A stretch of DNA of 64,000 bases, from positions 186,001-250,000 of the forward strand of contig CP054185.1 of the NCBI GenBank assembly GCA_015180985.1. The letters are read 5' to 3'. Origin of the DNA: Flammeovirgaceae bacterium (GTDB lineage: Bacteria; Bacteroidota; Bacteroidia; Cytophagales; Cyclobacteriaceae). The translations under genes were made by a program, and so were the position numbers. Each line of letters begins with the position of its first letter. Position 1 is the first letter of the stretch. Shown one piece after another: positions 1 to 64,000 of the stretch. Under the pieces are notes generated by a model. That model ran no database searches. It had not been told where the DNA came from and saw only the letters and a program-made list of their open reading frames with translations.

Positions 1-42
1 AAGCCGGTGGCCTTCGCGTTTAAATACATCTTCACTAACTGA
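1..42 (+). CDS. C-terminal tail of an upstream gene (partial)
   Basis: The first 42 bases read as 13 codons plus TGA in frame 1, ending in the residues KYIFTN. The stop lies 11 bases before the next ATG, so this is probably the last part of a co-transcribed upstream gene. The visible tail is too short to assign a family. In operons of this type the preceding gene is often a multihaem cytochrome c or another redox subunit, but that cannot be seen here. Confidence 0.4.
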   Translation, partial: KPVAFAFKYIFTN

Positions 43-53
43 ATGATTTAGGT

Positions 54-1070
54 ATGGAACCTGTACAATTACCAGAAAACAAACGCACCGGGTGCCAATC
101 AGGCAATTGTTCTTGCGGAAAAAAGAAAGAGGATGGCTTTGAACAGGTGATGAAAAAACCCTCCGACAGAAGAGAGGCACTGAGAAACCTTACATTAGGC
201 CTGCTTACCGGTATAGGCTTCGCATCAACATCGTGCAGCGTTACGGCCGGTGACGCAAAAAAAGAAAAAGCACAACTCAATTGGGAAGAGTTTTTTAAAG
301 GCAACTACCAGTTAATGACGGATGAAGAAAAAGAATCGACCGTGAAACGCCTTGAACGATTATACGAACTCAACAACGGAAGAAAAATAAATGTATCAGC
401 GCAAGGCCCGATGAAGGATGTGCTTTATGGCTATGCCTTCAATATCTCAAAATGCCAGGGGTACATGGACTGTATTAATGCGTGTGTGCAGGAAAATAAC
501 CAGGACCGCAATTCGCAGATGCAGTACATCCGCATACACGAACACAAAAATGGTTCGATGGATTTTGAATTGGCAGATGATAATTTCTATCATGAAGTTC
601 CGGCTGCCGGTCATTTTTATATTGGAACACAATGCTTTCATTGTGAAAACCCACCTTGCGTGGAAGTATGCCCCGTAAAAGCCACCTGGAAAGAGAAAGA
701 CGGTATCGTGGTGGTTGATTACGACTGGTGCATCGGTTGCCGGTATTGCATGGCGGCCTGCCCGTATGACGGGCGCAGGTTTAACTGGGCTACTCCCGAA
801 GTTCCGGCCGAAGAAGTAAACCACAACCAGCACTACCTGGGCAACCGGCTTAGAAAGAAAGGTGTGATGGAGAAGTGTACCTTCTGCATCCAACGTTCGC
901 GCAACGGCAAAAATCCGGCTTGTGTAGAGGCCTGCCCCACGGGCGCGCGCATCTTTGGTAACCTGCTCGACCCGAACAGCGAAATCCGGCGGGTGCTGGC
1001 TAACAAAAAAGTTTTTAGGCTTAAAGAAGATTTAGGCACAGAGCCGAAGTTCTGGTATTTCATGGATTAA
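54..1070 (+). CDS. Periplasmic 4Fe-4S dicluster-type ferredoxin (DmsB/DsrO-like) with Tat-like signal
   Basis: A 338-aa electron-transfer subunit that would carry electrons between a quinol-interacting membrane partner (next gene) and a periplasmic redox partner. R39-R40 followed by a hydrophobic stretch and an STSC61 motif looks like a twin-arginine signal, possibly of a lipoprotein; it is preceded by an unusual Cys-containing N-terminal extension (C14, C19, C21). Four cluster motifs follow. C134-x2-Y137-x2-C140-x3-C144 is atypical because the second cysteine is Tyr. C194/C197/C202/C206, C226/C229/C232/C236 and C275/C278/C290/C294 are complete. The family normally has four full motifs, so the first site may hold a [3Fe-4S] cluster or none. 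The NrfD gene starts 9 bases downstream. Family membership is firm; the physiological partner is unknown because the upstream gene is outside the window. Confidence 0.9.
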   Translation: MEPVQLPENKRTGCQSGNCSCGKKKEDGFEQVMKKPSDRREALRNLTLGLLTGIGFASTSCSVTAGDAKKEKAQLNWEEFFKGNYQLMTDEEKESTVKRLERLYELNNGRKINVSAQGPMKDVLYGYAFNISKCQGYMDCINACVQENNQDRNSQMQYIRIHEHKNGSMDFELADDNFYHEVPAAGHFYIGTQCFHCENPPCVEVCPVKATWKEKDGIVVVDYDWCIGCRYCMAACPYDGRRFNWATPEVPAEEVNHNQHYLGNRLRKKGVMEKCTFCIQRSRNGKNPACVEACPTGARIFGNLLDPNSEIRRVLANKKVFRLKEDLGTEPKFWYFMD

Positions 1071-1079
1071 CAGAAGCGC

Positions 1080-2309
1080 ATGAAACAGCTGCAAATCTTC
1101 AGATCACTGGTAACTAACGGAATAAAAACCGCGCTTCACGGTAATTCATTATACCATGTATGGATGGGTTTTCTTACCTTTTTCATGTTGCTGGGTGCAT
1201 TTTGCTTTTACATTCAGTTGCGTGATGGACTAATTGTAACAGGCATGCACAACCACGTAAGCTGGGGTTTGTACATCTCCAACTTTACTTTCCTGGTTGG
1301 TGTTGCGGCTGCAGCAGTGATGTTGGTGTTACCTACCTACGTATTGAAGGAAATGGACTTTTCAAAAGCGGTACTGATTGGCGAAGGCATGGCCGTAGCC
1401 GCGCTCATTATGTGCCTGGCTTTTGTTACCGTTGATTTAGGCGGGCCCATCCGCGCCTGGCATCTGATACCCGGCATAGGCGTATTCAACTGGCCCAACT
1501 CTATGCTGGCTTGGGATGTGATTGTGTTGAATGGTTATCTCTTCATTAACATTACCGTGCCCCTGTACATTTTAATGTGCCGGTACCAGGGCAAAGAACC
1601 CAATAAAAATTTTTACCTGCCCGGTGTTTTGATTTCTGTTTTCTGGGCCGTAGGCATTCACCTGGTTACAGCCTTTCTGTATGCAGGCTTACCGGCACGG
1701 CCGCATTGGAACAACGCACTGTTAGGTCCGCGCTTTCTGGCATCAGCTTTTGCGGCAGGACCGGCACTTATCGTCATTGCGCTTGCCGTAATCGACCGCT
1801 TTACAAACTACAAGATTGATGACAACACCTTCCGGAAACTTGCCCTGGTCATCACCGTGGCTGCTCAAATAAACATCATTATGCTGGGCTCTGAGATATT
1901 CAAGGAGTTTTACTGGCCCACGCACCACGGAAGCAGCGCCATGTATTTGTTTTTTGGATTACACGGAAAAAACGCATTGGTTCCCTACATCTGGACGGCC
2001 ATTGGCTTAAGCTTTACCGCCACGGCCATTTTAAGTTTGCATAAACTAAGAAACAACAGAGTGTGGTTGTACATAGCGTGTATCATGTTGTTCACCGGTA
2101 TCTGGATTGAGAAGGGCATGGGGTTGATCATCCCCGGATTTATTCCAGAGGCCTGGGGCAACATTGTTGAGTATGCACCGACATGGATAGAAATCGGGGT
2201 AACCGGTGGTATCTGGGCCATGGGGGCGTTTGTTTTTTCGCTGCTTGCCAAAGTGGCCATTGGCATTGAAACCGGAACACTTCGTTACCAGGAAAAAATT
2301 TCAGTATGA
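1080..2309 (+). CDS. NrfD/PsrC-family membrane subunit (DsrP-like)
   Basis: A 409-aa polytopic membrane protein with about ten hydrophobic segments, typical of the NrfD/PsrC family that exchanges electrons with menaquinol and passes them to a partner Fe-S protein. The segment SNFTFLVGVAAAAVM and the later WHLIPGIGVFNWPNSMLAWD resemble the DsrP/QrcD branch rather than short NrfD proteins. It directly follows the periplasmic ferredoxin, matching the DsrO-DsrP pair order, but no DsrM or DsrK gene is visible. The stop codon overlaps the next start (ATGA at 2306-2309), indicating translational coupling. Substrate and direction of electron flow cannot be told from sequence. Confidence 0.9.
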   Translation: MKQLQIFRSLVTNGIKTALHGNSLYHVWMGFLTFFMLLGAFCFYIQLRDGLIVTGMHNHVSWGLYISNFTFLVGVAAAAVMLVLPTYVLKEMDFSKAVLIGEGMAVAALIMCLAFVTVDLGGPIRAWHLIPGIGVFNWPNSMLAWDVIVLNGYLFINITVPLYILMCRYQGKEPNKNFYLPGVLISVFWAVGIHLVTAFLYAGLPARPHWNNALLGPRFLASAFAAGPALIVIALAVIDRFTNYKIDDNTFRKLALVITVAAQINIIMLGSEIFKEFYWPTHHGSSAMYLFFGLHGKNALVPYIWTAIGLSFTATAILSLHKLRNNRVWLYIACIMLFTGIWIEKGMGLIIPGFIPEAWGNIVEYAPTWIEIGVTGGIWAMGAFVFSLLAKVAIGIETGTLRYQEKISV

Positions 2310-2641
2310 AAAAATCTGCCAGGAAATTACCCAAGCCGCCTAAGTTCTTTACCAATTTCGAAAAAAAGTATCCCGAGGTAGCCAAAGCCTACAAGCAATT
2401 AGGCGATGCTGTGCATGAACAGGGGCCTTTAACGGAACGCGAACGCGCATTGGTGAAACTTGCAGTATCGGGCAGTCATCGCTTAACGAGCGCGCTGAAA
2501 TCGCATATCCGAAAAGGAATTACAGCCGGTTTGACACGGGAAGAAATGGAGCAGGTTGCCTTGTTGCTTTTACCCACGGTAGGTTTTCCTACCACCATGA
2601 CCATGTTAGGTGTTATTGAAGAGCAGTTTGTGAAGAAATGA
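2306..2641 (+). CDS. Carboxymuconolactone decarboxylase-like (AhpD-fold) protein
   Basis: A 111-aa protein with the helical AhpD/CMD fold signature (LTERERALVKLAVSGSHRL followed by an H-x-RKGI helix and GLTREEMEQVALLL). The peroxidase-type CxxC pair of AhpD is absent; the equivalent stretch has Ser residues, so a thiol peroxidase role is unlikely. It is the last gene of the ferredoxin-NrfD operon and overlaps NrfD by four bases. Function is probably accessory to that redox module, but this is inferred from position only. Confidence 0.8.
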   Translation: MKKSARKLPKPPKFFTNFEKKYPEVAKAYKQLGDAVHEQGPLTERERALVKLAVSGSHRLTSALKSHIRKGITAGLTREEMEQVALLLLPTVGFPTTMTMLGVIEEQFVKK

Positions 2642-2792
2642 TCCATTGGCCCCGCAAAATTCGTTCTTTCAAGAAATGTGATTAGCAATGAAAATTGACA
2701 AAAACCAGTCGATTCTGTTTCAGTTTCGAAGGTTTCCATGAATTCTGTAAGGGTTTGAAATAACTTTATAAATCCAAAACCACCGAAATCCG

Positions 2793-2800
2793 TACATTTG
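2793..2800 (+). promoter_or_regulatory. Candidate Bacteroidota -7 element
   Basis: TACATTTG fits the TAnnTTTG consensus of the Bacteroidota primary sigma factor. It lies only 8 bases before the ATG at 2808, so transcripts would be almost leaderless, and no well-spaced -33 TTG is visible. Weak call. Confidence 0.3.
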
Positions 2801-2807
2801 CTTAATA

Positions 2808-3215
2808 ATGAAACTGCTCCGCACCATATCCTCCCTCCTGCTGGCCGCACTTGTGCTGATGGCCTCTAGCAGTTTTTATGTGGGTGTGCACTATTGTAGC
2901 GGTGCTGTTAAAGCAGTAGCCTTCCTTGACGAAGCCGATGGCTGCGGACATCAACAGTTGCCGCCTTGTCATCGAAAAGCGATGGAAGGATGTTGTAATG
3001 ATGAACAGTTTATTCATGAATCGCAGGATATTAATGGCGCAACCGTAAACATCTTACTTCCTGTGCTTTCATCCACAGATGTTATTCATCACACACAGGT
3101 GGTGGCTGAAATTATCCCTACTGCTTCCGTTTCTCCAACATCGTATTTTACAGATCACCCCCCTGCCCCCACCGGGCACGATATCATTATCACCAACCAG
3201 TCATTCTTAATCTGA
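2808..3215 (+). CDS. HYC_CC_PP family secreted Cys-rich protein
   Basis: A 135-aa exported protein with an N-terminal signal segment (about residues 1-27). It has the hallmarks that give the family its name: HYC at residues 28-30, a CC pair at 62-63 and an HPPAP motif near the C-terminus. Additional Cys at 46 and 54 and His residues make a plausible soft-metal site. Members occur next to metal-efflux genes in Bacteroidota, and here the gene is 76 bases ahead of a CusA-type pump. It may bind or sense copper or silver in the periplasm; that is inference from composition and neighbours. Biochemical function of the family is not established as far as I know. Confidence 0.8.
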   Translation: MKLLRTISSLLLAALVLMASSSFYVGVHYCSGAVKAVAFLDEADGCGHQQLPPCHRKAMEGCCNDEQFIHESQDINGATVNILLPVLSSTDVIHHTQVVAEIIPTASVSPTSYFTDHPPAPTGHDIIITNQSFLI

Positions 3216-3291
3216 TTCTGTTCAGCCATTCTCTTTGATGAGATTGGTGTGTCTTCTTTTTTTCTTTTCAAGAAGTCTTTAGAACAGAACT

Positions 3292-6200
3292 ATGATCAAT
3301 CTTATAATAAAATTCTTTTTAGAACAAAAACTGGTAACCGTGCTTGTGCTCCTGGCCATTGTAGGCTGGGGCCTGGTTACCGCTCCCTTCAACTGGAACA
3401 TTGGTTTTCTGCCGCAAGATCCTGTACCGGTGGATGCCATCCCCGACATTGGTGAAAACCAGCAAATCGTTTTCACGGAGTGGATGGGACGATCTCCTCA
3501 GGATGTAGAAGATCAAATCACATATCCACTGACTACAGCGTTGCTGGGTATGCCAGGTGTGAAGGCCATCCGCAGCACATCCATGTTTGGCTTCTCTTCT
3601 ATCTACATCATTTTCGATGATAATGTGGAGTACTACTGGAGTCGCTCAAGAATTCTTGAAAAGTTAAGTGCCCTGCCGTCCGGTTTATTGCCGGATGATG
3701 TTCAACCCAAACTTGGACCCGATGCCACCGCACTCGGACAAGTGTATTGGTACACGCTCGAAGGTCGTGATGAAAACGGAAACCCTGCAGGCGGTTGGGA
3801 TTTACATGAACTGCGTACCATCCAGGATTTTTATGTGCGTTATGCACTCACCGGTGCAGAAGGTGTTGCCGAAGTAGTCAGTGTTGGCGGACATATCAAA
3901 GAGTACCAGGTCGACCTTGATCCAGTGGCGATGAAGACGTACAACATTTCCATGATGGAAGTGATGCTGGCGTTGCGTAACAGCAACAGAGATGTTGGCG
4001 CTAATACAGTAGAGATAAATCGTGTGGAGTATCTGATTCGCGGGCTCGGCTATGTAAAAAAGATTGAAGACATAGAAGAAGCTGTGGTGCGGGTAAATCA
4101 GAATGTGCCTGTTCGCATTAAAGACATCGCACGCGTTGCGCTTGGTCCTGCTGATCGTTCCATGCTGGGGATTTTGGATAAGAGTGGAGCGGAAGCAGTG
4201 GGTGGTGTAGTCATTGCCCGCTATGGTGATAACCCATTGGCTGTAATCAATCACGTAAAAGACAAGATCAAGGAAATAGCCCCGGGATTACCTTCTAAAA
4301 AATTAGACGATGGAAGGACTTCTAAAGTAACCATCGTTCCGTTCTACGATCGCACACAACTCATCTATGAAACTTTAGGCACGCTGAACGATGCCATCAC
4401 GCTGCAAATTCTTATCACCATCATTGTAATCATCGTGATGGTGTATAACCTGCGTGCTTCATTTTTGATTTCAGCGTTGTTACCATTGGCAGTGCTGATG
4501 TGCTTCATCCTTATGAAATATTTTCATGTGGATGCCAACATTGTTGCGCTTTCAGGAATTGCCATTGCCATCGGAACCATGGTCGATCTCGGCATCATTC
4601 TCAATGAAAATATACTGAGACATCTTGAAGAAGCTCCGAAGGAACAACCATTAATCACTACAATTTATAATGCCGTATCGGAAGTTTCATCCGCCATCAT
4701 CACGGCCGTATCCACCACCATTGTAAGTTTTCTGCCAGTATTTACGTTGCAGGCTGCCGAAGGAAAATTGTTCGGACCATTGGCTTATACAAAAACATTT
4801 GCTTTGGTGGCTGCTTTGATCTTCACACTTGTCATCATGCCCACCTTCACCCACTGGGTGTTCGGCATGAAGGTCGGTAAAGGAAGATTCAAACTTGTTG
4901 GGAATATCTTACTCGCTTTAACGGGATTATTCATCGCGATAGTTTACTTGCCATGGGCAGGTGTTGCGTTGCTCTTGTTTGCGGTAAATAATATCCTCAA
5001 TCATTTTTATCAGGAGCAATATTCCCGCTTTCATGAATTGGCTACCGTAGGTATTTCTGTAGTAGCGGTATCATGGCTGCTGGCTACCACCTGGCTGCCG
5101 CTGGGTGTACACAACAGCATTATCCTGAACTTCCTGTTTATCCTCATCATCATGGGATTGGTACTGGGTGGATTCACCGCCTTCATTCGCTTCTATCCGG
5201 GAATTCTAACCTGGTGCCTTGAAAACAAGGTAAAATTCCTGCTGATCCCTGTCTTTATCATTCTATTGGGCTTAAACATTATGCTTGGCTTCAGCAAGGT
5301 GTTTGGTTTTGTTGAAAAAGGTTTTGATGCCATCGGCTGGAATATTCGGACCACTTCGGTGTGGAGTTCATTAACGCATACCTTCCCCGGTATAGGTAAA
5401 GAGTTTATGCCATCCCTGGATGAAGGTGCGTTTTTACTGATGCCAACCTCCATGCCGCATGCCGGTGTAGAAGCCAACAAACAAGTAGTGCAACAACTGG
5501 ACATGTTGGTAACGGCAATCCCCGAAGTAGAAATGGTTGTCGGGAAAGCGGGTCGTGCCGAAACTGCACTTGATCCCGCTCCGATGTCGATGTATGAGAA
5601 TGTGATTCTTTATAAATCTGAATACATCACGGATGTTAACGGAAGAAAATTGCGGTTTAAGGTTGATGATGAAGGAAACTTTGTCCGTGATGAAAACAGC
5701 AACCTGATCGAAGACAACTCCGGTGAATACTTCCGGCAATGGCGAAATCATATAAAGAGCCCTAACGACATCTGGGATGAAATTGTAAAGGTGGCCAATA
5801 TTCCCGGGGTAACCTCTGCACCCAAACTTCAGCCCATAGAGACGCGATTAGTAATGCTCCAAACCGGCATGCGTGCTCCCATGGGTATCAAGGTTTATGG
5901 TCCAGACCTAAAAACCGTTGAGACATTCAGTCTGAAGCTGGAGAAACATCTGAAGGAAGTTCCCTCCGTAAAACCTGAAGCTGTGTATGCCGACCGGTCC
6001 CTGGGCAAACCTTACATGGAAATCGATCTTAATCGTAAGGCCATGGCACGGTACGGATTGAATGTAAGTGATGTGCAGGAATACATTGAAGTGGCATTAG
6101 GCAGCATGAGTATGACCACCACCGTTGAAGGCCGCGAACGTTACTCCATCCGCGCGCGCTATGCACGCGAGTGGCGCAGCGATCCGGAATCCATCAACAA

Positions 6201-7059
6201 AGTATTTATTGCAACCCCAACCGGTGCGCAGATTCCGCTCAGCGAAATTTCCACCATCAACTATCGTCCCGGCCCAATGATGATTCGTGGAGAAGATTCA
6301 TTTCTGGTGGGTTATGTATTGTTCGATAAAAAAGATGGTTACGCAGAAGTGTCGGTAGTGGATGAAGCACAACGCTTCCTGAACAATAAAATTGCCAACG
6401 GTGAATTGATCGTACCGGCCGGAGTGAGCTACAAATTCTCAGGTAGTTATGAAAACCAGGTTAGAGCTGAGAAAAGATTAGCTGTAGTAATCCCATTATC
6501 GCTGCTGACCATCTTCCTGATTTTGTATTTCCAGTTCCGTTCGGTGGCCACATCACTCTTTATATTCTCCGCTATCGCCATGGCGTTTGCGGGAGGTTTT
6601 ATGATGCTTTGGCTGTATGGTCAGGATTGGTTCATGGACTTCAGTTTCTTTGGCACCAACTTCCGTGAACTGTTTCAGATGCGTGCATTCAACCTGAGTG
6701 TTGCCGTATGGGTTGGATTCATTGCACTGTTTGGTATTGCTACCGATGATGGTGTTGTGATTGGAACCTATCTCGCTCAAAGTTTACAGAAACATAAACC
6801 TGGAAACGTGAGCGGGATACGCAAAGCAGTGCTTGAAGCCGGTATGCGCAGGGTACGTCCATGTTTGATGACAACCGCCACAACACTTTTTGCCCTTTTA
6901 CCTGTACTGACATCATCGGGACGAGGCTCCGACATTATGATTCCGATGGCCATTCCTTCCTTTGGCGGGATGGCGGTGGCCCTTATAACCTTATTTATAG
7001 TTCCGGTATTATTTTCCTGGAATGAGGAAAGAAAAGTTAACAACCGACAATTACCATAG
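3292..7059 (+). CDS. cusA: CusA/CzcA-family heavy-metal efflux RND permease
   Basis: A 1255-aa inner-membrane RND pump of the heavy-metal (HME) class. It opens the operon cusA-cusC-cusB. The transmembrane-4 signature AIGTMVDLGIILNEN (residues about 427-440, D432 in the proton-relay position) is characteristic. Porter-domain sequences near the N-terminus (EDQITYPLTTALLGMPGVK) are typical. A Met-containing stretch around residues 853-870 (LQTGMRAPMGIKV) lies in the metal-binding porter region. The protein is about 200 residues longer than the usual 1040. The extra length is mostly a hydrophobic block at about 523-700 that should add transmembrane helices, plus a short charged insertion near 780-830. 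Substrate is likely Cu(I)/Ag(I), judged from the partner proteins; Zn/Co is less likely but not excluded. Confidence 0.93.
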   Translation: MINLIIKFFLEQKLVTVLVLLAIVGWGLVTAPFNWNIGFLPQDPVPVDAIPDIGENQQIVFTEWMGRSPQDVEDQITYPLTTALLGMPGVKAIRSTSMFGFSSIYIIFDDNVEYYWSRSRILEKLSALPSGLLPDDVQPKLGPDATALGQVYWYTLEGRDENGNPAGGWDLHELRTIQDFYVRYALTGAEGVAEVVSVGGHIKEYQVDLDPVAMKTYNISMMEVMLALRNSNRDVGANTVEINRVEYLIRGLGYVKKIEDIEEAVVRVNQNVPVRIKDIARVALGPADRSMLGILDKSGAEAVGGVVIARYGDNPLAVINHVKDKIKEIAPGLPSKKLDDGRTSKVTIVPFYDRTQLIYETLGTLNDAITLQILITIIVIIVMVYNLRASFLISALLPLAVLMCFILMKYFHVDANIVALSGIAIAIGTMVDLGIILNENILRHLEEAPKEQPLITTIYNAVSEVSSAIITAVSTTIVSFLPVFTLQAAEGKLFGPLAYTKTFALVAALIFTLVIMPTFTHWVFGMKVGKGRFKLVGNILLALTGLFIAIVYLPWAGVALLLFAVNNILNHFYQEQYSRFHELATVGISVVAVSWLLATTWLPLGVHNSIILNFLFILIIMGLVLGGFTAFIRFYPGILTWCLENKVKFLLIPVFIILLGLNIMLGFSKVFGFVEKGFDAIGWNIRTTSVWSSLTHTFPGIGKEFMPSLDEGAFLLMPTSMPHAGVEANKQVVQQLDMLVTAIPEVEMVVGKAGRAETALDPAPMSMYENVILYKSEYITDVNGRKLRFKVDDEGNFVRDENSNLIEDNSGEYFRQWRNHIKSPNDIWDEIVKVANIPGVTSAPKLQPIETRLVMLQTGMRAPMGIKVYGPDLKTVETFSLKLEKHLKEVPSVKPEAVYADRSLGKPYMEIDLNRKAMARYGLNVSDVQEYIEVALGSMSMTTTVEGRERYSIRARYAREWRSDPESINKVFIATPTGAQIPLSEISTINYRPGPMMIRGEDSFLVGYVLFDKKDGYAEVSVVDEAQRFLNNKIANGELIVPAGVSYKFSGSYENQVRAEKRLAVVIPLSLLTIFLILYFQFRSVATSLFIFSAIAMAFAGGFMMLWLYGQDWFMDFSFFGTNFRELFQMRAFNLSVAVWVGFIALFGIATDDGVVIGTYLAQSLQKHKPGNVSGIRKAVLEAGMRRVRPCLMTTATTLFALLPVLTSSGRGSDIMIPMAIPSFGGMAVALITLFIVPVLFSWNEERKVNNRQLP

Positions 7060-7061
7060 TC

Positions 7062-8501
7062 ATGAAAATGAAAACAAAAATATTCATTATCAGTCATCAG
7101 GTATCTCTAATCTTCAGTTTGATAGTTCTTGCTTATCACCTTCAAGGACAGTCTTTGGATGAGTACCTTAAGATCTCGGGTCAGAACAACCCATCACTCA
7201 AAGCAAGGTACAACGAGTACTATTCAGCGCTGGAAAGAGTACCGCAAGCCGGCTCACTTCCTGACCCGCAACTATCCTTCAGTATGTTCATTTCGAAAGA
7301 AGGATTATACATGGAACGCTTCATGGGAGAACAGCTCTCTGAAATTTCCGTGATGCAAATGTTTCCCTGGATAGGCACGCAAGGTGCCGCAAAAAATGAA
7401 GCTACTTACATGGCACAAATGAAATTTACTTCATTTAAGGAATCAAAAATCAACCTTTACCATGAAGTGCGTGTAGGCTGGTACAGGCTCTATCAGGTTG
7501 ATAAGGAGTTAAAACTGTTGGAAGAGGAGAAGGAGATATTAAAAACCTACGAACAACTGGCGCTTACCCGATTTAAAACCGGAATCAGTGGTAGTGCTCC
7601 AATGAATAACCAAATCACAAACGTCCAACCCTCCACTTCATCAACAGGCATGGCTAACATGGGTATGGGTGGAAGCAACACAACTTCACCCAGTCCAACA
7701 TCCAATACAGGAACTGGTGGCATGTCGGGTGGATCAACGGGCTCAATGGTAGATGTATTACTTATTCAGCTCCAGATAAAAGAACTGGATACACGGATAT
7801 CCATCCTTAAAGCATCACAGAAACCCCTGGAAATAAAATTCAACAATCTGCTCAATCGCCCGGCCCATGAATCCATTGTTGTGGCTGATACATTAGCATC
7901 AATACCGTTGCCGGCTTCACTTTCGATAATACAGGATTCCGTCATTCAAAATCACCCTATGGTGAAAATGTATGAATGGGATGAGAAGGCTCGCGAGCAA
8001 CAACAACGCATGGCTAAACTCATGGGCCGACCTATGATTGCTGTGGGGCTATCGTACATGATTTTCCGTCCGCGGTTCGATGAAATGTTCAATGAAAATA
8101 TGGGTGGTGAAAATATGTTCATGCCAATGGTAACCATGACACTTCCTATCTATCGAAAAAAGTTTTCAGCACAACGTAAAGAAGCAGAATATTTGCAACA
8201 ATCAGCTACTGAGAACAAGGAAGCTGCCAAACTTGAGTTACTCAGCGAGCTGGAAAGTTTATTGTATGAATACGAAAGCAGTAACAAGCGCCTTGAGTTG
8301 CTAACCGAACAGATAGCAATAACTAACCAGGTCATCCGCCTGATGACAACAACTTACAGCACCGGTGGCAACGGAATAGAGGAGATTCTTCGACAACGAC
8401 AGTCGCTGCTGAATTATCAACAACAACAAATATCAACCTTGACTGAACAACATGTTATTGTATCAGGAATAACAAAACTTATGGGAATAGACTCAAATTG
8501 A
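7062..8501 (+). CDS. cusC: TolC-family outer-membrane efflux protein (CusC-like) with Met/Gly-rich loop
   Basis: A 479-aa outer-membrane channel subunit of the same tripartite pump. It has an N-terminal signal segment (about residues 12-30) and two OEP repeats with long heptad helices. The gene starts two bases after the cusA stop. Between the two halves, at about residues 180-230, is a low-complexity insertion rich in Met, Gly, Ser and Thr (for example MANMGMGGSN and TGGMSGGSTGSM). This is not part of the standard barrel or tunnel and would sit at the periplasmic equatorial region. Met-rich runs are known Cu(I)/Ag(I) ligands in other copper proteins, so a metal-handling role is plausible but inferred. 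Confidence 0.9.
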   Translation: MKMKTKIFIISHQVSLIFSLIVLAYHLQGQSLDEYLKISGQNNPSLKARYNEYYSALERVPQAGSLPDPQLSFSMFISKEGLYMERFMGEQLSEISVMQMFPWIGTQGAAKNEATYMAQMKFTSFKESKINLYHEVRVGWYRLYQVDKELKLLEEEKEILKTYEQLALTRFKTGISGSAPMNNQITNVQPSTSSTGMANMGMGGSNTTSPSPTSNTGTGGMSGGSTGSMVDVLLIQLQIKELDTRISILKASQKPLEIKFNNLLNRPAHESIVVADTLASIPLPASLSIIQDSVIQNHPMVKMYEWDEKAREQQQRMAKLMGRPMIAVGLSYMIFRPRFDEMFNENMGGENMFMPMVTMTLPIYRKKFSAQRKEAEYLQQSATENKEAAKLELLSELESLLYEYESSNKRLELLTEQIAITNQVIRLMTTTYSTGGNGIEEILRQRQSLLNYQQQQISTLTEQHVIVSGITKLMGIDSN

Positions 8502-8510
8502 TATATCAAT
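8497..8510. promoter_or_regulatory. Perfect 14-bp palindrome at the cusC/cusB junction
   Basis: ATTGATATATCAAT is a perfect palindrome overlapping the stop of cusC and the first possible start of cusB. The same ATTGAT...ATCAAT arms occur at 10258-10275 ahead of the free DUF3347 gene. It could be an operator, or simply AT-rich chance; no regulator gene is nearby. Confidence 0.3.
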
Positions 8511-10212
8511 GATAAAAAATATGAAACCAAAATCAATCATCACTTACATTCTTCTGATTACCATTGGATTAGTTCTTGGCTGGCTAATCTTTGGAGGAAA
8601 GGAATCCGCAACACACGACCACAATACAGAAACGACAAGCGAATATACATGCTCCATGCATCCGCAAATCCGGCAGGCTGGGCCAGGTAAATGTCCGCTG
8701 TGTGGCATGGACCTGATACCCGTATCAAAAAGTGGAAGCGGTCAATCCAACGCGTTTGTCCATGAAATGACAGCAGAAGCCATCGCGATGGCCAACATTC
8801 AAACCACGAAGGTAAAATCCGTCTCAGGTGCGAACGAGCTCTCCCTTACGGGAAAAATTAAAATCAACGAACAACAGCTCTCCGTGGTAACGGCCAAATT
8901 TCCCGGGCGGATTGAAAAACTCTTTGTAAACTTTGAAGGACAGGAAGTAAAAAAAGGAGAAAGACTGGCAACTCTTTATTCACCTGAATTGGTAACGGCT
9001 CAACGTGAATTACTGGAAGCTAAAAAAATGGCTTCCCTATCACCTCAACTGTACGAAGCAGCTAAAGAAAAGCTTCGACTTTGGAAAATCAGTGATAAAC
9101 AGATCGAGCAAATTGAAAGTTCGGGTAATGTTGCAACCACAATGGATGTCTATGCTGAAACTTCGGGTGTAGTTACCAAACGCCAGGTCGCTTTAGGTGA
9201 TTACGTTTCCACCGGAAGCATCATGATGGAGGTTGCCAATTTGTCTTCCTTATGGGTTGTATTGGATGCCTATGAAAGTGATTTAAGCTGGATAAAAAAC
9301 GGTTCAACAATCAATTTTACTGTACCATCACTTCCGGGAAAAGAATTCAAAGCTACCATTCAATATATCAACCCATCTTTGAATACAGAAACACGGTCAG
9401 TTGATGTTCGTGCCGTGGTACCTAATACCGGAAGTCTTCTCAAGCCCGAAATGCTGGTAAACGCTACACTGCAAACCAAACTGGATGCAAAAGTCAGCGG
9501 CCTTGCCATTCCAGCAACAGCCGTACTCTGGACGGGCAAACGCTCGATTGTATATATAAAACAGAAAGGCACAATGCCTGCCTTTGAACGAAGAGAGATA
9601 ACACTCGGTGCACGTATGAAAGATTTATACCTGGTGGAGAAGGGGCTGGAAGTTGGAGAAGAAGTAGTATCCAATGGTGTATTCTCCATTGATGCCTCCG
9701 CCCAATTGAGCGGCAACTACAGCATGATGAGTTCACCGGAAACAAAATCTCTTGAAGTACCGGATGCTTTCAGGGATCAACTTACGGCAGTAGCTAATAC
9801 TTATTTTAATGTGAAAAATGCATTGGTAGAATCCAACCCGTTAACTGCAGCTACAGCAGCAAAAGAAGTGCTGAAAGCACTGAAGGCGGTAGACATGACA
9901 TTATTGGAAGGCCGGGCTCATGATGAATGGATGGCGTTACTCAAACCCATGGATCAAGGTGCGACCGGCATCAGCACAAAAACCGATGTGGAAGTGCAAC
10001 GTAAAGATTTTGAACTCCTTTCGGATCACCTGCTTGAAGCCGTTGAACTTTTCGGGCTGTCCAGTGAAAAAGTATATCGCGCCTATTGTCCGATGGCCTT
10101 TGATGATAAGGGTGCGTACTGGTTAAGTGAATTCGAAGAGATTAAAAATCCGTATTTTGGCGCCTCCATGTTGAAGTGCGGAGAAAACCGGGAAGTATTC
10201 AGGAAACGTTAA
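8509..10212 (+). CDS. cusB: RND periplasmic adaptor (CusB-like) with HMBD head and DUF3347 tail
   Basis: A 567-aa membrane-fusion protein linking the inner-membrane pump to the outer-membrane channel. Order of parts: N-terminal membrane anchor (residues 8-25); heavy-metal-binding domain around 45-72 with C48, M50, H51, C62, C65 and M67; barrel-sandwich and beta-barrel adaptor region (about 85-400); and a C-terminal DUF3347 domain (about 417-567) holding YCPMAF and FGASMLKCG motifs. Both end domains are metal-binding modules known from Cu/Ag adaptors, so the subunit probably delivers metal to CusA. The DUF3347 tail closely resembles the next, free-standing gene. ATG at 8521 is an alternative start. 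Confidence 0.92.
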   Translation: MIKNMKPKSIITYILLITIGLVLGWLIFGGKESATHDHNTETTSEYTCSMHPQIRQAGPGKCPLCGMDLIPVSKSGSGQSNAFVHEMTAEAIAMANIQTTKVKSVSGANELSLTGKIKINEQQLSVVTAKFPGRIEKLFVNFEGQEVKKGERLATLYSPELVTAQRELLEAKKMASLSPQLYEAAKEKLRLWKISDKQIEQIESSGNVATTMDVYAETSGVVTKRQVALGDYVSTGSIMMEVANLSSLWVVLDAYESDLSWIKNGSTINFTVPSLPGKEFKATIQYINPSLNTETRSVDVRAVVPNTGSLLKPEMLVNATLQTKLDAKVSGLAIPATAVLWTGKRSIVYIKQKGTMPAFERREITLGARMKDLYLVEKGLEVGEEVVSNGVFSIDASAQLSGNYSMMSSPETKSLEVPDAFRDQLTAVANTYFNVKNALVESNPLTAATAAKEVLKALKAVDMTLLEGRAHDEWMALLKPMDQGATGISTKTDVEVQRKDFELLSDHLLEAVELFGLSSEKVYRAYCPMAFDDKGAYWLSEFEEIKNPYFGASMLKCGENREVFRKR

Positions 10213-10257
10213 CAGAAAAAATATTATATTCATCGATATTGATGGGTAGGCATAAAT

Positions 10258-10275
10258 ATTGATTCGAAAATCAAT
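10258..10275. promoter_or_regulatory. Inverted repeat upstream of the DUF3347 lipoprotein gene
   Basis: ATTGAT-TCGAAA-ATCAAT, a perfect 6-bp inverted repeat, sits 25 bases before the next start codon. A related near-palindrome CATCGATATTGATG lies at 10231-10244. The arms match the palindrome at 8497-8510, so these may be sites for one regulator; no experimental support. Confidence 0.3.
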
Positions 10276-10299
10276 GTCAAATTATAAACTAAACGAATA

Positions 10300-10794
10300 A
10301 TGAGAATCAAATCAATTTTAGCATTTGCCTTGGCTGCACTGATAATGACAGCCTGCGGAAAAACAGAAAAAGCTTCTGACGAACAAGCACAAGCCAGTAC
10401 CAAAGAAACCAACGAAGCGTTGAAAGTCGTACTTACCGGATACTTTGATGTGAAAGACGCGCTAGTCAGCGATGATGCCGCGAAAGCTAAAGAAGCTGCA
10501 GCCGCTCTCGTTATTTCTACCGGAGATTATGCCAATTCATTAAATGAATCGCTGAACACCATTGCCTCCACCGATGATATCGAAGCACAGCGTGTTGCCT
10601 TCGAAACCTTATCCATGAACCTGTATGATGCAGCCAAAGCAGGTGGTGCAGGCATGACCATCTACAAGCAGTACTGTCCGATGGCCTTTAACGACAAAGG
10701 CGCATTTTGGCTGAGCAACGAGAAGCAGGTATTGAATCCATACTTTGGTGCTTCGATGTTACGCTGTGGTTCAGTTAAAGAAGAAATAAACTAA
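10300..10794 (+). CDS. DUF3347 lipoprotein
   Basis: A 164-aa predicted lipoprotein: hydrophobic signal and lipobox ending at C19 (MTACG), then a DUF3347 domain over about residues 40-164. It shares with the CusB tail the VK(D/N)ALV helix and the motifs YCPMAF, DKGA-aromatic-WLS and NPYFGASML-x-CG. The paired Cys and Met residues suggest a Cu(I)/Ag(I) site. The gene lies 87 bases after cusB. A periplasmic metal carrier feeding the pump is the likely role. The gene could have arisen by duplication of the cusB 3' module, or the reverse; sequence alone does not give the direction. Confidence 0.85.
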   Translation: MRIKSILAFALAALIMTACGKTEKASDEQAQASTKETNEALKVVLTGYFDVKDALVSDDAAKAKEAAAALVISTGDYANSLNESLNTIASTDDIEAQRVAFETLSMNLYDAAKAGGAGMTIYKQYCPMAFNDKGAFWLSNEKQVLNPYFGASMLRCGSVKEEIN

Positions 10795-10805
10795 GATTCA
10801 ATCTT

Positions 10806-10843
10806 CCTGCAGATTGTTGATAACGATCTGCGGGGTGATTTTT
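10806..10843 (+). terminator. Intrinsic terminator after the DUF3347 gene
   Basis: The 9-bp stem CCTGCAGAT/ATCTGCGGG (10806-10814 with 10826-10834, one G-U pair) is followed within four bases by TTTTT. This would end the efflux operon before the DUF2911 gene. Confidence 0.55.
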
Positions 10844-10857
10844 ATACGGTAAAAATT

Positions 10858-11433
10858 ATGCGATGCCTCCTCTACCCTGTTCTCGTTTTTGCAAGCCTGG
10901 TTGCGTGTCAATCGAAAAAAGAATCAGCCGAAAATCACGAGCACCACACCACGGCACCTGCAACCGCTGATGCCGATACCTTGAAAAAGAGCTTGCCTAA
11001 AGAAACGCATGCTATGGTTGGCGGTGCACACATCACCATCAAGTACACTGCACCTGTGGTTAAGGGTCGGGTTATCTGGGGTGGTTTAGTTCCATATAAT
11101 GAAGTCTGGGTTACGGGGGCGCATCGTGCTACTTTATTCGAAATTGATAAGAACTTCATTATCGGCAATCAAAGCATACCCGCTGGCAGGTATGCTATTT
11201 TTACGATTCCGGGTACAGAAACCTGGACATTCATTCTTAACAAGAACTGGGACCAGCATTTAGCTGATGACTATAAAGTTTCGGAAGATTTACTGCGAAT
11301 AACTGTTACACCCGAAAAACTGGAAGAAACCCAGGAGCGTCTCCTGTATGCTATTAAGACTATTTCAGCTAAGGAAGGCACCTTGCAGATCAGTTGGGAA
11401 AAAATCAGGATTACTATTCCACTGAAATTTTAG
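10858..11433 (+). CDS. DUF2911 domain lipoprotein
   Basis: A 191-aa predicted lipoprotein with a lipobox at C17 (LVACQ), then a His-rich linker (ENHEHH, residues 24-29) and a DUF2911 domain (about 50-191) marked by GRVIWGG, VWVTGAHRAT, PAGRYAIFTIPG and ILNKNWDQH. DUF2911 proteins are common secreted Bacteroidota proteins of unknown function. The His-rich linker and position just behind the copper-efflux genes hint at metal stress, but the upstream terminator suggests separate transcription. It converges with the next gene, with six bases between stops. Confidence 0.85.
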   Translation: MRCLLYPVLVFASLVACQSKKESAENHEHHTTAPATADADTLKKSLPKETHAMVGGAHITIKYTAPVVKGRVIWGGLVPYNEVWVTGAHRATLFEIDKNFIIGNQSIPAGRYAIFTIPGTETWTFILNKNWDQHLADDYKVSEDLLRITVTPEKLEETQERLLYAIKTISAKEGTLQISWEKIRITIPLKF

Positions 11434-11439
11434 CCAATA

Positions 11440-12372
11440 TTATTTTAAGATTCGATTCAAATCCGCCTCCGCGGCAATAAACCCAAAGGCGGCAAAATGC
11501 TTCCCTGAAGTAACTTGTTTAAAAATCTCAACTGCGCGGGTAGTATCGCCTTCGCACAGATACCAGTTGCCAACACCATAGCCCTGCGTAGCCAGCGCCA
11601 GGTCAACATCCTCATTGCTATTGCTGACTTTCAGTAAATCATCAGGCGGAATCATACCCTTATACATCTGCAACCGCAGGTAATACGAGTCATTTTCAAC
11701 GATGTTCATGTTCTCTTTAATCAATTCAAGCACCTTTGCAGCTTCCTCTTTTTTACCCATTCTCCGGTAGGTCATATACAGCCAGTCGGCTGTTGCGGTA
11801 ATCAGGTCATCATTATCCGAAACATCCAGGCATTGCAGGTATGCCTTCTCGGCACTTTCATAATCACCCTTCAGGTAATGCGCCAGGCCTAAATGATACC
11901 ACACATTAAATTGTGTATTCGAAAGTGGCAGATTCAACTTATTGGGTTGACCATCCGGTTCAATTTCCAGTGGCTGGCGGGGCATCAGCGAAGCAGCCAT
12001 CTGCAAGTCGGCAATGGCTTTATCAAAATCCCTAACAGTAATGTAGCGGTGCCCGCGATGACGAAACAGTTTGTAGGAATTGGGGTATTTTTCCAATCCT
12101 TCGGTGAATGTTTTAATGGCTTCATTATACCGATACAGATAGGCCTGCCTGCGCCCCAGCCAGATAGAGTTTTCTTCGGAAGGATCAGCCTCAAAATTTT
12201 TCTGCGCTACATGCAGGTTGCTGTCGAGCCGGGCTTGTGCTGCCGGGCTTCGTTCGGGTTCAAAGTATTGCTTACCATCCAGGCCGGTGAGGACGGGTGA
12301 TGGTTCGGATTTTTTTTCTGGCGTAGCGCACGCACAAAAAATCAGCAGAAGTATGAATGTATTTCTATACAT
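11440..12372 (-). CDS. Tetratricopeptide-repeat lipoprotein
   Basis: About 310 aa, starting at the ATG at 12372 because this places a signal segment and CAC lipobox at the N-terminus; an in-frame ATG at 12393 would add seven residues. Several TPR units are visible (for example NEAIKTFTEGLEKYPNSYKL, DFDKAIADLQMAASLMP, GDYESAEKAYLQCLDVS and KKEEAAKVLELIKENM). TPRs are protein-binding scaffolds, so it is likely a periplasmic or outer-membrane adaptor. No catalytic motif is visible. Downstream, it faces the DUF2911 gene. Confidence 0.85.
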   Translation of the reverse strand: MYRNTFILLLIFCACATPEKKSEPSPVLTGLDGKQYFEPERSPAAQARLDSNLHVAQKNFEADPSEENSIWLGRRQAYLYRYNEAIKTFTEGLEKYPNSYKLFRHRGHRYITVRDFDKAIADLQMAASLMPRQPLEIEPDGQPNKLNLPLSNTQFNVWYHLGLAHYLKGDYESAEKAYLQCLDVSDNDDLITATADWLYMTYRRMGKKEEAAKVLELIKENMNIVENDSYYLRLQMYKGMIPPDDLLKVSNSNEDVDLALATQGYGVGNWYLCEGDTTRAVEIFKQVTSGKHFAAFGFIAAEADLNRILK

Positions 12373-12418
12373 AGTATTGTTTGAATATCGCATTAGGAGT
12401 TACAAATTTTAGATTGAC

Positions 12419-12475
12419 GATTTACGATTTTTACTTCAGAAGGTAACGCACACTATCAATCTGAAATCGTAAATC
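12419..12475. repeat. Intergenic inverted repeat (GATTTACGATTT family)
   Basis: A perfect 12-bp inverted repeat GATTTACGATTT (12419-12430) and AAATCGTAAATC (12464-12475) encloses 33 bases in the 114-base gap between two minus-strand genes. A related string (ACGATTTACGA) appears at 53712-53722. This looks like a dispersed palindromic element and may act as a processing site or terminator. Confidence 0.6.
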
Positions 12476-12486
12476 CTAAATCAAAA

Positions 12487-13761
12487 CTACTGAAGATAAA
12501 CCACACCCTCCTTCATCACAAAACTTACTTTCTCCATGGTTTTAATGTTCCGCAACGGGTTGTCATCAGTGGCTACAATATCGGCCAGTTTACCGGTTTC
12601 AATCGTTCCGATTTTATCACTCATACCCACTACTTCAGCCGCCACCACGGTTGCTGATTTAATCGCTTCCATAGCCGGCATACCTGCCTCCACCATGTAG
12701 GTAAATTCTTTTCCGTTTTCACCGTGCGGAAAAACTCCGGCATCGGTACCAAATGCAATCTTTACACCCCGCTTATAGGCTTTACCAAAGGTTTCCTGAA
12801 TTTGCGGCCCGATAGCCAGCGCTTTAGGCGTAACCAGTGGGTGATAATAACCGGGCTCTTTCGCCTTATCGGCTACAAACTTTCCGGCCGAAATGGTTGG
12901 CACATAATACGTTCCTTTCTCCTTCATCAGGTCCATAATCTCTTCGGTCATCATAGTGCCGTGTTCAATGGTGGTAATACCCGCCAGTACTGCCCGCTTC
13001 ATGCCTTCAGTGCCATGTGCATGGGCAGCGGTGTGCATACCGTAATCTTTAGCGGTTTCCACAATGGCTTTCAGTTCATCCATGGTAAACTGCGGACCAC
13101 TGCCATCTTTAGCGAGACTTAACACGCCACCCGTAGCGGTAATCTTTATCAGGTCGCTGCCGTCCTTGTAGCGCTGGCGCACTGCCTGTCGTGCCTCCTC
13201 CGGAGAGTTAATCACACCTTCTTTGGGTCCGGGGTCGCCCATCAAATCTTCACGGTAACCGTTGGTTGGGTCAGCATGTCCTCCGGTTGTTCCGATTGAT
13301 TTTCCTACAGAAAAAATCCGCGGCCCGACCACCAGACCCTGGTTAATCGCATTTCGTAATGAAGTATTAACCCCACTGCCTCCTAAATCGCGTACGGTGG
13401 TAAAGCCGGCCAGCAGGGTTTTCCTGGCATATACCGTTGAACGAAAGGCCACATCCGCCTTGTTTGAGGTAAACCGCTGCAGGGCCTGATCTTTATTGGT
13501 TTCGCCTTCCAGGTGCACATGCAAATCGATGAGTCCGGGCATTACCGTCTTTTTACTCAGGTCGATCAGCTTATCGGTTGTGCCGGGTTTGGTAAATCCC
13601 TTTTCAACTTTTGTGATTTTATTTCCTTCAACAACCAAGGTCATCTGCGGCTGCACGTCATTGGCTTTGCCGTCAATCAGGTTACCACAGTGGATAATGG
13701 TTCGCTGGCCGTAAAGCAGTGTAATAACGCAAAGAAAAATAAGGGGTAAAAACTTCTTCAT
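12487..13761 (-). CDS. Secreted amidohydrolase (imidazolonepropionase/prolidase-like)
   Basis: A 424-aa metal-dependent hydrolase of the amidohydrolase superfamily with an N-terminal signal peptide ending near residue 19. The metal site is complete: H81-x-H83 in LHVHLEG, a candidate bridging Lys in [10 protein letters not shown], a His in THAAHAHG-type context, IEHGT and the catalytic Asp in FGTDAG. Members closest in style hydrolyse Xaa-Pro dipeptides or cyclic amides. It starts 9 bases after the TerB-like gene's stop, so the two are likely co-transcribed. Exact substrate not assignable. Confidence 0.88.
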
Positions 13762-13770
13762 AGGTTTTGT

Positions 13771-14163
13771 TTATTTCGATAAATACTTCTCTGTTAAATC
13801 GCGCAGGGCCTTTTTTTCGTGTTCTTCCATGGTTTCGCGCACATGCAGCATCATATCGAACATTACGGTTTGGTCATAGCCCAGTTTGGCGGCTACCTGC
13901 GAACAATATCGTATCTCCTCCTGGTAGAGCCGTTCATCAATCTTCATCAACTGTACCAGGCTCAGCAGATACGAAAATTTTTGCTCAGCCGTAAGGTTGC
14001 CCAGGTCAATATTATCATGACTTTTTTCAAGCAGTTGCACCACATCTGCCAGCGGCACTCCATTGGCCAACCCGATGTTGGTGATGTATTTCTTTTCACG
14101 CTCAGCCACCTCGCCATCAATGCGGGCCAGATTTACAAGCAGTTTAAGTTGCGGTAACGCCAT
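13771..14163 (-). CDS. TerB-like helical protein
   Basis: About 130 aa if started at the ATG at 14163 (MALPQLKLLVNLARIDG); an in-frame ATG at 14214 would add 17 residues encoded within a dispersed repeat and is less likely. The sequence has the TerB/DjlA pattern: a first acidic helix (ARIDGEVAEREKKYI) and a symmetrical second one (MKIDERLYQEEIRYC). TerB-like domains bind divalent cations and mediate protein contacts. No tellurite-resistance neighbours are present, so a general role is more likely. Confidence 0.75.
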   Translation of the reverse strand: MALPQLKLLVNLARIDGEVAEREKKYITNIGLANGVPLADVVQLLEKSHDNIDLGNLTAEQKFSYLLSLVQLMKIDERLYQEEIRYCSQVAAKLGYDQTVMFDMMLHVRETMEEHEKKALRDLTEKYLSK

Positions 14164-14206
14164 GATTAGTTGATTTTGAACTTGGAAGATGGGGAATTGT
14201 TTTTCG

Positions 14207-14298
14207 ATAGTCAATAGTTTATAGTAGATAGTCCATAGCCTGGCAAGAGTTTACCAGACTACGAACTAATGGACTATGAACTATTGACTATGGACTAT
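14207..14298. repeat. Inverted repeat of TAGTCCATAG/ATAGTCAATAG type
   Basis: ATAGTCAATAGTT (14207-14219) pairs perfectly with AACTATTGACTAT (14279-14291), with extra arms TAGTCCATAG and CTATGGACTA. The element fills the divergent gap between the TerB-like and acpH genes and creates false extra start codons on both sides. Confidence 0.7.
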
Positions 14299-14310
14299 TA
14301 TCTTGACCTC

Positions 14311-14901
14311 ATGAATTTTCTCGCACACCTTTATTTATCCGGCAACAACCCTAAAATAATGGTGGGAAACTTTATTGGCGATTTTGTGAAAGGCCGGAAC
14401 CTGGCCGAACAATTTGAGCCGGACATTGCCAAAGGCATTGAACTGCACCGCGCTATTGATGAATTTACCGACAGCCACCAGCAGGTAACACACAGCAAAA
14501 ACCGCCTCCGCCCGAAATACCGTCATTATTCAGGTGTAATTGTTGACATTTTTTATGACCACTTCCTGGCCCGGCAGTGGGATGAGTACCACCCCGAATT
14601 TTTACCCGACTATGCCGAACAGGTTTACCGGCTTATCGATCAGCATGAGTCCATCCTGCCGCGCGAAGTAAAGTTTATGATGCCCTACATGACCAAAGGC
14701 AACTGGCTGGTGAATTACGCCCAACTGGAAGGTATCCACCGTGCTTTGAGCGGCATGGCGCGCAGAACGCCATACGAATCAAAAATGGATGAAGCCATTG
14801 AGGACCTGCGCCAATCGTACACCGATTTCAAAAGTGAGTTCGACCAGTTCTTTCCCGAACTAGCTGCTTTTAGCAAGGCCTGGCTCGATGCCCACCGCTA
14901 A
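14311..14901 (+). CDS. acpH: Acyl-carrier-protein phosphodiesterase (AcpH/DUF479)
   Basis: About 196 aa. The start at 14311 (MNFLAHLYLSG) matches the canonical family N-terminus; the upstream ATG at 14269 is made by the dispersed repeat. AcpH hydrolyses the 4'-phosphopantetheine prosthetic group from holo-ACP. Family motifs visible are NFLAHLYLSG, MVGNFIGDFVKG, HRAIDEFTDSH and DIFYDHFLA, an HD-like metal site rich in Asp and His. It is transcribed away from the TerB-like gene and appears to be a single gene. Confidence 0.9.
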   Translation: MNFLAHLYLSGNNPKIMVGNFIGDFVKGRNLAEQFEPDIAKGIELHRAIDEFTDSHQQVTHSKNRLRPKYRHYSGVIVDIFYDHFLARQWDEYHPEFLPDYAEQVYRLIDQHESILPREVKFMMPYMTKGNWLVNYAQLEGIHRALSGMARRTPYESKMDEAIEDLRQSYTDFKSEFDQFFPELAAFSKAWLDAHR

Positions 14902-15231
14902 TTTTTATTTTACGAATTTAACCACCAACTGTGCAACTCGATTAATTCGGGCACTTTACACATAGTCTCATGCTGTTTAATCAAAGGCCCATCGCAAGCT
15001 CAGGACGCCAGGTGGTTTGTTATGCTGAGGTCGCTCGTTGAGCGGACGAAGATTTTGTAGAAGCCATCTCAAAAATCAGGTTAACCACAAACTAGCACAA
15101 AGAAAACGCAAAGGTCACAAAGAAAGAGGTCAGCATATTGTATTTCTTCGTGTTCTTTGTGTGTACTTAGCGAACTTTGTGGTTATGTTTATTTTTGAGA
15201 TGGCTCCTAGTTGTATTTGCGTATTATCAGC
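14902..15231. other. 330-base non-coding interval between convergent genes
   Basis: No coding potential is evident. It holds a TATGCTGAGGTCGCTCGTTG segment of a type often dispersed in Bacteroidota, then the large palindrome listed separately at 15062-15205. Confidence 0.6.
15062..15205. repeat. 144-bp intergenic palindrome of the ACCACAAAG repeat family
   Basis: The outer arms AGCCATCTCAAAAAT (15062-15076) and ATTTTTGAGATGGCT (15191-15205) match perfectly over 15 bp. Inside are TAACCACAAA (15082-15091) and TTTGTGGTTA (15176-15185), plus partial pairing of CACAAAGAAA with TTTCTTCGTGTTCTTTGTG. A related copy lies near 48183-48270. The element lies between the convergent acpH and Asp-box genes. 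Confidence 0.75.
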
Positions 15232-18069
15232 CTACTTAATTTCAACACTCACTTCGCTTGATTCGCTGCCATTTACAAACTTGATTTTATACTTGCCTTT
15301 GCCGGCATACTTCACAGCGGTATCGGTTGCAGGCACGGGCTTAGCACCTTTTCCTTTCGGAGCAGGTGCCGCGGGTGGTGAAATTTTAACATCCCAGCTT
15401 ACCGTATGAAAACCGGCTGAACCAACCGCGCTGAATTTCCTGACAAGCACATTTTTTTCATCGTAAACCTCAACACCAACTTCAGCAACCGGTTTACCCA
15501 CATAATACAGGAAACTTACTTTCGGTTCGTTGGCATCGGCCCACGGGTAGGGTTTTTCGCCCCAGCGTTCGTTAAACCGGATACTTTCCGCACCGGCAAA
15601 CGCCACAATTCCTTTATTAACACCCCCATTTTTCAAGGCCTGCAGGGGCTTCACATTGGCAACAAAAACACTTCGGCCATGAGTACCCACAACCAACTCA
15701 TTGTCGCGGGGATGAACCATCATATCGTATGTTGCCACGTTTAGCATCCCGTTAAAGAAATGCCAGGTTGTTCCTTTATCCAGGGAAACGTAGGTTCCGT
15801 TGTCCAGTCCGCAGTAAAGCAGATCAGGATTAACCGGATCCTGAATAATCACATTGGCTACCGACTCGGGCAAGTTTCCTTTAACACTCTTCCAGGTTTT
15901 TCCGTAGTCGGTACTCATAAACAAATAGGTACTAAAGTCGTCATCGCGGTAGCCGTTGAGCGAAACAAACACGGTTCCTTCCTGGTGTGGCGAAGGCGAT
16001 ACGCTGCTTACCCATTTATTGGCCGGCAACCCGGCCGAAATGTTTTCCCAACTTCCTCCTCCGTTTCGGCTCACCCACAGGTTACCGTCATCGGTACCGG
16101 CATACAGCAACCCGAATTTCAATGGCGACTCGGCCAGTGCACTGACGGTTGAAAAGGGCACATCGCCCTGCGGTTTGTTTTTAGTCAGGTCATCGCTTAT
16201 AGCCTCCCAGTTATCGCCTTTGTTTAAGCTGCGAAATACTTTGTTGGCCGCCATGTACACAATGTCGGGGTTGTGTTTACTCAACAACAACGGGGTGCGC
16301 CAGTTCCAGCGGTAAGCCGGTTCACCAATGTCGTGCCGTGGTGTAATGCGGGCCGGCTGCTTACCTTGTTCAGTACGGAAATAATTGCCGAACTGAAAGC
16401 CCCAGTACACCAGGCGACTGTTCCGCGGGTCGGGCGCCACGTACATGCCATCGCCACCGCCAATGTACTCCCAATGTTTCGAAACGTTGGGTTCGGATTT
16501 TGACGAACCCTTCAGCACGCCATTGTCCTGCAAACCGCCATATACGTTGTAAGGTATTTCCATATCCACGTTCACCGTATAAAACTGGCCCACCGGCATG
16601 TTGTTAACATGCTTCCAGTAAGCGCCCTCATCATAGGTTACATACAAACCGCCATCGTTGCCCAGTAACATGTGTTTACCGTTGGTTGGGTTGATCCACA
16701 ACGCATGATGGTCAACATGGATATCCTGTTCGCCACGCAGTGTATCCAGCCGGTGCCAGGTAACGCCACCATCGTTTGATTTAAGCATGGGCACACCATA
16801 GATGTAAATCTTATCGGCATTGGAAGGATCAACGCGCATCTCGGCAAAGTAATAGCCGTAGGTAAAGAATACTCCGTCCAGATCATAACTGTTCATCTTC
16901 TTCCAGGTTGCCCCGAAGTCATCAGAACGGTAAACTTCCGCACCAATAATTTTTGCATTAAACAAATTGGCATTGGCATCGCCACCCAGGTAATCGTAAA
17001 TGGCTTTGGGCTGATACTTGCCTTCACGGATTTCCTGCTTCACTTTACGCGCATCGTACTTTTGCGGAAAGCGACTCTCCCGAAGAAATTCATCCAGCTT
17101 TTTATCATCCAGTTTCAGAAAATCATCCTTCGAAATGGATTTGAAATCGGTCAGTTTCAGCTTACCATCATCCTTTGGTTTTTCGGTTTGCGGAATCTCA
17201 CTTTGGTTATCAAGAATGGCATAGACGATGTTGGGTTTGCTGTTGCATACATCGAGCCCGATGCGCCCCACCTGTTTACCTTGTGGAAAACCGGCTATTG
17301 ATTTTGCCCATGATTCACCGCCATCATCAGAACGGTAGATGGCCGATGCCGCACCTGATTCTTTAAAGTTCCAGGCCTTGCGATCCTTCTCCCATGCAGC
17401 CGCCAGCAGTTGATTGGGGTTTTGTGGATTAACCACCAGATCAATAATCCCGGTGCTGTCGTTCACAAATAATGTTTTCTTCCAGGTCTTTCCGCCATCG
17501 GTGGTCTTGTACACGCCCCGGTTCGGGCTGTTGGTGTACAGCGGGCCAACCGCTGCAACCCAAACGGTGTTGTTGTCAGCCGGATGAATAACCACCCGAC
17601 CGATGTGTTGCGTACCGGCAAGCCCCAGGTGCTGCCAGGTTTTGCCGCCATCGGAGGTTTTGTAGATGCCGCTGCCGGCATAGGTTGAGCGGCTGCTGTT
17701 TTTTTCGCCCGTGCCTGCATAGAGTATTTCTGTATTGGTCTGCGATAGCGCAAAGTCGCCAATACCTAATGCATCGTTGTTATCGAAAACCGGTTCGAAG
17801 GTAATGCCGTTGTTCCTAGTTCTGAAAATACCGCCTGATCCAAACGCCAGGTAATACTCGTTGGTGTTTTTAAGGTTCACCTCAATATCCACAATGCGGC
17901 CACCCTGAATGGTAGGCCCGATATTGCGGACAGGGTATTCTTTTAAAATGGATTGTGCCGCCAGGCCTTTCCGCTTCTGCATCGAGGTTGTCCAGTCGGC
18001 CTCGCTGGTGGGTTGAGCCGATACTGAAATGGCGAAGAAGCCAAGGATAACAGGTAGCAGGTTTTTCAT
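15232..18069 (-). CDS. Secreted Asp-box/BNR beta-propeller protein (sortilin-like)
   Basis: A 945-aa exported protein with a signal peptide ending near AQPTS. It contains about eleven Asp-box motifs (S/T-x-D-x-G-x-T-W), among them KTSDGGKTW, KTTDGGKTW, RSDDGGESW, RSDDFGATW, KSNDGGVTW, VSRNGGGSW, MSTDYGKTW and VSLDKGTTW, predicting one or two large beta-propellers of the VPS10/sortilin kind. The C-terminus forms a short beta-rich domain with a Pro/Ala/Lys-rich linker (APAPKGKG). Sialidase catalytic residues are not recognisable, so it is probably a binding or peptidase-accessory protein. Function unknown. Confidence 0.88.
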   Translation of the reverse strand: MKNLLPVILGFFAISVSAQPTSEADWTTSMQKRKGLAAQSILKEYPVRNIGPTIQGGRIVDIEVNLKNTNEYYLAFGSGGIFRTRNNGITFEPVFDNNDALGIGDFALSQTNTEILYAGTGEKNSSRSTYAGSGIYKTSDGGKTWQHLGLAGTQHIGRVVIHPADNNTVWVAAVGPLYTNSPNRGVYKTTDGGKTWKKTLFVNDSTGIIDLVVNPQNPNQLLAAAWEKDRKAWNFKESGAASAIYRSDDGGESWAKSIAGFPQGKQVGRIGLDVCNSKPNIVYAILDNQSEIPQTEKPKDDGKLKLTDFKSISKDDFLKLDDKKLDEFLRESRFPQKYDARKVKQEIREGKYQPKAIYDYLGGDANANLFNAKIIGAEVYRSDDFGATWKKMNSYDLDGVFFTYGYYFAEMRVDPSNADKIYIYGVPMLKSNDGGVTWHRLDTLRGEQDIHVDHHALWINPTNGKHMLLGNDGGLYVTYDEGAYWKHVNNMPVGQFYTVNVDMEIPYNVYGGLQDNGVLKGSSKSEPNVSKHWEYIGGGDGMYVAPDPRNSRLVYWGFQFGNYFRTEQGKQPARITPRHDIGEPAYRWNWRTPLLLSKHNPDIVYMAANKVFRSLNKGDNWEAISDDLTKNKPQGDVPFSTVSALAESPLKFGLLYAGTDDGNLWVSRNGGGSWENISAGLPANKWVSSVSPSPHQEGTVFVSLNGYRDDDFSTYLFMSTDYGKTWKSVKGNLPESVANVIIQDPVNPDLLYCGLDNGTYVSLDKGTTWHFFNGMLNVATYDMMVHPRDNELVVGTHGRSVFVANVKPLQALKNGGVNKGIVAFAGAESIRFNERWGEKPYPWADANEPKVSFLYYVGKPVAEVGVEVYDEKNVLVRKFSAVGSAGFHTVSWDVKISPPAAPAPKGKGAKPVPATDTAVKYAGKGKYKIKFVNGSESSEVSVEIK

Positions 18070-18080
18070 ATCCGATAAGG

Positions 18081-18113
18081 TTTGTGCACCGAAAATAGGG
18101 AATTATAAGTTTG
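18081..18113 (+). promoter_or_regulatory. Bacteroidota-type promoter for the 122-aa protein/kinase operon
   Basis: TTTG at 18081-18084 and TAAGTTTG at 18106-18113 fit the -33/-7 consensus with a 21-base spacer. The start at 18164 follows 50 bases later. This supports the shorter reading of the next gene, because the longer frame would begin upstream of the promoter. Confidence 0.6.
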
Positions 18114-18163
18114 ACCTGACGGACATAGCGGAACATATTATTTTAGCGGTTCAATTACACGAT

Positions 18164-18532
18164 ATGCATAACGATCCGGAGTTGAGCGGGAAATACCTGG
18201 GCACCATTTCGGGCGACTTTGTAAAAGTGGCCGATTCGGTAAAGGAGGCTTCGTACCAGATTCGCACCCGCGGTTTTTCCGATCACCCGATTTTTCCGAT
18301 ATGCAAGGACGAGCAGCCCATCGGCCAGTTGCTGATTGATAAAGATTTGGCTCACACCACCTGGAATTATTACGCCTCCTATCTGGACGAATTTGTTCAG
18401 CGGGGCCTGGTGGATGAATCGAAAACTGATGAATTCAAAAAAGCTTATAAAGACCCTGATGAATTTTGCTGCTTGTTTGTAGTGGATAAGGAGTTTACCA
18501 ATTTTGTATTTATTCCATATCCGATAGACTAA
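18164..18532 (+). CDS. Conserved-looking 122-aa protein, function unknown
   Basis: Start chosen at 18164 (MHNDPELSGKYLGTI); the open frame runs back to 18029 but would overlap the divergent Asp-box gene and a good promoter. The protein is soluble and acidic with aromatic residues, and has no signal peptide. Visible segments include HTTWNYYASYLDEF, DPDEFCCLFVVD and FVFIPYPID. I do not recognise the family. Its TAA stop overlaps the ATG of the sensor kinase (TAATG at 18530-18534), so the two are translationally coupled and probably functionally linked. Confidence 0.75.
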   Translation: MHNDPELSGKYLGTISGDFVKVADSVKEASYQIRTRGFSDHPIFPICKDEQPIGQLLIDKDLAHTTWNYYASYLDEFVQRGLVDESKTDEFKKAYKDPDEFCCLFVVDKEFTNFVFIPYPID

Positions 18533-21500
18533 TGAGGGGCACGTTGGCCATCATATTATTCTGGATACCCCCCCTGTCAGGATTTGCTCAAATACCCGAT
18601 ACCCCACCCGCTTTTGAACAGGTAATACCACCCGGCACCATCCGGTCAGCCGAACTAACCGATGTAATACAAGACCGCGCGGGACTTATCTGGATGGCGG
18701 CAAACGGTATATTCTCCTATGATGGCTACCGGTTTACCCACTACACCACGTTGGCGGATTCCGGTTCAATTCATAATCAGGAAGTAACCTGCTTGCTCTA
18801 CGATTCAACCCGTAACCGGATACTTATCGGTACACGAAATCTGGGTATCGTAGCCTATAATTACAACACCAACGAACTTAAGCGATTACCTACCAAAGGC
18901 GGCATACCCATCATCAACCAGCTGGCTCTGACTCCCGATGGAATTATATGGGTAGCATCGTTTAACAGCGGTTTGTTTCAACTTCATGATGATACCCTTA
19001 AACGCAGCTCCGTATCCGGATACAAAAGCATTCGCACCTCTTACCTGCTACCCCATGGTAACAAACTTTACATTGGCGACCACCGGAAAATTTTTGAGGT
19101 ACAGAATAACCGGGTAACCGACTCGGTGATGTTGCGCTGGGGCAACGTGGATTTTACCTCGCATGGAAGAGTAACAGCTCTTTATGCAGTTAACGAAACC
19201 TTATACATCGGCACCGAAAAGGTGGGTATGCTGGTATATGATTTAAAGACCAGGCAATTCATAAAGCATTTCAACACCAACACGGCACCTTTCTTTAACC
19301 GCATTAACCGGATTTATGCCGACCGGCACGGTGTTATGTGGATTCTGACCAAGGCGGGCGGGTTAGTACTTTACGATCCAAATACCGATACCATCAGGCG
19401 AATCACCAAAGATCCGACACAAGCCCACTCATTAAGCAGCGACAACTGCAATGCAATTATTGAAGATAAAACAGGCATCATTTGGATTGCAACCACCGGG
19501 GCATTGAACAAATACGATCGCCTCAAAATCCAGTTCCAACACATCACCCACGATCCGAACAACATCAATTCCCTGTCCGACAGAATGGTGCGGTGCCTGT
19601 TTGAGGAAGAAGATGGCACCGTGTTAATCGGAACGGATGGCGGATTCATTAATTTTCTGAATAGGAAAGAAGGAACCGTAGAGCGGGTTAAAATAACTAT
19701 ACCGGGCTTAAACAAAACATTAATGCCCGCATGCCTGCAGCCGTTGTCGAAGGACAAGTTATTGATTGGCACATCGGCCGGGGCAGTTGTTATGGATCGT
19801 AAGAAAAAAACATTTACCCGGTTTTCAATCGGGCCAGAACTTGAAAATGTTCTGATCCGTCAACTTCTGAAAAAAGAAAACTACCTGTATTTTATTGCCG
19901 GAGGTTCCTTTCGAATTTACGATTTGACTACAGGCCGCCAAAAAGTTTTCAAAAACTTCAACGATCAGGCCGGCAACAACCCCGTTTTTGGCGCCACAGC
20001 ATTTTTTATTGACTCCCGCCAGCGCATCTGGGTTGGGGCGCAGGGAGGGGTTTCGCTTCTTAATCCAGACTCCACTTTCACTTACTTCCCGGTTGAACGC
20101 CAGCCGACCCGTCCGGACGGTTCGTATTTTATGGTATTAGCTTTTGAGGAGTTTAACGGGTATTTGTGGATCAGCTCGTTTAATAACGGAGTGTGGAGAC
20201 TTCCGCTAACGGAACAAAACCAGGAAGCGCAACTCACCCAACGTGTTAACATCTCTGAACTGAACACCAATACGGTGTATTGCACATTGCCCGATAGAGA
20301 GGGATTAATCTGGATGAGTACCAACCAGGGCATCCTGCAGTATGATCCGGCAACTACCGAAATACGGACGTTTCTGCCCGAAGAAGGCGTACAAGCCCTG
20401 GAATTTAACCGGCTGGCTTTTTTGAGAACACATGACAATGCCTTTGTAATGGGTGGCATTAACGGCATCAATATTTTTAAATCAGAGGATATTAAACTTC
20501 GCGAAACCTTACCAACACCTGTTCTTCTCAGTATTACCAATTACAGCAATGCGCCCAGCAACTTCTATATCAACCTCCGGCAACAGAACCTGATAGAACT
20601 TCCGGAAGGTAATAAATCGCTTACTATACATTACCTGATACCCGATTACAGCAATCCACGCAATTATACCGTTGAATACAAACTCGAAGGTCATGATCCG
20701 ATGTGGATTCAGTCAATTGCTTCGGAGGCAACATACCCCAACATTAAAGAAGGAAATTATACGTTCAGGGTGCGTGTTCAGAACAATGATCAATTCAGTG
20801 AAACCGCACCCCTGCAACTTATCATCAAACCGCCTTTTTGGAAACAAACCTGGTTTATGGGCATTGTTGCAACGCTGCTTATCGGAGTCACACTCGGGGT
20901 ATTCCGCATCCAGGCCATTACCAGCAGGCGCAACAAAGAACGGCTTGAAAAATTACTGATGGAGCGAACCTCCGAAATCGAAAAATCCAGGGCCGAGCTG
21001 CAGGCCCTGAACGAAAAAAAAGATTTGATCTTCTCCATACTTTCACATGATCTCCGATCGCCCCTAACCACCTTAAAAGGTTTCTTATCATTATTAACCG
21101 ATACCCCGGTTCAGCTTTCGCCCGAGCAAATCAATCAGTACGCACGAAACATTCGCAACTCCGTTAGCAGCGCACTCGACCTGATTGACAATACCCTGTA
21201 TTGGTCGCTCTCGCAAACCGGAAGCATCAACCGCCATGCGGTTGATTTTTCGGTGAAGAATTTACTCACCAAAATCTATCACCTGTACCAGCCTACCGCT
21301 TTGCGTAAGCGGATTGAATTTGAGTTTCAGACAGACGAAGATATTTATGTTCATGCCGATGAAAACATGGTGTACGTTGCTCTGCGAAACGTTGTTTCTA
21401 ACGCGATTAAGTTTACTCCGGAAGGGAAACTTGTAAAGTTAGTAACCGGTAAAAATCACAACCAGGCCATCATTACCGTTACGGATCAGGGAATCGGCAT

Positions 21501-21705
21501 GAGTGAAGATTACCTGAGGCGTGTATTAAACCATGAGCACGTAGTGCTGAAAAAAGGTACGGCCAACGAAAAGGGTACAGGCCTCGGCCTGATCTTGTGC
21601 CGTAAATTCATTGAACTGAACGAAGGAACACTGGAAATACACAGCGAAGAAAATGCCGGCACAGAGTTCCGGATTTACCTGCCGCTGGCTAATCATCTGA
21701 AATGA
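18532..21705 (+). CDS. Propeller/Y_Y_Y periplasmic sensor histidine kinase
   Basis: A 1057-aa membrane kinase. After a signal segment (residues 1-20) come many two-component-regulator propeller repeats (for example GLIWMAANGIFSYDG, GVMWILTKAGGLVLYDP, GIIWIATTGALNKYD, RIWVGAQGGVSLLNP and GLIWMSTNQGILQYDP), then a Y_Y_Y domain around residues 690-765, one transmembrane helix near 780-800, a short coiled coil, HisKA (FSILSHDLRSPL) and HATPase_c (NVVSNAIKF, DQGIGMS, GTGLGLILC). This is the sensor half of hybrid two-component systems that detect carbohydrate-like ligands in Bacteroidota, but the receiver and AraC DNA-binding domains are absent. A separate response regulator must exist; none is in this window. 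The gene's end overlaps thiL by 13 bases on the other strand. Confidence 0.92.
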   Translation: MRGTLAIILFWIPPLSGFAQIPDTPPAFEQVIPPGTIRSAELTDVIQDRAGLIWMAANGIFSYDGYRFTHYTTLADSGSIHNQEVTCLLYDSTRNRILIGTRNLGIVAYNYNTNELKRLPTKGGIPIINQLALTPDGIIWVASFNSGLFQLHDDTLKRSSVSGYKSIRTSYLLPHGNKLYIGDHRKIFEVQNNRVTDSVMLRWGNVDFTSHGRVTALYAVNETLYIGTEKVGMLVYDLKTRQFIKHFNTNTAPFFNRINRIYADRHGVMWILTKAGGLVLYDPNTDTIRRITKDPTQAHSLSSDNCNAIIEDKTGIIWIATTGALNKYDRLKIQFQHITHDPNNINSLSDRMVRCLFEEEDGTVLIGTDGGFINFLNRKEGTVERVKITIPGLNKTLMPACLQPLSKDKLLIGTSAGAVVMDRKKKTFTRFSIGPELENVLIRQLLKKENYLYFIAGGSFRIYDLTTGRQKVFKNFNDQAGNNPVFGATAFFIDSRQRIWVGAQGGVSLLNPDSTFTYFPVERQPTRPDGSYFMVLAFEEFNGYLWISSFNNGVWRLPLTEQNQEAQLTQRVNISELNTNTVYCTLPDREGLIWMSTNQGILQYDPATTEIRTFLPEEGVQALEFNRLAFLRTHDNAFVMGGINGINIFKSEDIKLRETLPTPVLLSITNYSNAPSNFYINLRQQNLIELPEGNKSLTIHYLIPDYSNPRNYTVEYKLEGHDPMWIQSIASEATYPNIKEGNYTFRVRVQNNDQFSETAPLQLIIKPPFWKQTWFMGIVATLLIGVTLGVFRIQAITSRRNKERLEKLLMERTSEIEKSRAELQALNEKKDLIFSILSHDLRSPLTTLKGFLSLLTDTPVQLSPEQINQYARNIRNSVSSALDLIDNTLYWSLSQTGSINRHAVDFSVKNLLTKIYHLYQPTALRKRIEFEFQTDEDIYVHADENMVYVALRNVVSNAIKFTPEGKLVKLVTGKNHNQAIITVTDQGIGMSEDYLRRVLNHEHVVLKKGTANEKGTGLGLILCRKFIELNEGTLEIHSEENAGTEFRIYLPLANHLK

Positions 21706-22727
21706 TCCCACCCCTGTGCCGTTAAAGGCACTGCATTTCCTTGCTTTGTTATCAGCAAAAATTCTTTCGGCTTATCATGCACATAGCCAATCATGTGCAC
21801 ATCGGGGTGGTTTTTTATTTTATCTGCATCACTGGGTGAAATGGTGAAAAGTAACTCGTAATCTTCACCGCCATTCAGGGCGCAGGTTACCGGGTCAATT
21901 TTAAATTCAAGTGCTGCCGTATTGTACGTTTCGGCATCCAGCGGAATTTTATCTTCAAAAATCCGCACACCTGCATTTGAACTTCTTCCGATATGAAAAA
22001 GCTCGGAAGCCAGCCCGTCCGAAATATCAATCATGGCCGTGGGTTTAACACCCAGCTCTTCCAGTTCAAACACCATATCGGTACGCGCAATGGGCCGCAA
22101 TTGCCGGCCTACCATATACTGGTATTTTTCCAGGCCGGGCTGCATGTTGGGGTTGGATAGAAAAACTTCTTTCTCGCGTTCCAGTATCTGAAGCCCGGTA
22201 TACGCTGCCCCTAAATCTCCGGTTACACAAATAATATCGTTTGGTTTAGCCCCGCTGCGGTACACAACCTTATCCTTTGCAACACGGCCCAGCACGCTTA
22301 CTGAAATGACCAATCCCGACCGCGAAGCTGTGGTGTCGCCACCTACCAGATCAACGTTGTATTGGTCGCACGCAGCGCGGATACCCGAGTACAGCGCATC
22401 AACCGCCTCAACCGAAAACCGGTTGCTCAGGGCCACACTCACCAGAATTTGTTCGGCCTTGCCATTCATGGCAGCAATGTCCGATACGTTAACACTTACA
22501 GCCTTATGGCCCAGGTGCTGCAGCGGTGTAAAAGCCAAATCGAAATGAACGCCTTCGGCAAGCAAATCGGTTGACCACAGCAAATACTCATTTCCACACG
22601 CAATAACGGCTGCATCATCGCCAATGCCCTTTATAGAGGATGTGTTGCCCAGCTTAACCTGCTGATGGATACGCTCAATGAGCCCAAATTCACCCAGTTC
22701 GCCAATTTCTGTTCGCTTTTCTGCCAT
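21693..22727 (-). CDS. thiL: Thiamine-monophosphate kinase
   Basis: A 344-aa cytosolic kinase that converts thiamine monophosphate plus ATP to thiamine diphosphate, the last step of cofactor synthesis. Family motifs are present: IKGIGDDAAVI near residue 35, the STDLLAEGVHF nucleotide/metal site, VGGDTTAS, VTGDLGAA, MIDISDGLASEL and NGGEDYELLF. Length matches the family. It overlaps the kinase gene convergently. The leader carries a 9-bp hairpin; no THI box is recognisable, so TPP-riboswitch control is not supported. Confidence 0.95.
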   Translation of the reverse strand: MAEKRTEIGELGEFGLIERIHQQVKLGNTSSIKGIGDDAAVIACGNEYLLWSTDLLAEGVHFDLAFTPLQHLGHKAVSVNVSDIAAMNGKAEQILVSVALSNRFSVEAVDALYSGIRAACDQYNVDLVGGDTTASRSGLVISVSVLGRVAKDKVVYRSGAKPNDIICVTGDLGAAYTGLQILEREKEVFLSNPNMQPGLEKYQYMVGRQLRPIARTDMVFELEELGVKPTAMIDISDGLASELFHIGRSSNAGVRIFEDKIPLDAETYNTAALEFKIDPVTCALNGGEDYELLFTISPSDADKIKNHPDVHMIGYVHDKPKEFLLITKQGNAVPLTAQGWDHFR

Positions 22728-22742
22728 GTGTTTACCGGTTGT

Positions 22743-22788
22743 AACCGCCTGTTTGCCGGTGCGGCAGGCGGTTCGTCAGGCAAAAGTA
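22743..22788 (-). promoter_or_regulatory. thiL upstream region: -7 element and leader hairpin
   Basis: On the minus strand TACTTTTG (22788-22781) fits the -7 consensus. It is followed in the leader by a 9-bp perfect stem AACCGCCTG/CAGGCGGTT (22743-22751 with 22765-22773). The GCCTGCCG-rich hairpin resembles dispersed elements of this phylum and could modulate thiL expression or be neutral. Confidence 0.45.
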
Positions 22789-22856
22789 AGATTATAACCC
22801 GATTTGAAAGATTTGATTTTTGGCAAGCCTGTATCTATGCCCAAAAGTAAAGCAGT

Positions 22857-23021
22857 ATGAAATGGCTGATGTGGATTGTCGTGGCTTTAATCCTGTTCAG
22901 TTCATGTTCAACGGTACCCAAACCGTATTATGAAACGCGCGAAGGGAAGAAAAAACTGAAGTACTACAACTCGATCCAGTTTGGTCAGCGCAATACCATG
23001 GAGTTGCCTAAGGGCCGGTAA
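22857..23021 (+). CDS. Small 54-aa lipoprotein
   Basis: A short frame starting ATG-AAA-TGG at 22857 encodes a hydrophobic N-terminus and a lipobox FSSC with the lipidated Cys at 17, then a basic tail (EGKKKLKYYNS) ending KGR. The composition is that of a genuine small lipoprotein rather than a shadow. It overlaps the mce gene tail-to-tail by 14 bases. A TATCTATG element at 22832-22839 is a possible -7 site. No known family is recognised. Confidence 0.65.
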   Translation: MKWLMWIVVALILFSSCSTVPKPYYETREGKKKLKYYNSIQFGQRNTMELPKGR

Positions 23022-23415
23022 TTTCCTGGCACAGCTCGATTAAAACCCCCTGCGTTGACTTCGGGTGCAGAAAACAAATCAGTTTGTTGTCTGCACCTTT
23101 TTTTGGCTCGTTACCGATGAGTTGAAACCCAAGTTGCTGGTAGTGTTTTATGCTTGCCCGGATGTCTTCCACCTCAAAAGCAAGGTGATGAATCCCTTCT
23201 CCACGCTTTTCAATGAATTTATTGATGGCCGAGTTGGTGGTCGTGGCTTCCAGCAATTCAATTTTCACTCCGCCAAGTTCAAAAAACGAGGTTTTGACTC
23301 CTTCCGATTCAACCGACTCAATCTTATAATGCTCCCGTCCAAGCAGGTTGGCAAACAGCTTATTGGCCTGTTCCAGGTTCTTTACCGCAATACCGATATG
23401 CTCAAGTTTCTTCAT
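23008..23415 (-). CDS. mce: Methylmalonyl-CoA epimerase
   Basis: A 135-aa VOC-fold enzyme interconverting (R)- and (S)-methylmalonyl-CoA, linking propionyl-CoA and succinyl-CoA. The N-terminus LEHIGIAVKNLEQA, central GIHHLAFEVEDI and C-terminal VLIELCQE give the two metal His residues and the metal Glu of the family. Length is typical. The methylmalonyl-CoA mutase genes are not in this window. Its start faces the next gene with a short gap. Confidence 0.93.
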   Translation of the reverse strand: MKKLEHIGIAVKNLEQANKLFANLLGREHYKIESVESEGVKTSFFELGGVKIELLEATTTNSAINKFIEKRGEGIHHLAFEVEDIRASIKHYQQLGFQLIGNEPKKGADNKLICFLHPKSTQGVLIELCQEITGP

Positions 23416-23422
23416 TATTGCC

Positions 23423-23430
23423 TAATTTTG
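23423..23430 (+). promoter_or_regulatory. Candidate -7 element
   Basis: TAATTTTG fits TAnnTTTG, about 45-60 bases before the next gene's possible starts. No good -33 element at the right distance. Confidence 0.3.
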
Positions 23431-23474
23431 TACACCAAAGTCAGAACTTTTACGGGCTTTGAAAAGTTTTTGCC

Positions 23475-23900
23475 TTGAAACCCACATCCATGATAGAAAC
23501 CACCAGCGAAATGCACGTAGAAGCCGCCCGCATCCAGCAGGAAATTAAAGACTACCTGGGGCTGCGAACGGCTGACCTCGTATTTGAATACAGTACCGTT
23601 GACCGCAAGGTAAAGCTGGACCTGATTACCATCAACCCGCGGCACAACCAGGCGTTTTTGTTTCACTCCGAAACAGGAACGGATAAACTGGACGCCCTGA
23701 AGAAAATGCTCAACTACGTGCAGAACTATAAGGAAAAAGAAAACAGCTACACCATCCAGTGGGTGGCCAAAGGCGAGCGCGAACTGCATACCTCGTACTT
23801 CCGGGCCGGCAACATTATGGATGCGCTGCAAAAATTGTATTACGGCCGCGACATGAACACGATAACCGTTTTTAGTGTTGTATTGAATCCGGTGTCTTAG
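23475..23900 (+). CDS. Conserved-looking 141-aa (or 136-aa) cytosolic protein
   Basis: An alpha/beta protein without signal peptide or membrane segment. Visible parts: VEAARIQQEIKDYLGL, VDRKVKLDLITINPRHNQ, LKKMLNYVQNYKEKENSY and GNIMDALQKLYYGRD. The ATG at 23490 (MIETTSEMH) is an equally good start. It is 12 bases ahead of the IscA/ErpA gene and probably in one operon with it. I do not recognise the family and give no function. Confidence 0.75.
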   Translation: MKPTSMIETTSEMHVEAARIQQEIKDYLGLRTADLVFEYSTVDRKVKLDLITINPRHNQAFLFHSETGTDKLDALKKMLNYVQNYKEKENSYTIQWVAKGERELHTSYFRAGNIMDALQKLYYGRDMNTITVFSVVLNPVS

Positions 23901-23912
23901 GTTGAATGATCT

Positions 23913-24239
23913 ATGATTAGCGTAACTGAAAAAGCGAAGGATAAGATTATAGAATTGCGGAAGCAGGAAGGAAAAGTTTCCGAGCCCAACATCCGTGTGT
24001 CAGTAAAAGGCGGGGGCTGTTCGGGACTGATGTACGATCTGTCGTTCGATGAATCCATTAACCCGGCCGACCAGGTGTTTGAAGACAAGGGTATTAAAAT
24101 TCTGGTCGATAAAAAAAGTTTGCTGTACCTGCTGGGCACCACCCTCGATTTTTCGGACGGCCTCAACGGCAAGGGCTTTCAGTTCATCAACCCGAACGCC
24201 TCGCGCACCTGCGGCTGCGGGGAGAGTTTTGCAGTTTAG
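23913..24239 (+). CDS. Iron-sulfur cluster assembly A-type carrier (IscA/ErpA/SufA)
   Basis: A 108-aa A-type carrier that accepts and delivers Fe-S clusters to apo-proteins. The three ligand Cys are present: C36 in GGGCSGL and C100/C102 in RTCGCGESF. Length is typical. The last 68 bases before the final two codons are repeated exactly at 26610-26677, where the copy also encodes the same C-terminus (…FAV stop) with synonymous changes GCA to GCG and TAG to TAA. The gene is intact, but its 3' end may come from the inserted segment that follows it. Confidence 0.93.
   Translation: MISVTEKAKDKIIELRKQEGKVSEPNIRVSVKGGGCSGLMYDLSFDESINPADQVFEDKGIKILVDKKSLLYLLGTTLDFSDGLNGKGFQFINPNASRTCGCGESFAV
24165..24238 (+). 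repeat. Direct repeat, copy A (3' end of the A-type carrier gene)
   Basis: Positions 24165-24232 are identical to 26610-26677 (68 bp); 24165-24238 match 26610-26683 with one difference in 74. Copy A is fused to the complete gene. It forms the left border of the 2.4-kb segment carrying the propeller lipoprotein, Cys-rich peptide and TolC fragment. Confidence 0.9.
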
Positions 24240-24350
24240 GAAATCTCAGTAGTGCAGATATGCTAGTGATGGGTTCATAATATATCACAAAATATTATCA
24301 GTAACCAAGATCGTGTAGTATTGACTTGGATTATATTGAAAACATATAAA

Positions 24351-25472
24351 CTAAAATGTTTTAAACCTACCAAACACCAGAACCGCATTACCCGGAACAA
24401 CGTCATTGACTGGGTTTATACCACCTTCCGTGTTCGCAAGCAGTTCAACAGGTATAAAACCTATGAAGGAACTTTGTTTATAAAGATTCACAAAGAATAT
24501 TAATTTGATGTCATCAAGTGATTGATGAAATTGTATGTCATCTGTCAATCCGGAAAAAGTAATTGTATGACCAGTCTTGCGGTTGAATAGAGAAGTGAGG
24601 TAATCGCCTCCTTTTTCAAATGTGAGCAGTATAAATGCATCATTGATCAGCACTCTAAAATGGCGAAAAGCATACTGCTGATTACGGAGTTTCGTTACAA
24701 AATCGTAAGCATTGTCGAAATCAGCTTCATCATAAAATTTTTGCGGGAGACTCCATGCCCCGTAATCGAGCTGATAAGCAAGTTGCACCCCATCTTCATC
24801 AACCGTGTATATGTTATTGATAGCACTGTCCCAAAAAAAAATTTCTCCTTTGGATTCCGGAAAGTGATACCCAGTCAAAAAATTAAAGTATTTCCGTAGT
24901 TTCTCCGAAACCGGAATCAGGTCTTTTAAAACCATCCCATCTTCCATATTATAGATCACCAACTTGCCTTGGTTATATTCGGTAACTTCATTTCCTGTAT
25001 ATAAAATAACTACTCCATTACGAAGAATGCTAAATGACTGGGCAAAAACCGGAATTACAACTGTACGTTCCCATTGCAGTAAATCATTGTATTGATGAAT
25101 CTTCTTGGCCGTCCGATCCAATATGAAGACTTTCCTGTCTGATACAGCAATACTGGTTATTTCGCCAAGCCTGAAATCCGGTACAACCTGTTGGGTCACT
25201 TCGCAACGATGGTTCAGCAGGCTAACAATTGCCGGTGAAGTTGAATGAATAATCCAACCTCCAAAAAAAGGGAAAGCATACTTAACCTCCCCTAAATCAT
25301 GAAAACCTCCGACATTAATAACTTTAAATGAATCAATCTGTGCTATGCGGCTCAAAGTGATTCGCGATTCAAACATTTCGGTTATATGTATTGATTCAAT
25401 ACTATTCTTATCTGATTCTTTCTTTGCACAGCCAATGAGTAAAGTTAACAAGCATAAAAAGATTCTGTTCAT
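24351..25472 (-). CDS. Six-bladed beta-propeller lipoprotein
   Basis: About 373 aa starting at 25472 (MNRIFLCLLTLLIGCAKKE), which gives a textbook lipobox LIGC; an ATG at 25499 would add nine residues before it. The body resembles the 6-bladed beta-propeller lipoproteins (BF3164/NVEALA-associated type) that Bacteroidota encode beside small secreted peptides: repeated strands such as KVFILDRTAKKIHQYN and IFFWDSAINNIYTVDEDG. It follows the Cys-rich peptide gene on the same strand with a terminator between. Function unknown; surface or periplasmic binding is likely. Confidence 0.8.
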   Translation of the reverse strand: MNRIFLCLLTLLIGCAKKESDKNSIESIHITEMFESRITLSRIAQIDSFKVINVGGFHDLGEVKYAFPFFGGWIIHSTSPAIVSLLNHRCEVTQQVVPDFRLGEITSIAVSDRKVFILDRTAKKIHQYNDLLQWERTVVIPVFAQSFSILRNGVVILYTGNEVTEYNQGKLVIYNMEDGMVLKDLIPVSEKLRKYFNFLTGYHFPESKGEIFFWDSAINNIYTVDEDGVQLAYQLDYGAWSLPQKFYDEADFDNAYDFVTKLRNQQYAFRHFRVLINDAFILLTFEKGGDYLTSLFNRKTGHTITFSGLTDDIQFHQSLDDIKLIFFVNLYKQSSFIGFIPVELLANTEGGINPVNDVVPGNAVLVFGRFKTF

Positions 25473-25536
25473 AGGGTATTGCTTAGTAGTTTGTCGCACT
25501 TATTACTTGAATACAGAAATTACTTTGCTTCCAAAA

Positions 25537-25570
25537 AACAAGAAGACCCCGTAGGTCTTCTTGTTCTTTT
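25537..25570 (-). terminator. Strong intrinsic terminator after the peptide gene
   Basis: Perfect 12-bp stem AACAAGAAGACC (25537-25548) with GGTCTTCTTGTT (25554-25565), loop of five. Read on the minus strand it is followed by a run of T (complement of 25533-25538). It separates the peptide gene from the propeller gene, probably giving high peptide and low lipoprotein expression. Confidence 0.75.
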
Positions 25571-25573
25571 ACA

Positions 25574-25777
25574 TTATTCATTATTCCCACCACTGCCACA
25601 CCGTACGGCACCACAATCATTCGTACCCGCTGCACAGCAAAACTGTGTACCTTCTGGATTGCCCATTAGTGTCCCTTTATCCACACTAGCGTGGATATAC
25701 GGCATTGTTTGCATAACAAGTCCAACAACAAAAAGTCCTGTGACTGCAATTTTCAAAACTTTAGATGATTTCTTCAT
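25574..25777 (-). CDS. Small secreted Cys-rich peptide (NVEALA-like)
   Basis: A 67-aa precursor with a basic N-terminus and hydrophobic signal (about residues 9-30, ending near YIHA), leaving roughly 37 residues with four Cys (FCCAAG, NDCG, VRCGSG), Gly/Asn-rich. The arrangement of small secreted peptide plus downstream beta-propeller lipoprotein matches the NVEALA peptide/propeller pairs of Bacteroidota, although the NVEALA string itself is absent. Four cysteines could form two disulfides. Function is unknown; signalling, adhesion or antagonistic roles are all open. Confidence 0.7.
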   Translation of the reverse strand: MKKSSKVLKIAVTGLFVVGLVMQTMPYIHASVDKGTLMGNPEGTQFCCAAGTNDCGAVRCGSGGNNE

Positions 25778-26047
25778 AAGGATATAGAATTAAGATATCC
25801 ACCCACCCCCTCCGGAGCCCCTCACCGGCTACCCTTTCGGATTACCGGCCGGTGAAGTATGCAGGGGCGAATTGGTATACCGAAGTAATAACCGGTTGTG
25901 TTATTGAGCAAATCAATTTTGCAGGTAAAAGCACATGCTTACGGCCCGGTAATTTAGTGTGCCGCCAAACCAAAAAAATGGTTTTTGGCGCCTATTTACA
26001 CACACACACACACGAAAAATTTTGACAAAACCAGGCCAAACCATACA
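25778..26047. other. Non-coding stretch in the inserted segment with CA microsatellite and imperfect hairpin
   Basis: No credible frame. A run of CA dinucleotides (about 25998-26012) and an imperfect hairpin CGCCAAACCA/TGGTTTTTGGCG (about 25962-25990) are present. The GC-rich start (25800-25860) differs in composition from the AT-rich genes beside it, consistent with a patchwork origin. Confidence 0.5.
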
Positions 26048-26482
26048 TCAGCGAATATTAATAAGGGTACTGTTCCACTGGTTAATATCGAATAAAAAAT
26101 CATTGTAACGACTCAGGTTTGTGTTTACCGACAAGGTACCACCAGTAACAGCCAACGGTTGAAGCAGCCCAAGATTTAGGACGCCTGTGGTTTGTTGCCG
26201 CTCCTGAAAACGAATGGTACCATCATCTAAACGGTTTTTGAAAAAATCACGGTTATAATCAGGTAAATTTCCCTCTAACCGCAACTGCGGGTTGTAATTG
26301 GAACGAAAGACACGGTACTGCCAATAGCGCGTTTCCTTTCTTGTTTCGTTTGAACGCCCAACTGGCGATTGCTCAAGGGCAATGTCAATAGCCTGATTAA
26401 GAGAGTAAATTATCTGAGACCATCCTTTAGAAGAACAAACAATAAAAAAAAGAATTGTACAGATTGACGCCTTCTTACTCAT
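26048..26482 (-). pseudogene. Truncated TolC-family gene (N-terminal third only)
   Basis: The 144 residues comprise a signal peptide (to about GWSQ) and the first OEP region (YSLNQAIDIALEQSP, RYWQYRVFRSNYNPQL and TTGVLNLGLLQPLAVTGGTL). Full TolC proteins are about 450-500 aa; here the frame ends after NSTLINIR and the following DNA is non-coding. No remainder of the gene is found in the window. It is therefore a broken gene cut off at its 3' side inside the inserted segment. Confidence 0.8.
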
Positions 26483-26609
26483 ACCTTTTACATTTAGGTT
26501 TAGCTTGTTATCTAAATATACAAATTACTGAGATAGTGCATGTGCATTAGTAATATTCAGGTGCACACCATCAACATATAGTCAAACTGATCCTAATTGA
26601 TTTCCTCAA

Positions 26610-26683
26610 AACGGCAAGGGCTTTCAGTTCATCAACCCGAACGCCTCGCGCACCTGCGGCTGCGGGGAGAGTTTTGCGGTTTA
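26610..26683 (+). repeat. Direct repeat, copy B (displaced 3' end of the A-type carrier gene)
   Basis: Exact 68-bp match to 24165-24232. In frame it still encodes the carrier C-terminus and ends in TAA at 26682-26684, one base out of phase with the stop of the convergent ridA (26681-26683 on the complement). Upstream of the repeat the coding frame is lost. Confidence 0.9.
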
Positions 26684-27085
26684 ATCAACTGTAGCAATAC
26701 ACTTTAATTCAATAGCAATGGGTGTGGGCAGCGCATTCACTTCCACTGTAGTGCGGCAGGGCTGATTGTCCTTAAAGTATTCCGCATAAATTTTATTGAA
26801 TACCGGAAAATCATCCTTCATATTGGTCAGGAACACGGTTACATCCACCAGGTTTTCCCATCGCGAGCCGGAAGCCTCCAGGATGTAGCGCACATTCTGA
26901 AACACCGAGTGGCACTGCTCTTCGATATTGTAAGCAATACTATTTCCGTTGGCATCCAGCGTTACGCCCGGAATTTCCTTTGATCCTCTCTTTCGGGGGC
27001 CCACCCCGGATAAGAACAGCAGGTTGCCCACCCTGCGCGCATGCGGGTAAGCACCAACGGGTTCGGGGGCTTTATCGGAATACAT
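26681..27085 (-). CDS. RidA family protein (2-aminomuconate deaminase-like)
   Basis: A 134-aa trimeric Rid-fold enzyme. R111 in PCRTTVEV is the conserved carboxylate-binding Arg of active Rid deaminases, and the N-terminus (GAYPHARRVGNLLFLSGVG) resembles the 2-aminomuconate deaminase branch rather than canonical RidA. It likely hydrolyses an enamine or imine. No kynurenine-pathway genes are adjacent. A general imine deaminase role is the alternative. Confidence 0.88.
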   Translation of the reverse strand: MYSDKAPEPVGAYPHARRVGNLLFLSGVGPRKRGSKEIPGVTLDANGNSIAYNIEEQCHSVFQNVRYILEASGSRWENLVDVTVFLTNMKDDFPVFNKIYAEYFKDNQPCRTTVEVNALPTPIAIELKCIATVD

Positions 27086-27086
27086 A

Positions 27087-28046
27087 TTATCCTAATTTAA
27101 AAGTAACCGGCACAACATACCGAGACCTAATTGGAAATCCCCTGATCCTGGCCGGATTCCATTTTGGCGAAAGTTTAACTACCCGTATTGCTTCATCCGC
27201 AAGTTCCTTATTCGGAGAACTAACTACATTAAATTCCGATAAGAGTCCGGATTCATTGATGATAAATTCCACAAACACTTTTCCCTCAACTCCATTGTTT
27301 CTAGAGATTCTTGGATACTTCAATTCATTCATTATACGATTATAAAACACATTCAGTCCTCCATCAATCTCAGCTTGAGTTTGAAATTCATTATACTCAG
27401 ATACAACCTGCCCATCCATTACTCTTTTACCTTTTATGAATTTTCCCAATGAATAGTCCTCAATCAAATACTCGTTATGATTTGGAAACCGGATGGTCCA
27501 TGTTGAATCCCTAAGCCCGTTCACAATTTTTCCTGATTCTATAATCTGTTTACCTAAAAGCTCTGAGTAATAGTTACAATATCCATTGGAGTTGGTGACC
27601 GTTTGAACACCTGCCGTGTCCCAGCAGCTTAAAAGCCTATATTTAAATGGATACGTCAAGTCAAAAGTGCCGGCCTCAGAATACGCAAGTATTGCTTTGG
27701 CTTTCCCGCTCTCATAATATTCAGTTGCTATACCAAAACGAGCACCCAATTTAAAGTAAGCACGTTCTTTGAGGGAGCCATTTTCGTAATAATAAAGGCT
27801 AAATCCATTCTGAATCCCCTGGGAATTAAACACTTCAATCGATCGACTTTTTTTAGAAGAACAATAATATGCTTTCACTGTATCTTTAAATGTCCTCTCC
27901 GAACCTGAAACTATTTGTCCCTCTTTGAAATAGTAACAATTCATCTCAGTTGTAACCAGGTCAGCCTTATCGTAATAAAGTCTGCTTTGTGCTGAAATAA
28001 AATTTGAAAGAAAAACAAACTTGATAAGAAATGTATAGTACTTCAT
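27087..28046 (-). CDS. TonB C-terminal domain protein with toxin/MORN-type repeats
   Basis: A 319-aa exported protein with a signal peptide near residue 19 and no clear TonB transmembrane anchor beyond it. The middle has antitoxin/MORN-variant repeats (QNGFSLYYYENGSLKERAYF, ARFGIATEYYESGKAKAIL). The C-terminal 80 residues form a TonB domain (KYPRISRNNGVEGKVFVEFIINESG and PKWNPARIRGFPIRSRYVVPVTF). Such proteins are common in Bacteroidota; whether they energise outer-membrane receptors is unproven. It stops one base before the ridA start. Confidence 0.85.
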   Translation of the reverse strand: MKYYTFLIKFVFLSNFISAQSRLYYDKADLVTTEMNCYYFKEGQIVSGSERTFKDTVKAYYCSSKKSRSIEVFNSQGIQNGFSLYYYENGSLKERAYFKLGARFGIATEYYESGKAKAILAYSEAGTFDLTYPFKYRLLSCWDTAGVQTVTNSNGYCNYYSELLGKQIIESGKIVNGLRDSTWTIRFPNHNEYLIEDYSLGKFIKGKRVMDGQVVSEYNEFQTQAEIDGGLNVFYNRIMNELKYPRISRNNGVEGKVFVEFIINESGLLSEFNVVSSPNKELADEAIRVVKLSPKWNPARIRGFPIRSRYVVPVTFKLG

Positions 28047-28058
28047 AAATTCTGCTTA

Positions 28059-28856
28059 TCAAAACCCAAACACCAAACTGCCCCAGTAGCTCTGCCAGTC
28101 GGCTCCGGCTTCTTTGGCCGGCACCATCTTCACGCAACTTACCATCCACCTGCCTGTGCTGCTTAGCCGGGTGGCAAGCGTGCCGTCTTTTTCGGTGTAG
28201 ATGTTTTGTACGGTAGTGCGGTTGTCCTTTCTGTTCCACACTTTTACCAGTGCAAACGCAAGCGGTTTGCCTTCAAATACCACCTGAAATTTCATTTCAG
28301 CGCCCGGCTTTAGCGAATACGGATTTTTTAGCGGTATGATTTCAATCGGGGTGCCAACGGTTTTACCAAACGTGTCATCCGGAGTATTACCCACCTGCAC
28401 CAGCAACTTGGCACTGCGCTGGTAGTATTCCTTTGCGCCCTTACCTTGCGTATTTGTCTTAACACGATATTCCAGGATATCCTCCAGGCCGTCTTCCTTT
28501 AAATAGGCATTAAACTTTTCAGCTTCCAGCTCAATAAAGGCGTTGTTGCTTTGCATAACAAACAGGTGTGTGCCCTCCCTGTCCAGTTTCAGTTCAAGGT
28601 TGTTTCCCTCGCCCGGCAACACCTGCTCAATCAAGCCATTTGAATAGTTGCCGGCATGATGATCAAACCGGATGAGCCGGTGCTTTTTCAGGTCCCACCG
28701 CTCACCGGTAAAATCCTCGCCCACCATGAAATTTAATTTTAGTACTTCACCTTTCTGATACAAAAACTTATCGGACTGGAGCCAGAACTCGTGGGCCTGC
28801 ACAAGCAGGCTTATCAGCAAAACTGAAGTAAGCGTAACAAACCTAATACGACTCAT
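28059..28856 (-). CDS. DUF4198 domain secreted protein
   Basis: A 265-aa protein with signal peptide (to about VQA) then the HEFWLQ motif that opens DUF4198 domains, and the later beta-rich part ending LSSTGRWMVSCVKMV. DUF4198 proteins are periplasmic and often sit beside metal (Co/Ni) uptake genes; no such genes are seen here. It overlaps the M24 gene by four bases (28853-28856), so the two are coupled. Confidence 0.85.
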   Translation of the reverse strand: MSRIRFVTLTSVLLISLLVQAHEFWLQSDKFLYQKGEVLKLNFMVGEDFTGERWDLKKHRLIRFDHHAGNYSNGLIEQVLPGEGNNLELKLDREGTHLFVMQSNNAFIELEAEKFNAYLKEDGLEDILEYRVKTNTQGKGAKEYYQRSAKLLVQVGNTPDDTFGKTVGTPIEIIPLKNPYSLKPGAEMKFQVVFEGKPLAFALVKVWNRKDNRTTVQNIYTEKDGTLATRLSSTGRWMVSCVKMVPAKEAGADWQSYWGSLVFGF

Positions 28857-30151
28857 TTTGAATGCATCAGGTCTTCAATTTCCTCGGCTTCAATCGGGAT
28901 GTTTTTCATTAAATCGTGCAGGCCGTTTTTGGTTATTACCACATTATTCTCCAGGCGGATGCCCAGGCCTTCCTCCTTTATATAAATGCCCGGCTCTACC
29001 GTCCACACCATGCCTTCTTTCATTTTGGCGAACATGTTGCCGGTGTCGTGTACATCCAAACCCAAATGATGGCCTGTGCCGTGCATGAAATATTTCATGA
29101 AGGCCGGCTTTTCGGGTGATTGCTTTTTGATGTCGGTTTTATCAATCAGTTTAAGCTTCAGCAGTTCGCTCTCCATGATCTTCTGCACCTCCTTATGATA
29201 ATCAAAATATACCATGCCCGGCCTCAGCAACTGGTAGGCGGCACGTTTTACGCGCAGCACTGCGTTGTACACATCTCTTTGCCGTTTGGTAAACCGACCA
29301 CTGACCGGGATGGTGCGCGTCATGTCGGCATTGTAGTTGGCGTATTCGGCACCAACATCCAGCAAGAGCACATCGCCTGCCTTGCAAACCTTTTCATTCT
29401 GAATGTAATGCAGCACACACGAGTCGGCCCCGCTGGCAATAATCGGCTCATAGGCGAAACCGCGTGAACCGTTACGCAAAAACTCGTGCATAAACTCCGC
29501 CTCAATTTCATATTCCTTCACACCCGGCTTTACAAACTTCAATACCCGTTGAAAAGCGCTGGCAGTAATGTTACAGGCCTGTTGCATCAACTCAATTTCA
29601 TATTTCGACTTGATAGCCCGCAACTTTGACATGATAGGCGCCACGCGTTCGTACTTATGCAATGGATATTTTTCCTTGCACCAGGCAATAAACCGGCTGT
29701 CGCGGGTTTGTACCACCACATCGGCCCGGTAGTGCTCGTTGGTATTGAGATACACCTGCTCAACACCCCCCATCACCATCATGGTGTTAAAAACACGGTG
29801 GAATTCGGACGTCCATAGTACCGTTTCAATACCGGTCAGTTCGCGGGCTTCCTGTTTGGTGAGTTTATGCCCTTCCCAGGTGGCGATGGTGTCGTTGGTT
29901 TCGCGCAGGAACAACACCTCTCGCATTTTTTTATCCGGATAATCGGGGCAGATTACGAGGATGGATTCTTCCTGGTCAACCCCGGTAAGGTAAAACAGGT
30001 CGCTGTTCTGCCTGAACTTCATCGTGCCATCGGCATTGGTAGGCATGATGTCGTTGGAGTTGAAAACTGCAACCGAGCCCGGTTTGAGTTCCTTTACCAG
30101 GCGTTTGCGGTTGTCAATAAACAATTGTTTGTTGATTTTCCTGTATCGCAT
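28853..30151 (-). CDS. pepP: Aminopeptidase P / M24 family Xaa-Pro aminopeptidase
   Basis: A 432-aa cytosolic enzyme removing N-terminal residues before proline. The N-terminal AMP_N domain (about 5-140) precedes the pita-bread M24 domain. Dinuclear metal ligands are visible: the Asp pair in LLDVGAEYANYNADMTRT, the His in HGTGHHLGLDVHD, the Glu in TVEPGIYI and the final Glu in RLENNVVIT. Length is normal. TATTTTTG (30172-30165) is a possible -7 element 13 bases upstream. Confidence 0.93.
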   Translation of the reverse strand: MRYRKINKQLFIDNRKRLVKELKPGSVAVFNSNDIMPTNADGTMKFRQNSDLFYLTGVDQEESILVICPDYPDKKMREVLFLRETNDTIATWEGHKLTKQEARELTGIETVLWTSEFHRVFNTMMVMGGVEQVYLNTNEHYRADVVVQTRDSRFIAWCKEKYPLHKYERVAPIMSKLRAIKSKYEIELMQQACNITASAFQRVLKFVKPGVKEYEIEAEFMHEFLRNGSRGFAYEPIIASGADSCVLHYIQNEKVCKAGDVLLLDVGAEYANYNADMTRTIPVSGRFTKRQRDVYNAVLRVKRAAYQLLRPGMVYFDYHKEVQKIMESELLKLKLIDKTDIKKQSPEKPAFMKYFMHGTGHHLGLDVHDTGNMFAKMKEGMVWTVEPGIYIKEEGLGIRLENNVVITKNGLHDLMKNIPIEAEEIEDLMHSK

Positions 30152-30171
30152 AGAAGTAATTCATCAAAAAT

Positions 30172-30214
30172 AAAAAACCCGGGAGGTTAAAAAAACCTGC
30201 CGGGCTGCGGTTTT
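30172..30214 (-). terminator. Intrinsic terminator for the DUF4199 gene (minus strand)
   Basis: On the minus strand a GC-rich stem with one bulge (GCCCGGCAGGTT pairing AACCTCCCGGG) is followed by a T run. It lies just after the stop of the gene at 30228. Confidence 0.6.
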
Positions 30215-30227
30215 AATCAATGCTAAT

Positions 30228-30704
30228 TTAACCTGCCGAAGGCTCATCTGTATTGATGTAATTAATCAATACAAAGGTTACAAGCAGGCCGGAGAACACG
30301 CCTTCGAGCGCCACAATAAATGATGCGATGTAGGGATTAAGAAACCTGCCCATCGGTTCGTTTTCAATGATGTACCGCATCAGTTCCGTATCCAGAAACG
30401 ACACATACACAAACAGAAAACCGGCAAACACCAGCGAAGCAATGGCGCCTGTTGCCACACCGGTTACCAGCGCACGGAAGTAGTTAATATGCTCCCCATG
30501 GGTGTGCTGAAATTTCTTCAGCGCCATGTAGATACCGGCTACCAGGATAACCAGGTTTAACAGGCGCAACTCAACCACATGCAACAAGCCGGCAAATTTC
30601 ATGATGAGGAAATAAACAATAAGCCCCGCTGCCACGCGCAGGCCATAATTAACATGAATGTGACTGGAATCGGTTAAGCTCATGGCGGATTTGATTTGGT
30701 TCAT
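30228..30704 (-). CDS. DUF4199 family membrane protein
   Basis: A 158-aa protein with four predicted hydrophobic helices (GLRVAAGLIVYFLIMKF, LNLVILVAGIYMAL, VATGAIASLVFAGFLFV and VALEGVFSGLLVTFVL). The YFRALVTGVATGAIASLVFAGF segment is typical of DUF4199, a Bacteroidota-specific family of unknown role. Two more family members are at 49324 and 49878. Appears monocistronic. Confidence 0.75.
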   Translation of the reverse strand: MNQIKSAMSLTDSSHIHVNYGLRVAAGLIVYFLIMKFAGLLHVVELRLLNLVILVAGIYMALKKFQHTHGEHINYFRALVTGVATGAIASLVFAGFLFVYVSFLDTELMRYIIENEPMGRFLNPYIASFIVALEGVFSGLLVTFVLINYINTDEPSAG

Positions 30705-30739
30705 CTAAAATTTTGAAATTTTAAACAGAATACCAAGCA

Positions 30740-30766
30740 TTTGCGCGGTATATTTTGATAATTTCG
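30740..30766 (+). promoter_or_regulatory. Candidate promoter for the SRPBCC gene
   Basis: TTTG at 30740-30743 and TAATTTCG at 30759-30766 resemble -33 and -7 elements, but the 15-base spacer is short. The start at 30790 follows 23 bases later. Confidence 0.4.
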
Positions 30767-30789
30767 TGAAAACAAAAAATCCTTGCATT

Positions 30790-31332
30790 ATGGTAAAGAA
30801 AGTTTTGCTTGCCGTGGCAGGCCTCGTTGTGGTTTTGGTAATAGTCGGGTTTTTCCTGCCCTCCAAAATTCAAGTTACGCGCTCCATTTTTATTAATGCC
30901 CCCTCCGGTTATGTTTTTGAAGAAGTAAACAACCTGGAAAGACATCCGGCCTGGTCGTATTGGAATAACCTGTACAAAGACGATATGACCGTTAACTACG
31001 GCAACATTAAGGCTGGTGCCGGTGCGGTTTCTGAGTGGGACGGTGAAAAATCAGGCAAAGGCAAAATGACGATCACCGAAAGCATACCCGACAAATCCAT
31101 AAAAATAGATCTTGATTTTATGGAACAAGGCACGGCCCAATCGTGGTACACCTTTGAGCCCGAAGGTGAAGGCACAAAAGTTACCACCGGCTTTGAAGCC
31201 GATATGGGCATGAACCCGTTTATGCGCCTCATAGGCGTTGTGCTCATGAAGCCTGATATGAACAATGCCTTCGATTACAACCTGAACCACCTGAAGGAGA
31301 TTGCTGAGGCTAAAAAGGATACTGCGAAATAA
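30790..31332 (+). CDS. SRPBCC (START-like) family protein with N-terminal membrane anchor
   Basis: About 180 aa from the ATG at 30790; an ATG at 30766 would start inside the candidate promoter. One transmembrane helix (residues 3-22) is followed by a helix-grip START-like domain: ITRSIFINAPSGYVFEEVNN-type opening, then NLERHPAWSYWNNLY and the C-terminal amphipathic helix. These bind hydrophobic ligands. Ligand unknown. Confidence 0.85.
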   Translation: MVKKVLLAVAGLVVVLVIVGFFLPSKIQVTRSIFINAPSGYVFEEVNNLERHPAWSYWNNLYKDDMTVNYGNIKAGAGAVSEWDGEKSGKGKMTITESIPDKSIKIDLDFMEQGTAQSWYTFEPEGEGTKVTTGFEADMGMNPFMRLIGVVLMKPDMNNAFDYNLNHLKEIAEAKKDTAK

Positions 31333-31382
31333 ATAACTGAGGAGTATTATCCGATGAAAAAATAAGTTGCGAGCTACAAGCC

Positions 31383-31427
31383 TCGAGCTGCAAGTTTGTT
31401 ATTGTAAACCAGAAGCTTGCAGCTCGA
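31383..31427. repeat. Inverted repeat TCGAGCTGCAAG family
   Basis: TCGAGCTGCAAG (31383-31394) pairs perfectly over 12 bp with CTTGCAGCTCGA (31416-31427). Partial further copies (GCGAGCTACAAGCC, AAGCTCAACGCTCG) flank it. It sits between two convergent genes and may act as a bidirectional terminator; the sequence type is that of a dispersed repeat. Confidence 0.7.
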
Positions 31428-31443
31428 AGCTCAACGCTCGAAA

Positions 31444-32409
31444 CTAATTGTCTTCATCGTGCTCCCTGGCTTTTACACGTTGTTGTTTTAATTCCTCCAC
31501 TTCCTTTCTGCGTTGTTCCAACTCCGCTTCGGTTGGCTGGTAGTTCATTAATTCTTTCACATCGGGCTGGCCGGCATCCATCCACGCACTGTACCAGAAA
31601 TCGCCAATCATTTTTACGGCTCCCCGCATTTGCCGTTCCACCATCCCGTTAAGGGCAGTGTGGTAGGCTTTTGAAAATTCAACGGAGTACACCTTAACCG
31701 TTTGCTTGCCCTTCGTTTCGAATGAAAATTTCCGTTCGCCAAACTGCCGCGTAAGCCGCTGCTCAATCAGTAACACCGAATCTACTTCACGATGCGATGA
31801 TGCTACGGCTTCCCAGGCCTTTAGCTGCGGATTTGAAACATGTTCGGCTTTGCCCACAAAAAAATCATAGTCGGCTGACAACAATTCCGGCACCCGCGAT
31901 TCCCAAAAGGCATGGATCCCCTCCTGCCCGGTTAGCTGGCCGTTGTAATTTTCAGTAGTATGCAGAGGCACATGCGCATCGGCAATGTAGTGGCCCAGGT
32001 CGGCCGACAGACTGAGTATTCGTTGTGGATCTTTCATCAAAAAAGCATCGCGCAGCCGGTAGTAAACCACTGCAATGTGCCAGGGTAAGATGCCGTAGGT
32101 TTTCAGTGTATCTTCACCATATTTCTCCACTGCTTCTTTCCAATACCGCGGCATGGTGTACACGGCACTGTCGCCAAAATGATCAATATCAATATAATGG
32201 CGGGGCCCTTCATCCGGTATGGCAAACCGCCTTTTATCAGGATTCACCGCGGCCTCCGAAATATAGTTGATGTGCTTTTTGTAAAACCCGATTAACGGAG
32301 CGGGCAGCGTAAACACAGCCAGCCGGTTAATTTGCCGGTGCGCATAAAAGCCCCAGTTGCCGAGCAACAGCAAACCAAGTATCAGTAAACTGTTGAAAAC
32401 ATATCTCAC
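31444..32409 (-). CDS. Zinc-dependent phospholipase C / S1-P1 nuclease-like secreted protein
   Basis: A 321-aa exported protein. The mature N-terminus starts NWGFYAHRQINRLAVF, and later DIDHF, LGHYIADAHVPLHTTENYNG and GIHAFWE supply the Trp, His and Asp residues that make the tri-zinc site of this fold. The C-terminus is charged (QRRKEVEELKQQRVKAREHD). Substrate (phospholipid or nucleic acid) cannot be told. Convergent with the SRPBCC gene. Confidence 0.85.
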   Translation of the reverse strand: MRYVFNSLLILGLLLLGNWGFYAHRQINRLAVFTLPAPLIGFYKKHINYISEAAVNPDKRRFAIPDEGPRHYIDIDHFGDSAVYTMPRYWKEAVEKYGEDTLKTYGILPWHIAVVYYRLRDAFLMKDPQRILSLSADLGHYIADAHVPLHTTENYNGQLTGQEGIHAFWESRVPELLSADYDFFVGKAEHVSNPQLKAWEAVASSHREVDSVLLIEQRLTRQFGERKFSFETKGKQTVKVYSVEFSKAYHTALNGMVERQMRGAVKMIGDFWYSAWMDAGQPDVKELMNYQPTEAELEQRRKEVEELKQQRVKAREHDEDN

Positions 32410-32441
32410 AACCGTTAATTTACACCGAAATATAAACTCGC

Positions 32442-34037
32442 ATGTTATACCGCATTCTGGTTTTACTTTCCATCGTTACAGGTGCTGTTGCCGACAACTA
32501 CCCGCGTAACGAAGCCATCGATATAAAAAAATACACCTTCCGCATTGAACTGAACGACACCACCAACCGCATCGCAGGGCAGGCAACAATTATGATGGCC
32601 ATAAAGAAAATAATTCGCGATGTTGAACTTGACCTGGTACAACAGACACAGGAAAAAGGTATGACTGTGAACGAGGTACGGGTGGGTAACCGGCAGGCTA
32701 TTTTTTCGCACAAAAATAACAGACTGAAAATCCTTCTACCCACCGAAGCTGCTGCCGGAAGTGAGATCACAATAACAATACACTATGCAGGCATACCACA
32801 AGACGGACTGATTATATCAAAAAATAAATTTGGCGACCGCACTTTCTTTGGCGACAACTGGCCCGACCGCGCCCGCAACTGGCTGCCGGCCATTGATCAT
32901 CCATACGACAAAGCGAAAGTTGAATTTATTGTCATCGCCCCGCCACATTACGATGTGGTAGCCAATGGCGCACGGGTGGAACAAAGCTTTGTTAACAGCA
33001 AACAAAAACTTACCCACTGGAGCGAAGAGGCTGACATACCCACCAAAGTAATGGTAATTGGTGTAGCCCGCTTTGCCATACACCAGGCGGGCAGGGTCGG
33101 GAACATACCGGTTGAAAGCTGGGTCTATCCGCAAAATAAGGAAGCCGGATATTCCGACTATCAGCCGGCCGTGAAGGTGCTCGATTTTTTTAATCGGTTT
33201 ATCGGGCCGTACCCGTACGAAAAACTGGCCAATGTACAATCCACCACCATTTACGGAGGCATGGAAAATGCCAGCAATATTTTTTATTACGAAAATTCAG
33301 TAACCGGTAATGGTGAAATCGAAAACCTGATTGCCCACGAAATTGCCCACCAGTGGTTCGGCAACTCGGCATCCGAAAACGACTGGCACCATGTATGGCT
33401 TAGCGAAGGATTTGCCACCTACTTTACGCATGTATACAATGAATTTACCTACGGTGTTGATCGGTTAAAAGAAGGATTACAACGTGACCGCACTACCGTA
33501 ATACAACATTGCACACGTGCTCCGGCTGCCGTTATTGACACCCGCATTACCGATTACCCGAAACTACTGTCGCCCCACGTTTATCAACGAGGCAGTTGGG
33601 TGCTGCACATGCTACGCCAGGAAATGGGAGACGAAGCGTTTTTTACCGGCATCCGAAACTACTACACGCGCTATCAAAATTCAAACGCCCTGACCAGCGA
33701 CTTCCGGCTGGTTATGGAAGCGGCATCGGGAAAAACATTAAATACATTTTTCGGCCAATGGCTGGAGGAAACCAACCTGCCGGAGCTAACCGGTCAATGG
33801 GCATACAATCCTGCCGCCAAAGCCATTTCACTCACCATCGAACAGGTTCAGCCAGGCAGGGTATTCGATTTGAACCTGGAGATTGCCATTCATAATGGTA
33901 CAAGCGAACCGGTTATTAAAACTGTCAAAATCAATCAGAAAAGCACAAAAACCAGTATTCCGGTCGATTTTAAGCCGGTTAAGCTTGAACTTGATCCTGC
34001 CACAAAACTCCTTTTTAAAGGAAACATCAGGAATTAA
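32442..34037 (+). CDS. M1 family metallopeptidase (aminopeptidase N-like)
   Basis: A 531-aa exported aminopeptidase with a short signal peptide (to about VADN). The GGMEN substrate motif (residues 272-276), H299-E300-x2-H303 and E322 in WLSEGFATYF form a complete M1 active site. It lacks the long C-terminal helical domain of PepN, so it is of the short type. Divergent from the phospholipase-like gene with 32 bases between starts. Confidence 0.93.
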   Translation: MLYRILVLLSIVTGAVADNYPRNEAIDIKKYTFRIELNDTTNRIAGQATIMMAIKKIIRDVELDLVQQTQEKGMTVNEVRVGNRQAIFSHKNNRLKILLPTEAAAGSEITITIHYAGIPQDGLIISKNKFGDRTFFGDNWPDRARNWLPAIDHPYDKAKVEFIVIAPPHYDVVANGARVEQSFVNSKQKLTHWSEEADIPTKVMVIGVARFAIHQAGRVGNIPVESWVYPQNKEAGYSDYQPAVKVLDFFNRFIGPYPYEKLANVQSTTIYGGMENASNIFYYENSVTGNGEIENLIAHEIAHQWFGNSASENDWHHVWLSEGFATYFTHVYNEFTYGVDRLKEGLQRDRTTVIQHCTRAPAAVIDTRITDYPKLLSPHVYQRGSWVLHMLRQEMGDEAFFTGIRNYYTRYQNSNALTSDFRLVMEAASGKTLNTFFGQWLEETNLPELTGQWAYNPAAKAISLTIEQVQPGRVFDLNLEIAIHNGTSEPVIKTVKINQKSTKTSIPVDFKPVKLELDPATKLLFKGNIRN

Positions 34038-34047
34038 AAGACCCCGC

Positions 34048-34078
34048 TTGGCAATTCGGCCCGATAGGATTACCTTTG
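34048..34078 (+). promoter_or_regulatory. rpsT promoter
   Basis: TTG at 34048-34050 and TACCTTTG at 34071-34078, spaced by 20 bases, fit the Bacteroidota -33/-7 consensus. The rpsT start is 30 bases downstream. Confidence 0.65.
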
Positions 34079-34107
34079 CCTCCCTTAAAAAGTATTGAAC
34101 AAACACT

Positions 34108-34362
34108 ATGGCGAATCACAAATCGGCAGAAAAGCGGATACGGGCCAACGAAGCCAAGCGGGTACGAAACCGCTATCAGCACAAATCAACCCGTACCCTG
34201 ATGAAGAAACTGAAGACCACCACCTCCAAAGCCGAGGCTGAGGCCCTTTTAAAAGAGGTTTCTTCCATGATCGACAGGCTGGCAAAAAAGAATATCATTC
34301 ACTGGAAAAAAGCCGCCAACCAGAAATCAAAACTTACTAAAAAGGTAAACGCCTTGAAATAA
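34108..34362 (+). CDS. rpsT: 30S ribosomal protein S20
   Basis: An 84-aa, very basic protein that binds 16S rRNA in the body of the small subunit. The N-terminus MANHKSAEKRIRANEAKRVR and the three-helix pattern through SMIDRLAKKNIIHWKKAAN are diagnostic. It is flanked by its own promoter and a strong terminator, so it is monocistronic. Confidence 0.98.
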   Translation: MANHKSAEKRIRANEAKRVRNRYQHKSTRTLMKKLKTTTSKAEAEALLKEVSSMIDRLAKKNIIHWKKAANQKSKLTKKVNALK

Positions 34363-34387
34363 AACCCATATTCATACGCAATTCACA

Positions 34388-34425
34388 GACCCGGACGCAA
34401 AAAACGTCCGGGTCTTTTTATTTTT
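34388..34425 (+). terminator. Intrinsic terminator after rpsT
   Basis: Perfect 10-bp stem GACCCGGACG (34388-34397) and CGTCCGGGTC (34405-34414), seven-base A-rich loop, then a T-rich tract. Confidence 0.85.
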
Positions 34426-34430
34426 AAGGA

Positions 34431-35132
34431 ATGAAGAAAGACCAGCATGGGTTTCTTAACATCAAAAACTGGGCAGCCGAAGATCGGCCACGTGAAAAAT
34501 TGTTGCTGAAAGGAATGGCTGCACTTACCGATGCCGAACTCATTGCCATCCTGCTGGGAACCGGCACCGCCTCTACCAGCGCGGTTGACCTGGCTAAAAC
34601 AATACTGCAAACCGTTGGCAATAACCTTGACGACCTGGCCCGGCTGTCAGTAAAGGATTTAATGAAGATAAAGGGTGTTGGCGAAGCAAAAGCCATTTCC
34701 ATCATCAGCGCACTTGAACTGGGCCGAAGAAGAAAGGAAATACGTTCAACCGAAAAGCCTAAAGTTAGTACGTCAGGCGATGCATATGCCTTGCTGAAAG
34801 GCAACCTGATGGACAAACCCCACGAAGAGTTCTGGGTTCTGTTGCTAAACCGCAGTAACCGGCTGATTAAAAAACAGCCAATTAGTTTTGGCGGTGTACA
34901 CGGCACTGTGGCTGATCCAAAAATCATTTTCAAAACAGCATTGGAAGAACTGGCCAGCGCCATTATCGTTGCGCATAACCATCCTTCGGGCAATCTTACC
35001 CCCAGTCAGCAGGATATTGATTTGACTAAAAAACTTAAAGAAAGTGCCCGGTTGCTTGACATTACCCTGGCCGACCACCTGATTATTGCCGGCAAGGATT
35101 ACTTTAGCTTTGCCGATGAGGGAATATTATGA
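34431..35132 (+). CDS. radC: RadC/JAB-domain DNA repair-associated protein
   Basis: A 233-aa protein with an N-terminal helix-hairpin-helix part (ELIAILLGTGTAS, LMKIKGVGEAKAI) and a C-terminal JAB/MPN domain with the metalloprotease-like motif AHNHPSGNLTPSQQDID. RadC proteins are widespread; their biochemical role is uncertain, despite the name. It overlaps the following gene by four bases. Confidence 0.93.
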   Translation: MKKDQHGFLNIKNWAAEDRPREKLLLKGMAALTDAELIAILLGTGTASTSAVDLAKTILQTVGNNLDDLARLSVKDLMKIKGVGEAKAISIISALELGRRRKEIRSTEKPKVSTSGDAYALLKGNLMDKPHEEFWVLLLNRSNRLIKKQPISFGGVHGTVADPKIIFKTALEELASAIIVAHNHPSGNLTPSQQDIDLTKKLKESARLLDITLADHLIIAGKDYFSFADEGIL

Positions 35133-35746
35133 GTGCGAAAAAGATCCTGGTTTTTGTATTTGGTGTAGTGGCCACGGCCGCGGTTATATACTCCTTCATC
35201 GGAAACAATAAGGCCGATTACATCACCACCATTGAAAAGGCCAGGAAAGAAAAAGACCACTACCTGCGCACTTCCCCCGACTCACCTTTCAAAGACGATC
35301 CCCAGTCTTTTAAAGGCCTTACCTATTACCCGGTTGATCCGGCCTTCCGTGTTCAGGCCAGGCTCGTCCCCATTGAACAAAAAAAAGTAGTGGTTTTACC
35401 CACCAGCGATGGGCAGGAAAAAAAATACATCGAATACGGCTATGCCGAGTTTAAGTTAAATGGTGTTGCCAACCGGTTGCTGATCCTCGAAATTATGGAC
35501 ATGGGTCCTTACCGCGGTACATTGTTTCTGGCGTTTGGCGATGCCACCAGCGCCCGCGAGACCTACGGAGCCGGCCGGTATCTTGATGTGAAGAATGTAA
35601 AGGGCAGCCACACGATTACACTCGACTTCAACGAAGCCTATAACCCGTACTGCGCGTACAACGAAAACTATTCATGCCCCCTGCCGCCACGCGAAAACCT
35701 GTTGGTCATACCCATAACAGCCGGTGAAATGAATTATCCGAAATAG
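35129..35746 (+). CDS. DUF1684 domain protein
   Basis: A 205-aa protein with an N-terminal membrane anchor (residues 5-24) and a DUF1684 domain marked by FRVQARLVP, GYAEFKLNG, GPYRGTLFLAFGDATS, GAGRYLD and AYNPYCAYNENYSCPLPPREN. The family is common in Bacteroidota and Actinobacteria with no proven function. The start ATG overlaps the radC stop (ATGA), implying coupling. Confidence 0.9.
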   Translation: MSAKKILVFVFGVVATAAVIYSFIGNNKADYITTIEKARKEKDHYLRTSPDSPFKDDPQSFKGLTYYPVDPAFRVQARLVPIEQKKVVVLPTSDGQEKKYIEYGYAEFKLNGVANRLLILEIMDMGPYRGTLFLAFGDATSARETYGAGRYLDVKNVKGSHTITLDFNEAYNPYCAYNENYSCPLPPRENLLVIPITAGEMNYPK

Positions 35747-35766
35747 GCCATGTACTGCCAAAGTCT

Positions 35767-35801
35767 TATTTTTGAAGCCGGTGCCCCGAACGACTTCGGG
35801 G
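35767..35801 (+). promoter_or_regulatory. pheT upstream: -7 element and leader hairpin
   Basis: TATTTTTG (35767-35774) fits the -7 consensus. It is followed by a perfect 7-bp hairpin CCCCGAA-CGAC-TTCGGGG (35784-35801) within the 44-base leader. There is no T run, so it is not a terminator; it may stabilise the leader. No T-box features are visible. Confidence 0.4.
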
Positions 35802-35817
35802 TAATTTGTATAGCGCT

Positions 35818-38235
35818 ATGACCATCTCCTACAATTGGCTTAAGGATTACATTGATATTCCCGAGAACCCCGAAGACCTTGGCAAAATTCTTACTTCCAC
35901 CGGGCTGGAGGTTGAGTCGGTTGAGCCCTTCGAAACAATAAAAGGAAATCTGAACGGATTGGTGGTGGGCGAAGTGCTTACATGCGTAAAACATCCCAAT
36001 GCCGATAAACTTTCGCTCACTACCGTTGATGTGGGACAAAACCAACCACTTTCAATTGTTTGCGGAGCCGCCAATGTAGCAGCCGGCCAAAAAGTTATTG
36101 TGGCCCTGCCCGGTACAACCCTCTATCCCACAAAAAGGGAATCGTTCACCATTAAGTCGGCTGTAATACGCGGTGAAAAATCCGAAGGCATGATCTGTGC
36201 AGAAGATGAAATCGGGCTAAGCGACAATCACGCAGGGATCATCGTACTTAATACAAAAGCCGCCAACGGCACACCGGCTGCTGAAATCTTTAAGGTTTAT
36301 TCAGACTATCGAATTGAAATCGGCCTTACGCCCAACCGGGCCGATGCCGCCTCGCACCTGGGTGTAGCCCGCGACATAAAAGCCGCTAAAAACAGGTACG
36401 TGCGCTGGCCTGTTGTTGAATCATTTAAACCCGATACCAACAGCCTTCCTATTCCGGTTGAAGTAAAAAATCCGGAAGCATGCCCGCGCTATTCGGCCGT
36501 AACCCTAACCGGTGTAACCGTAACCGAATCGCCCGGCTGGCTGAAGAACAGGTTGCTGGCCATCGGCCAAACACCCATCAATAACATTGTTGATATTACC
36601 AATTACATACTGCACGAAACCGGCCAGCCTCTCCACGCCTTCGATGCCGATGCCATTACCGGCAATAAAGTGATTGTTCAGATGCTCCCGGAAGGAACGA
36701 CTTTCATTACCCTTGATAAAAAGGAACGTAAACTCACCGCTTCCGATTTAATGATTTGCAACGGGAAGGGCGAAGGCATGTGCATTGGCGGAGTATTTGG
36801 TGGGATTAACTCAGGAATAACAAACACAACAAAAAATGTATTTCTAGAAAGCGCCTGCTTTTCACCGGATTATATCCGCAGAACGGTAATGCACCACGGC
36901 TTAAAAACCGATGCCTCCTTTCGCTTTGAGAGAGGAACCGATCCAAACAACACTGTTTATGCCTTAAAACGGGCGGCTTTACTGATTAAAGAAATTGCCG
37001 GAGGGATGGTGTCTTCCGAGATTGTAGACATTTACCCAAAAAAGATTGCCCACCGGCAGATTGAGCTGAAAGACAAAAACATTACCCGGCTTATCGGTAA
37101 AGAAATTTCACGCGATGAAATTTTCGAAATCCTGAACCGGCTCGACATCACCATCGAAACAAAAGCCGCTGATCGGTTTACCGTTTCAGTACCCCCGTAC
37201 CGGGTGGATGTACACCAGGAAGCTGATGTAATTGAAGAGATACTTAGAATTTATGGTTTCGACCGGGTTGAGCTGAGGCCCACTGCAGGCTCTGATTTCA
37301 TTGCCGGGTTTCCGGCCAACGACCCCAACAAATTCAGGCGTGCCATAGGCGAACTGCTTACCGCAAACGGCTTCTTCGAAATATGGACCAACTCACTCAC
37401 TAACGCAGCCTATCAGCACAAACATAACCTGCAGTTTCGCGGCAAACCCGTAGAGATGCTTAACAAATTGAGCGAAGAACAGGGTATTTTAAGGCAAACC
37501 CTGTTGTTTACCGGCCTGGAGGTATGCGCCTATAACATCAACCGCAAGCAGAAAGACCTCAAATTATTTGAGTTCGGTAAAATTTATTACAAAGAAGATT
37601 CCGGTTACTCAGAAGAAGAGCAATTGGCTATGTTCATCACGGGCAACCTGGAAACCGAAAACTGGCAAAATAAAACGCGTGAAGTAACCTACCACGATCT
37701 GGCCCAACAGGTGTATCAGGTTATTCAAAAATCAGGCATAACCAATCTGAAACACGAAGGAATGACCGATCAACTCTATGAATACGGATCAAAGTTATCC
37801 ACAAATGATGCACTCATTGGAAAAATCGGCTTGATAAAATCGGCCTTCCTGAAAGATTTCGGCATCCGCCAACCTGTATTTTATGCCGAACTGAATGCGG
37901 CCTTGCTTTTCAAAGCGGCAAACCCTAAGTTAGTAGTTAGGGAGGTGCCCAAATTTCCGGAAGTAAGGCGCGACTTGTCGCTTGTACTTGATAAGCAGGT
38001 AAGTTTTGATGATGTGCACAAATTGATTTTGGCTACCGAAAAGCAACTGATAAAAGAGCTGTTCGCTTTTGATGTGTATGAAGGAAAAAACCTGCCGGAA
38101 GGTAAAAAAGCCTATGCGCTCGGGTTTATCCTGCAAGACGAAACCAAAACCCTTACCGACCAGGAAATTGACACGACCATGAACCGCCTGATGGCCGCTT
38201 TGGAAAGCCGGTTAGGCGCAGTAATACGAAAATAA
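35818..38235 (+). CDS. pheT: Phenylalanine-tRNA ligase beta subunit
   Basis: About 805 aa from the ATG at 35818 (MTISYNWLKDYIDIP), the canonical N-terminus; an ATG at 35806 is less likely. Domains in order: tRNA-binding OB fold (about 40-150), B3/B4 editing region (about 210-370), B5 (about 405-470), catalytic-like core, and C-terminal FDX-ACB anticodon-binding domain (about 710-805). It forms the alpha2-beta2 enzyme with PheS, whose gene is not in the window. Confidence 0.97.
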   Translation: MTISYNWLKDYIDIPENPEDLGKILTSTGLEVESVEPFETIKGNLNGLVVGEVLTCVKHPNADKLSLTTVDVGQNQPLSIVCGAANVAAGQKVIVALPGTTLYPTKRESFTIKSAVIRGEKSEGMICAEDEIGLSDNHAGIIVLNTKAANGTPAAEIFKVYSDYRIEIGLTPNRADAASHLGVARDIKAAKNRYVRWPVVESFKPDTNSLPIPVEVKNPEACPRYSAVTLTGVTVTESPGWLKNRLLAIGQTPINNIVDITNYILHETGQPLHAFDADAITGNKVIVQMLPEGTTFITLDKKERKLTASDLMICNGKGEGMCIGGVFGGINSGITNTTKNVFLESACFSPDYIRRTVMHHGLKTDASFRFERGTDPNNTVYALKRAALLIKEIAGGMVSSEIVDIYPKKIAHRQIELKDKNITRLIGKEISRDEIFEILNRLDITIETKAADRFTVSVPPYRVDVHQEADVIEEILRIYGFDRVELRPTAGSDFIAGFPANDPNKFRRAIGELLTANGFFEIWTNSLTNAAYQHKHNLQFRGKPVEMLNKLSEEQGILRQTLLFTGLEVCAYNINRKQKDLKLFEFGKIYYKEDSGYSEEEQLAMFITGNLETENWQNKTREVTYHDLAQQVYQVIQKSGITNLKHEGMTDQLYEYGSKLSTNDALIGKIGLIKSAFLKDFGIRQPVFYAELNAALLFKAANPKLVVREVPKFPEVRRDLSLVLDKQVSFDDVHKLILATEKQLIKELFAFDVYEGKNLPEGKKAYALGFILQDETKTLTDQEIDTTMNRLMAALESRLGAVIRK

Positions 38236-38272
38236 ACCGGCCTGCATAAGGCTTAATTTGAAAGATAACACA

Positions 38273-38569
38273 ATGGACCAGGAACTCTTAAAAACTAACC
38301 TGAACGGCTTGGAACGAAAAATAGCCGTGCTCATTAACGAACATAAGCGTTTAAAAGACGAAGTGCGGTTGCTTAAAACTGAAAACCAGGAACTTAAAGC
38401 GCACCTGAACAGCCGCGATGAGCAACTGGATCATTTTAAAAATCAAATTAAAATCTCTAAAATTGTAGATAATATAAGCCCGGAAGACGGAAGTGTTTCG
38501 GATTTAAAGAGAAAAGTTGACGATTACATCAGGGAGATTGACAAGTGTATCGCTTACTTAAGCCGATAG
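38273..38569 (+). CDS. Small coiled-coil protein upstream of zapA
   Basis: A 98-aa protein (start MDQELLKTNLNGLER at 38273) that is almost entirely heptad coiled coil (about residues 4-65, for example HKRLKDEVRLLKTENQELKA), then a short C-terminal helix. It lies 19 bases ahead of zapA and is co-directional with it. In proteobacteria ZapA works with the coiled-coil protein ZapB; a similar partner role is an attractive inference here, but no direct homology is claimed. Confidence 0.8.
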   Translation: MDQELLKTNLNGLERKIAVLINEHKRLKDEVRLLKTENQELKAHLNSRDEQLDHFKNQIKISKIVDNISPEDGSVSDLKRKVDDYIREIDKCIAYLSR

Positions 38570-38588
38570 GAACCTGTAAGAAAAATTA

Positions 38589-38876
38589 ATGGAAGAACTC
38601 TCCATACGTATTAAAATAGCCGACCGCGAATACCCCATGAAGGTGAAAGCGCAGGACGAAGAAAAAGTGAGGAGCGCGAGCCGGCTCATTAACGAACGCC
38701 TCAAAACTTACAAAGACCAATTCGGTATTGACGATAAACAGGATTTACTGGCCATGGTGGCCTTCGACAGCCTGGTTGAAAAACTAACCACCGATGAAAA
38801 CCACCAGGCCATTGACCAGACGGTCATCGAAAAAGTAAACCACCTCAATCACCTCGTTTCGCAATCCATTCTCTGA
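38589..38876 (+). CDS. zapA: Cell division protein ZapA
   Basis: A 95-aa protein that bundles FtsZ protofilaments at the division site. It has the beta-strand N-terminus (ELSIRIKIADREYPMKV), the helix SASRLINERLKTYKDQFG and the DLLAMVAFDSLVEKL segment typical of ZapA. The coiled-coil gene precedes it and rny follows. Confidence 0.9.
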   Translation: MEELSIRIKIADREYPMKVKAQDEEKVRSASRLINERLKTYKDQFGIDDKQDLLAMVAFDSLVEKLTTDENHQAIDQTVIEKVNHLNHLVSQSIL

Positions 38877-38940
38877 TTCGCAAACTTCCCTGCCTTGTTC
38901 AGGCCTGCCGGGTTAACGTTAACCTATAACCCATATTGCT

Positions 38941-40533
38941 ATGATACTACTTGACTTTGGTATGGGCAGCGAGTTCCTGACAGCCTTAGGAGTTGCCCTG
39001 CTGGCCACCATAATTCTCAGCATCGTACTCGGCACGCTTTTATATAAACGCAAAATCAGCAAGCGCCAGAAAGAACTGGACCAGAAAGCCAAGCTGATTT
39101 TAAAAGAAGCCGAAATCGCTGCTGAAAACCTGAAGAAAGACAAAATCATCGAGGCCAAAGAAAAAATCCTCAAAATGAAATCAGAGTTTGAGGAAGAGGC
39201 CAACCGCAAGAAAAACCAGATCATCAGCAACGAACAAAAGGTAAAACAGCGTGAAGCACAGATAAACAAAGAACTGGAGCAGGTAAAACGTAAAGAAGCC
39301 GAACTGGCCGACATGCAACAAACCCTCGCCCAACAACTGGAACAGGTGCGCAAACGCAGGGAAGAACAGGAAAAGTTTAACCAACAGAAAGTTCAGATAC
39401 TCGAAAACATTTCCAAGCTTACTGCCGAAGAAGCCCGCGAGCAGCTGGTGGCCTCTTTAAAAGACGAAGCCCAGACACGGGCTGCCTCCTTCATAAAAGA
39501 CATCATGGAACAGGCCAAGCTCACGGCCACCAAAGAAGCGAAGAAAATTGTGGTGGAAACCATCCAGCGCACCGCCACTGAACATGCTATCGAAAACTGC
39601 GTGTCGGTGTTTAACATCGAAAGCGATGACATCAAAGGAAAAATCATCGGGCGCGAAGGGCGCAACATCCGGGCGCTTGAAGCGGCCACCGGTGTTGAAA
39701 TTATTGTTGACGATACACCCGAAGCCATCATCATCAGCGGTTTTGACCCCGTACGCAGAGAAATTGCCAGGCTCTCGCTCCACCGCCTGGTGCAGGACGG
39801 CCGCATACACCCCGCCCGCATCGAAGAAATTGTGGCAAAAACCACCAAGAATATTGAAGATGAAATCGTGGAACTGGGCGAACGCACCGTTATCGACCTG
39901 GGCATTCACGGCCTCCATCCCGAACTGGTAAAAATGGTGGGCCGCATGCGGTTTCGCTCGTCCTACGGACAAAACCTGCTGCAACACTCACGCGAAGTAG
40001 CCAACCTGTGTGCCGTGATGGCAGCCGAACTGGGATTAAACGTAAAGCAAGCGAAACGAGCCGGTCTGTTGCATGATATCGGCAAAGTGTGGCCTGAAGA
40101 ACTGGAAAAGCCCCACGCCATTGTGGGCATGGAACTGGCTCAGAAGTATAAAGAACATCCTGCGGTTTGCAACGCCATTGGCGCCCACCACGATGAGATT
40201 GAAATGACCAGCATTATCTCGCCCATTGTACAGGCCTGCGATGCCATCAGTGGGGCACGGCCCGGGGCAAGGCGCGAGGTGATGGAGCAATACATTAAGC
40301 GACTGAAGGAACTGGAGGAACTGGGCACCAGTTTCGATGGCGTTGAAAAATGCTATGCCATCCAGGCCGGGCGCGAACTGCGTGTAATACTTGATGCTGA
40401 AAAAGTAAGCGATGAACGTGCCAGTCAGCTTAGTTTTGAAATATCGCAGAAAATTGAACGCGATATGCAGTATCCCGGCCAGATAAAAGTTACGGTCATC
40501 CGGGAGATGCGCAGCGTAGCCTACGCCAAATAA
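38941..40533 (+). CDS. rny: Ribonuclease Y
   Basis: A 530-aa membrane-anchored endoribonuclease that initiates mRNA decay. Transmembrane helix at about 10-35, long coiled coil (36-180), KH domain with [20 protein letters not shown] (around 235-255), then an HD domain ([17 protein letters not shown] and HHDEIEM). Length and order match the family. An in-frame ATG seven codons in (38962) is a possible start. Confidence 0.97.
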
Positions 40534-40534
40534 T

Positions 40535-40819
40535 ATGATTGTTCAATTTGAACAACCCGGAACAAAAGGTGCTTTCTTCATTGAGGAAGATGGAAAGCGC
40601 CTGGCGGAGATGACCTTCAGCTTGGCCGGTAATCGGGTACTCATTATCGATCATACAGAAGTTTCAGATGCACTGCGCGGTAAAGGAACCGGCAAACAAT
40701 TGGTGGAGGCTGCTGTGCAGTACGCCCGCGAGAAAAAAATAAAAATCCTGCCGCTTTGTCCGTTTGCCAAAGCGGTCTTTGAAAAATCAAAATCATACCA
40801 CGATGTACTGGATTCGTAA
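40535..40819 (+). CDS. GNAT-type N-acetyltransferase (small, YjdJ-like)
   Basis: A 94-aa minimal GNAT domain of the GNAT_acetyltr_2 type. The acetyl-CoA loop is VSDALRGKGTGKQLVEAAV, followed by ILPLCPFAKAVFEK. Substrate unknown. It begins one base after the rny stop and overlaps the next gene by 17 bases. Confidence 0.85.
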   Translation: MIVQFEQPGTKGAFFIEEDGKRLAEMTFSLAGNRVLIIDHTEVSDALRGKGTGKQLVEAAVQYAREKKIKILPLCPFAKAVFEKSKSYHDVLDS

Positions 40820-41219
40820 ATCTTTCTTTCTCCGTATCCTTGCCTGTACCGTCATTTTCTTAATAGGCTGCAAAACCCAGGAAATATCGTTACAGGCAAC
40901 CGAATGGAAATTATTACACCTCGGCCAGGATGATGTAAGTATGCTGCAAAACCCGGTAACGCTGACTTTTACCGAAAACGAAAGCCGCATCAGCGGCTTT
41001 GGTGGTTGCAACCGCTATTTCGGTTCTTTCAGCCAATCCGGTAACCGGATTAGTTTTACAGGTGTGGGTTCTACCAAAATGTACTGCGATGAAACCATGA
41101 ATGTTGAAGACACCTTCTTCCGGTTGCTCAATGAAGTTGATGCATTCAATGTGCAGGGAGAAAAACTGGTGTTGCTAAAGGGCGCAACTCCGCTGCTCGA
41201 ATTTACCAGGGGCCGGTAA
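40803..41219 (+). CDS. META-domain lipoprotein (HslJ-like)
   Basis: About 138 aa from the ATG at 40803, which gives a signal and lipobox LIGC; the ATG at 40764 would lie deep inside the GNAT gene. The META domain shows ATEWKLLHL, ISGFGGCNRYFGSF and STKMYCDETMN. META/HslJ proteins are envelope proteins linked to stress tolerance in E. coli. Convergent with the next gene by two bases. Confidence 0.85.
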   Translation: MYWIRKSFFLRILACTVIFLIGCKTQEISLQATEWKLLHLGQDDVSMLQNPVTLTFTENESRISGFGGCNRYFGSFSQSGNRISFTGVGSTKMYCDETMNVEDTFFRLLNEVDAFNVQGEKLVLLKGATPLLEFTRGR

Positions 41220-41221
41220 CA

Positions 41222-41998
41222 CTACTTCATCAACTCCACAATTTCCCGCTCATCAATACGGATATCATCTTCACCCACTTCATCAAACGGATGTTCAAGG
41301 TGGTCCTGAATGTTATCCAGGCTAACCAGAATAAAGCTGTACAACACGGGCATTACATACTCCAGGTGGGCGGAATAATCGTGAAAGGTGCTGGCGAAAT
41401 ACGGGCCGTAAATGATCGGGAAAATGTAAATAAACACTTTGCTGTAGGCCCGTAAGGTAACCGGTGTGCGGTACGCATGGATTATTTTAAGGTTATCGAA
41501 AGCAATAATCATTTTGCTTACGTATTGGCTTACCCGCGAAATCTCACCACTCTGAACCCCCAGGCTCCTCAATTCCATAGTCAATGCCGAGAGGGTGGAA
41601 AATAAACTGTAAATCTTAACCTCATTATCATGCCACTCATGCCGTTGCGATGAGGTAAACATGCTCCTCATTAGTTGGGTTAAGTCGTTAACCAGTTTTC
41701 GCGTACGTTCGGGCAAATCGCTGTCTTTATTTGTAGTCCAGTCGCGGGTGGCGTAATAAATGGCAATGGCATGCCCCTTAAAATCCGATAGCCGCTGTAA
41801 AGCCGTCTCCCTGCGGTTATAGGCCGAGCCGATTGAAAAGACCACCGGAAAAACGATGGCTACACCCACCAGCATATCCGGAAACTTGGCGGTAAGGCCA
41901 AGGTGAAAACAAATGTAGGTTGATACCACCGCCAGGATGGTGATGATAAGGGTTTTATAGTTAATGATGAGGAAGAAACTTTTAAATACACGTTTCAT
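41222..41998 (-). CDS. Bestrophin-like membrane protein
   Basis: A 258-aa protein with two N-terminal and two C-terminal hydrophobic segments. The C-terminal IIHAYRTPVTLRAYSKVF and LVSLDNIQDHLEHPFDEVG-E-DD region resembles the bestrophin family, which forms chloride or other ion channels. It is shorter than typical bacterial bestrophins and the match is moderate. A hairpin (41998-42023) reaches the first base of its start codon. Confidence 0.65.
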   Translation of the reverse strand: MKRVFKSFFLIINYKTLIITILAVVSTYICFHLGLTAKFPDMLVGVAIVFPVVFSIGSAYNRRETALQRLSDFKGHAIAIYYATRDWTTNKDSDLPERTRKLVNDLTQLMRSMFTSSQRHEWHDNEVKIYSLFSTLSALTMELRSLGVQSGEISRVSQYVSKMIIAFDNLKIIHAYRTPVTLRAYSKVFIYIFPIIYGPYFASTFHDYSAHLEYVMPVLYSFILVSLDNIQDHLEHPFDEVGEDDIRIDEREIVELMK

Positions 41999-42023
41999 TG
42001 GGTTGCAGATTTAGGCAACCCAA
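41998..42023 (-). promoter_or_regulatory. 9-bp hairpin touching the bestrophin-like start codon
   Basis: TTGGGTTGC (41998-42006) and GCAACCCAA (42015-42023) pair perfectly with an eight-base loop. On the minus-strand transcript the stem ends at the A of the ATG, so it could sequester the initiation region. No T run follows, so it is not an ordinary terminator. Confidence 0.5.
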
Positions 42024-42086
42024 GTTTCTTAAAAACCCGAATATTAACAAATGATTAAGATCAGGTTACGCGGATGTTAAGGATGC

Positions 42087-43310
42087 CTATTCCTGAAGGA
42101 TTTCAACCTCTACGCGCACATTCTTTTTTGCATTGGCACTGTGTCGATCGTACAGCGGCCGCTTGCCACCCCAGGCTTTAATTTCAATCCGGCTACCATC
42201 AATACCGTTAACCATCAGGTACTCCTTAATGGTTTCGGCCCGCTGGAAGGACAGGTCTTTTGCCGAGCCGATGGTTTGCCGGGCACCGTCCAGCGAGAAA
42301 AAATTCTGCTCAGAGCCCAGTTGAAGAATTTTACCGTGGTAATTGCCATTGGTGTGCCCGTGCAGTTTAATGCGGTAGTTTGGATTTTCCTTCATCATCT
42401 CTACCAGGCTGGTCAGTTCGTACTTTGATTCCGGCAGCATAATGGCTGCATCGTTAAAAAAGTAAACGTGGTAGAGTGTGGCAATGTCGCCCCGATGGTA
42501 CCGAATCATATCGAACTTCACGGCCAGGGTAGTTCCCATCAGTTCGATGTAGGGCTTAATGGTGTCGCGCAAGGGCAACGGATAATTTATTTCAACTTGT
42601 TGTTTGCGGTAGCCGAAGACTTCGGCAATGAGCGTGAGCTGACCGGATTTGGTTTTGGGATCGGGAAGAATGAGGTACTCATTTCCTTTAACCGTGGTAA
42701 TTAACCGGTTTCTTTCTGTATCAATTACCTGAACATCTCCGTCAATAACCCGGTTGTTGGTAGCATTATACAGGCTAAGGAATACTTCGGTATTACCCAG
42801 CGTCATCACCGGGTACTGAACAAGTTTCTGCTCTTCTTCAGGTTCAGGCTCATCTGCCGGCAGTGTAGTTACCGGCTTTTCTTCAACCGGTGGTATGGGT
42901 TGTGGTGCGGGTGTTGTCTCAACAGGTTTTGTTTCTGCTTTGGGTGTGGTTTCGTTAACGGCTGGTTTTTCTGCCAGTACAATATCGCCTGATACCACGC
43001 GCACCCAGGCATCGGTAAACTGACCTTTTAAACGAACCTGCTGCATTTCTACCAGTGCAGATTTCAGATCAGTAAAGTAATTGAGGTAAACAAAGTATAG
43101 TTTCTTCTTTGTGTTAAAGCCATAGCGGGCCGTGTGGCCGCTGGCCGATAGCTGTTGTGTGTATCGGTTTGCATAATCTTCACGGGTGCTGGCATAGGCG
43201 GCAACTACCACGTAATAGCCGGCTTTTAACTCACCGGCCGACTGGCCAACAACGCAAAAACTTTGCAGTACTAGGATCAGAAAGAAGACCCGGGAGGTAA
43301 AAAAATTCAT
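42087..43310 (-). CDS. SPOR-OmpA outer-membrane/peptidoglycan-binding protein
   Basis: About 407 aa from the ATG at 43310 (MNFFTSRVFFLILVL), giving a signal peptide ending near VVGQ. An SPOR-like region (about 28-95, GYYVVVAAYASTREDYANRY) is followed by a Pro/Glu/Thr-rich linker (about 115-165), a beta domain, and a C-terminal OmpA domain containing KLHGHTNG and KAWGGKRPL-DRHS-x-NAKKNVRVEV. Both end domains bind peptidoglycan. Such hybrids are common envelope organisers in Bacteroidota. Confidence 0.85.
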   Translation of the reverse strand: MNFFTSRVFFLILVLQSFCVVGQSAGELKAGYYVVVAAYASTREDYANRYTQQLSASGHTARYGFNTKKKLYFVYLNYFTDLKSALVEMQQVRLKGQFTDAWVRVVSGDIVLAEKPAVNETTPKAETKPVETTPAPQPIPPVEEKPVTTLPADEPEPEEEQKLVQYPVMTLGNTEVFLSLYNATNNRVIDGDVQVIDTERNRLITTVKGNEYLILPDPKTKSGQLTLIAEVFGYRKQQVEINYPLPLRDTIKPYIELMGTTLAVKFDMIRYHRGDIATLYHVYFFNDAAIMLPESKYELTSLVEMMKENPNYRIKLHGHTNGNYHGKILQLGSEQNFFSLDGARQTIGSAKDLSFQRAETIKEYLMVNGIDGSRIEIKAWGGKRPLYDRHSANAKKNVRVEVEILQE

Positions 43311-43399
43311 GTAAGATAGGCTTGGTTTATACTCAATATTCACCAAAAAAAACAAGAATTTCAAGGCTTGGCATTCGGAACGACCTAAAAGTTAAGGTA

Positions 43400-44377
43400 T
43401 TAACCCATGTAAGGTTTAATGATTTCCCGTAAAAAGCCAAAGCCATACCCGGTTAGCTGAACCAGCGCTGAGGGTATGCTGAGCAAGGCAACGGTAACTG
43501 ACTTGGTGGTAAGTCCGGCATCGGCACCAATGGCGGCCAAGTAAACCAGGTACAACGTTATAGTGAGTTTAAACAGGAAGGAACTCACCACCAGCACTAC
43601 CGGCAGGCTGGCCAATCCGATAACAAAGACAGCCGGAAACCAATGAACTACTTTTACCTCGCCCGGGTGAGCCCTGCCCACACGCACCCGCCCTCGCCCG
43701 AAGCCGGCTACTTGCCTATAAAATTGCTTCAATGATGTTCTGCGTTTATGAAATACATACGCATCTTCAATAAGCATAATGCGAAACCCCGCCTTTCGTA
43801 TGCGTACGCTTAATTCAATGTCTTCGGCCAGCCGATCGAAGTGAAAGCCGCCCGTTGCTTCAAATACCTTACGCGATATACCCATGTTAAAGCTGCGCGG
43901 TTGAAATTTTTCAGCTACCCGTTTGCTGCCGCGTATGCCCCCGGTTGTTAATACCGATGCCATGGTGTAAGCCATGGCTTGCTGTACCGGGGTGAAATCA
44001 GCATGCCCGCGATCAGGACCACCCCACGCATCAATGCCCTCTTCGCGCAGTACGTTATAAACAATTTGAAAATAATCCGGAGGGATTATGCAGTCTGAAT
44101 CAAAATAAACAAAGTAATTACCTGCTGCTTTTTCACTTCCGTAGTTGCGGCCGGGGCCGGGCCCCGCATTGGGTTTATAAAAGTATTGAATGCGAAGTTT
44201 ATCGCGACAGGCATCGACAACCGTATCGCAGCGAACAGACGAACCGTCTTCAACAACAAGTACCTCAAAGTCTGTAAAGGTTTGCTGCGCGAGGCTTTCC
44301 AGCAACTCGCGGATTTCATCGGGCCGGTTATAAACCGGAACGATTACGGAAAAGGTAACCGCAGCAGACATAGTCAC
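43400..44377 (-). CDS. Family 2 glycosyltransferase with C-terminal membrane helices
   Basis: A 325-aa inverting GT-A enzyme. Visible are the nucleotide-binding VEDGSSV, the metal motif DSD (FVYFDSDCIIPP), and LAEDIELSVRIRKAGF with the ED acceptor-site pair. The C-terminal part has three hydrophobic helices. Donor and acceptor unknown; likely surface polysaccharide or lipid. It has a good promoter in the divergent gap. Confidence 0.88.
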   Translation of the reverse strand: MTMSAAVTFSVIVPVYNRPDEIRELLESLAQQTFTDFEVLVVEDGSSVRCDTVVDACRDKLRIQYFYKPNAGPGPGRNYGSEKAAGNYFVYFDSDCIIPPDYFQIVYNVLREEGIDAWGGPDRGHADFTPVQQAMAYTMASVLTTGGIRGSKRVAEKFQPRSFNMGISRKVFEATGGFHFDRLAEDIELSVRIRKAGFRIMLIEDAYVFHKRRTSLKQFYRQVAGFGRGRVRVGRAHPGEVKVVHWFPAVFVIGLASLPVVLVVSSFLFKLTITLYLVYLAAIGADAGLTTKSVTVALLSIPSALVQLTGYGFGFLREIIKPYMG

Positions 44378-44381
44378 CTGG

Positions 44382-44409
44382 CAAAAGTAAGTAAAGATTT
44401 ACCGATCAA
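44382..44409 (-). promoter_or_regulatory. Promoter of the GT2 gene
   Basis: On the minus strand TTG (44409-44407) and TACTTTTG (44389-44382), spacer 17, fit the consensus. The ATG is five bases further on, so the leader is very short. Confidence 0.55.
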
Positions 44410-44465
44410 CCGAACTATTCGCTTCTGAGTTTTCGTAACTTCGGGACTCATTCAAAAACTTCAAC

Positions 44466-44963
44466 ATGAAAAAATACCTCCTGCTGCTTGCCTTGCTTCC
44501 GGTTGCCCTCCAGGCACAAAATTATGCTGCTGATGTGCAAACGGTTGATACCATTATTGCCGCGTTGTACAATGTTATCTGCGGAGAGCCGGGTGAGCCG
44601 CGCGACTGGAACCGGTTTAAAAACCTGTTCGCTGCCGATGCCAGGCTGATCCCTACGGTAAAAAGCCAGGACGGTAAGATTGCTTACCGGGCGTTAAGCC
44701 CTGATGAGTATGTACAACTGTTCAGCAGCCGCATACCTACGGGCTTTTTCGAGCGCGAACTGCACCGCGTTACTGAGCAATTTGGTACGGTTACGCATGC
44801 CTTCAGCACCTATGAAACCCGCGAGCGCAAAGACGGCCCGGTAACCAATCGCGGCATCAACAGCATTCAGTTATTTCATGATGGCTCCCGGTATTACATT
44901 ATAAGTGTCTTCTGGTGTGCCGAAAGCATAGGATATGTGTTACCAGAAAAATATTTGAAGTAA
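44466..44963 (+). CDS. Secreted NTF2-like (SnoaL-type) protein
   Basis: A 165-aa exported protein with signal peptide ending ALQA. The cone-shaped NTF2-like fold is suggested by ALYNVICGEPGEPRDWNRFK, LFAADARLIP and the C-terminal GINSIQLFHDG-YYIISVFW. These domains bind small hydrophobic ligands or act as enzymes; the function is not clear. TAACTTCG at 44436-44443 is a possible -7 site. Confidence 0.8.
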   Translation: MKKYLLLLALLPVALQAQNYAADVQTVDTIIAALYNVICGEPGEPRDWNRFKNLFAADARLIPTVKSQDGKIAYRALSPDEYVQLFSSRIPTGFFERELHRVTEQFGTVTHAFSTYETRERKDGPVTNRGINSIQLFHDGSRYYIISVFWCAESIGYVLPEKYLK

Positions 44964-44990
44964 TGCCCCGGCTATTTAAAGCATCCCCCT

Positions 44991-45013
44991 CTTTCCCCCC
45001 TCAAGGGGGGAAG
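44991..45013. repeat. CCCCCC-TCAA-GGGGGG dispersed hairpin
   Basis: CTTTCCCCCC and GGGGGGAAG form a short perfect hairpin with loop TCAA between the NTF2-like and M20 genes. This C-rich/G-rich form is frequent as an intergenic repeat in this phylum, and here it creates a false N-terminal extension for the M20 gene. Confidence 0.5.
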
Positions 45014-45028
45014 CTAAGTCTGTTCATT

Positions 45029-46549
45029 ATGAAGTTACTTCCAATTGTTTTTATCACCCATTGCTTCATTGTCACTGCCCAAAAAAGCAGGTCTGTAAAC
45101 ATGGATGCAATAGCCATAAAACATGCTGTAACTTCGTTCAAAGAGTTCTACGACATGTTAAGCCTGCCCAACGATGCGCACTATCTTGACGACATTGAAA
45201 AAAATGTGCAGTGGTGTGAAGCCGCTTTTGCCAAACGGAACTTTACCAGCAAACGGTTAAATACCGCCACCGTGCCCTTGCTGCTGGCCGAACGGAAGGT
45301 TAAGAAACCGGTGAAGACAACCAAAACGGTATTGATTTACCTGCAGATTGACGGCCAGCCGGTAAACCCGGCACAATGGAACCAGGAGAGCCCGTGGAAA
45401 CCCACGTTGAAAGAAAAAGATGCACAGGGTACTTGGAACCCCATTCCGTATGAGCGCCTCTTTGAAGGCTACGATTCCGACTGGCGCATTTTTGCGCGTG
45501 CCGCCTCCGATGCCAAAGGGCCGGCAGCCGCATTTCTTGCCTCACTCGATGCACTGGACGAACTGAAACGGGAACCCACCTTCAACATAAAGGTGATCAT
45601 GGACTTTGAGGAAGAACTGGGCTCGCCCAACCTGCCCGGTGCGGTAGAAAAATACCGCAGCGACCTGGCCGCAGATATGTTTATTATTTTTGATGGCCCC
45701 CGGCATATTAGCAATCAACCCACCCTGAGTTTTGGCGCACGCGGCATCTGCACTATAACCCTTACCGTTTTTGGTCCGCGCAATCCGGCACACAGCGGCA
45801 ACTACGGCAACTTTACGCCCAACCCGGCCTTGCGCCTGGCCCAGCTGCTCGCCTCTATGAAAGATGATGAAGGCCGTGTACTGATTCCCGGCTTTAATGA
45901 TGGCGTTGTGCTGACGGCAGAAGAAAAGAAAATCCTAAGCCAGGTACCTGATGACGAGCAGCAGATTAAAAAGTTTCTTGGTATTGCCGAGCGCGACAAG
46001 GTGGGCGATAACTTTCAGGAATCCATTCAGTACCCCACACTGAATATCCGAGGACTTAATGCCCTGTATGTTGGCAGTGAAGCCCGTACGTTAATCCCCG
46101 ATAAAGCCGTTGCCGAAATTGATATCCGGCTGGTACCTTCCAGCGATGCTGAAAGGTTAATCGGGTTGGTGCGCAGGCATGTGGAGAGCAAGGGGTATTA
46201 TATTATTGATCGCACGCCCACGGAAGAAGAGCGGCTCACGTACCCGCGCATCGCATCGTTTACATCAAGTGTTGCGTACGGTCCGTTCCAAACACCGTTC
46301 AACTCCGAAGCAGGCCTTTGGCTGAGCCGGGCTATGGTCAAAGCATTCGGTAAAGAACCCGTTAAGATCAGGATGACGGGCGGCTCCATTCCCATATCAC
46401 CGTTTGTAACCACGCTGGGCATACCGGCAGTAAGCGTACCCACCGTAAACCCCGATAATAACCAGCATGCCGAAAACGAAAACATCCGGGTTGGTAATTA
46501 TGTAGATGCCGTGAAAACATTTTTGGCTATTTTGATGGAACCTTTGTAG
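45029..46549 (+). CDS. Secreted M20-family metallo-hydrolase (His-to-Gln variant)
   Basis: About 506 aa from the ATG at 45029 (MKLLPIVFITHCFIV). Frames further upstream (44915) run through a dispersed C-rich repeat and are rejected. Signal peptide to about TAQ. The M20 scaffold is clear: ARAASDAKGPAAA (bridging Asp), DFEEELGSPN (catalytic and metal Glu), GGSIPISPF and the late NNQHAENE His. The usual first metal His (YGHxD) is replaced by Gln at 106 in IYLQIDGQPV, so this subfamily either binds a single metal or uses an altered site. Probably a dipeptidase-like enzyme. Confidence 0.85.
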   Translation: MKLLPIVFITHCFIVTAQKSRSVNMDAIAIKHAVTSFKEFYDMLSLPNDAHYLDDIEKNVQWCEAAFAKRNFTSKRLNTATVPLLLAERKVKKPVKTTKTVLIYLQIDGQPVNPAQWNQESPWKPTLKEKDAQGTWNPIPYERLFEGYDSDWRIFARAASDAKGPAAAFLASLDALDELKREPTFNIKVIMDFEEELGSPNLPGAVEKYRSDLAADMFIIFDGPRHISNQPTLSFGARGICTITLTVFGPRNPAHSGNYGNFTPNPALRLAQLLASMKDDEGRVLIPGFNDGVVLTAEEKKILSQVPDDEQQIKKFLGIAERDKVGDNFQESIQYPTLNIRGLNALYVGSEARTLIPDKAVAEIDIRLVPSSDAERLIGLVRRHVESKGYYIIDRTPTEEERLTYPRIASFTSSVAYGPFQTPFNSEAGLWLSRAMVKAFGKEPVKIRMTGGSIPISPFVTTLGIPAVSVPTVNPDNNQHAENENIRVGNYVDAVKTFLAILMEPL

Positions 46550-46640
46550 TCGAGAATTTCATTGCACAAGTTAAGCTAAGTGGTTTAAAGGGCCCCACTA
46601 TGCTAAACATAGGCTATCTTCAGAAATTAACACAACCCCT

Positions 46641-46648
46641 TATCTTTG
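46641..46648 (+). promoter_or_regulatory. Candidate -7 element of the histidine kinase gene
   Basis: TATCTTTG fits TAnnTTTG and lies 20 bases before the ATG; no clear -33 TTG. Confidence 0.45.
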
Positions 46649-46667
46649 TTTAGTCACTACCTGTTCC

Positions 46668-47945
46668 ATGCGCTCACGCTTCGAAAACTGGTTACTCGGT
46701 CCCCAGCCCATACCCTCGCACCTGGAATATAAAACCGCCCTTTTGCGGGCCACACTGGCTATCATTTCAATAACGGTGGGTGCGGTTTACATCATTGCGG
46801 ATGCCTTTTATCGCATTACCGGAAATTCACCGTTCTACATTTTCGCAATGATTGCCGGAACCATTACCCTGCTCTTAAACCGCAGGCGTTATTTTACGCT
46901 GGCCAGTATTGTTTTTATGATTGCCATTAACGGGGTTGTTTTTCTGTTTGCCGACAGCGACCCTTTTTACACCGGCATTTATGCATACTTTATCTGCACC
47001 AGCCTGACCGCCTTTGCCTTATTTGGCATTCAGAAAAAATTTCTTGCACTGGGCTTCAGTGCGCTGGCTTTGATTTTGTGCCTCACCGCTTACTGGACGG
47101 AAGGCCACCTGCTAAACCATAACGTGGTGCCTCCTGCCTATGCCAACATTTACCTTACCATTAATATTACCGTAGCACTGGTTACCAGTGTGGCTATAAT
47201 TTACTTCCTCACCACACTTAACCAACACTCCGAAAGGATATTGCAAAATCAAAACAACCAGCTTGCCAAAGCGAATGCTGAACTGGATCAGTTTGCCTAC
47301 AGCGTTTCGCACGACCTGCGCGCACCGCTCAGCTCCATCCTCGGGCTGATAAACCTGTATAACCTGGCGAAGAGCGAATCAGAAAAAGACAGCCTGGTAG
47401 CCCTGATCAGCGGGCGTGTAAACACGTTGGATCAATTCATCCGCGACATCCTCGATAACTCGCGCAACTCGCGCATGGAAATAAAATTGGAAGAAGTAAA
47501 ACTGTCCGACATGATCCGCCAGGTGGTGAGTCAGCTAAGCCACATGCGCGATTTTGGCAAGCAGGAGTTGCAATTACATGTGCCGGAAACCTTCAGCATC
47601 ATTACTGATGCAGGTCGCCTGCGGATGATCCTGTCGAACCTGATAAGCAATGCCGTAAAGTATTACGATCCGGCCAAGCCCAATCCCTACATCCGCATTT
47701 CGGCCGGCATCGAAAATCCGCACTGGTACCTTACCGTTGAAGATAACGGGCTGGGCATTTCGGATAACCACCGCGGAAAACTGTTCGATATGTTTTACCG
47801 CGCACATGCCCATGGCGAAGGCTCCGGCCTGGGGCTATATATTGTTAACGAAGTGTGTAAAAAAATGGGAGGCAGCATCTCGGTTAAAACGGTGTATGGC
47901 GAAGGATCTTCGTTTACGGTAAGGTTGCCGCTTATAAATTTATAA
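46668..47945 (+). CDS. Membrane-bound sensor histidine kinase
   Basis: A 425-aa kinase with about six transmembrane helices (residues 25-185), a short coiled coil, HisKA (FAYSVSHDLRAPLSSIL) and HATPase_c (NLISNAVKYYD, EDNGLGIS, GEGSGLGLYIVNEVC). There is no PAS, HAMP or large periplasmic sensor, so it probably senses the membrane or a small ligand. No response regulator is adjacent: orphan kinase. Confidence 0.92.
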   Translation: MRSRFENWLLGPQPIPSHLEYKTALLRATLAIISITVGAVYIIADAFYRITGNSPFYIFAMIAGTITLLLNRRRYFTLASIVFMIAINGVVFLFADSDPFYTGIYAYFICTSLTAFALFGIQKKFLALGFSALALILCLTAYWTEGHLLNHNVVPPAYANIYLTINITVALVTSVAIIYFLTTLNQHSERILQNQNNQLAKANAELDQFAYSVSHDLRAPLSSILGLINLYNLAKSESEKDSLVALISGRVNTLDQFIRDILDNSRNSRMEIKLEEVKLSDMIRQVVSQLSHMRDFGKQELQLHVPETFSIITDAGRLRMILSNLISNAVKYYDPAKPNPYIRISAGIENPHWYLTVEDNGLGISDNHRGKLFDMFYRAHAHGEGSGLGLYIVNEVCKKMGGSISVKTVYGEGSSFTVRLPLINL

Positions 47946-48318
47946 AGCACCGATCAATTTTATTTTTACTCGTGATTGCTTCGCTTGCCGGGAGGAGCCA
48001 AAAAACAATTACATATTTCGCCTTCCATGCTTGAACGGCTGCCCAGATGGGAATGCTGATACCATCACCATCCGACTCTCATGAATTGACAATACCCTAC
48101 CAAATCAAAGGTGACACCCTTGTTGAAACCGATAAAAACAATACAAAGACTTACTACCTGATGTTACGTACTTAGTGATGCCTTAATGCCTTTGAGTCTT
48201 TGTGGCAAGAAAAAATCTACGAAATTAAGCCACGAAGACACCAAGTCACCAAGATTTCACAAAGAAAAAGATAACGTGCGTAACAGCAGCTATTTCCTCA
48301 GAAAGAAATAAAGTTCTT
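47946..48318. other. 373-base interval with a repeat and a decayed-looking coding remnant
   Basis: From 48047 a frame reads MGMLIPSPSDSHELTIPYQI before an early stop; after a one-base shift a coding-like stretch continues (VETDKNNTKTYYLMLRT). This may be a frameshifted gene remnant, but it is too short to be sure. From 48183 onward comes an ACCACAAAG-family repeat. Confidence 0.4.
48183..48270. repeat. Second copy of the CACAAAG/CACCAAG repeat family
   Basis: Inverted arms CTTTGTGGC and GCCACGAAG are followed by tandem-like CACCAAGTCACCAAG and CACAAAGAAAA. It is related in sequence to the palindrome at 15062-15205. Confidence 0.6.
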
Positions 48319-49323
48319 TTAACCTACCACCTTCATTTTGCCGGCAGGCAATTCATCCATACCCACCCGGTCAATCACAAGGTAATCTTTCTTTGAAAGC
48401 GACTGGCGCGTAATCAGTTCGGCCAAAAAGCCGGTTACAAAAAGCTGCACCCCGATCACTACGGCTACCAGCGCCAGGTAAAATATGGGTTGCTGGGTAA
48501 TATCACGCTTTAGCGGAATGTGAGAGAAATAAACCGAGTCAATCTTATCCCAGAAAAGTTTAGCGGTAAAAACAAATCCGGCCAGAAAAGAAAGAATGCC
48601 GAGCGTTCCGAAAAAATGCATCGGCCGCAAGGCAAAACGGCCTACAAAGGTTATGGTAAGCAAATCGAGGAAGCCGCGCACAAACCGTTCAAAGCCGAAC
48701 TTGGTATGGCCGTATTTGCGCTCGCGGTGCTCCACCACCTTTTCGCCAATTTTTTTAAAGCCGGCCCACTTGGCTATAACGGGTATGTACCGGTGCATTT
48801 CGCCATACACCGAGATGTGCTTTACCACGGCTTTATCGTACGCTTTCAGGCCGCAGTTAAAATCGTGCAGGTTGATACCCGACAACCTGCGTGTAACGGC
48901 ATTGAAAAATTTAGACGGTACGGTCTTACTAAGCGGGTCGTTGCGTTTTTTCTTCCAGCCCGATACCAGGTGGTAGCCCTCCTGCTTAATCATGTTGTAC
49001 AGAGCGGGTATTTCATCAGGGCTGTCCTGCAGGTCGGCATCCATCGTGATAATTACTTCGCCCTGTGCGGCACGAAAGCCCGTTTGCAACGCAGCCGATT
49101 TACCATAGTTACGGTTAAACCGAATGCCTTTAATATTGGGACTGGCCTGACTCAGCAATACAATTTGCTGCCATGAGTTATCGGTGCTGCCGTCATCCAC
49201 AAACAGCACCTCATAGGATAAGCCGTGCGCTTCCATCACACGGCTTATCCATTGAGTCAGTTCGTTCAGCGACTCCTCTTCGTCCAGTACTGGAATGACA
49301 AGCGATATATTCAGATTACTCAT
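48319..49323 (-). CDS. DPM1/GtrB-like polyprenyl-phosphate glycosyltransferase
   Basis: A 334-aa GT2 enzyme with FVDDGSTDNSW, the DADLQDSPDEIP catalytic region and the GINLHDFNCGLKAYD stretch of dolichol/undecaprenyl-phosphate sugar transferases, followed by two C-terminal transmembrane helices. It probably loads a sugar onto undecaprenyl phosphate for periplasmic transfer. It is the last gene of the minus-strand operon and starts immediately after the preceding DUF4199 gene. Confidence 0.92.
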   Translation of the reverse strand: MSNLNISLVIPVLDEEESLNELTQWISRVMEAHGLSYEVLFVDDGSTDNSWQQIVLLSQASPNIKGIRFNRNYGKSAALQTGFRAAQGEVIITMDADLQDSPDEIPALYNMIKQEGYHLVSGWKKKRNDPLSKTVPSKFFNAVTRRLSGINLHDFNCGLKAYDKAVVKHISVYGEMHRYIPVIAKWAGFKKIGEKVVEHRERKYGHTKFGFERFVRGFLDLLTITFVGRFALRPMHFFGTLGILSFLAGFVFTAKLFWDKIDSVYFSHIPLKRDITQQPIFYLALVAVVIGVQLFVTGFLAELITRQSLSKKDYLVIDRVGMDELPAGKMKVVG

Positions 49324-49875
49324 TTACACCATTTCCGGCTGGTTTTTCTTTACAATCAGGCCGGTAATCAGCGACAAGATAATATACCAGATTAATCCGG
49401 TAAAATAGCCTTTAACTAATCCGAATGCAGTAAAGTTTTGCGGCATATCTTCACGCATTTTTTCAATCTGCTCTTCGATGGCATCTGGAGGCGCCCCCCA
49501 GTTTTCCATGGTCTTTTCGGTATTGGCAATAATGGCATCAACCATGTTACCGGGTAAGTCGGGATCAATAACAAAATACAGTAAAAACGAAAACGCTGTG
49601 GAGATCACTCCGGCAACAGCAAAAACCAGAAGGCCATGAAGGTAGGCCTTTCCAAATGGGATGTAACCGCCAATTTGATTGCGGTAATTTATTCCCGCAT
49701 AAATTACCATGCCGATGCCCAATACAGTTGCAATGATGATAAATGTGAAGCCTGCCATTAAGGTGTAATCAACGGCATACAGCAGCATAACCAATACCGT
49801 AGTTACACCGGCCAGGATAGCGCCCCATTTAATAGCATGATTTACAAGGGTTGGTGATGAGGTGTTCTCTTCCAT
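49324..49875 (-). CDS. DUF4199 family membrane protein (second copy)
   Basis: A 183-aa protein with four hydrophobic helices and a charged cytoplasmic or periplasmic loop (TEKTMENWGAPPDAIEEQIE) between helices three and four. It belongs to DUF4199. It has no gap to the GT2 gene and two bases to the other DUF4199 gene, so it is in the same operon. Pairing with a polyprenyl-sugar transferase suggests a membrane lipid-carrier role, by analogy only. Confidence 0.8.
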   Translation of the reverse strand: MEENTSSPTLVNHAIKWGAILAGVTTVLVMLLYAVDYTLMAGFTFIIIATVLGIGMVIYAGINYRNQIGGYIPFGKAYLHGLLVFAVAGVISTAFSFLLYFVIDPDLPGNMVDAIIANTEKTMENWGAPPDAIEEQIEKMREDMPQNFTAFGLVKGYFTGLIWYIILSLITGLIVKKNQPEMV

Positions 49876-49877
49876 AA

Positions 49878-50405
49878 CTAATTTGTTTTAGGTTGTTTTC
49901 GTAAGATGACTGACATTATAATGCTTACAAGCAGGCCGATTACGAAGCTTTGGGCCAGGTAGGTGGAGGCCAGTTGCGCCATGTTAGTCGATGGAAGGCT
50001 TTTTAAATTACTTTCATAAACCTCTTTTCCGATGCGCTGGATATCCTCCTCAGGAAAGTTTTTAAGGTAGTCGGTCATTTGCCGAACATAGGAAGGCACA
50101 AATTCGCTTTCCAGGGTACCGAAAATCCAAAAGAACAAAGCGCCCAGCAGGCCTGCCACGGCTACCATTATAAAACTGCCGGCCATACCCTGCCAGAAAT
50201 ACAAGGCCCCATCCTGGTGATAATCGCGGAATTCGCGCAGGGAAAAGAAAATAAAAATGCCGTACAGGATAATGCGAAAATCAAGAAACGGAGCCACCAT
50301 AAGCGGGTGCCGCCCCAGGTAGAACATGGTTATCATCAGCGACACGGCCAGCACCGAGGCAATAGCTCCCCAGCGAATTGAAATAAGTGCCAAACTCCGC
50401 AACAT
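49878..50405 (-). CDS. DUF4199 family membrane protein (third copy)
   Basis: About 175 aa from the ATG at 50405 (MLRSLALISIRWGAI); a start at 50441 would overlap the upstream gene by 26 bases. Four hydrophobic helices with the loop FVPSYVRQMTDYLKNFPEED between the third and fourth. Tandem with the previous DUF4199 gene, from which it has diverged widely, so the two may form a heteromer. Confidence 0.75.
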   Translation of the reverse strand: MLRSLALISIRWGAIASVLAVSLMITMFYLGRHPLMVAPFLDFRIILYGIFIFFSLREFRDYHQDGALYFWQGMAGSFIMVAVAGLLGALFFWIFGTLESEFVPSYVRQMTDYLKNFPEEDIQRIGKEVYESNLKSLPSTNMAQLASTYLAQSFVIGLLVSIIMSVILRKQPKTN

Positions 50406-50415
50406 GAATTTCCGG

Positions 50416-51675
50416 TTAATCGTCAATGCGCTGCCGGCCATTATTAAAAACAGCCACGGCTTTTCCTTTTATCGGTTTACCGTACCATGGCGAATTTACC
50501 GACTTGCTGAAATTGCTATTTTCATCAAACGTCCAGGTACGCTCCGGGTCAAACAAGGTAAGGTTGGCTTTTGCATCTACATCAACGATTGGCAGTTCAA
50601 GACCTAACACCTTGCGCGGGGCCACCGTTACTTTTTCAATCAGTACTTCCCACTTTACCAGTTCAGCCAAAGCCACCAGGTTGGCGCCCATGGTTTGCAG
50701 GTTGATGATGCCCGGCTCGGCATGATCAAATTCCACGTTCTTGCTTTCAATATCCTGTGGCAGGTGGCCTGAGCAGATAACATCGATAGTACCATCATTA
50801 AGCCCCCGGATCAGCGCATCGTTATCGCGTTTTTCACGCAAGGGCGGATTCACTTTATAATTTGTATCGAACCCGGCCAGCATAGTGTCATCCAGCAGGG
50901 GTTGATAGGCTGCGATATCGCAGGTTACCGGTAATTTTTTCTTAGCACTCCGGAGCAGATTAACCGATCGGGCCGATGAAAGACGGGCGATGTGCAACCG
51001 GCCACCGGCATACTGAAGTAAATCGAGGTTGCGGTGAATGGCTACCTCTTCGGCCAGGCGCGGCATTCCTTTTAACCCCAGCATGGTGCTTTGAACACCT
51101 TCATGCATTTGCCCGAACATGTTCAGCCAGATGTCTTCGGGATGATCAATCAGCACACCATTAAACTGCTGCAGGTATTGCAGGGCTTTCAGAAAAATAT
51201 CAGTGTTCCAAATGGTTTTTAGTCCATCGGTAAAGCCCACGGCACCGGCCTGGTGCAGGTCCATCATTTCGGTCAGTTCTTCCCCTTTGGTGTTACGGGT
51301 AACCGCGGCTAGTGCATGCACGTGTACCAGGCGGCTGCTGTTGGCACTGGTCAGGTAGGTAACATCGTTTTTGCTTTGAATGGCCGGCTGGGTATTGGGC
51401 AGTACGGCTATTTCGGTAAACCCTCCGGCCATGGCGGCCTTGGCTACCGACTCCAGGTCTTCTTTGTGCTCAAAGCCCGGGTCGCCAACATACGTGCCCA
51501 GGTCAAACCACCCGGGGCTCAGCAGCATGCCCTCGGCTTTTATCACTTTATCGGCCTGGTAATTTTTTTCACCGATATCGGTTACGCGACCGTTTTGAAC
51601 AACAACGTTTCGTATTTTTTTATGAAAAGGTGAGTTGGGGTCGAGAATTTTGGCAGACTGAATAAGTACTTTCAT
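50416..51675 (-). CDS. Dihydroorotase homologue lacking catalytic residues (PyrC'-like)
   Basis: A 419-aa amidohydrolase-fold protein with dihydroorotase-type sequence throughout, but with the active site lost. Where active type I enzymes have DxHxHLREPG, it has D58-L-G60-T-Y62-V-G64-DPG; the later metal His is R231 (HIARLSS), and the catalytic Asp (TDHAP) is G303 (SGHLP). Only H178 of the metal set is kept. Inactive homologues (PyrC') support aspartate transcarbamoylase assembly in pseudomonads, and this is one possible role; the operon context, however, is envelope-related. Related forms seem common in Bacteroidota and are often mislabelled dihydroorotase. Confidence 0.85.
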   Translation of the reverse strand: MKVLIQSAKILDPNSPFHKKIRNVVVQNGRVTDIGEKNYQADKVIKAEGMLLSPGWFDLGTYVGDPGFEHKEDLESVAKAAMAGGFTEIAVLPNTQPAIQSKNDVTYLTSANSSRLVHVHALAAVTRNTKGEELTEMMDLHQAGAVGFTDGLKTIWNTDIFLKALQYLQQFNGVLIDHPEDIWLNMFGQMHEGVQSTMLGLKGMPRLAEEVAIHRNLDLLQYAGGRLHIARLSSARSVNLLRSAKKKLPVTCDIAAYQPLLDDTMLAGFDTNYKVNPPLREKRDNDALIRGLNDGTIDVICSGHLPQDIESKNVEFDHAEPGIINLQTMGANLVALAELVKWEVLIEKVTVAPRKVLGLELPIVDVDAKANLTLFDPERTWTFDENSNFSKSVNSPWYGKPIKGKAVAVFNNGRQRIDD

Positions 51676-51681
51676 TAAGTC

Positions 51682-53685
51682 TTATTTAAGAAACCGGACC
51701 AGCAAAATTTCCACCAGCAGGAAGAGTAACGCCAACAGTATCGCATATTTCCATAAAGGTGTCCCCAAATATCTGGCTTTTATTTCGTTGCTGAAAGTTT
51801 CGGATGTATTTGATTCGAAAATGGTAATTTTTTTACCATTACCCAGTTTTTCTTTAACCGCCTGTGGGGTATATTGATCCAGTAACGACTCCAGTTTACT
51901 TTGATTCAACGCGAGAAGGCCAAGGGTATCGGTCCGGTGCAAAGCATAATAAAATCCGGCATTCATTGAAAACCGGGGCAACTCCATCACCAGCCGGCTG
52001 CCCACCTTGCGCTGTGGGGGTATAACTTCCTGTTGCCCGGCCAGCCGCACCGGCTGTTCGCCCGCCAGGCTGTCGGCCCGCAAGGTAATAATGGGCTGCG
52101 TTAACAGGTAATAGGGCTTATTTTCAACTTTCTTACCGGTGGAAGCCATCCGATACATAACCGGCAGAAACAAAAAGTTACTGGCAAAATCGGTGTACTC
52201 GTTTGTAAGTGGTGAAGCCAGCAGGTACGTTAAGCCTGTTCGGCCAAAACGCGATAAAAAAGGTTGCTCGTTTTTTAGTCGGAGCAAAGCGGAGCGGTCA
52301 GCCCCCCAATCGAGGATCCTTCGGGCCACCGGCAATGCCAGCCGGGTGTTTCGCTCTTCAAACACATTTTCGAAAAAAGGATTATTTAGGTCGGGTGGTG
52401 CCAATTCCAGGTTCTCGAGGTCCTCAGCTTTTTTCAACGTTACTATTCCGGTTATCGTCTGGTAGTCCTTTAATTGCGGATTGGCCGATGGAATAATTAA
52501 CAAGGTTCGTCCGGAGGCACGGTAATCATTAAGCACTTGCTGAAGCGGAGGCTCAACCCGATCCAAGCTGTTTAGCACAACCAAATCAGCCTCCAGCAGC
52601 TCGCTGTAGTTTATGTTACCTGAAAGAAAAGAACGGAAGGAGAACACCGACTTGTTTCCAAATACTTTTTCAATCACGGTGGCTGCCGGTATTGATTTGA
52701 TCTCCAACACCCGTATTTTATCCGAAAAATTAAGCGAAAGATAAAACTCATTATCAAACGCCACCGGATAATCGTTAAAACTAATAACCGCCCGACTAAA
52801 CCGGCTTAAACCGGTTACAATGTCAAAGGATGTTTGTGCTGTAGATTTTGCGGGTATGGAAACCATTGCCGTACCCGCTTGTATATTATTAATACTTAAC
52901 TTAAGCAGCAACTGCTCCACGGATTTTGTGCCCTCATTGCGCAGGCGCACATGGAGCGTATTTTTTTCGCCACCTACAACAAACGGGCTTTCCAACCAGG
53001 CCGTATCGGCAAAGATATTGGCCTGTGGCATACGGGTGATGGGAACCAGGTGAAGGCGTTGGGAACTATCGGTTAACCATTGAGCATGCGGCTCACCAAA
53101 TGTTGACTTTTGGAAATCGGATATCCAGAATATATCAGTAGCTGCCTGGCCCTCAGAATTGGTGATGCGTTCACGAACCTCATTAACGGTGCGACTAATG
53201 GGGCTTAGCCTTACCTGCGTTAGCAGATCAGTGACCTCGGTTTTGGTTTTGAACGAATTGGAGAAAGGAGCAAAGTCATTCGTTACCAACTGATAGCGTG
53301 TATCCGGTGGAAAAACTTCAATAACCTGTTGGGCAAAATTGATACCCGCGTCCAGTGCACGCACATTGTCATGCGAAGGTACCGACATGCTCATGGAGTT
53401 ATCCACATACAACGTTATGCTACGCATGGCCGAAACCTGTTCGGTAGCAGGAATAAAGGGCTGGGCAAAAGCCAGTACCAGAAACAGGAGAAACAGGAGC
53501 CGGGCTGCCAGAATCAGGTAATGTTTGAGTTTTCGTTTGGCAGAAGTAGCCTGCTGTACCTGGCGCAGAAACCGGTTGGATGAAAAATAAACCCGCTGGG
53601 TCTTCCGGAAACTAAATAGGTGAATGAGTACCGGAATAGCCAGCACACTTAATGCCCATAGAAAGCCAGGCGATACAAAACTCAT
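51682..53685 (-). CDS. BatA-domain (aerotolerance regulator N-terminal) membrane protein
   Basis: A 667-aa protein opening with the BatA signature (SPGFLWALSVLAIPVLIHLFSFRKTQ, split over two helices with a second at LILAARLLFLLFLVLAFAQPF). A VWA-like region follows (ITLYVDNSMSMSVPSHD, near residues 90-110) and a large beta-rich periplasmic part, then a C-terminal helix. Function unknown; related Bat operons are linked to stress tolerance and envelope MoxR systems. It is the first gene of the probable five-gene operon, with six bases to the next start. Confidence 0.88.
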   Translation of the reverse strand: MSFVSPGFLWALSVLAIPVLIHLFSFRKTQRVYFSSNRFLRQVQQATSAKRKLKHYLILAARLLFLLFLVLAFAQPFIPATEQVSAMRSITLYVDNSMSMSVPSHDNVRALDAGINFAQQVIEVFPPDTRYQLVTNDFAPFSNSFKTKTEVTDLLTQVRLSPISRTVNEVRERITNSEGQAATDIFWISDFQKSTFGEPHAQWLTDSSQRLHLVPITRMPQANIFADTAWLESPFVVGGEKNTLHVRLRNEGTKSVEQLLLKLSINNIQAGTAMVSIPAKSTAQTSFDIVTGLSRFSRAVISFNDYPVAFDNEFYLSLNFSDKIRVLEIKSIPAATVIEKVFGNKSVFSFRSFLSGNINYSELLEADLVVLNSLDRVEPPLQQVLNDYRASGRTLLIIPSANPQLKDYQTITGIVTLKKAEDLENLELAPPDLNNPFFENVFEERNTRLALPVARRILDWGADRSALLRLKNEQPFLSRFGRTGLTYLLASPLTNEYTDFASNFLFLPVMYRMASTGKKVENKPYYLLTQPIITLRADSLAGEQPVRLAGQQEVIPPQRKVGSRLVMELPRFSMNAGFYYALHRTDTLGLLALNQSKLESLLDQYTPQAVKEKLGNGKKITIFESNTSETFSNEIKARYLGTPLWKYAILLALLFLLVEILLVRFLK

Positions 53686-53807
53686 TGTTGCAAAATACGA
53701 TTACAAACTACGATTTACGAATTACCAACCCGCAAGTTGCATCAAATTATACAACCGGTAGTGACTTTGCATAATCACTCTGATTCTATTCATAAAAAAA
53801 CAGGTGT

Positions 53808-54353
53808 ATGAACCGGGCACGTTTAACTCCGCCAATCAATTCAGGATCCCTGGCCGATATCGCTTTCCTGCTGATATCATTCTTCCTGTTAACCACTGTA
53901 ATTAAAAATGAAAAAGGCATTGCTATACTTTTACCATCGTATTTACCAACCGATCCGCTTCCTGTTCATGAACGAAATATTTTGAGAATACAAATCAATT
54001 CACAGAATCAGTTCATGGTAGAAAATCAACACCGACCAAGCCTGTACGGATTAAAAGAAGAGATTAAACAATTCATACTGAATTATGGTGTTATTCCAAA
54101 TGCCTCCGAAAATCCGGAAAAAGCCATCGTATCACTCCGGGCCGATCGGGGTACCCGTTATGGTATAGTTATTCTGGCGCTGGACGAGATCCAGTCGGCA
54201 TACTATGAAATTTATGCTCAACGGGCAGGCATTTCACCCGAACAATTTAGAAACCTTGATTTAACGATACCGGCCGACCGGCTGCTTTACGAAAAGGGTA
54301 AGCAAGGAATTCCGATGAATATTTCCATCGCAGAGCCAACGGCTGTAAAATAA
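53808..54353 (+). CDS. ExbD/TolR-family proton-channel subunit
   Basis: A 181-aa protein with one N-terminal transmembrane helix bearing the conserved Asp17 (SLADIAFLLISFFLLTT) and a periplasmic domain of the ExbD/TolR type (SLRADRGTRYGIVILALDEIQ). It needs an ExbB/TolQ partner to use the proton-motive force for outer-membrane work; none is adjacent, so it likely shares a partner encoded elsewhere. It ends at a bidirectional terminator. Confidence 0.88.
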   Translation: MNRARLTPPINSGSLADIAFLLISFFLLTTVIKNEKGIAILLPSYLPTDPLPVHERNILRIQINSQNQFMVENQHRPSLYGLKEEIKQFILNYGVIPNASENPEKAIVSLRADRGTRYGIVILALDEIQSAYYEIYAQRAGISPEQFRNLDLTIPADRLLYEKGKQGIPMNISIAEPTAVK

Positions 54354-54388
54354 AAAACCCGGTTCCGTTGCGAACCGGGTTTTTTTTC
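54352..54388. terminator. Bidirectional intrinsic terminator between exbD-like and ssb genes
   Basis: Perfect 10-bp stem AACCCGGTTC (54356-54365) and GAACCGGGTT (54372-54381), with A run on the left and T run on the right, so it terminates both convergent genes. Confidence 0.9.
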
Positions 54389-54395
54389 TGTGCAA

Positions 54396-54734
54396 TCAGG
54401 CCTGCTTACCACCCAGCATCACCAGGTCATTCACGTTGATTTCGGTGATGTAGCGCTTTTCACCGGCACTGGTTTCGTACACGCGGTGTACCAGTTTACC
54501 TTCAATGGCCACTTCGTTTCCTTTCTTCAGGTATTTCTCGGCTATGCCCGCCAGTTTACCCCAGATGACCACGTTGTGCCACTGCGTATCCTGCACCTTT
54601 TCACCTTTTTGATTTTTGTACGAATCTGAAGTAGCAATGGAGAATGAGGCCCGCGTCTTGTCGCCAAACGTTTTCACTTCCGGGTCTTTGCCTAACCGAC
54701 CGATTAACTGCACGCTGTTTCTTAAACTTTTCAT
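54396..54734 (-). CDS. ssb: Short single-stranded DNA-binding protein lacking the acidic C-terminal tip
   Basis: About 112 aa from the ATG at 54734 (MKSLRNSVQLIGRLGKDPEV); a longer frame to 54782 is a weaker start. OB-fold motifs WHNVVIWGKLAGIAEKYL and VAIEGKLVHRVYE are typical SSB. The protein stops right after the OB fold (VMLGGKQA) and has no disordered tail or DDDIPF-like tip, the docking site for repair and replication partners. It is probably a secondary paralog, not the housekeeping SSB. Confidence 0.9.
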   Translation of the reverse strand: MKSLRNSVQLIGRLGKDPEVKTFGDKTRASFSIATSDSYKNQKGEKVQDTQWHNVVIWGKLAGIAEKYLKKGNEVAIEGKLVHRVYETSAGEKRYITEINVNDLVMLGGKQA

Positions 54735-54917
54735 AACGGTATTGTTTATTGGTTTAACATACGATTTTGTGAATTGCGCCAACCGAATAGTGTCGATTGA
54801 CGATGCAAAGGTGTGGGCATAAAAAAACCCGACTCGTATGATAATCGCTTATTTTCGGTTATATTCGTTTGTAAACGTTTAGCAACGCTTAAGAAATAAG
54901 CAAAAATCAGCGAAATC

Positions 54918-55283
54918 ATGGCAAAAAACGATGAAAAGGTGTGCCTGGAGTGCGGGGAAAAAATAAAAGGCCGGGCCGACAAAAAATTCTGTTCCGACCC
55001 GTGCCGCATCAGTTATAACAACAAACTGAACAGCGATGAAACCAACTACATGCGCAACGTAAACAACATTTTGCGCAAAAACAGGCGCATTCTGACCGAG
55101 TTGAACACCACCGGTAAAACCCGCGTAAGCCGAAGTAAACTGAACGAGAAAGGTTTTGATTTCACCTATTTTACAGGAACCTACACCACCAAAGAAGGAG
55201 CCGTGTACAAATACTGTTATGAACAGGGGTATCTGGAAATGGACAAGGATTACTTCCTGTTAGTAGTAAAAAAAGAAATGTAG
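54918..55283 (+). CDS. DUF2116-like zinc-ribbon protein
   Basis: A 121-aa protein with an N-terminal treble-clef-like zinc ribbon (CLECGEKIKGRADKKFCSDPC: four Cys) followed by a basic helix (NNILRKNRRILTEL) and a C-terminal alpha/beta part. Nucleic-acid or protein binding is likely; no specific function is known to me. Transcribed divergently from ssb and convergently with the oxidoreductase gene. Confidence 0.8.
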   Translation: MAKNDEKVCLECGEKIKGRADKKFCSDPCRISYNNKLNSDETNYMRNVNNILRKNRRILTELNTTGKTRVSRSKLNEKGFDFTYFTGTYTTKEGAVYKYCYEQGYLEMDKDYFLLVVKKEM

Positions 55284-55284
55284 G

Positions 55285-56535
55285 CTACCAGCCAAAACGT
55301 TCCGGATCAAATTGATTCAGGGAAACGGATGGTCTTTCCCGGTTAACTATCTCGCCCACCAACTTACCGGTGCCCGGCCCTAAACTCAATCCCATCATGG
55401 AGTGACCCGTAGCAATGACCAGGTTGGAGAAACTTCTAGATCGGCCGATGTACGGCAGGCCATCAGGCGAGCAGGGACGAAGCCCATGCCACACGTCCTT
55501 CGCATCAGGCATATTAATTTTTATATCAGGATAATACCGGGGAATGGCGTTCACGATTCCTTTTACCCGATTCATATTTATAGAGTGATCTACACCGGTT
55601 ATCTCCATGGTACCGCCAAAGCGCAGCGAACTGCCCATTGGCGTTACGGCTACACGCGCTTCCAGAAAGATGGAAGGTATGCGCGAATTCTTTGCTATGT
55701 TGTTTAGGGTAAAACTGTATCCCTTGCCGGCCTGCATCGGCAGGGTAATGCCCAGTTTGGAAACAAGCAACCCTGACCATGAACCTGTGGCAATAACCAC
55801 TTCATCAAAATCGAAATGGCCTTTATTTGTTATTACCGATTTTATCTTGTCTGCTCCAATCGTAAAATCCTGCACCTCGGTTAATGTATGGAAAGCAACA
55901 CCATTAGCTATTAAATAAGGAATCCACTGGCTTACCAACGCCTGCGGAGTGATGTGGGCATCGCCCGGATAATAAACTCCTCCTCTTACACTCACCCGCA
56001 TATCGGGTTCAAGTTCCTGCACTTCAGCTGCCGAAAGCACACGCGCCTCAATACCGAGCTTATTGGCAAAAGTTGCCGCTTCAATTTCTTCGTGCCCGGT
56101 TTCTTTTGTTTGGTAGAGCATCAGCAAACCCCGCTCATGGAATCCAAAATCAAACGGAAGCTCTTTAGCCAGTTGCTGGTACATGGCTTTGCTGAGCAGG
56201 CTAAGTTCTTTCAAAGCCGGGGCAGCACGCTCAACATGATCTTTGGTTGAATGCCGGTAAAACTGCCAGCCCCATTTTAACAGGTTACCGCTCAGGCGTG
56301 GCCTTACATAAAACGGACTGGTTGAGTTGAACATCCAGCGGATACCTTTGCTAATCATGCCCGGTGCGGCCAGTGGAATAATGTGGCTGGGCACAATCAT
56401 GCCGGCATTGCCAAAGGAGCAGCCGTCTTTTAAATCGCTTTGATCAATAACGATAACCTGGTGGCCTGCCCGCATTAAATAGTAAGCCGAACTCAGTCCG
56501 ATAATTCCTCCTCCGATAATTCCTACCTGAGCCAT
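55285..56535 (-). CDS. FAD-dependent D-amino-acid oxidoreductase (D-hydroxyproline oxidase-like)
   Basis: A 416-aa DadA-type flavoenzyme with the N-terminal Rossmann motif GIIGGGIIGLSSAYYLMRAG and the C-terminal HGLRPCSPDGLPYIGRS segment. In the hydroxyproline pathway it would oxidise cis-4-hydroxy-D-proline to the 1-pyrroline-4-hydroxy-2-carboxylate that the deaminase uses. This role is inferred from the operon: epimerase, deaminase and semialdehyde dehydrogenase are all upstream on the same strand. It starts three bases after the toxin gene. Confidence 0.88.
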   Translation of the reverse strand: MAQVGIIGGGIIGLSSAYYLMRAGHQVIVIDQSDLKDGCSFGNAGMIVPSHIIPLAAPGMISKGIRWMFNSTSPFYVRPRLSGNLLKWGWQFYRHSTKDHVERAAPALKELSLLSKAMYQQLAKELPFDFGFHERGLLMLYQTKETGHEEIEAATFANKLGIEARVLSAAEVQELEPDMRVSVRGGVYYPGDAHITPQALVSQWIPYLIANGVAFHTLTEVQDFTIGADKIKSVITNKGHFDFDEVVIATGSWSGLLVSKLGITLPMQAGKGYSFTLNNIAKNSRIPSIFLEARVAVTPMGSSLRFGGTMEITGVDHSINMNRVKGIVNAIPRYYPDIKINMPDAKDVWHGLRPCSPDGLPYIGRSRSFSNLVIATGHSMMGLSLGPGTGKLVGEIVNRERPSVSLNQFDPERFGW

Positions 56536-56538
56536 AAT

Positions 56539-56799
56539 CTAATCGTAATGAAATTTGCAGGAGATTATCCGGATTTCCGAATCGGTTACTTCATAAACCA
56601 GTCGGTGTTCACGGGTTATTCGCCTTGACCATTTTCCTTTTAAAGAGTGTTTTAAAGGTTCGGGTTTACCAATTCCTGCAAATGGATTCTCAGAAATTCC
56701 GGTAATCAAGGCAACAATTCGAATAGCAATCTGTGGCTGAGTCGCCTTCCATTCATCTAATTGCATCAGCGCTTCCCTGCTGAATACAATCTTTCTCAT
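56539..56799 (-). CDS. YoeB/Txe-type toxin
   Basis: An 86-aa ribosome-dependent mRNA interferase-type toxin. The C-terminus KWSRRITREHRLVYEV...ISCKFHYD matches canonical YoeB, with the key residues in place: E47, R66 and the terminal H84-Y85. It overlaps the antitoxin by four bases (56796-56799), as in most type II modules. It appears intact and thus active. It sits between the epimerase and oxidase genes of the hydroxyproline operon. Confidence 0.93.
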   Translation of the reverse strand: MRKIVFSREALMQLDEWKATQPQIAIRIVALITGISENPFAGIGKPEPLKHSLKGKWSRRITREHRLVYEVTDSEIRIISCKFHYD

Positions 56800-57035
56800 T
56801 TCAAATATTTTTCCTGGAGTTCAGCCAAGGTAAAGGGTATACCTTCTCCCAGTTTAATTTCTTCTATTGATTTATATAGGTGTTTTCGATTGGCTTCGGT
56901 TGACAATAGATAATCAGTTTCGTCAATCACCTCGGTCACGGTTATTTCAATTTCTTTATCCTGAAAAGCCTCTTGAATCGACTTTAGAATATCTTCAGTA
57001 AGCTGGCTTGCCTTTATTCTATACGTTGTAATCAT
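56796..57035 (-). CDS. YefM-type antitoxin of the YoeB module
   Basis: A 79-aa antitoxin. The C-terminal part (DETDYLLSTEANRKHLYKSI followed by EEIK) is the typical YoeB-wrapping region of YefM/Phd-like antitoxins, while the N-terminus (YRIKASQLTEDILKSIQEAF) is not a classical Phd DNA-binding domain. It therefore may not autorepress in the usual way. It precedes the toxin and overlaps it by four bases. It starts 21 bases after the epimerase stop. Confidence 0.85.
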   Translation of the reverse strand: MITTYRIKASQLTEDILKSIQEAFQDKEIEITVTEVIDETDYLLSTEANRKHLYKSIEEIKLGEGIPFTLAELQEKYLK

Positions 57036-57056
57036 AATATAAAGGTAATAAATGTA

Positions 57057-58055
57057 TCAAATTACCTGAAACCCATACGCATACGGATCATCTTCCGGGA
57101 CGATGGTTATTGTGTTGAAACCGTACACCCTTGCCCAGCCTTCAACACTGGGTATGATGGCCGGCTTACCGCTTAGTTCTGTCTCTTCTTCTATTCTGCC
57201 GATAAACGTTGAGCCGATGATGCTTTCATGAATGAAGGCTTCGCCTTTTTTCAGTTTTCCTTTGGCATACCACTGTGCCATACGTGCCGATGTACCGGTA
57301 CCACAGGGTGAACGATCGATTGCCTTATCACCATAAAATACTGCGTTACGTGCCGTAGCGCCAGGGTCAATCGGTTGGCCTGTCCAAAGGATGTGGCTGC
57401 ACCCGTTGATGGTGGAGTTTTCCGGATGCACGAAGGTATAGTTGGCATTGATGTTTTTCCGCAACACACGGCTCCAGCTAATCAGCTGGTCGGCCGTGAA
57501 GTGCTCAAGCCCCGGAAAATTTTTCTGTACATCCACAATGGCATAAAAATTTCCGCCATAGGAAACGTCCACGGTAAGTTCGCCCAGGCCCGGGCATTCG
57601 GCCTTTAAATTTTCGGCAGCCAGGTAGGCTTTTACATTTCTGATTTTTACCGACTTCACTTTTTTGCCCTCCTGTTTGTATTCCACGCGAACGAGTCCGG
57701 CAGGCACTTCCAGGTTAAGCACACCCGGAGTTTTTGGCTTTACCAGGCCGTGTTCAATGGCAACCGTTACCGTACCGATGGTGCCATGCCCGCACATGGG
57801 CAGACAGCCGCTGGTTTCGATAAATAAAATACCAGCATCGTTGGCCGGATCGGATGGTAGGTATAAAATGCTGCCGCTCATCATATCATGGCCACGCGGT
57901 TCAAACATCAGCCCTTTACGAATCCAGTCATATTCTCGCATAAAATGCTGCCGCTTTTCACTCATGTTGGCACCTTGAAGTTGCGGGCCGCCTTCGGCAA
58001 CTACCCGAACGGGGTTACCACACGTGTGCGCATCAATGCATTTGAAAATGTTCAT
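57057..58055 (-). CDS. 4-hydroxyproline 2-epimerase (proline racemase family)
   Basis: A 332-aa enzyme that interconverts trans-4-hydroxy-L-proline and cis-4-hydroxy-D-proline. Both catalytic Cys are present: C88 in MCGHGTIG and C251 in DRSPCGTGTSARMA. Trans-3-hydroxyproline dehydratases, by contrast, have Thr in the second position. The N-terminal IDAHTCGNPVRVV and length fit the family. It lies in an operon with D-hydroxyproline oxidase, deaminase and dehydrogenase genes, which confirms the pathway. Confidence 0.93.
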   Translation of the reverse strand: MNIFKCIDAHTCGNPVRVVAEGGPQLQGANMSEKRQHFMREYDWIRKGLMFEPRGHDMMSGSILYLPSDPANDAGILFIETSGCLPMCGHGTIGTVTVAIEHGLVKPKTPGVLNLEVPAGLVRVEYKQEGKKVKSVKIRNVKAYLAAENLKAECPGLGELTVDVSYGGNFYAIVDVQKNFPGLEHFTADQLISWSRVLRKNINANYTFVHPENSTINGCSHILWTGQPIDPGATARNAVFYGDKAIDRSPCGTGTSARMAQWYAKGKLKKGEAFIHESIIGSTFIGRIEEETELSGKPAIIPSVEGWARVYGFNTITIVPEDDPYAYGFQVI

Positions 58056-58133
58056 CCTGTTGGTTGTTGGTTATTAGTTGTTAGCAGAGCAGCCGGCAGG
58101 AAGCCAAAAGTCTGCAATCAGTTTCAGTCAAGG

Positions 58134-59612
58134 TCATTTTTCCCACTTTCCGTCAACCAATCGCCATATACCCAGGGGATTGCTGTTTTTCAATTCTTCG
58201 GGCAACAGGGCATCGGCAAAATTCTGAAAAGCCACCGGCCTTGCAAATCGCTTAATGGCATCGGTACCCACTGCGGTGAAGCGCGAATCGGTTGTGGCAG
58301 GGAAGGGTCCGCCATGCATCATCGAAGGACAAACCTCTACGCCTGTCGGCACACCATTCATAATAATTCGTCCTGCTTTCTCCGCTAGGATGTTGAGCAA
58401 GTTTCGATGTTTTATCAGCTCCGGTTCATCGGCAATAACTGTAGTAGTTAACTGACCCCGGATGCGGTTCACCACGGCATGAAGTTCATCAATAGTTCTG
58501 CAACGGATGATTAACGAAAACGGTCCGAAAACCTCTTCGGCCAGAGCCGGGTTTTTAATAAACTCTTCGCCCGGTGCCGAAGCTACCAGGGGGCGGCCTT
58601 GTTCTTTGCCGCCAGCATCTGCCGCTTGTCCTTCAACAGTAACGCCCTTCTGTGCTAGAGTCTCTTTTAATTTCTTATGGTAATTATCGGCAATACCCTG
58701 GTGCAGCATTGTCCCCGGCAGAACCTTCCCGATTTCAGACGAAAGACTTTGTATGAACCGATTCAATCCATCGCCTTCTATAGCTATGATTAGTCCAGGA
58801 TTCGTGCAAAACTGCCCAACACCCAGCGTGATGGAGGCCGCTAATTTATTAGCCGTTGTTTCCGCATCGCGCGAAAGTGTTTCAGGCAAAAGCATAACCG
58901 GGTTGATGCTGCTCATTTCAGCAAAAACCGGTATCGGTTCAGGACGTTGATTAGCCAGATCAAAAAGTGCTTTACCTCCGGCAAAAGAACCTGTAAAGCC
59001 TACGGCTTTTGTAAGCGGGTGTTTTACCAACGCTTGCCCAACGTCAAAACCGGCCCCGTACACATGCTGAAAAACACCTTTGGGCATGCCGGTTTTTTCC
59101 ATGGCTTTTTGAATGGCCGATGCCACCAGGGTTGATGTTTCCGCGTGTGCAGGATGTGCCTTTACCACTACAGTACACCCGGCGGCAAGAGCTGATGCCG
59201 TGTCACCACCGGCAGTTGAATAGGCTAGCGGAAAGTTTGCAGCTCCAAAAACTACCACTGGTCCGATGGGCACAAGCATTTTGCGTATATCGGGCTTAGG
59301 TGCCGGCATGCGGTTGGGTAGGGCGGTGTCAATCCGTGCTTCAATCCACGAGCCTTCTTCAACCAAATCGGCAAACATGCGGCAATGCCAGGTGGTGCGG
59401 CTGCGCTCATTGATAATGCGGGCTTCGGGCAGGTTGGTTTCGCGCATGGCGGTTTGCACCAAGGTATTACCCAGAGCTTCTATTTCATCGGCAATGGCCC
59501 GCAGAAACCCGGCCTTTTTCTTGCCTGAAAAATTCTTGTACGACAAAAACGCCAGGTGAGATTCCTGCATCGTTTTGCTCAGGTCTTCCGGTGTGGTGTC
59601 AGTAAACGTCAT
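58134..59612 (-). CDS. 2-oxoglutarate semialdehyde dehydrogenase (NADP+)
   Basis: A 492-aa aldehyde dehydrogenase of the long NADP-type used in hydroxyproline and aldaric acid catabolism, oxidising 2,5-dioxopentanoate to 2-oxoglutarate. Visible are VGFTGSFAGGKALFDLAN, the Glu in FAEMSSINP and the catalytic Cys in GVGQFCTNPG. Gap to the epimerase is 78 bases, holding a TTGGTTGTTGGTTATTAG repeat-like stretch. The substrate is inferred from the operon. Confidence 0.9.
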   Translation of the reverse strand: MTFTDTTPEDLSKTMQESHLAFLSYKNFSGKKKAGFLRAIADEIEALGNTLVQTAMRETNLPEARIINERSRTTWHCRMFADLVEEGSWIEARIDTALPNRMPAPKPDIRKMLVPIGPVVVFGAANFPLAYSTAGGDTASALAAGCTVVVKAHPAHAETSTLVASAIQKAMEKTGMPKGVFQHVYGAGFDVGQALVKHPLTKAVGFTGSFAGGKALFDLANQRPEPIPVFAEMSSINPVMLLPETLSRDAETTANKLAASITLGVGQFCTNPGLIIAIEGDGLNRFIQSLSSEIGKVLPGTMLHQGIADNYHKKLKETLAQKGVTVEGQAADAGGKEQGRPLVASAPGEEFIKNPALAEEVFGPFSLIIRCRTIDELHAVVNRIRGQLTTTVIADEPELIKHRNLLNILAEKAGRIIMNGVPTGVEVCPSMMHGGPFPATTDSRFTAVGTDAIKRFARPVAFQNFADALLPEELKNSNPLGIWRLVDGKWEK

Positions 59613-59640
59613 TTGTACAGCAGGGTGTCAGTACGTAGTA

Positions 59641-60534
59641 TTACAATTTCGGGCGGCTATTGATTCCGGCACGGATAATTTTTAAAACCCGTTCGCGTTC
59701 TTCACCAACCAGTGGCAGGCGCGGTGCGCGTACCTGCTCCGAACCTAAACCCACCTCCTGTTCAGCCAGTTTAATGTACTGCACTAGCTTCGGGTGGATG
59801 TCTAATTCAAGTAAAGGCAGGAACCACCGATAAATTTTCAACGCCTCATCTGTCTTTCCTGCCTTGGTGAGTTTATACACAGCAACAGTCTCTTCAGGAA
59901 AAGCACAAACAAGTCCGGCTACCCAGCCATGTGCTCCGAGTACCAACTCTTCCATAGCCAGGGTATCGACACCGCACAAGATTTTAAACCGATCGCCAAA
60001 GCGGTTAATCATGCGTGTAACATTCGATACATCGCGGGTAGATTCTTTTACGGCCTGTACGTTTTTAATGGCAGCCAGTTCAGCAAACATATCAATGGTT
60101 ACTTCAACTTTGTAATCAACCGGGTTGTTATATACCATGATTGGCAATGAGGTTGAATCGGCTACCGCCTTGAAAAAGGCTACTGTTTCGCGGTGGTCAG
60201 ACTTGTACCGCATGGGGGGCAGCATCATTAATCCCTTAGCACCGTTTTTTTCCGCTTCGGCTGCCTGCTTTACCGCTTCGCGTGTGCTCCCTTCGGCAAT
60301 GTTTATCACCACCGGAACCTTTCCGGCAACTTTTTCAACAGTAAATTTTAGCAGCGCTAATTTTTCTTCATTGTTCAGTACACTCGCTTCTCCCAACGTA
60401 CCCCCAAGGATTACGCCCTCAACGCCAGCAGTAAGTTGGGCCTTCAGGTTTTTTTCAAAAAGAACAAAATCAAGCTTGTCCTCAGCTGTAAACTTGGTGG
60501 TTAATGCCGGGTAAACACCATTCCATGAAATCAT
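59641..60534 (-). CDS. Dihydrodipicolinate synthase-family 1-pyrroline-4-hydroxy-2-carboxylate deaminase
   Basis: A 297-aa TIM-barrel Schiff-base lyase. The active-site Tyr is in MVYNNPVDYKVE and the Lys in AVKESTRDVSNV. With an epimerase, an FAD oxidase and a semialdehyde dehydrogenase next to it, the expected reaction is deamination of 1-pyrroline-4-hydroxy-2-carboxylate to 2,5-dioxopentanoate. It appears to be the first gene of the operon; TAACTTTG (60561-60554) is a possible -7 element. KDG/KDPG aldolase activity is the alternative for this fold. Confidence 0.9.
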   Translation of the reverse strand: MISWNGVYPALTTKFTAEDKLDFVLFEKNLKAQLTAGVEGVILGGTLGEASVLNNEEKLALLKFTVEKVAGKVPVVINIAEGSTREAVKQAAEAEKNGAKGLMMLPPMRYKSDHRETVAFFKAVADSTSLPIMVYNNPVDYKVEVTIDMFAELAAIKNVQAVKESTRDVSNVTRMINRFGDRFKILCGVDTLAMEELVLGAHGWVAGLVCAFPEETVAVYKLTKAGKTDEALKIYRWFLPLLELDIHPKLVQYIKLAEQEVGLGSEQVRAPRLPLVGEERERVLKIIRAGINSRPKL

Positions 60535-60553
60535 ACACAGTTTTTTATCCGGC

Positions 60554-60561
60554 CAAAGTTA
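60554..60561 (-). promoter_or_regulatory. Candidate -7 element of the hydroxyproline operon
   Basis: On the minus strand TAACTTTG fits TAnnTTTG, about 20 bases before the first start. No clear -33 and no regulator gene visible. Confidence 0.4.
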
Positions 60562-60694
60562 TACGAATTGCCCTAATACCCATAGCCTTCCCGCAACCGC
60601 TTGTACGCCTAAACTACCGAAGTTAGAAAAGGAACCAGCCAATTTCGGAATTATGGCTAATTCAATTTTACATTTGTTACCAGCCAACCCAACC

Positions 60695-61267
60695 ATGAGT
60701 ACGCCCCGGAAAATTCAGACGCTTAAATTTTATTCTTCAGAAAAACTGGAAACCGTTAAAGGCTTTAAAGCAAGTGATGGGCAACGGTACGCCATCTCGA
60801 ATTTCGGCCGGGTGGTAGCCTTTTGGAACACCCATGATAACGGGTACTTTATGAAACACAGCTACATTAAACAATACCCGGGTATTCAATTGCGCAAAAA
60901 CGGAAAGAGTTACGGGTTTTTGGTGCACCGCCTGGTAGCTGAATACTTTTGCGAGCGGCCCAGTGCGGCCCATAAGTTTGTTATCCATCTTGACCATAAG
61001 AAAGAAAACAACTATTACCGTAACCTCAAGTGGGTTACGCGCGATGAAAAACACGCCCACATGGTGAAAGATCCGAACTACATTCAATCGAAGGCTGAGT
61101 ATTCGGGTCGCGGACAAAAACTTACTACCGAGCGTGTGAAGCTCATTAAGCGCAAGTTGGCTGAAGGAAAAACAAGAATGAAAATCATTGCCAAGCAATT
61201 TGGCATTTCGGAGATGCAACTCTATCGGATTAAATCCGGAAAGAACTGGGGGCATGTGAAAGGGTAA
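60695..61267 (+). CDS. Free-standing NUMOD4-HNH endonuclease with C-terminal helix-turn-helix
   Basis: About 190 aa from the ATG at 60695 (MSTPRKIQTLKF); an ATG at 60653 adds 14 residues. A NUMOD4-like segment (GQRYAISNFGRVVAF) precedes an HNH domain (FLVHRLVAEYFCERP, VIHLDHKKENNYYRNLKWVT) and a C-terminal helix-turn-helix (LAEGKTRMKIIAKQFGISEM). This is the architecture of intron- or phage-encoded homing endonucleases. No intron, intein or phage genes surround it, so it is a solo gene with transfer potential or a domesticated nuclease. Confidence 0.88.
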   Translation: MSTPRKIQTLKFYSSEKLETVKGFKASDGQRYAISNFGRVVAFWNTHDNGYFMKHSYIKQYPGIQLRKNGKSYGFLVHRLVAEYFCERPSAAHKFVIHLDHKKENNYYRNLKWVTRDEKHAHMVKDPNYIQSKAEYSGRGQKLTTERVKLIKRKLAEGKTRMKIIAKQFGISEMQLYRIKSGKNWGHVKG

Positions 61268-61302
61268 TCGGGTTGCGGGGTACGGGTTTCGGGTTTGTTC
61301 AG

Positions 61303-61310
61303 TACTTTTG
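61303..61310 (+). promoter_or_regulatory. Candidate -7 element of the serine hydrolase gene
   Basis: TACTTTTG fits the consensus, 22 bases before the ATG at 61333. A GGGTT-rich tract lies just upstream (61270-61297). Confidence 0.4.
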
Positions 61311-61332
61311 AAACAAGTCTTAACCAACGTTT

Positions 61333-62592
61333 ATGCTGCGATTTACTTTTCTTATCCTTATTGTGCTTATGGCCCTGCCGGCCCGGGCACAAGTGTTTGT
61401 TCAGGCCAAACCGGAAACGGTTGGTTTTTCAGCCGAACGACTTAAGCGGATTGATGCAATGGTGAACGACCTGGTTGCCAAACAAGGCATTCCAGGGGCA
61501 GTGGTGCTGCTGGTGCGCAACGGCAAAATTGTGTATCACCAGGCGTTTGGATATAGCGATACAGAAGCCAAAAAAGCGATGCAGAAAGACAACATCTTTC
61601 GCATTGCTTCACAGACCAAAGCCATTACCAGCCTGGCCGTAATGATGCTTTGGGAGGAGGGAAAGTTTTTGCTTGATGACCCCGTTTCGAAATACATTCC
61701 TGAATTTAAAAACCCCAAAGTGTTAAAAACATTCAATCCGGCCGACAGTAGTTTCGTATCGGAGCCAGCCAACAAAGAAATCACTATCCGGCAGTTGCTT
61801 ACCCACACCTCGGGCATTGATTATGCAGCCATCGGCAGCAAAGAGTTTAAGGCCATTTATGCCAAAGCAGGTGTGCCAAGCGGCATCGGTAACGATAAAG
61901 AAGTGTTGGCTGACAAGATGAAAATTTTAGGTGGCCTTCCGTTAAAGCATGCGCCCGGAGAGCGGTTTACCTACGGATTAAACACCGATGTGCTGGGCTA
62001 CCTGGTTGAAATCTGGTCGGGCATGCCGTTCGATGAATTTCTGCGAAAGCGCATTTTTGAGCCGCTGGGCATGAACGACACCTGGTTCTACCTGCCCGCT
62101 GAAAAACACGCCCGCCTGGTGCCGTTGTACAGCGGCCGCGATGGAAAACTTCAAAAAGCAACAACCAACATGTACGATAAAGTCAACCCTGACTACCCGA
62201 AACTGAAAGGGAGCTATTTTTCAGGAGGAGCCGGATTGTCATCAACCGTTGAAGACTATGCAAAATTTTTGCAGCTTTTTCTGAATTACGGTCAACTGAA
62301 CGGAGTTCGGTTAATCAGCCGGAAAACCGTTGAGCTGATGCTGACCAACCAGGTTGCAGCCATCAACGCCTCACCGGTTGGTTTGGGTTTCGGTCTGGAA
62401 ACAACTTCCAACGATCATTCTTCTGTTGTTTCGCTCGGAACATTTTCGTGGGCCGGAGCTTTTAATACCCATTACTGGGCTGACCCCAAGGAGAAACTGA
62501 TCGGATTGATTTTCACCAATATTTATGAAACAGCACACTGGAGTATTGGCGAAAAGTTTAAAGTGCTTACCTATCAGGCCCTAGCTGATTAG
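61333..62592 (+). CDS. Secreted serine hydrolase (class C beta-lactamase fold)
   Basis: A 419-aa exported protein with signal peptide to about RAQ. The S93-x2-K96 catalytic motif (SQTK), the Tyr of FTYGLNTD (near 214) and a late ETTSNDHSSVVSLGTFSWAG region mark the serine beta-lactamase/carboxylesterase fold. An esterase or D-peptidase-like role is more probable than antibiotic resistance in an environmental Bacteroidota. Substrate unknown. Confidence 0.9.
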   Translation: MLRFTFLILIVLMALPARAQVFVQAKPETVGFSAERLKRIDAMVNDLVAKQGIPGAVVLLVRNGKIVYHQAFGYSDTEAKKAMQKDNIFRIASQTKAITSLAVMMLWEEGKFLLDDPVSKYIPEFKNPKVLKTFNPADSSFVSEPANKEITIRQLLTHTSGIDYAAIGSKEFKAIYAKAGVPSGIGNDKEVLADKMKILGGLPLKHAPGERFTYGLNTDVLGYLVEIWSGMPFDEFLRKRIFEPLGMNDTWFYLPAEKHARLVPLYSGRDGKLQKATTNMYDKVNPDYPKLKGSYFSGGAGLSSTVEDYAKFLQLFLNYGQLNGVRLISRKTVELMLTNQVAAINASPVGLGFGLETTSNDHSSVVSLGTFSWAGAFNTHYWADPKEKLIGLIFTNIYETAHWSIGEKFKVLTYQALAD

Positions 62593-62596
62593 TACA

Positions 62597-63250
62597 TTGA
62601 CAACTGAAACAACCAACCAAAAAAATCAAAAACTCTATTCCATTGCCCTGGCATTGGCAGTTTTTACCATTATCTACAACCTGGCCGAAGGAATTATTGC
62701 CACCTGGTTCGGCTATGAAGATGAAACGCTTACGCTCTTCGGCTTTGGGGTTGATAGTTTCATTGAAATGATTTCCGGCATCGGCATTATGCATATGGTG
62801 CTGCGCATCCGGCACCATCCAACAGCTAACCGTGATTCATTTGAACGCACCGCGTTGCGCATAACCGGAACAGCCTTCTACCTGCTGGCTGTTGGCCTGG
62901 TAGCAGGAGCGGCATGGGTAATTTACCTCGGCAAAAAACCGGAAACCACATTTTGGGGTGTTATTATTTCAATCATCAGTATTGCGGTTATGCTCGGCCT
63001 GATATACGGCAAACGGTACACCGGCCACCGGCTGAAGTCGGAAGCCATTTTAGCCGATGCAAACTGTACACTGGTTTGTGTTTATATGTCGATAATTCTA
63101 CTCTTATCGAGCGGCCTGTATGAACTCACCGGCCTGCCGTACATTGATGCAGCCGGTACCCTGGGACTGGCATGGTTTTCCTACAAAGAAGGAAAAGAGT
63201 GCTTTGAAAAAGCAGCCAGCAATAAGTACTGCGGTTGTGATCACCCGTAG
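62597..63250 (+). CDS. CDF-like cation transporter without cytoplasmic domain (TTG start)
   Basis: A 217-aa membrane protein with about six helices, starting at TTG 62597, since the next in-frame ATG is about 58 codons later. Transmembrane helix 2 has GVDSFIEMISG and helix 5 ILADANCTLVC, positions where CDF transporters carry metal ligands, here Asp/Glu and Asp/Cys. The cytoplasmic C-terminal domain of canonical CDFs is missing; the short tail ends NKYCGCDHP, a potential metal-binding tip. It starts four bases after the hydrolase stop and is likely co-transcribed with it. Substrate is a divalent metal by family only. Confidence 0.8.
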   Translation: MTTETTNQKNQKLYSIALALAVFTIIYNLAEGIIATWFGYEDETLTLFGFGVDSFIEMISGIGIMHMVLRIRHHPTANRDSFERTALRITGTAFYLLAVGLVAGAAWVIYLGKKPETTFWGVIISIISIAVMLGLIYGKRYTGHRLKSEAILADANCTLVCVYMSIILLLSSGLYELTGLPYIDAAGTLGLAWFSYKEGKECFEKAASNKYCGCDHP

Positions 63251-63268
63251 CCTGTAAGATTGAACCCT

Positions 63269-64000
63269 TCAGATATCAGCTTTATTCAACTTCAGGTAGC
63301 TGAAATAGTTAAACAGAAACGTCCATACCAGGGCAATGGCTACAGCCGAAAGGCTTACATAATCCTGTATCTCCTGGAAGGCGTACCGTGCAAAGGGCAA
63401 TGGCACCAGGTTCATGATGGATTCGAGCGGAAAAAAACGGATGGCCTCCGGAAAATAGTTGTCCAGGTTTTCTTTTATGATGAGTTCAATCAGGTAAGAA
63501 TTCAGTAATAAAATAATGCTCAGACCTGATCGCTGCACAAAAACACCAAGCATAAGTGCAAACGAAAGAAAGGCAAAAACCTCGAGGAAGTAAGCCGGAA
63601 AAAATTCAATCCCCCGAAACATGTAGTCGATATTGTAGGATGGCGAGTAAATAAGGCCGGTAACCAGTGCCACCAGAAAAACGAGCATCATGCTGAGTGC
63701 AGCCAACACCAGATTCGTTAAAATCTTTGAAATCAAAAAATCCTTCCTGCTCAGTCCGTCAATAATGTTTTGCCGGATGGTGCGGTACGAATATTCATTG
63801 GTGATGGAGATGACCACCATGATAGCAATCATTATCTTCAGCAGCCCGCTGCTCCAGGCCAGGTTTTGCCAAACATCCGGAAAATGATACAACGGAATGC
63901 GGTTAATATTAATCGATTGCCCGAATCCTTCAACCGTGCGGGCAAGCCATTTTAAAAACTCCATACCGCTGGCCGTGGCCATGAGCAACGTGAAAAAGTA
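63269..64000 (-). CDS. ABC-2 type transporter permease (partial, N-terminus beyond window)
   Basis: The frame is open to the window end (residues Y-F-F-T-L-L precede the first visible Met), so the gene begins outside. About five hydrophobic helices and the segment NEYSYRTIRQNIIDGLSRKDFLISK, typical of the ABC-2 permease family (gliding/export-type), are seen. An ATPase gene would be expected upstream on the minus strand, beyond 64000. Confidence 0.85.
   Translation of the reverse strand, partial: YFFTLLMATASGMEFLKWLARTVEGFGQSININRIPLYHFPDVWQNLAWSSGLLKIMIAIMVVISITNEYSYRTIRQNIIDGLSRKDFLISKILTNLVLAALSMMLVFLVALVTGLIYSPSYNIDYMFRGIEFFPAYFLEVFAFLSFALMLGVFVQRSGLSIILLLNSYLIELIIKENLDNYFPEAIRFFPLESIMNLVPLPFARYAFQEIQDYVSLSAVAIALVWTFLFNYFSYLKLNKADI

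Follow-up and report, generated by a model that had tools for sequence, protein, structure and literature searches.

The 3' end of a housekeeping gene can be duplicated by an integrating element, as in Escherichia coli K-12, where icd harbors e14, a cryptic prophage with a putative integrase gene; the passages of the source dealing with it describe a 165-bp duplication with 12 nucleotide exchanges and two conservative residue changes (PMC11148124). The insert analyzed here, located at the 3' end of an iscA/erpA-type gene (hereafter iscA), resembles e14 as described there, since in both a housekeeping gene is affected at its 3' end, one copy completes the gene, a partial copy is displaced and the reading frame stays intact; by analogy, the two would work alike in layout. 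Unlike e14 in that description, the iscA insert is 2.4 kb long, its duplication measures 74 nt with one difference, and no recombinase was recognized. Furthermore, CIMEs are defined, in the relevant part of a review, as decayed ICEs or IMEs keeping attL and attR (PMC5704250). The iscA insert shares with elements so defined a cargo flanked by direct repeats, one repeat being a gene end, and the lack of an integrase, but no related integrase-bearing element was found at the iscA site in the searches given below. Homology-facilitated illegitimate recombination, as summarized in the section of the source that treats it, generally deletes resident DNA of similar size (PMC3240628). Short linear DNA beside homology and short junction matches are features that the iscA insert would have in common with this process, whereas 0 nt were deleted and 74 nt were duplicated at iscA. 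A literature search, judged by titles, retrieved no publication on this locus.

Insertion and duplication at the 3' end of iscA

The window, that is, the whole 64-kb stretch analyzed (G000:C1:186001-250000, G000 being the source genome), contains an intact gene for an A-type Fe-S carrier, whose product scored above the TIGR00049 cut-off in the NCBIfam scan and which ends, with a TAG stop, in the first copy of a direct repeat (Table 1). In the original prediction this repeat was an exact one of 68 bp. The repeat is real and its first 68 nt are exact, but its true length is 74 nt with one mismatch, the recount giving 73/74 identical nucleotides: position 69 is A in copy A and G in copy B (GCA/GCG), positions 70-74 are GTTTA in both, and the next letter is G or A (TAG/TAA). 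Both differences are silent, as had been predicted. It also proved correct that copy A completes the intact gene and that the TAA belonging to copy B (26682-26684) shares letters with the ridA-like stop on the opposite strand. This is the sole near-identical direct repeat of at least 30 nt in the window, the three other repeat families there having a similarity of 74-77%. Queried with the 68 nt, the whole genome (3.38 Mb) gave two matches and no third copy.

Table 1. Positions, within the window, of the genes, repeats and other features at the iscA locus of G000.
Feature	Position	Strand	Support
Intact A-type Fe-S carrier gene of iscA/erpA type, 108 aa	23913..24239	+	PF01521 E 6.9e-20; ORF
Copy A of 74-nt direct repeat; codons 85-108 and TA of stop	24165..24238	+	
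TTTAGGAAATC, left arm of imperfect inverted repeat at insert ends	24235..24245	+	
Inserted DNA, 2,371 nt, 39.0% GC; missing here in G010 and G011	24239..26609		
DUF5128 6-bladed propeller, 382 aa, putative lipoprotein	24351..25499	-	DUF5128 E 1.4e-12
67-aa peptide, N-terminal signal-like segment, Cys-rich end	25574..25777	-	ORF, homologues
Conserved cassette leader; 3' part 25780-25891 with conserved structure	25778..26050	-	
tolC-like start, 144 codons, stops where cassette leader begins	26048..26482	-	
TTGAGGAAATC, right arm, 10/11 match to left arm	26599..26609	-	
Copy B, displaced iscA 3' end; right flank is the G010/G011 junction	26610..26683	+	
ridA-like gene, convergent to iscA	26681..27085	-	PF01042 E 7.4e-28

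Comparison with relatives confirmed the insertion of 2.4 kb of foreign-looking DNA, with a 74-nt duplication, at the iscA 3' end. The genus genomes closest by IscA identity, G010 (96%) and G011 (97%), both present an empty site, in which the iscA TAA overlaps the ridA stop, exactly the arrangement for which the prediction had proposed to look; since copy B keeps this junction, with the same GCGGTTTAATCAAC, 2,371 nt were inserted and 74 nt duplicated. Thus, the predicted insertion of 2.4-kb cargo at a protein-gene 3' end stands, with its length corrected, as does the displacement of the old gene tail, the functional iscA ending in copy A and copy B lying beyond the insert. Because the joined window flanks align without gaps to G011 (228/251 nt) and to G010 (217/249 nt), the most plausible reading is that this lineage gained the insert, not that others lost it. 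Compared with G010 or with G011, 6/74 nt are different in copy B and 7/74 in copy A; the changed letters are GCA and TAG of copy A, copy B having GCG and TAA as in both relatives. The copies are 1/74 apart, against 6-7/74 from the relatives, so that the event is of recent date, and each copy agrees with the resident allele. It looks like one single, fairly recent, one-off insertion.

The 16 other genus genomes contain 17 iscA loci with a convergent ridA downstream. At the 15 loci besides those of G010 and G011, the tblastn matches to iscA and ridA end 13-759 nt apart, and no copy of the iscA end was found in this gap beyond matches of 7-10 nt. The closest named iscA loci are those of Cytophagales.

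Two alternatives raised with the original prediction were rejected. An ancient interior common to all relatives disagrees with the propeller gene, matched in only 3/17 genus genomes (G000 included), in the other two of which it is not at iscA. A tandem duplication of the whole carrier gene fares no better, as the genus genomes have no second close iscA, their paralogues being only 29-36% identical; the exception is the draft G013, with two full iscA loci.

Cargo and related cassettes in the genus

The interior had been described as AT-rich and, indeed, none of 617 equal-length windows (100-nt steps) has a GC content as low as that of the insert, against 46.5% for the window as a whole. The peptide/propeller pair and the broken tolC that had been recognized there are all present. 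The propeller exceeds the curated DUF5128 cut-off (47.9 against 22.9 bits), and its N terminus suggests a lipoprotein; its nearest homologue, in G007, is 48% identical, and matches occur in 25/380 genomes of the order, at 20-31% identity, G000 and G007 apart. The peptide has homologues in G007 and G012 (51% over 59 aa) and no family match in Pfam, NCBIfam or PHROGs. Pairs of such a peptide and DUF5128 are a putative secreted system of Bacteroidota type. The tolC assignment is based on similarity to a full gene of G015 (Pfam OEP; 49% over 139 residues), and tolC from other genus loci are equally close, up to 56%.

Neither a longer tolC of the same type, nor a second DUF5128 gene, nor a second copy of the insert was found in G000, and neither a DUF5128 gene nor a longer tolC of this type in G010 and G011. 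The insert is a truncated piece, cut inside tolC, that probably arrived broken. No donor was found, the nearest propeller being only 48% identical.

Cassettes with the same leader and the same order of leader, peptide and propeller are present at other loci of G007, G012 and G015, and the peptide motif of the insert recurs in one cassette each of G007 and G012. These stand in arrays beside RND, hlyD, tolC and atp genes, whereas the insert is a lone cassette behind iscA; the array neighbors were read from translations, the family scan covering one tolC and the G007 propeller only. Since similar cassettes stand in these arrays, the cargo seems to derive from a pool of secreted peptide cassettes shared at the level of the genus. 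A move from the atp-side locus, the cassette site in G007 and G015, was considered and rejected, the matching stretches of G000 and G011 being without a cassette.

Possible origins of the insertion

Capture of a fragment during repair of a staggered break, with fill-in duplicating the gene end, has in our judgment about an even chance of being correct. A presumably linear fragment, made up of the tolC start and the leader-peptide-propeller cassette and already broken, would have been captured where the DNA was broken at the iscA/ridA junction; the ends there would have been staggered by ~70 nt, or a template switch would have gone back over the last 74 nt of iscA, and filling-in of both ends would have duplicated the iscA end, with copy A keeping iscA intact and copy B the former ridA junction. 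The junction is 5 nt away from the sole mismatch, and pairing there of iscA's GTTTA with an (A)GTTTA of the fragment itself is conceivable, which would explain both changes in copy A without later mutation. Repair capture may be the most economical mechanism, as favored by the empty site, the near-identical copies, the truncated insert, the lack of a recombinase or of a second user of the site in the searches, and the presence of Ku (PF02735, E 1.5e-45 in G000), detected in 5/6 genomes tested, with the exception of G010. The empty site and a duplication derived from the resident allele fit end-joining capture, a feature common to the rival explanations.

Against repair capture, the end of the duplication falls precisely at the stop codon, as expected of an attachment site; in random repair this would happen by luck or selection only. 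The inverted repeat at the insert ends also counts against it, as do the other indels of a survey in which 400 kb of G000 (~12% of the genome) were compared with 400 kb of G011, the alignment covering 354 kb at 87.05% identity. Indels were accepted from 150 nt, with at most 60 nt on the opposite side, and matches overlapping by less than 150 nt were chained, longer duplications being outside the reach of the survey. Among 17 indels, 11 were G000-side and six G011-side insertions; the overlap was at most 12 nt in the 16 others and 74 nt only at the iscA insert. Because only 1/17 has a duplication above 12 nt, that at iscA is exceptional and speaks against any routine process, repair included. 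The locus offers a clean, relatively datable case of a gene-end duplication that resembles an attachment site where none is shown, and tests by empty site and indel survey help to tell such an island look-alike from a real island.

A decayed site-specific element is possible, although we regard it as rather unlikely. An element with its own iscA-end attP would have been integrated by a tyrosine recombinase and later deprived of the recombinase gene as well as the bulk of its body; on this reading, the end of copy A stems from attP and copy B is attR. Its topology, a duplication ending at the stop codon, differences confined to the end of copy A and the truncated cargo are in agreement with such a relic, whose flanking direct repeats, one of them rebuilding the target gene, are present; the layout is that of e14 in icd as far as described (PMC11148124), and corresponds to the CIME definition in the cited part of the review (PMC5704250). 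On the other hand, 74 nt exceed the 8-60 bp given there as general for such repeats (PMC5704250), and 68 nt identical without exception would be unusual for an independently evolving attP.

No recombinase gene or remnant was recognized in the insert, in line with the prediction of an interior without one: Pfam, NCBIfam and PHROGs revealed none among the three interior genes, and, of five further small interior ORFs compared with PHROGs, one weakly matched a family of unknown function (E 0.0084). Since searches for the defining recombinase were negative, the insert is assigned to no integrase-type family. The genome has four tyrosine recombinases, the nearest ~378 kb from the repeat; the proposed search for the repeat beside integrases was thus negative, and no near-identical long repeat pair was found in the 20-kb stretches around them. 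One is accompanied by two repeat families (72% and 84%), both at 7,553-nt spacing, and another by a 37-nt pair (89%) 155 nt apart; around the other two there was none.

Moreover, other use of the site was not seen in any collection searched. In a search of 17 genus genomes with IscA, only G000 had a match to the end by itself, the 16 others having no end copy (0/16); of 100 iscA-bearing loci (some of them paralogues), eight matched their own iscA end, over 18-27 nt only. Phage records held no match to the repeat, and plasmid records a single one, at 72%. In the order-wide search with the 74-nt DNA, which scored at most two candidates per genome, 187/390 genomes had a match and the other 203 gave none to assess; among the matches listed, only G000 appears twice, the second matches of G001, G002, G097, G123, G162, G253, G282, G297, G309, G347 and G408 standing outside them. 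An integrase origin is unsupported by these searches. Nor do they support an attachment site used by an integrase, a trans-mobilized element or the cargo exchange between fixed repeats considered with the original prediction.

The iscA 3' end was also considered as a phage site and rejected: at least 120 pattern matches were obtained on viral contigs and, among the matches listed, 112 hold the first Cys motif and eight are cut by the contig edge, so that 0/112 judgeable ones are gene-end fragments.

A single crossover is improbable. Circular DNA from a conspecific strain, carrying the iscA 3' end and the cargo, would have recombined through 68-74 nt of homology, giving the same topology and accounting for the near-identity of the copies; however, an iscA end joined to cargo is the very event to be explained, no such molecule occurred among phage and plasmid records, and 68-74 nt are short for RecA.

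Very little probability attaches to the leader-peptide-propeller cassette being a mobile unit that, free of a recombinase, inserts itself behind genes in convergent orientation and duplicates ~73-75 nt of the gene's 3' end, although gene ends copied by cassettes in this way would follow if it were true. In G012:C26, a cassette lies between two copies of a tolC 3' end, in the same orientation, the copies measuring 73 nt (L138:17159-17231) and at least 103 nt (L138:19204-19306, contig end). The plainer reading is that a tolC-cassette unit was duplicated and tolC then suffered a deletion, since a truncated leader is next to the first copy, downstream of which the sequence runs on as it does beside the full tolC of G012:C56.

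Equally hard to credit, or slightly harder, is a transposon-like unit bounded by TTTAGGAAATC and TTGAGGAAATC with a 70-nt target duplication. The arms match at 10/11 positions at the exact insert ends, which was noticed post hoc, 0.00075-0.001 of random 25-nt window pairs being as good and 0.007-0.012 reaching their exact run of 8. The arm pattern has eight sites in the genome, against four for the reversed control, and since the six outside the insert are at least 64 kb from one another, there is no second bounded unit. No transposase was recognized, the GTTTA match of copy A would be left partly to chance, and known transposons make much shorter target duplications than 70 nt. The search for a second unit with the same inverted ends in the genome was negative.

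An assembly artefact, conceivable for a locus known from assembled sequence alone, is scarcely believable given a one-contig genome rated 100% complete and the homologues, within the genus, of the genes in the insert.

Structure of the cassette leader

The leader has a structured element at its end. Across 17 copies there are 20 consensus pairs, six of them changed on both sides, with 95.0% of cells paired. The covariation value was 0.324, against a shuffled mean of 0.203, and was reached by 0/500 shuffles, a figure that is not a probability, the sequences being related; the further pair types were as numerous in 74/500. Positions 23500-27500 of the window held no Rfam family at gathering level. 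With the 17 copies as input, a model found no match in ten propeller loci of other genera (0/10) and 20 matches in 27 sources, of which 18 were strong and full-length, one was cut by a contig end and one was weak (E 0.0045); one strong match (L128) lay outside the input. Taken singly, the leader sequence of the window is only moderately stable (z -1.68), 12/200 shuffles being as good.

Cassette leader and tolC remnants

The structured leader, which also stands before cassette peptide genes in extracted loci L136-L140 and L128, showed compensatory changes and found no Rfam match at gathering level; it is a candidate cis-regulatory RNA. Remnants of tolC, with the two G015 pieces at 98-99% DNA identity, were located upstream of such leaders in two cassette-array genomes (G012 and G015), pointing to unit duplication and decay.

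Features by location
Feature	Coordinates	Strand	Remarks
Structured cassette leader	window 25780-25891	minus	conserved; precedes peptide gene
tolC remnants (3' ends), G012	L138:17159-17231; L138:19204-19306		upstream of cassette leaders
tolC remnants (two pieces), G015	L139:16433-16634		upstream of cassette leaders
TonB-C gene	window 27087-28046		beyond ridA; AT-rich
Second A-type carrier paralogue	G000:C1:1469716-1470000		32% identity

Neighboring genes and related genomes

The TonB-C gene was present in G010 and absent from this place in G011, both empty-site relatives. Syntenic comparison of the source genome (G000) against G011 revealed a 6.8-kb insertion on the G011 side (G011:C11), facing G000:C1:436685. 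The G013 draft carried two iscA-ridA loci, L006 (G013:C355) and L020 (G013:C279), and is perhaps a mixed assembly.

A-type carrier genes elsewhere

One in-frame TAG was reported within the second paralogue of G000. Bacteroidota-like IscA/ErpA-like genes were further identified on many viral contigs (L145-L264, among the matches listed).
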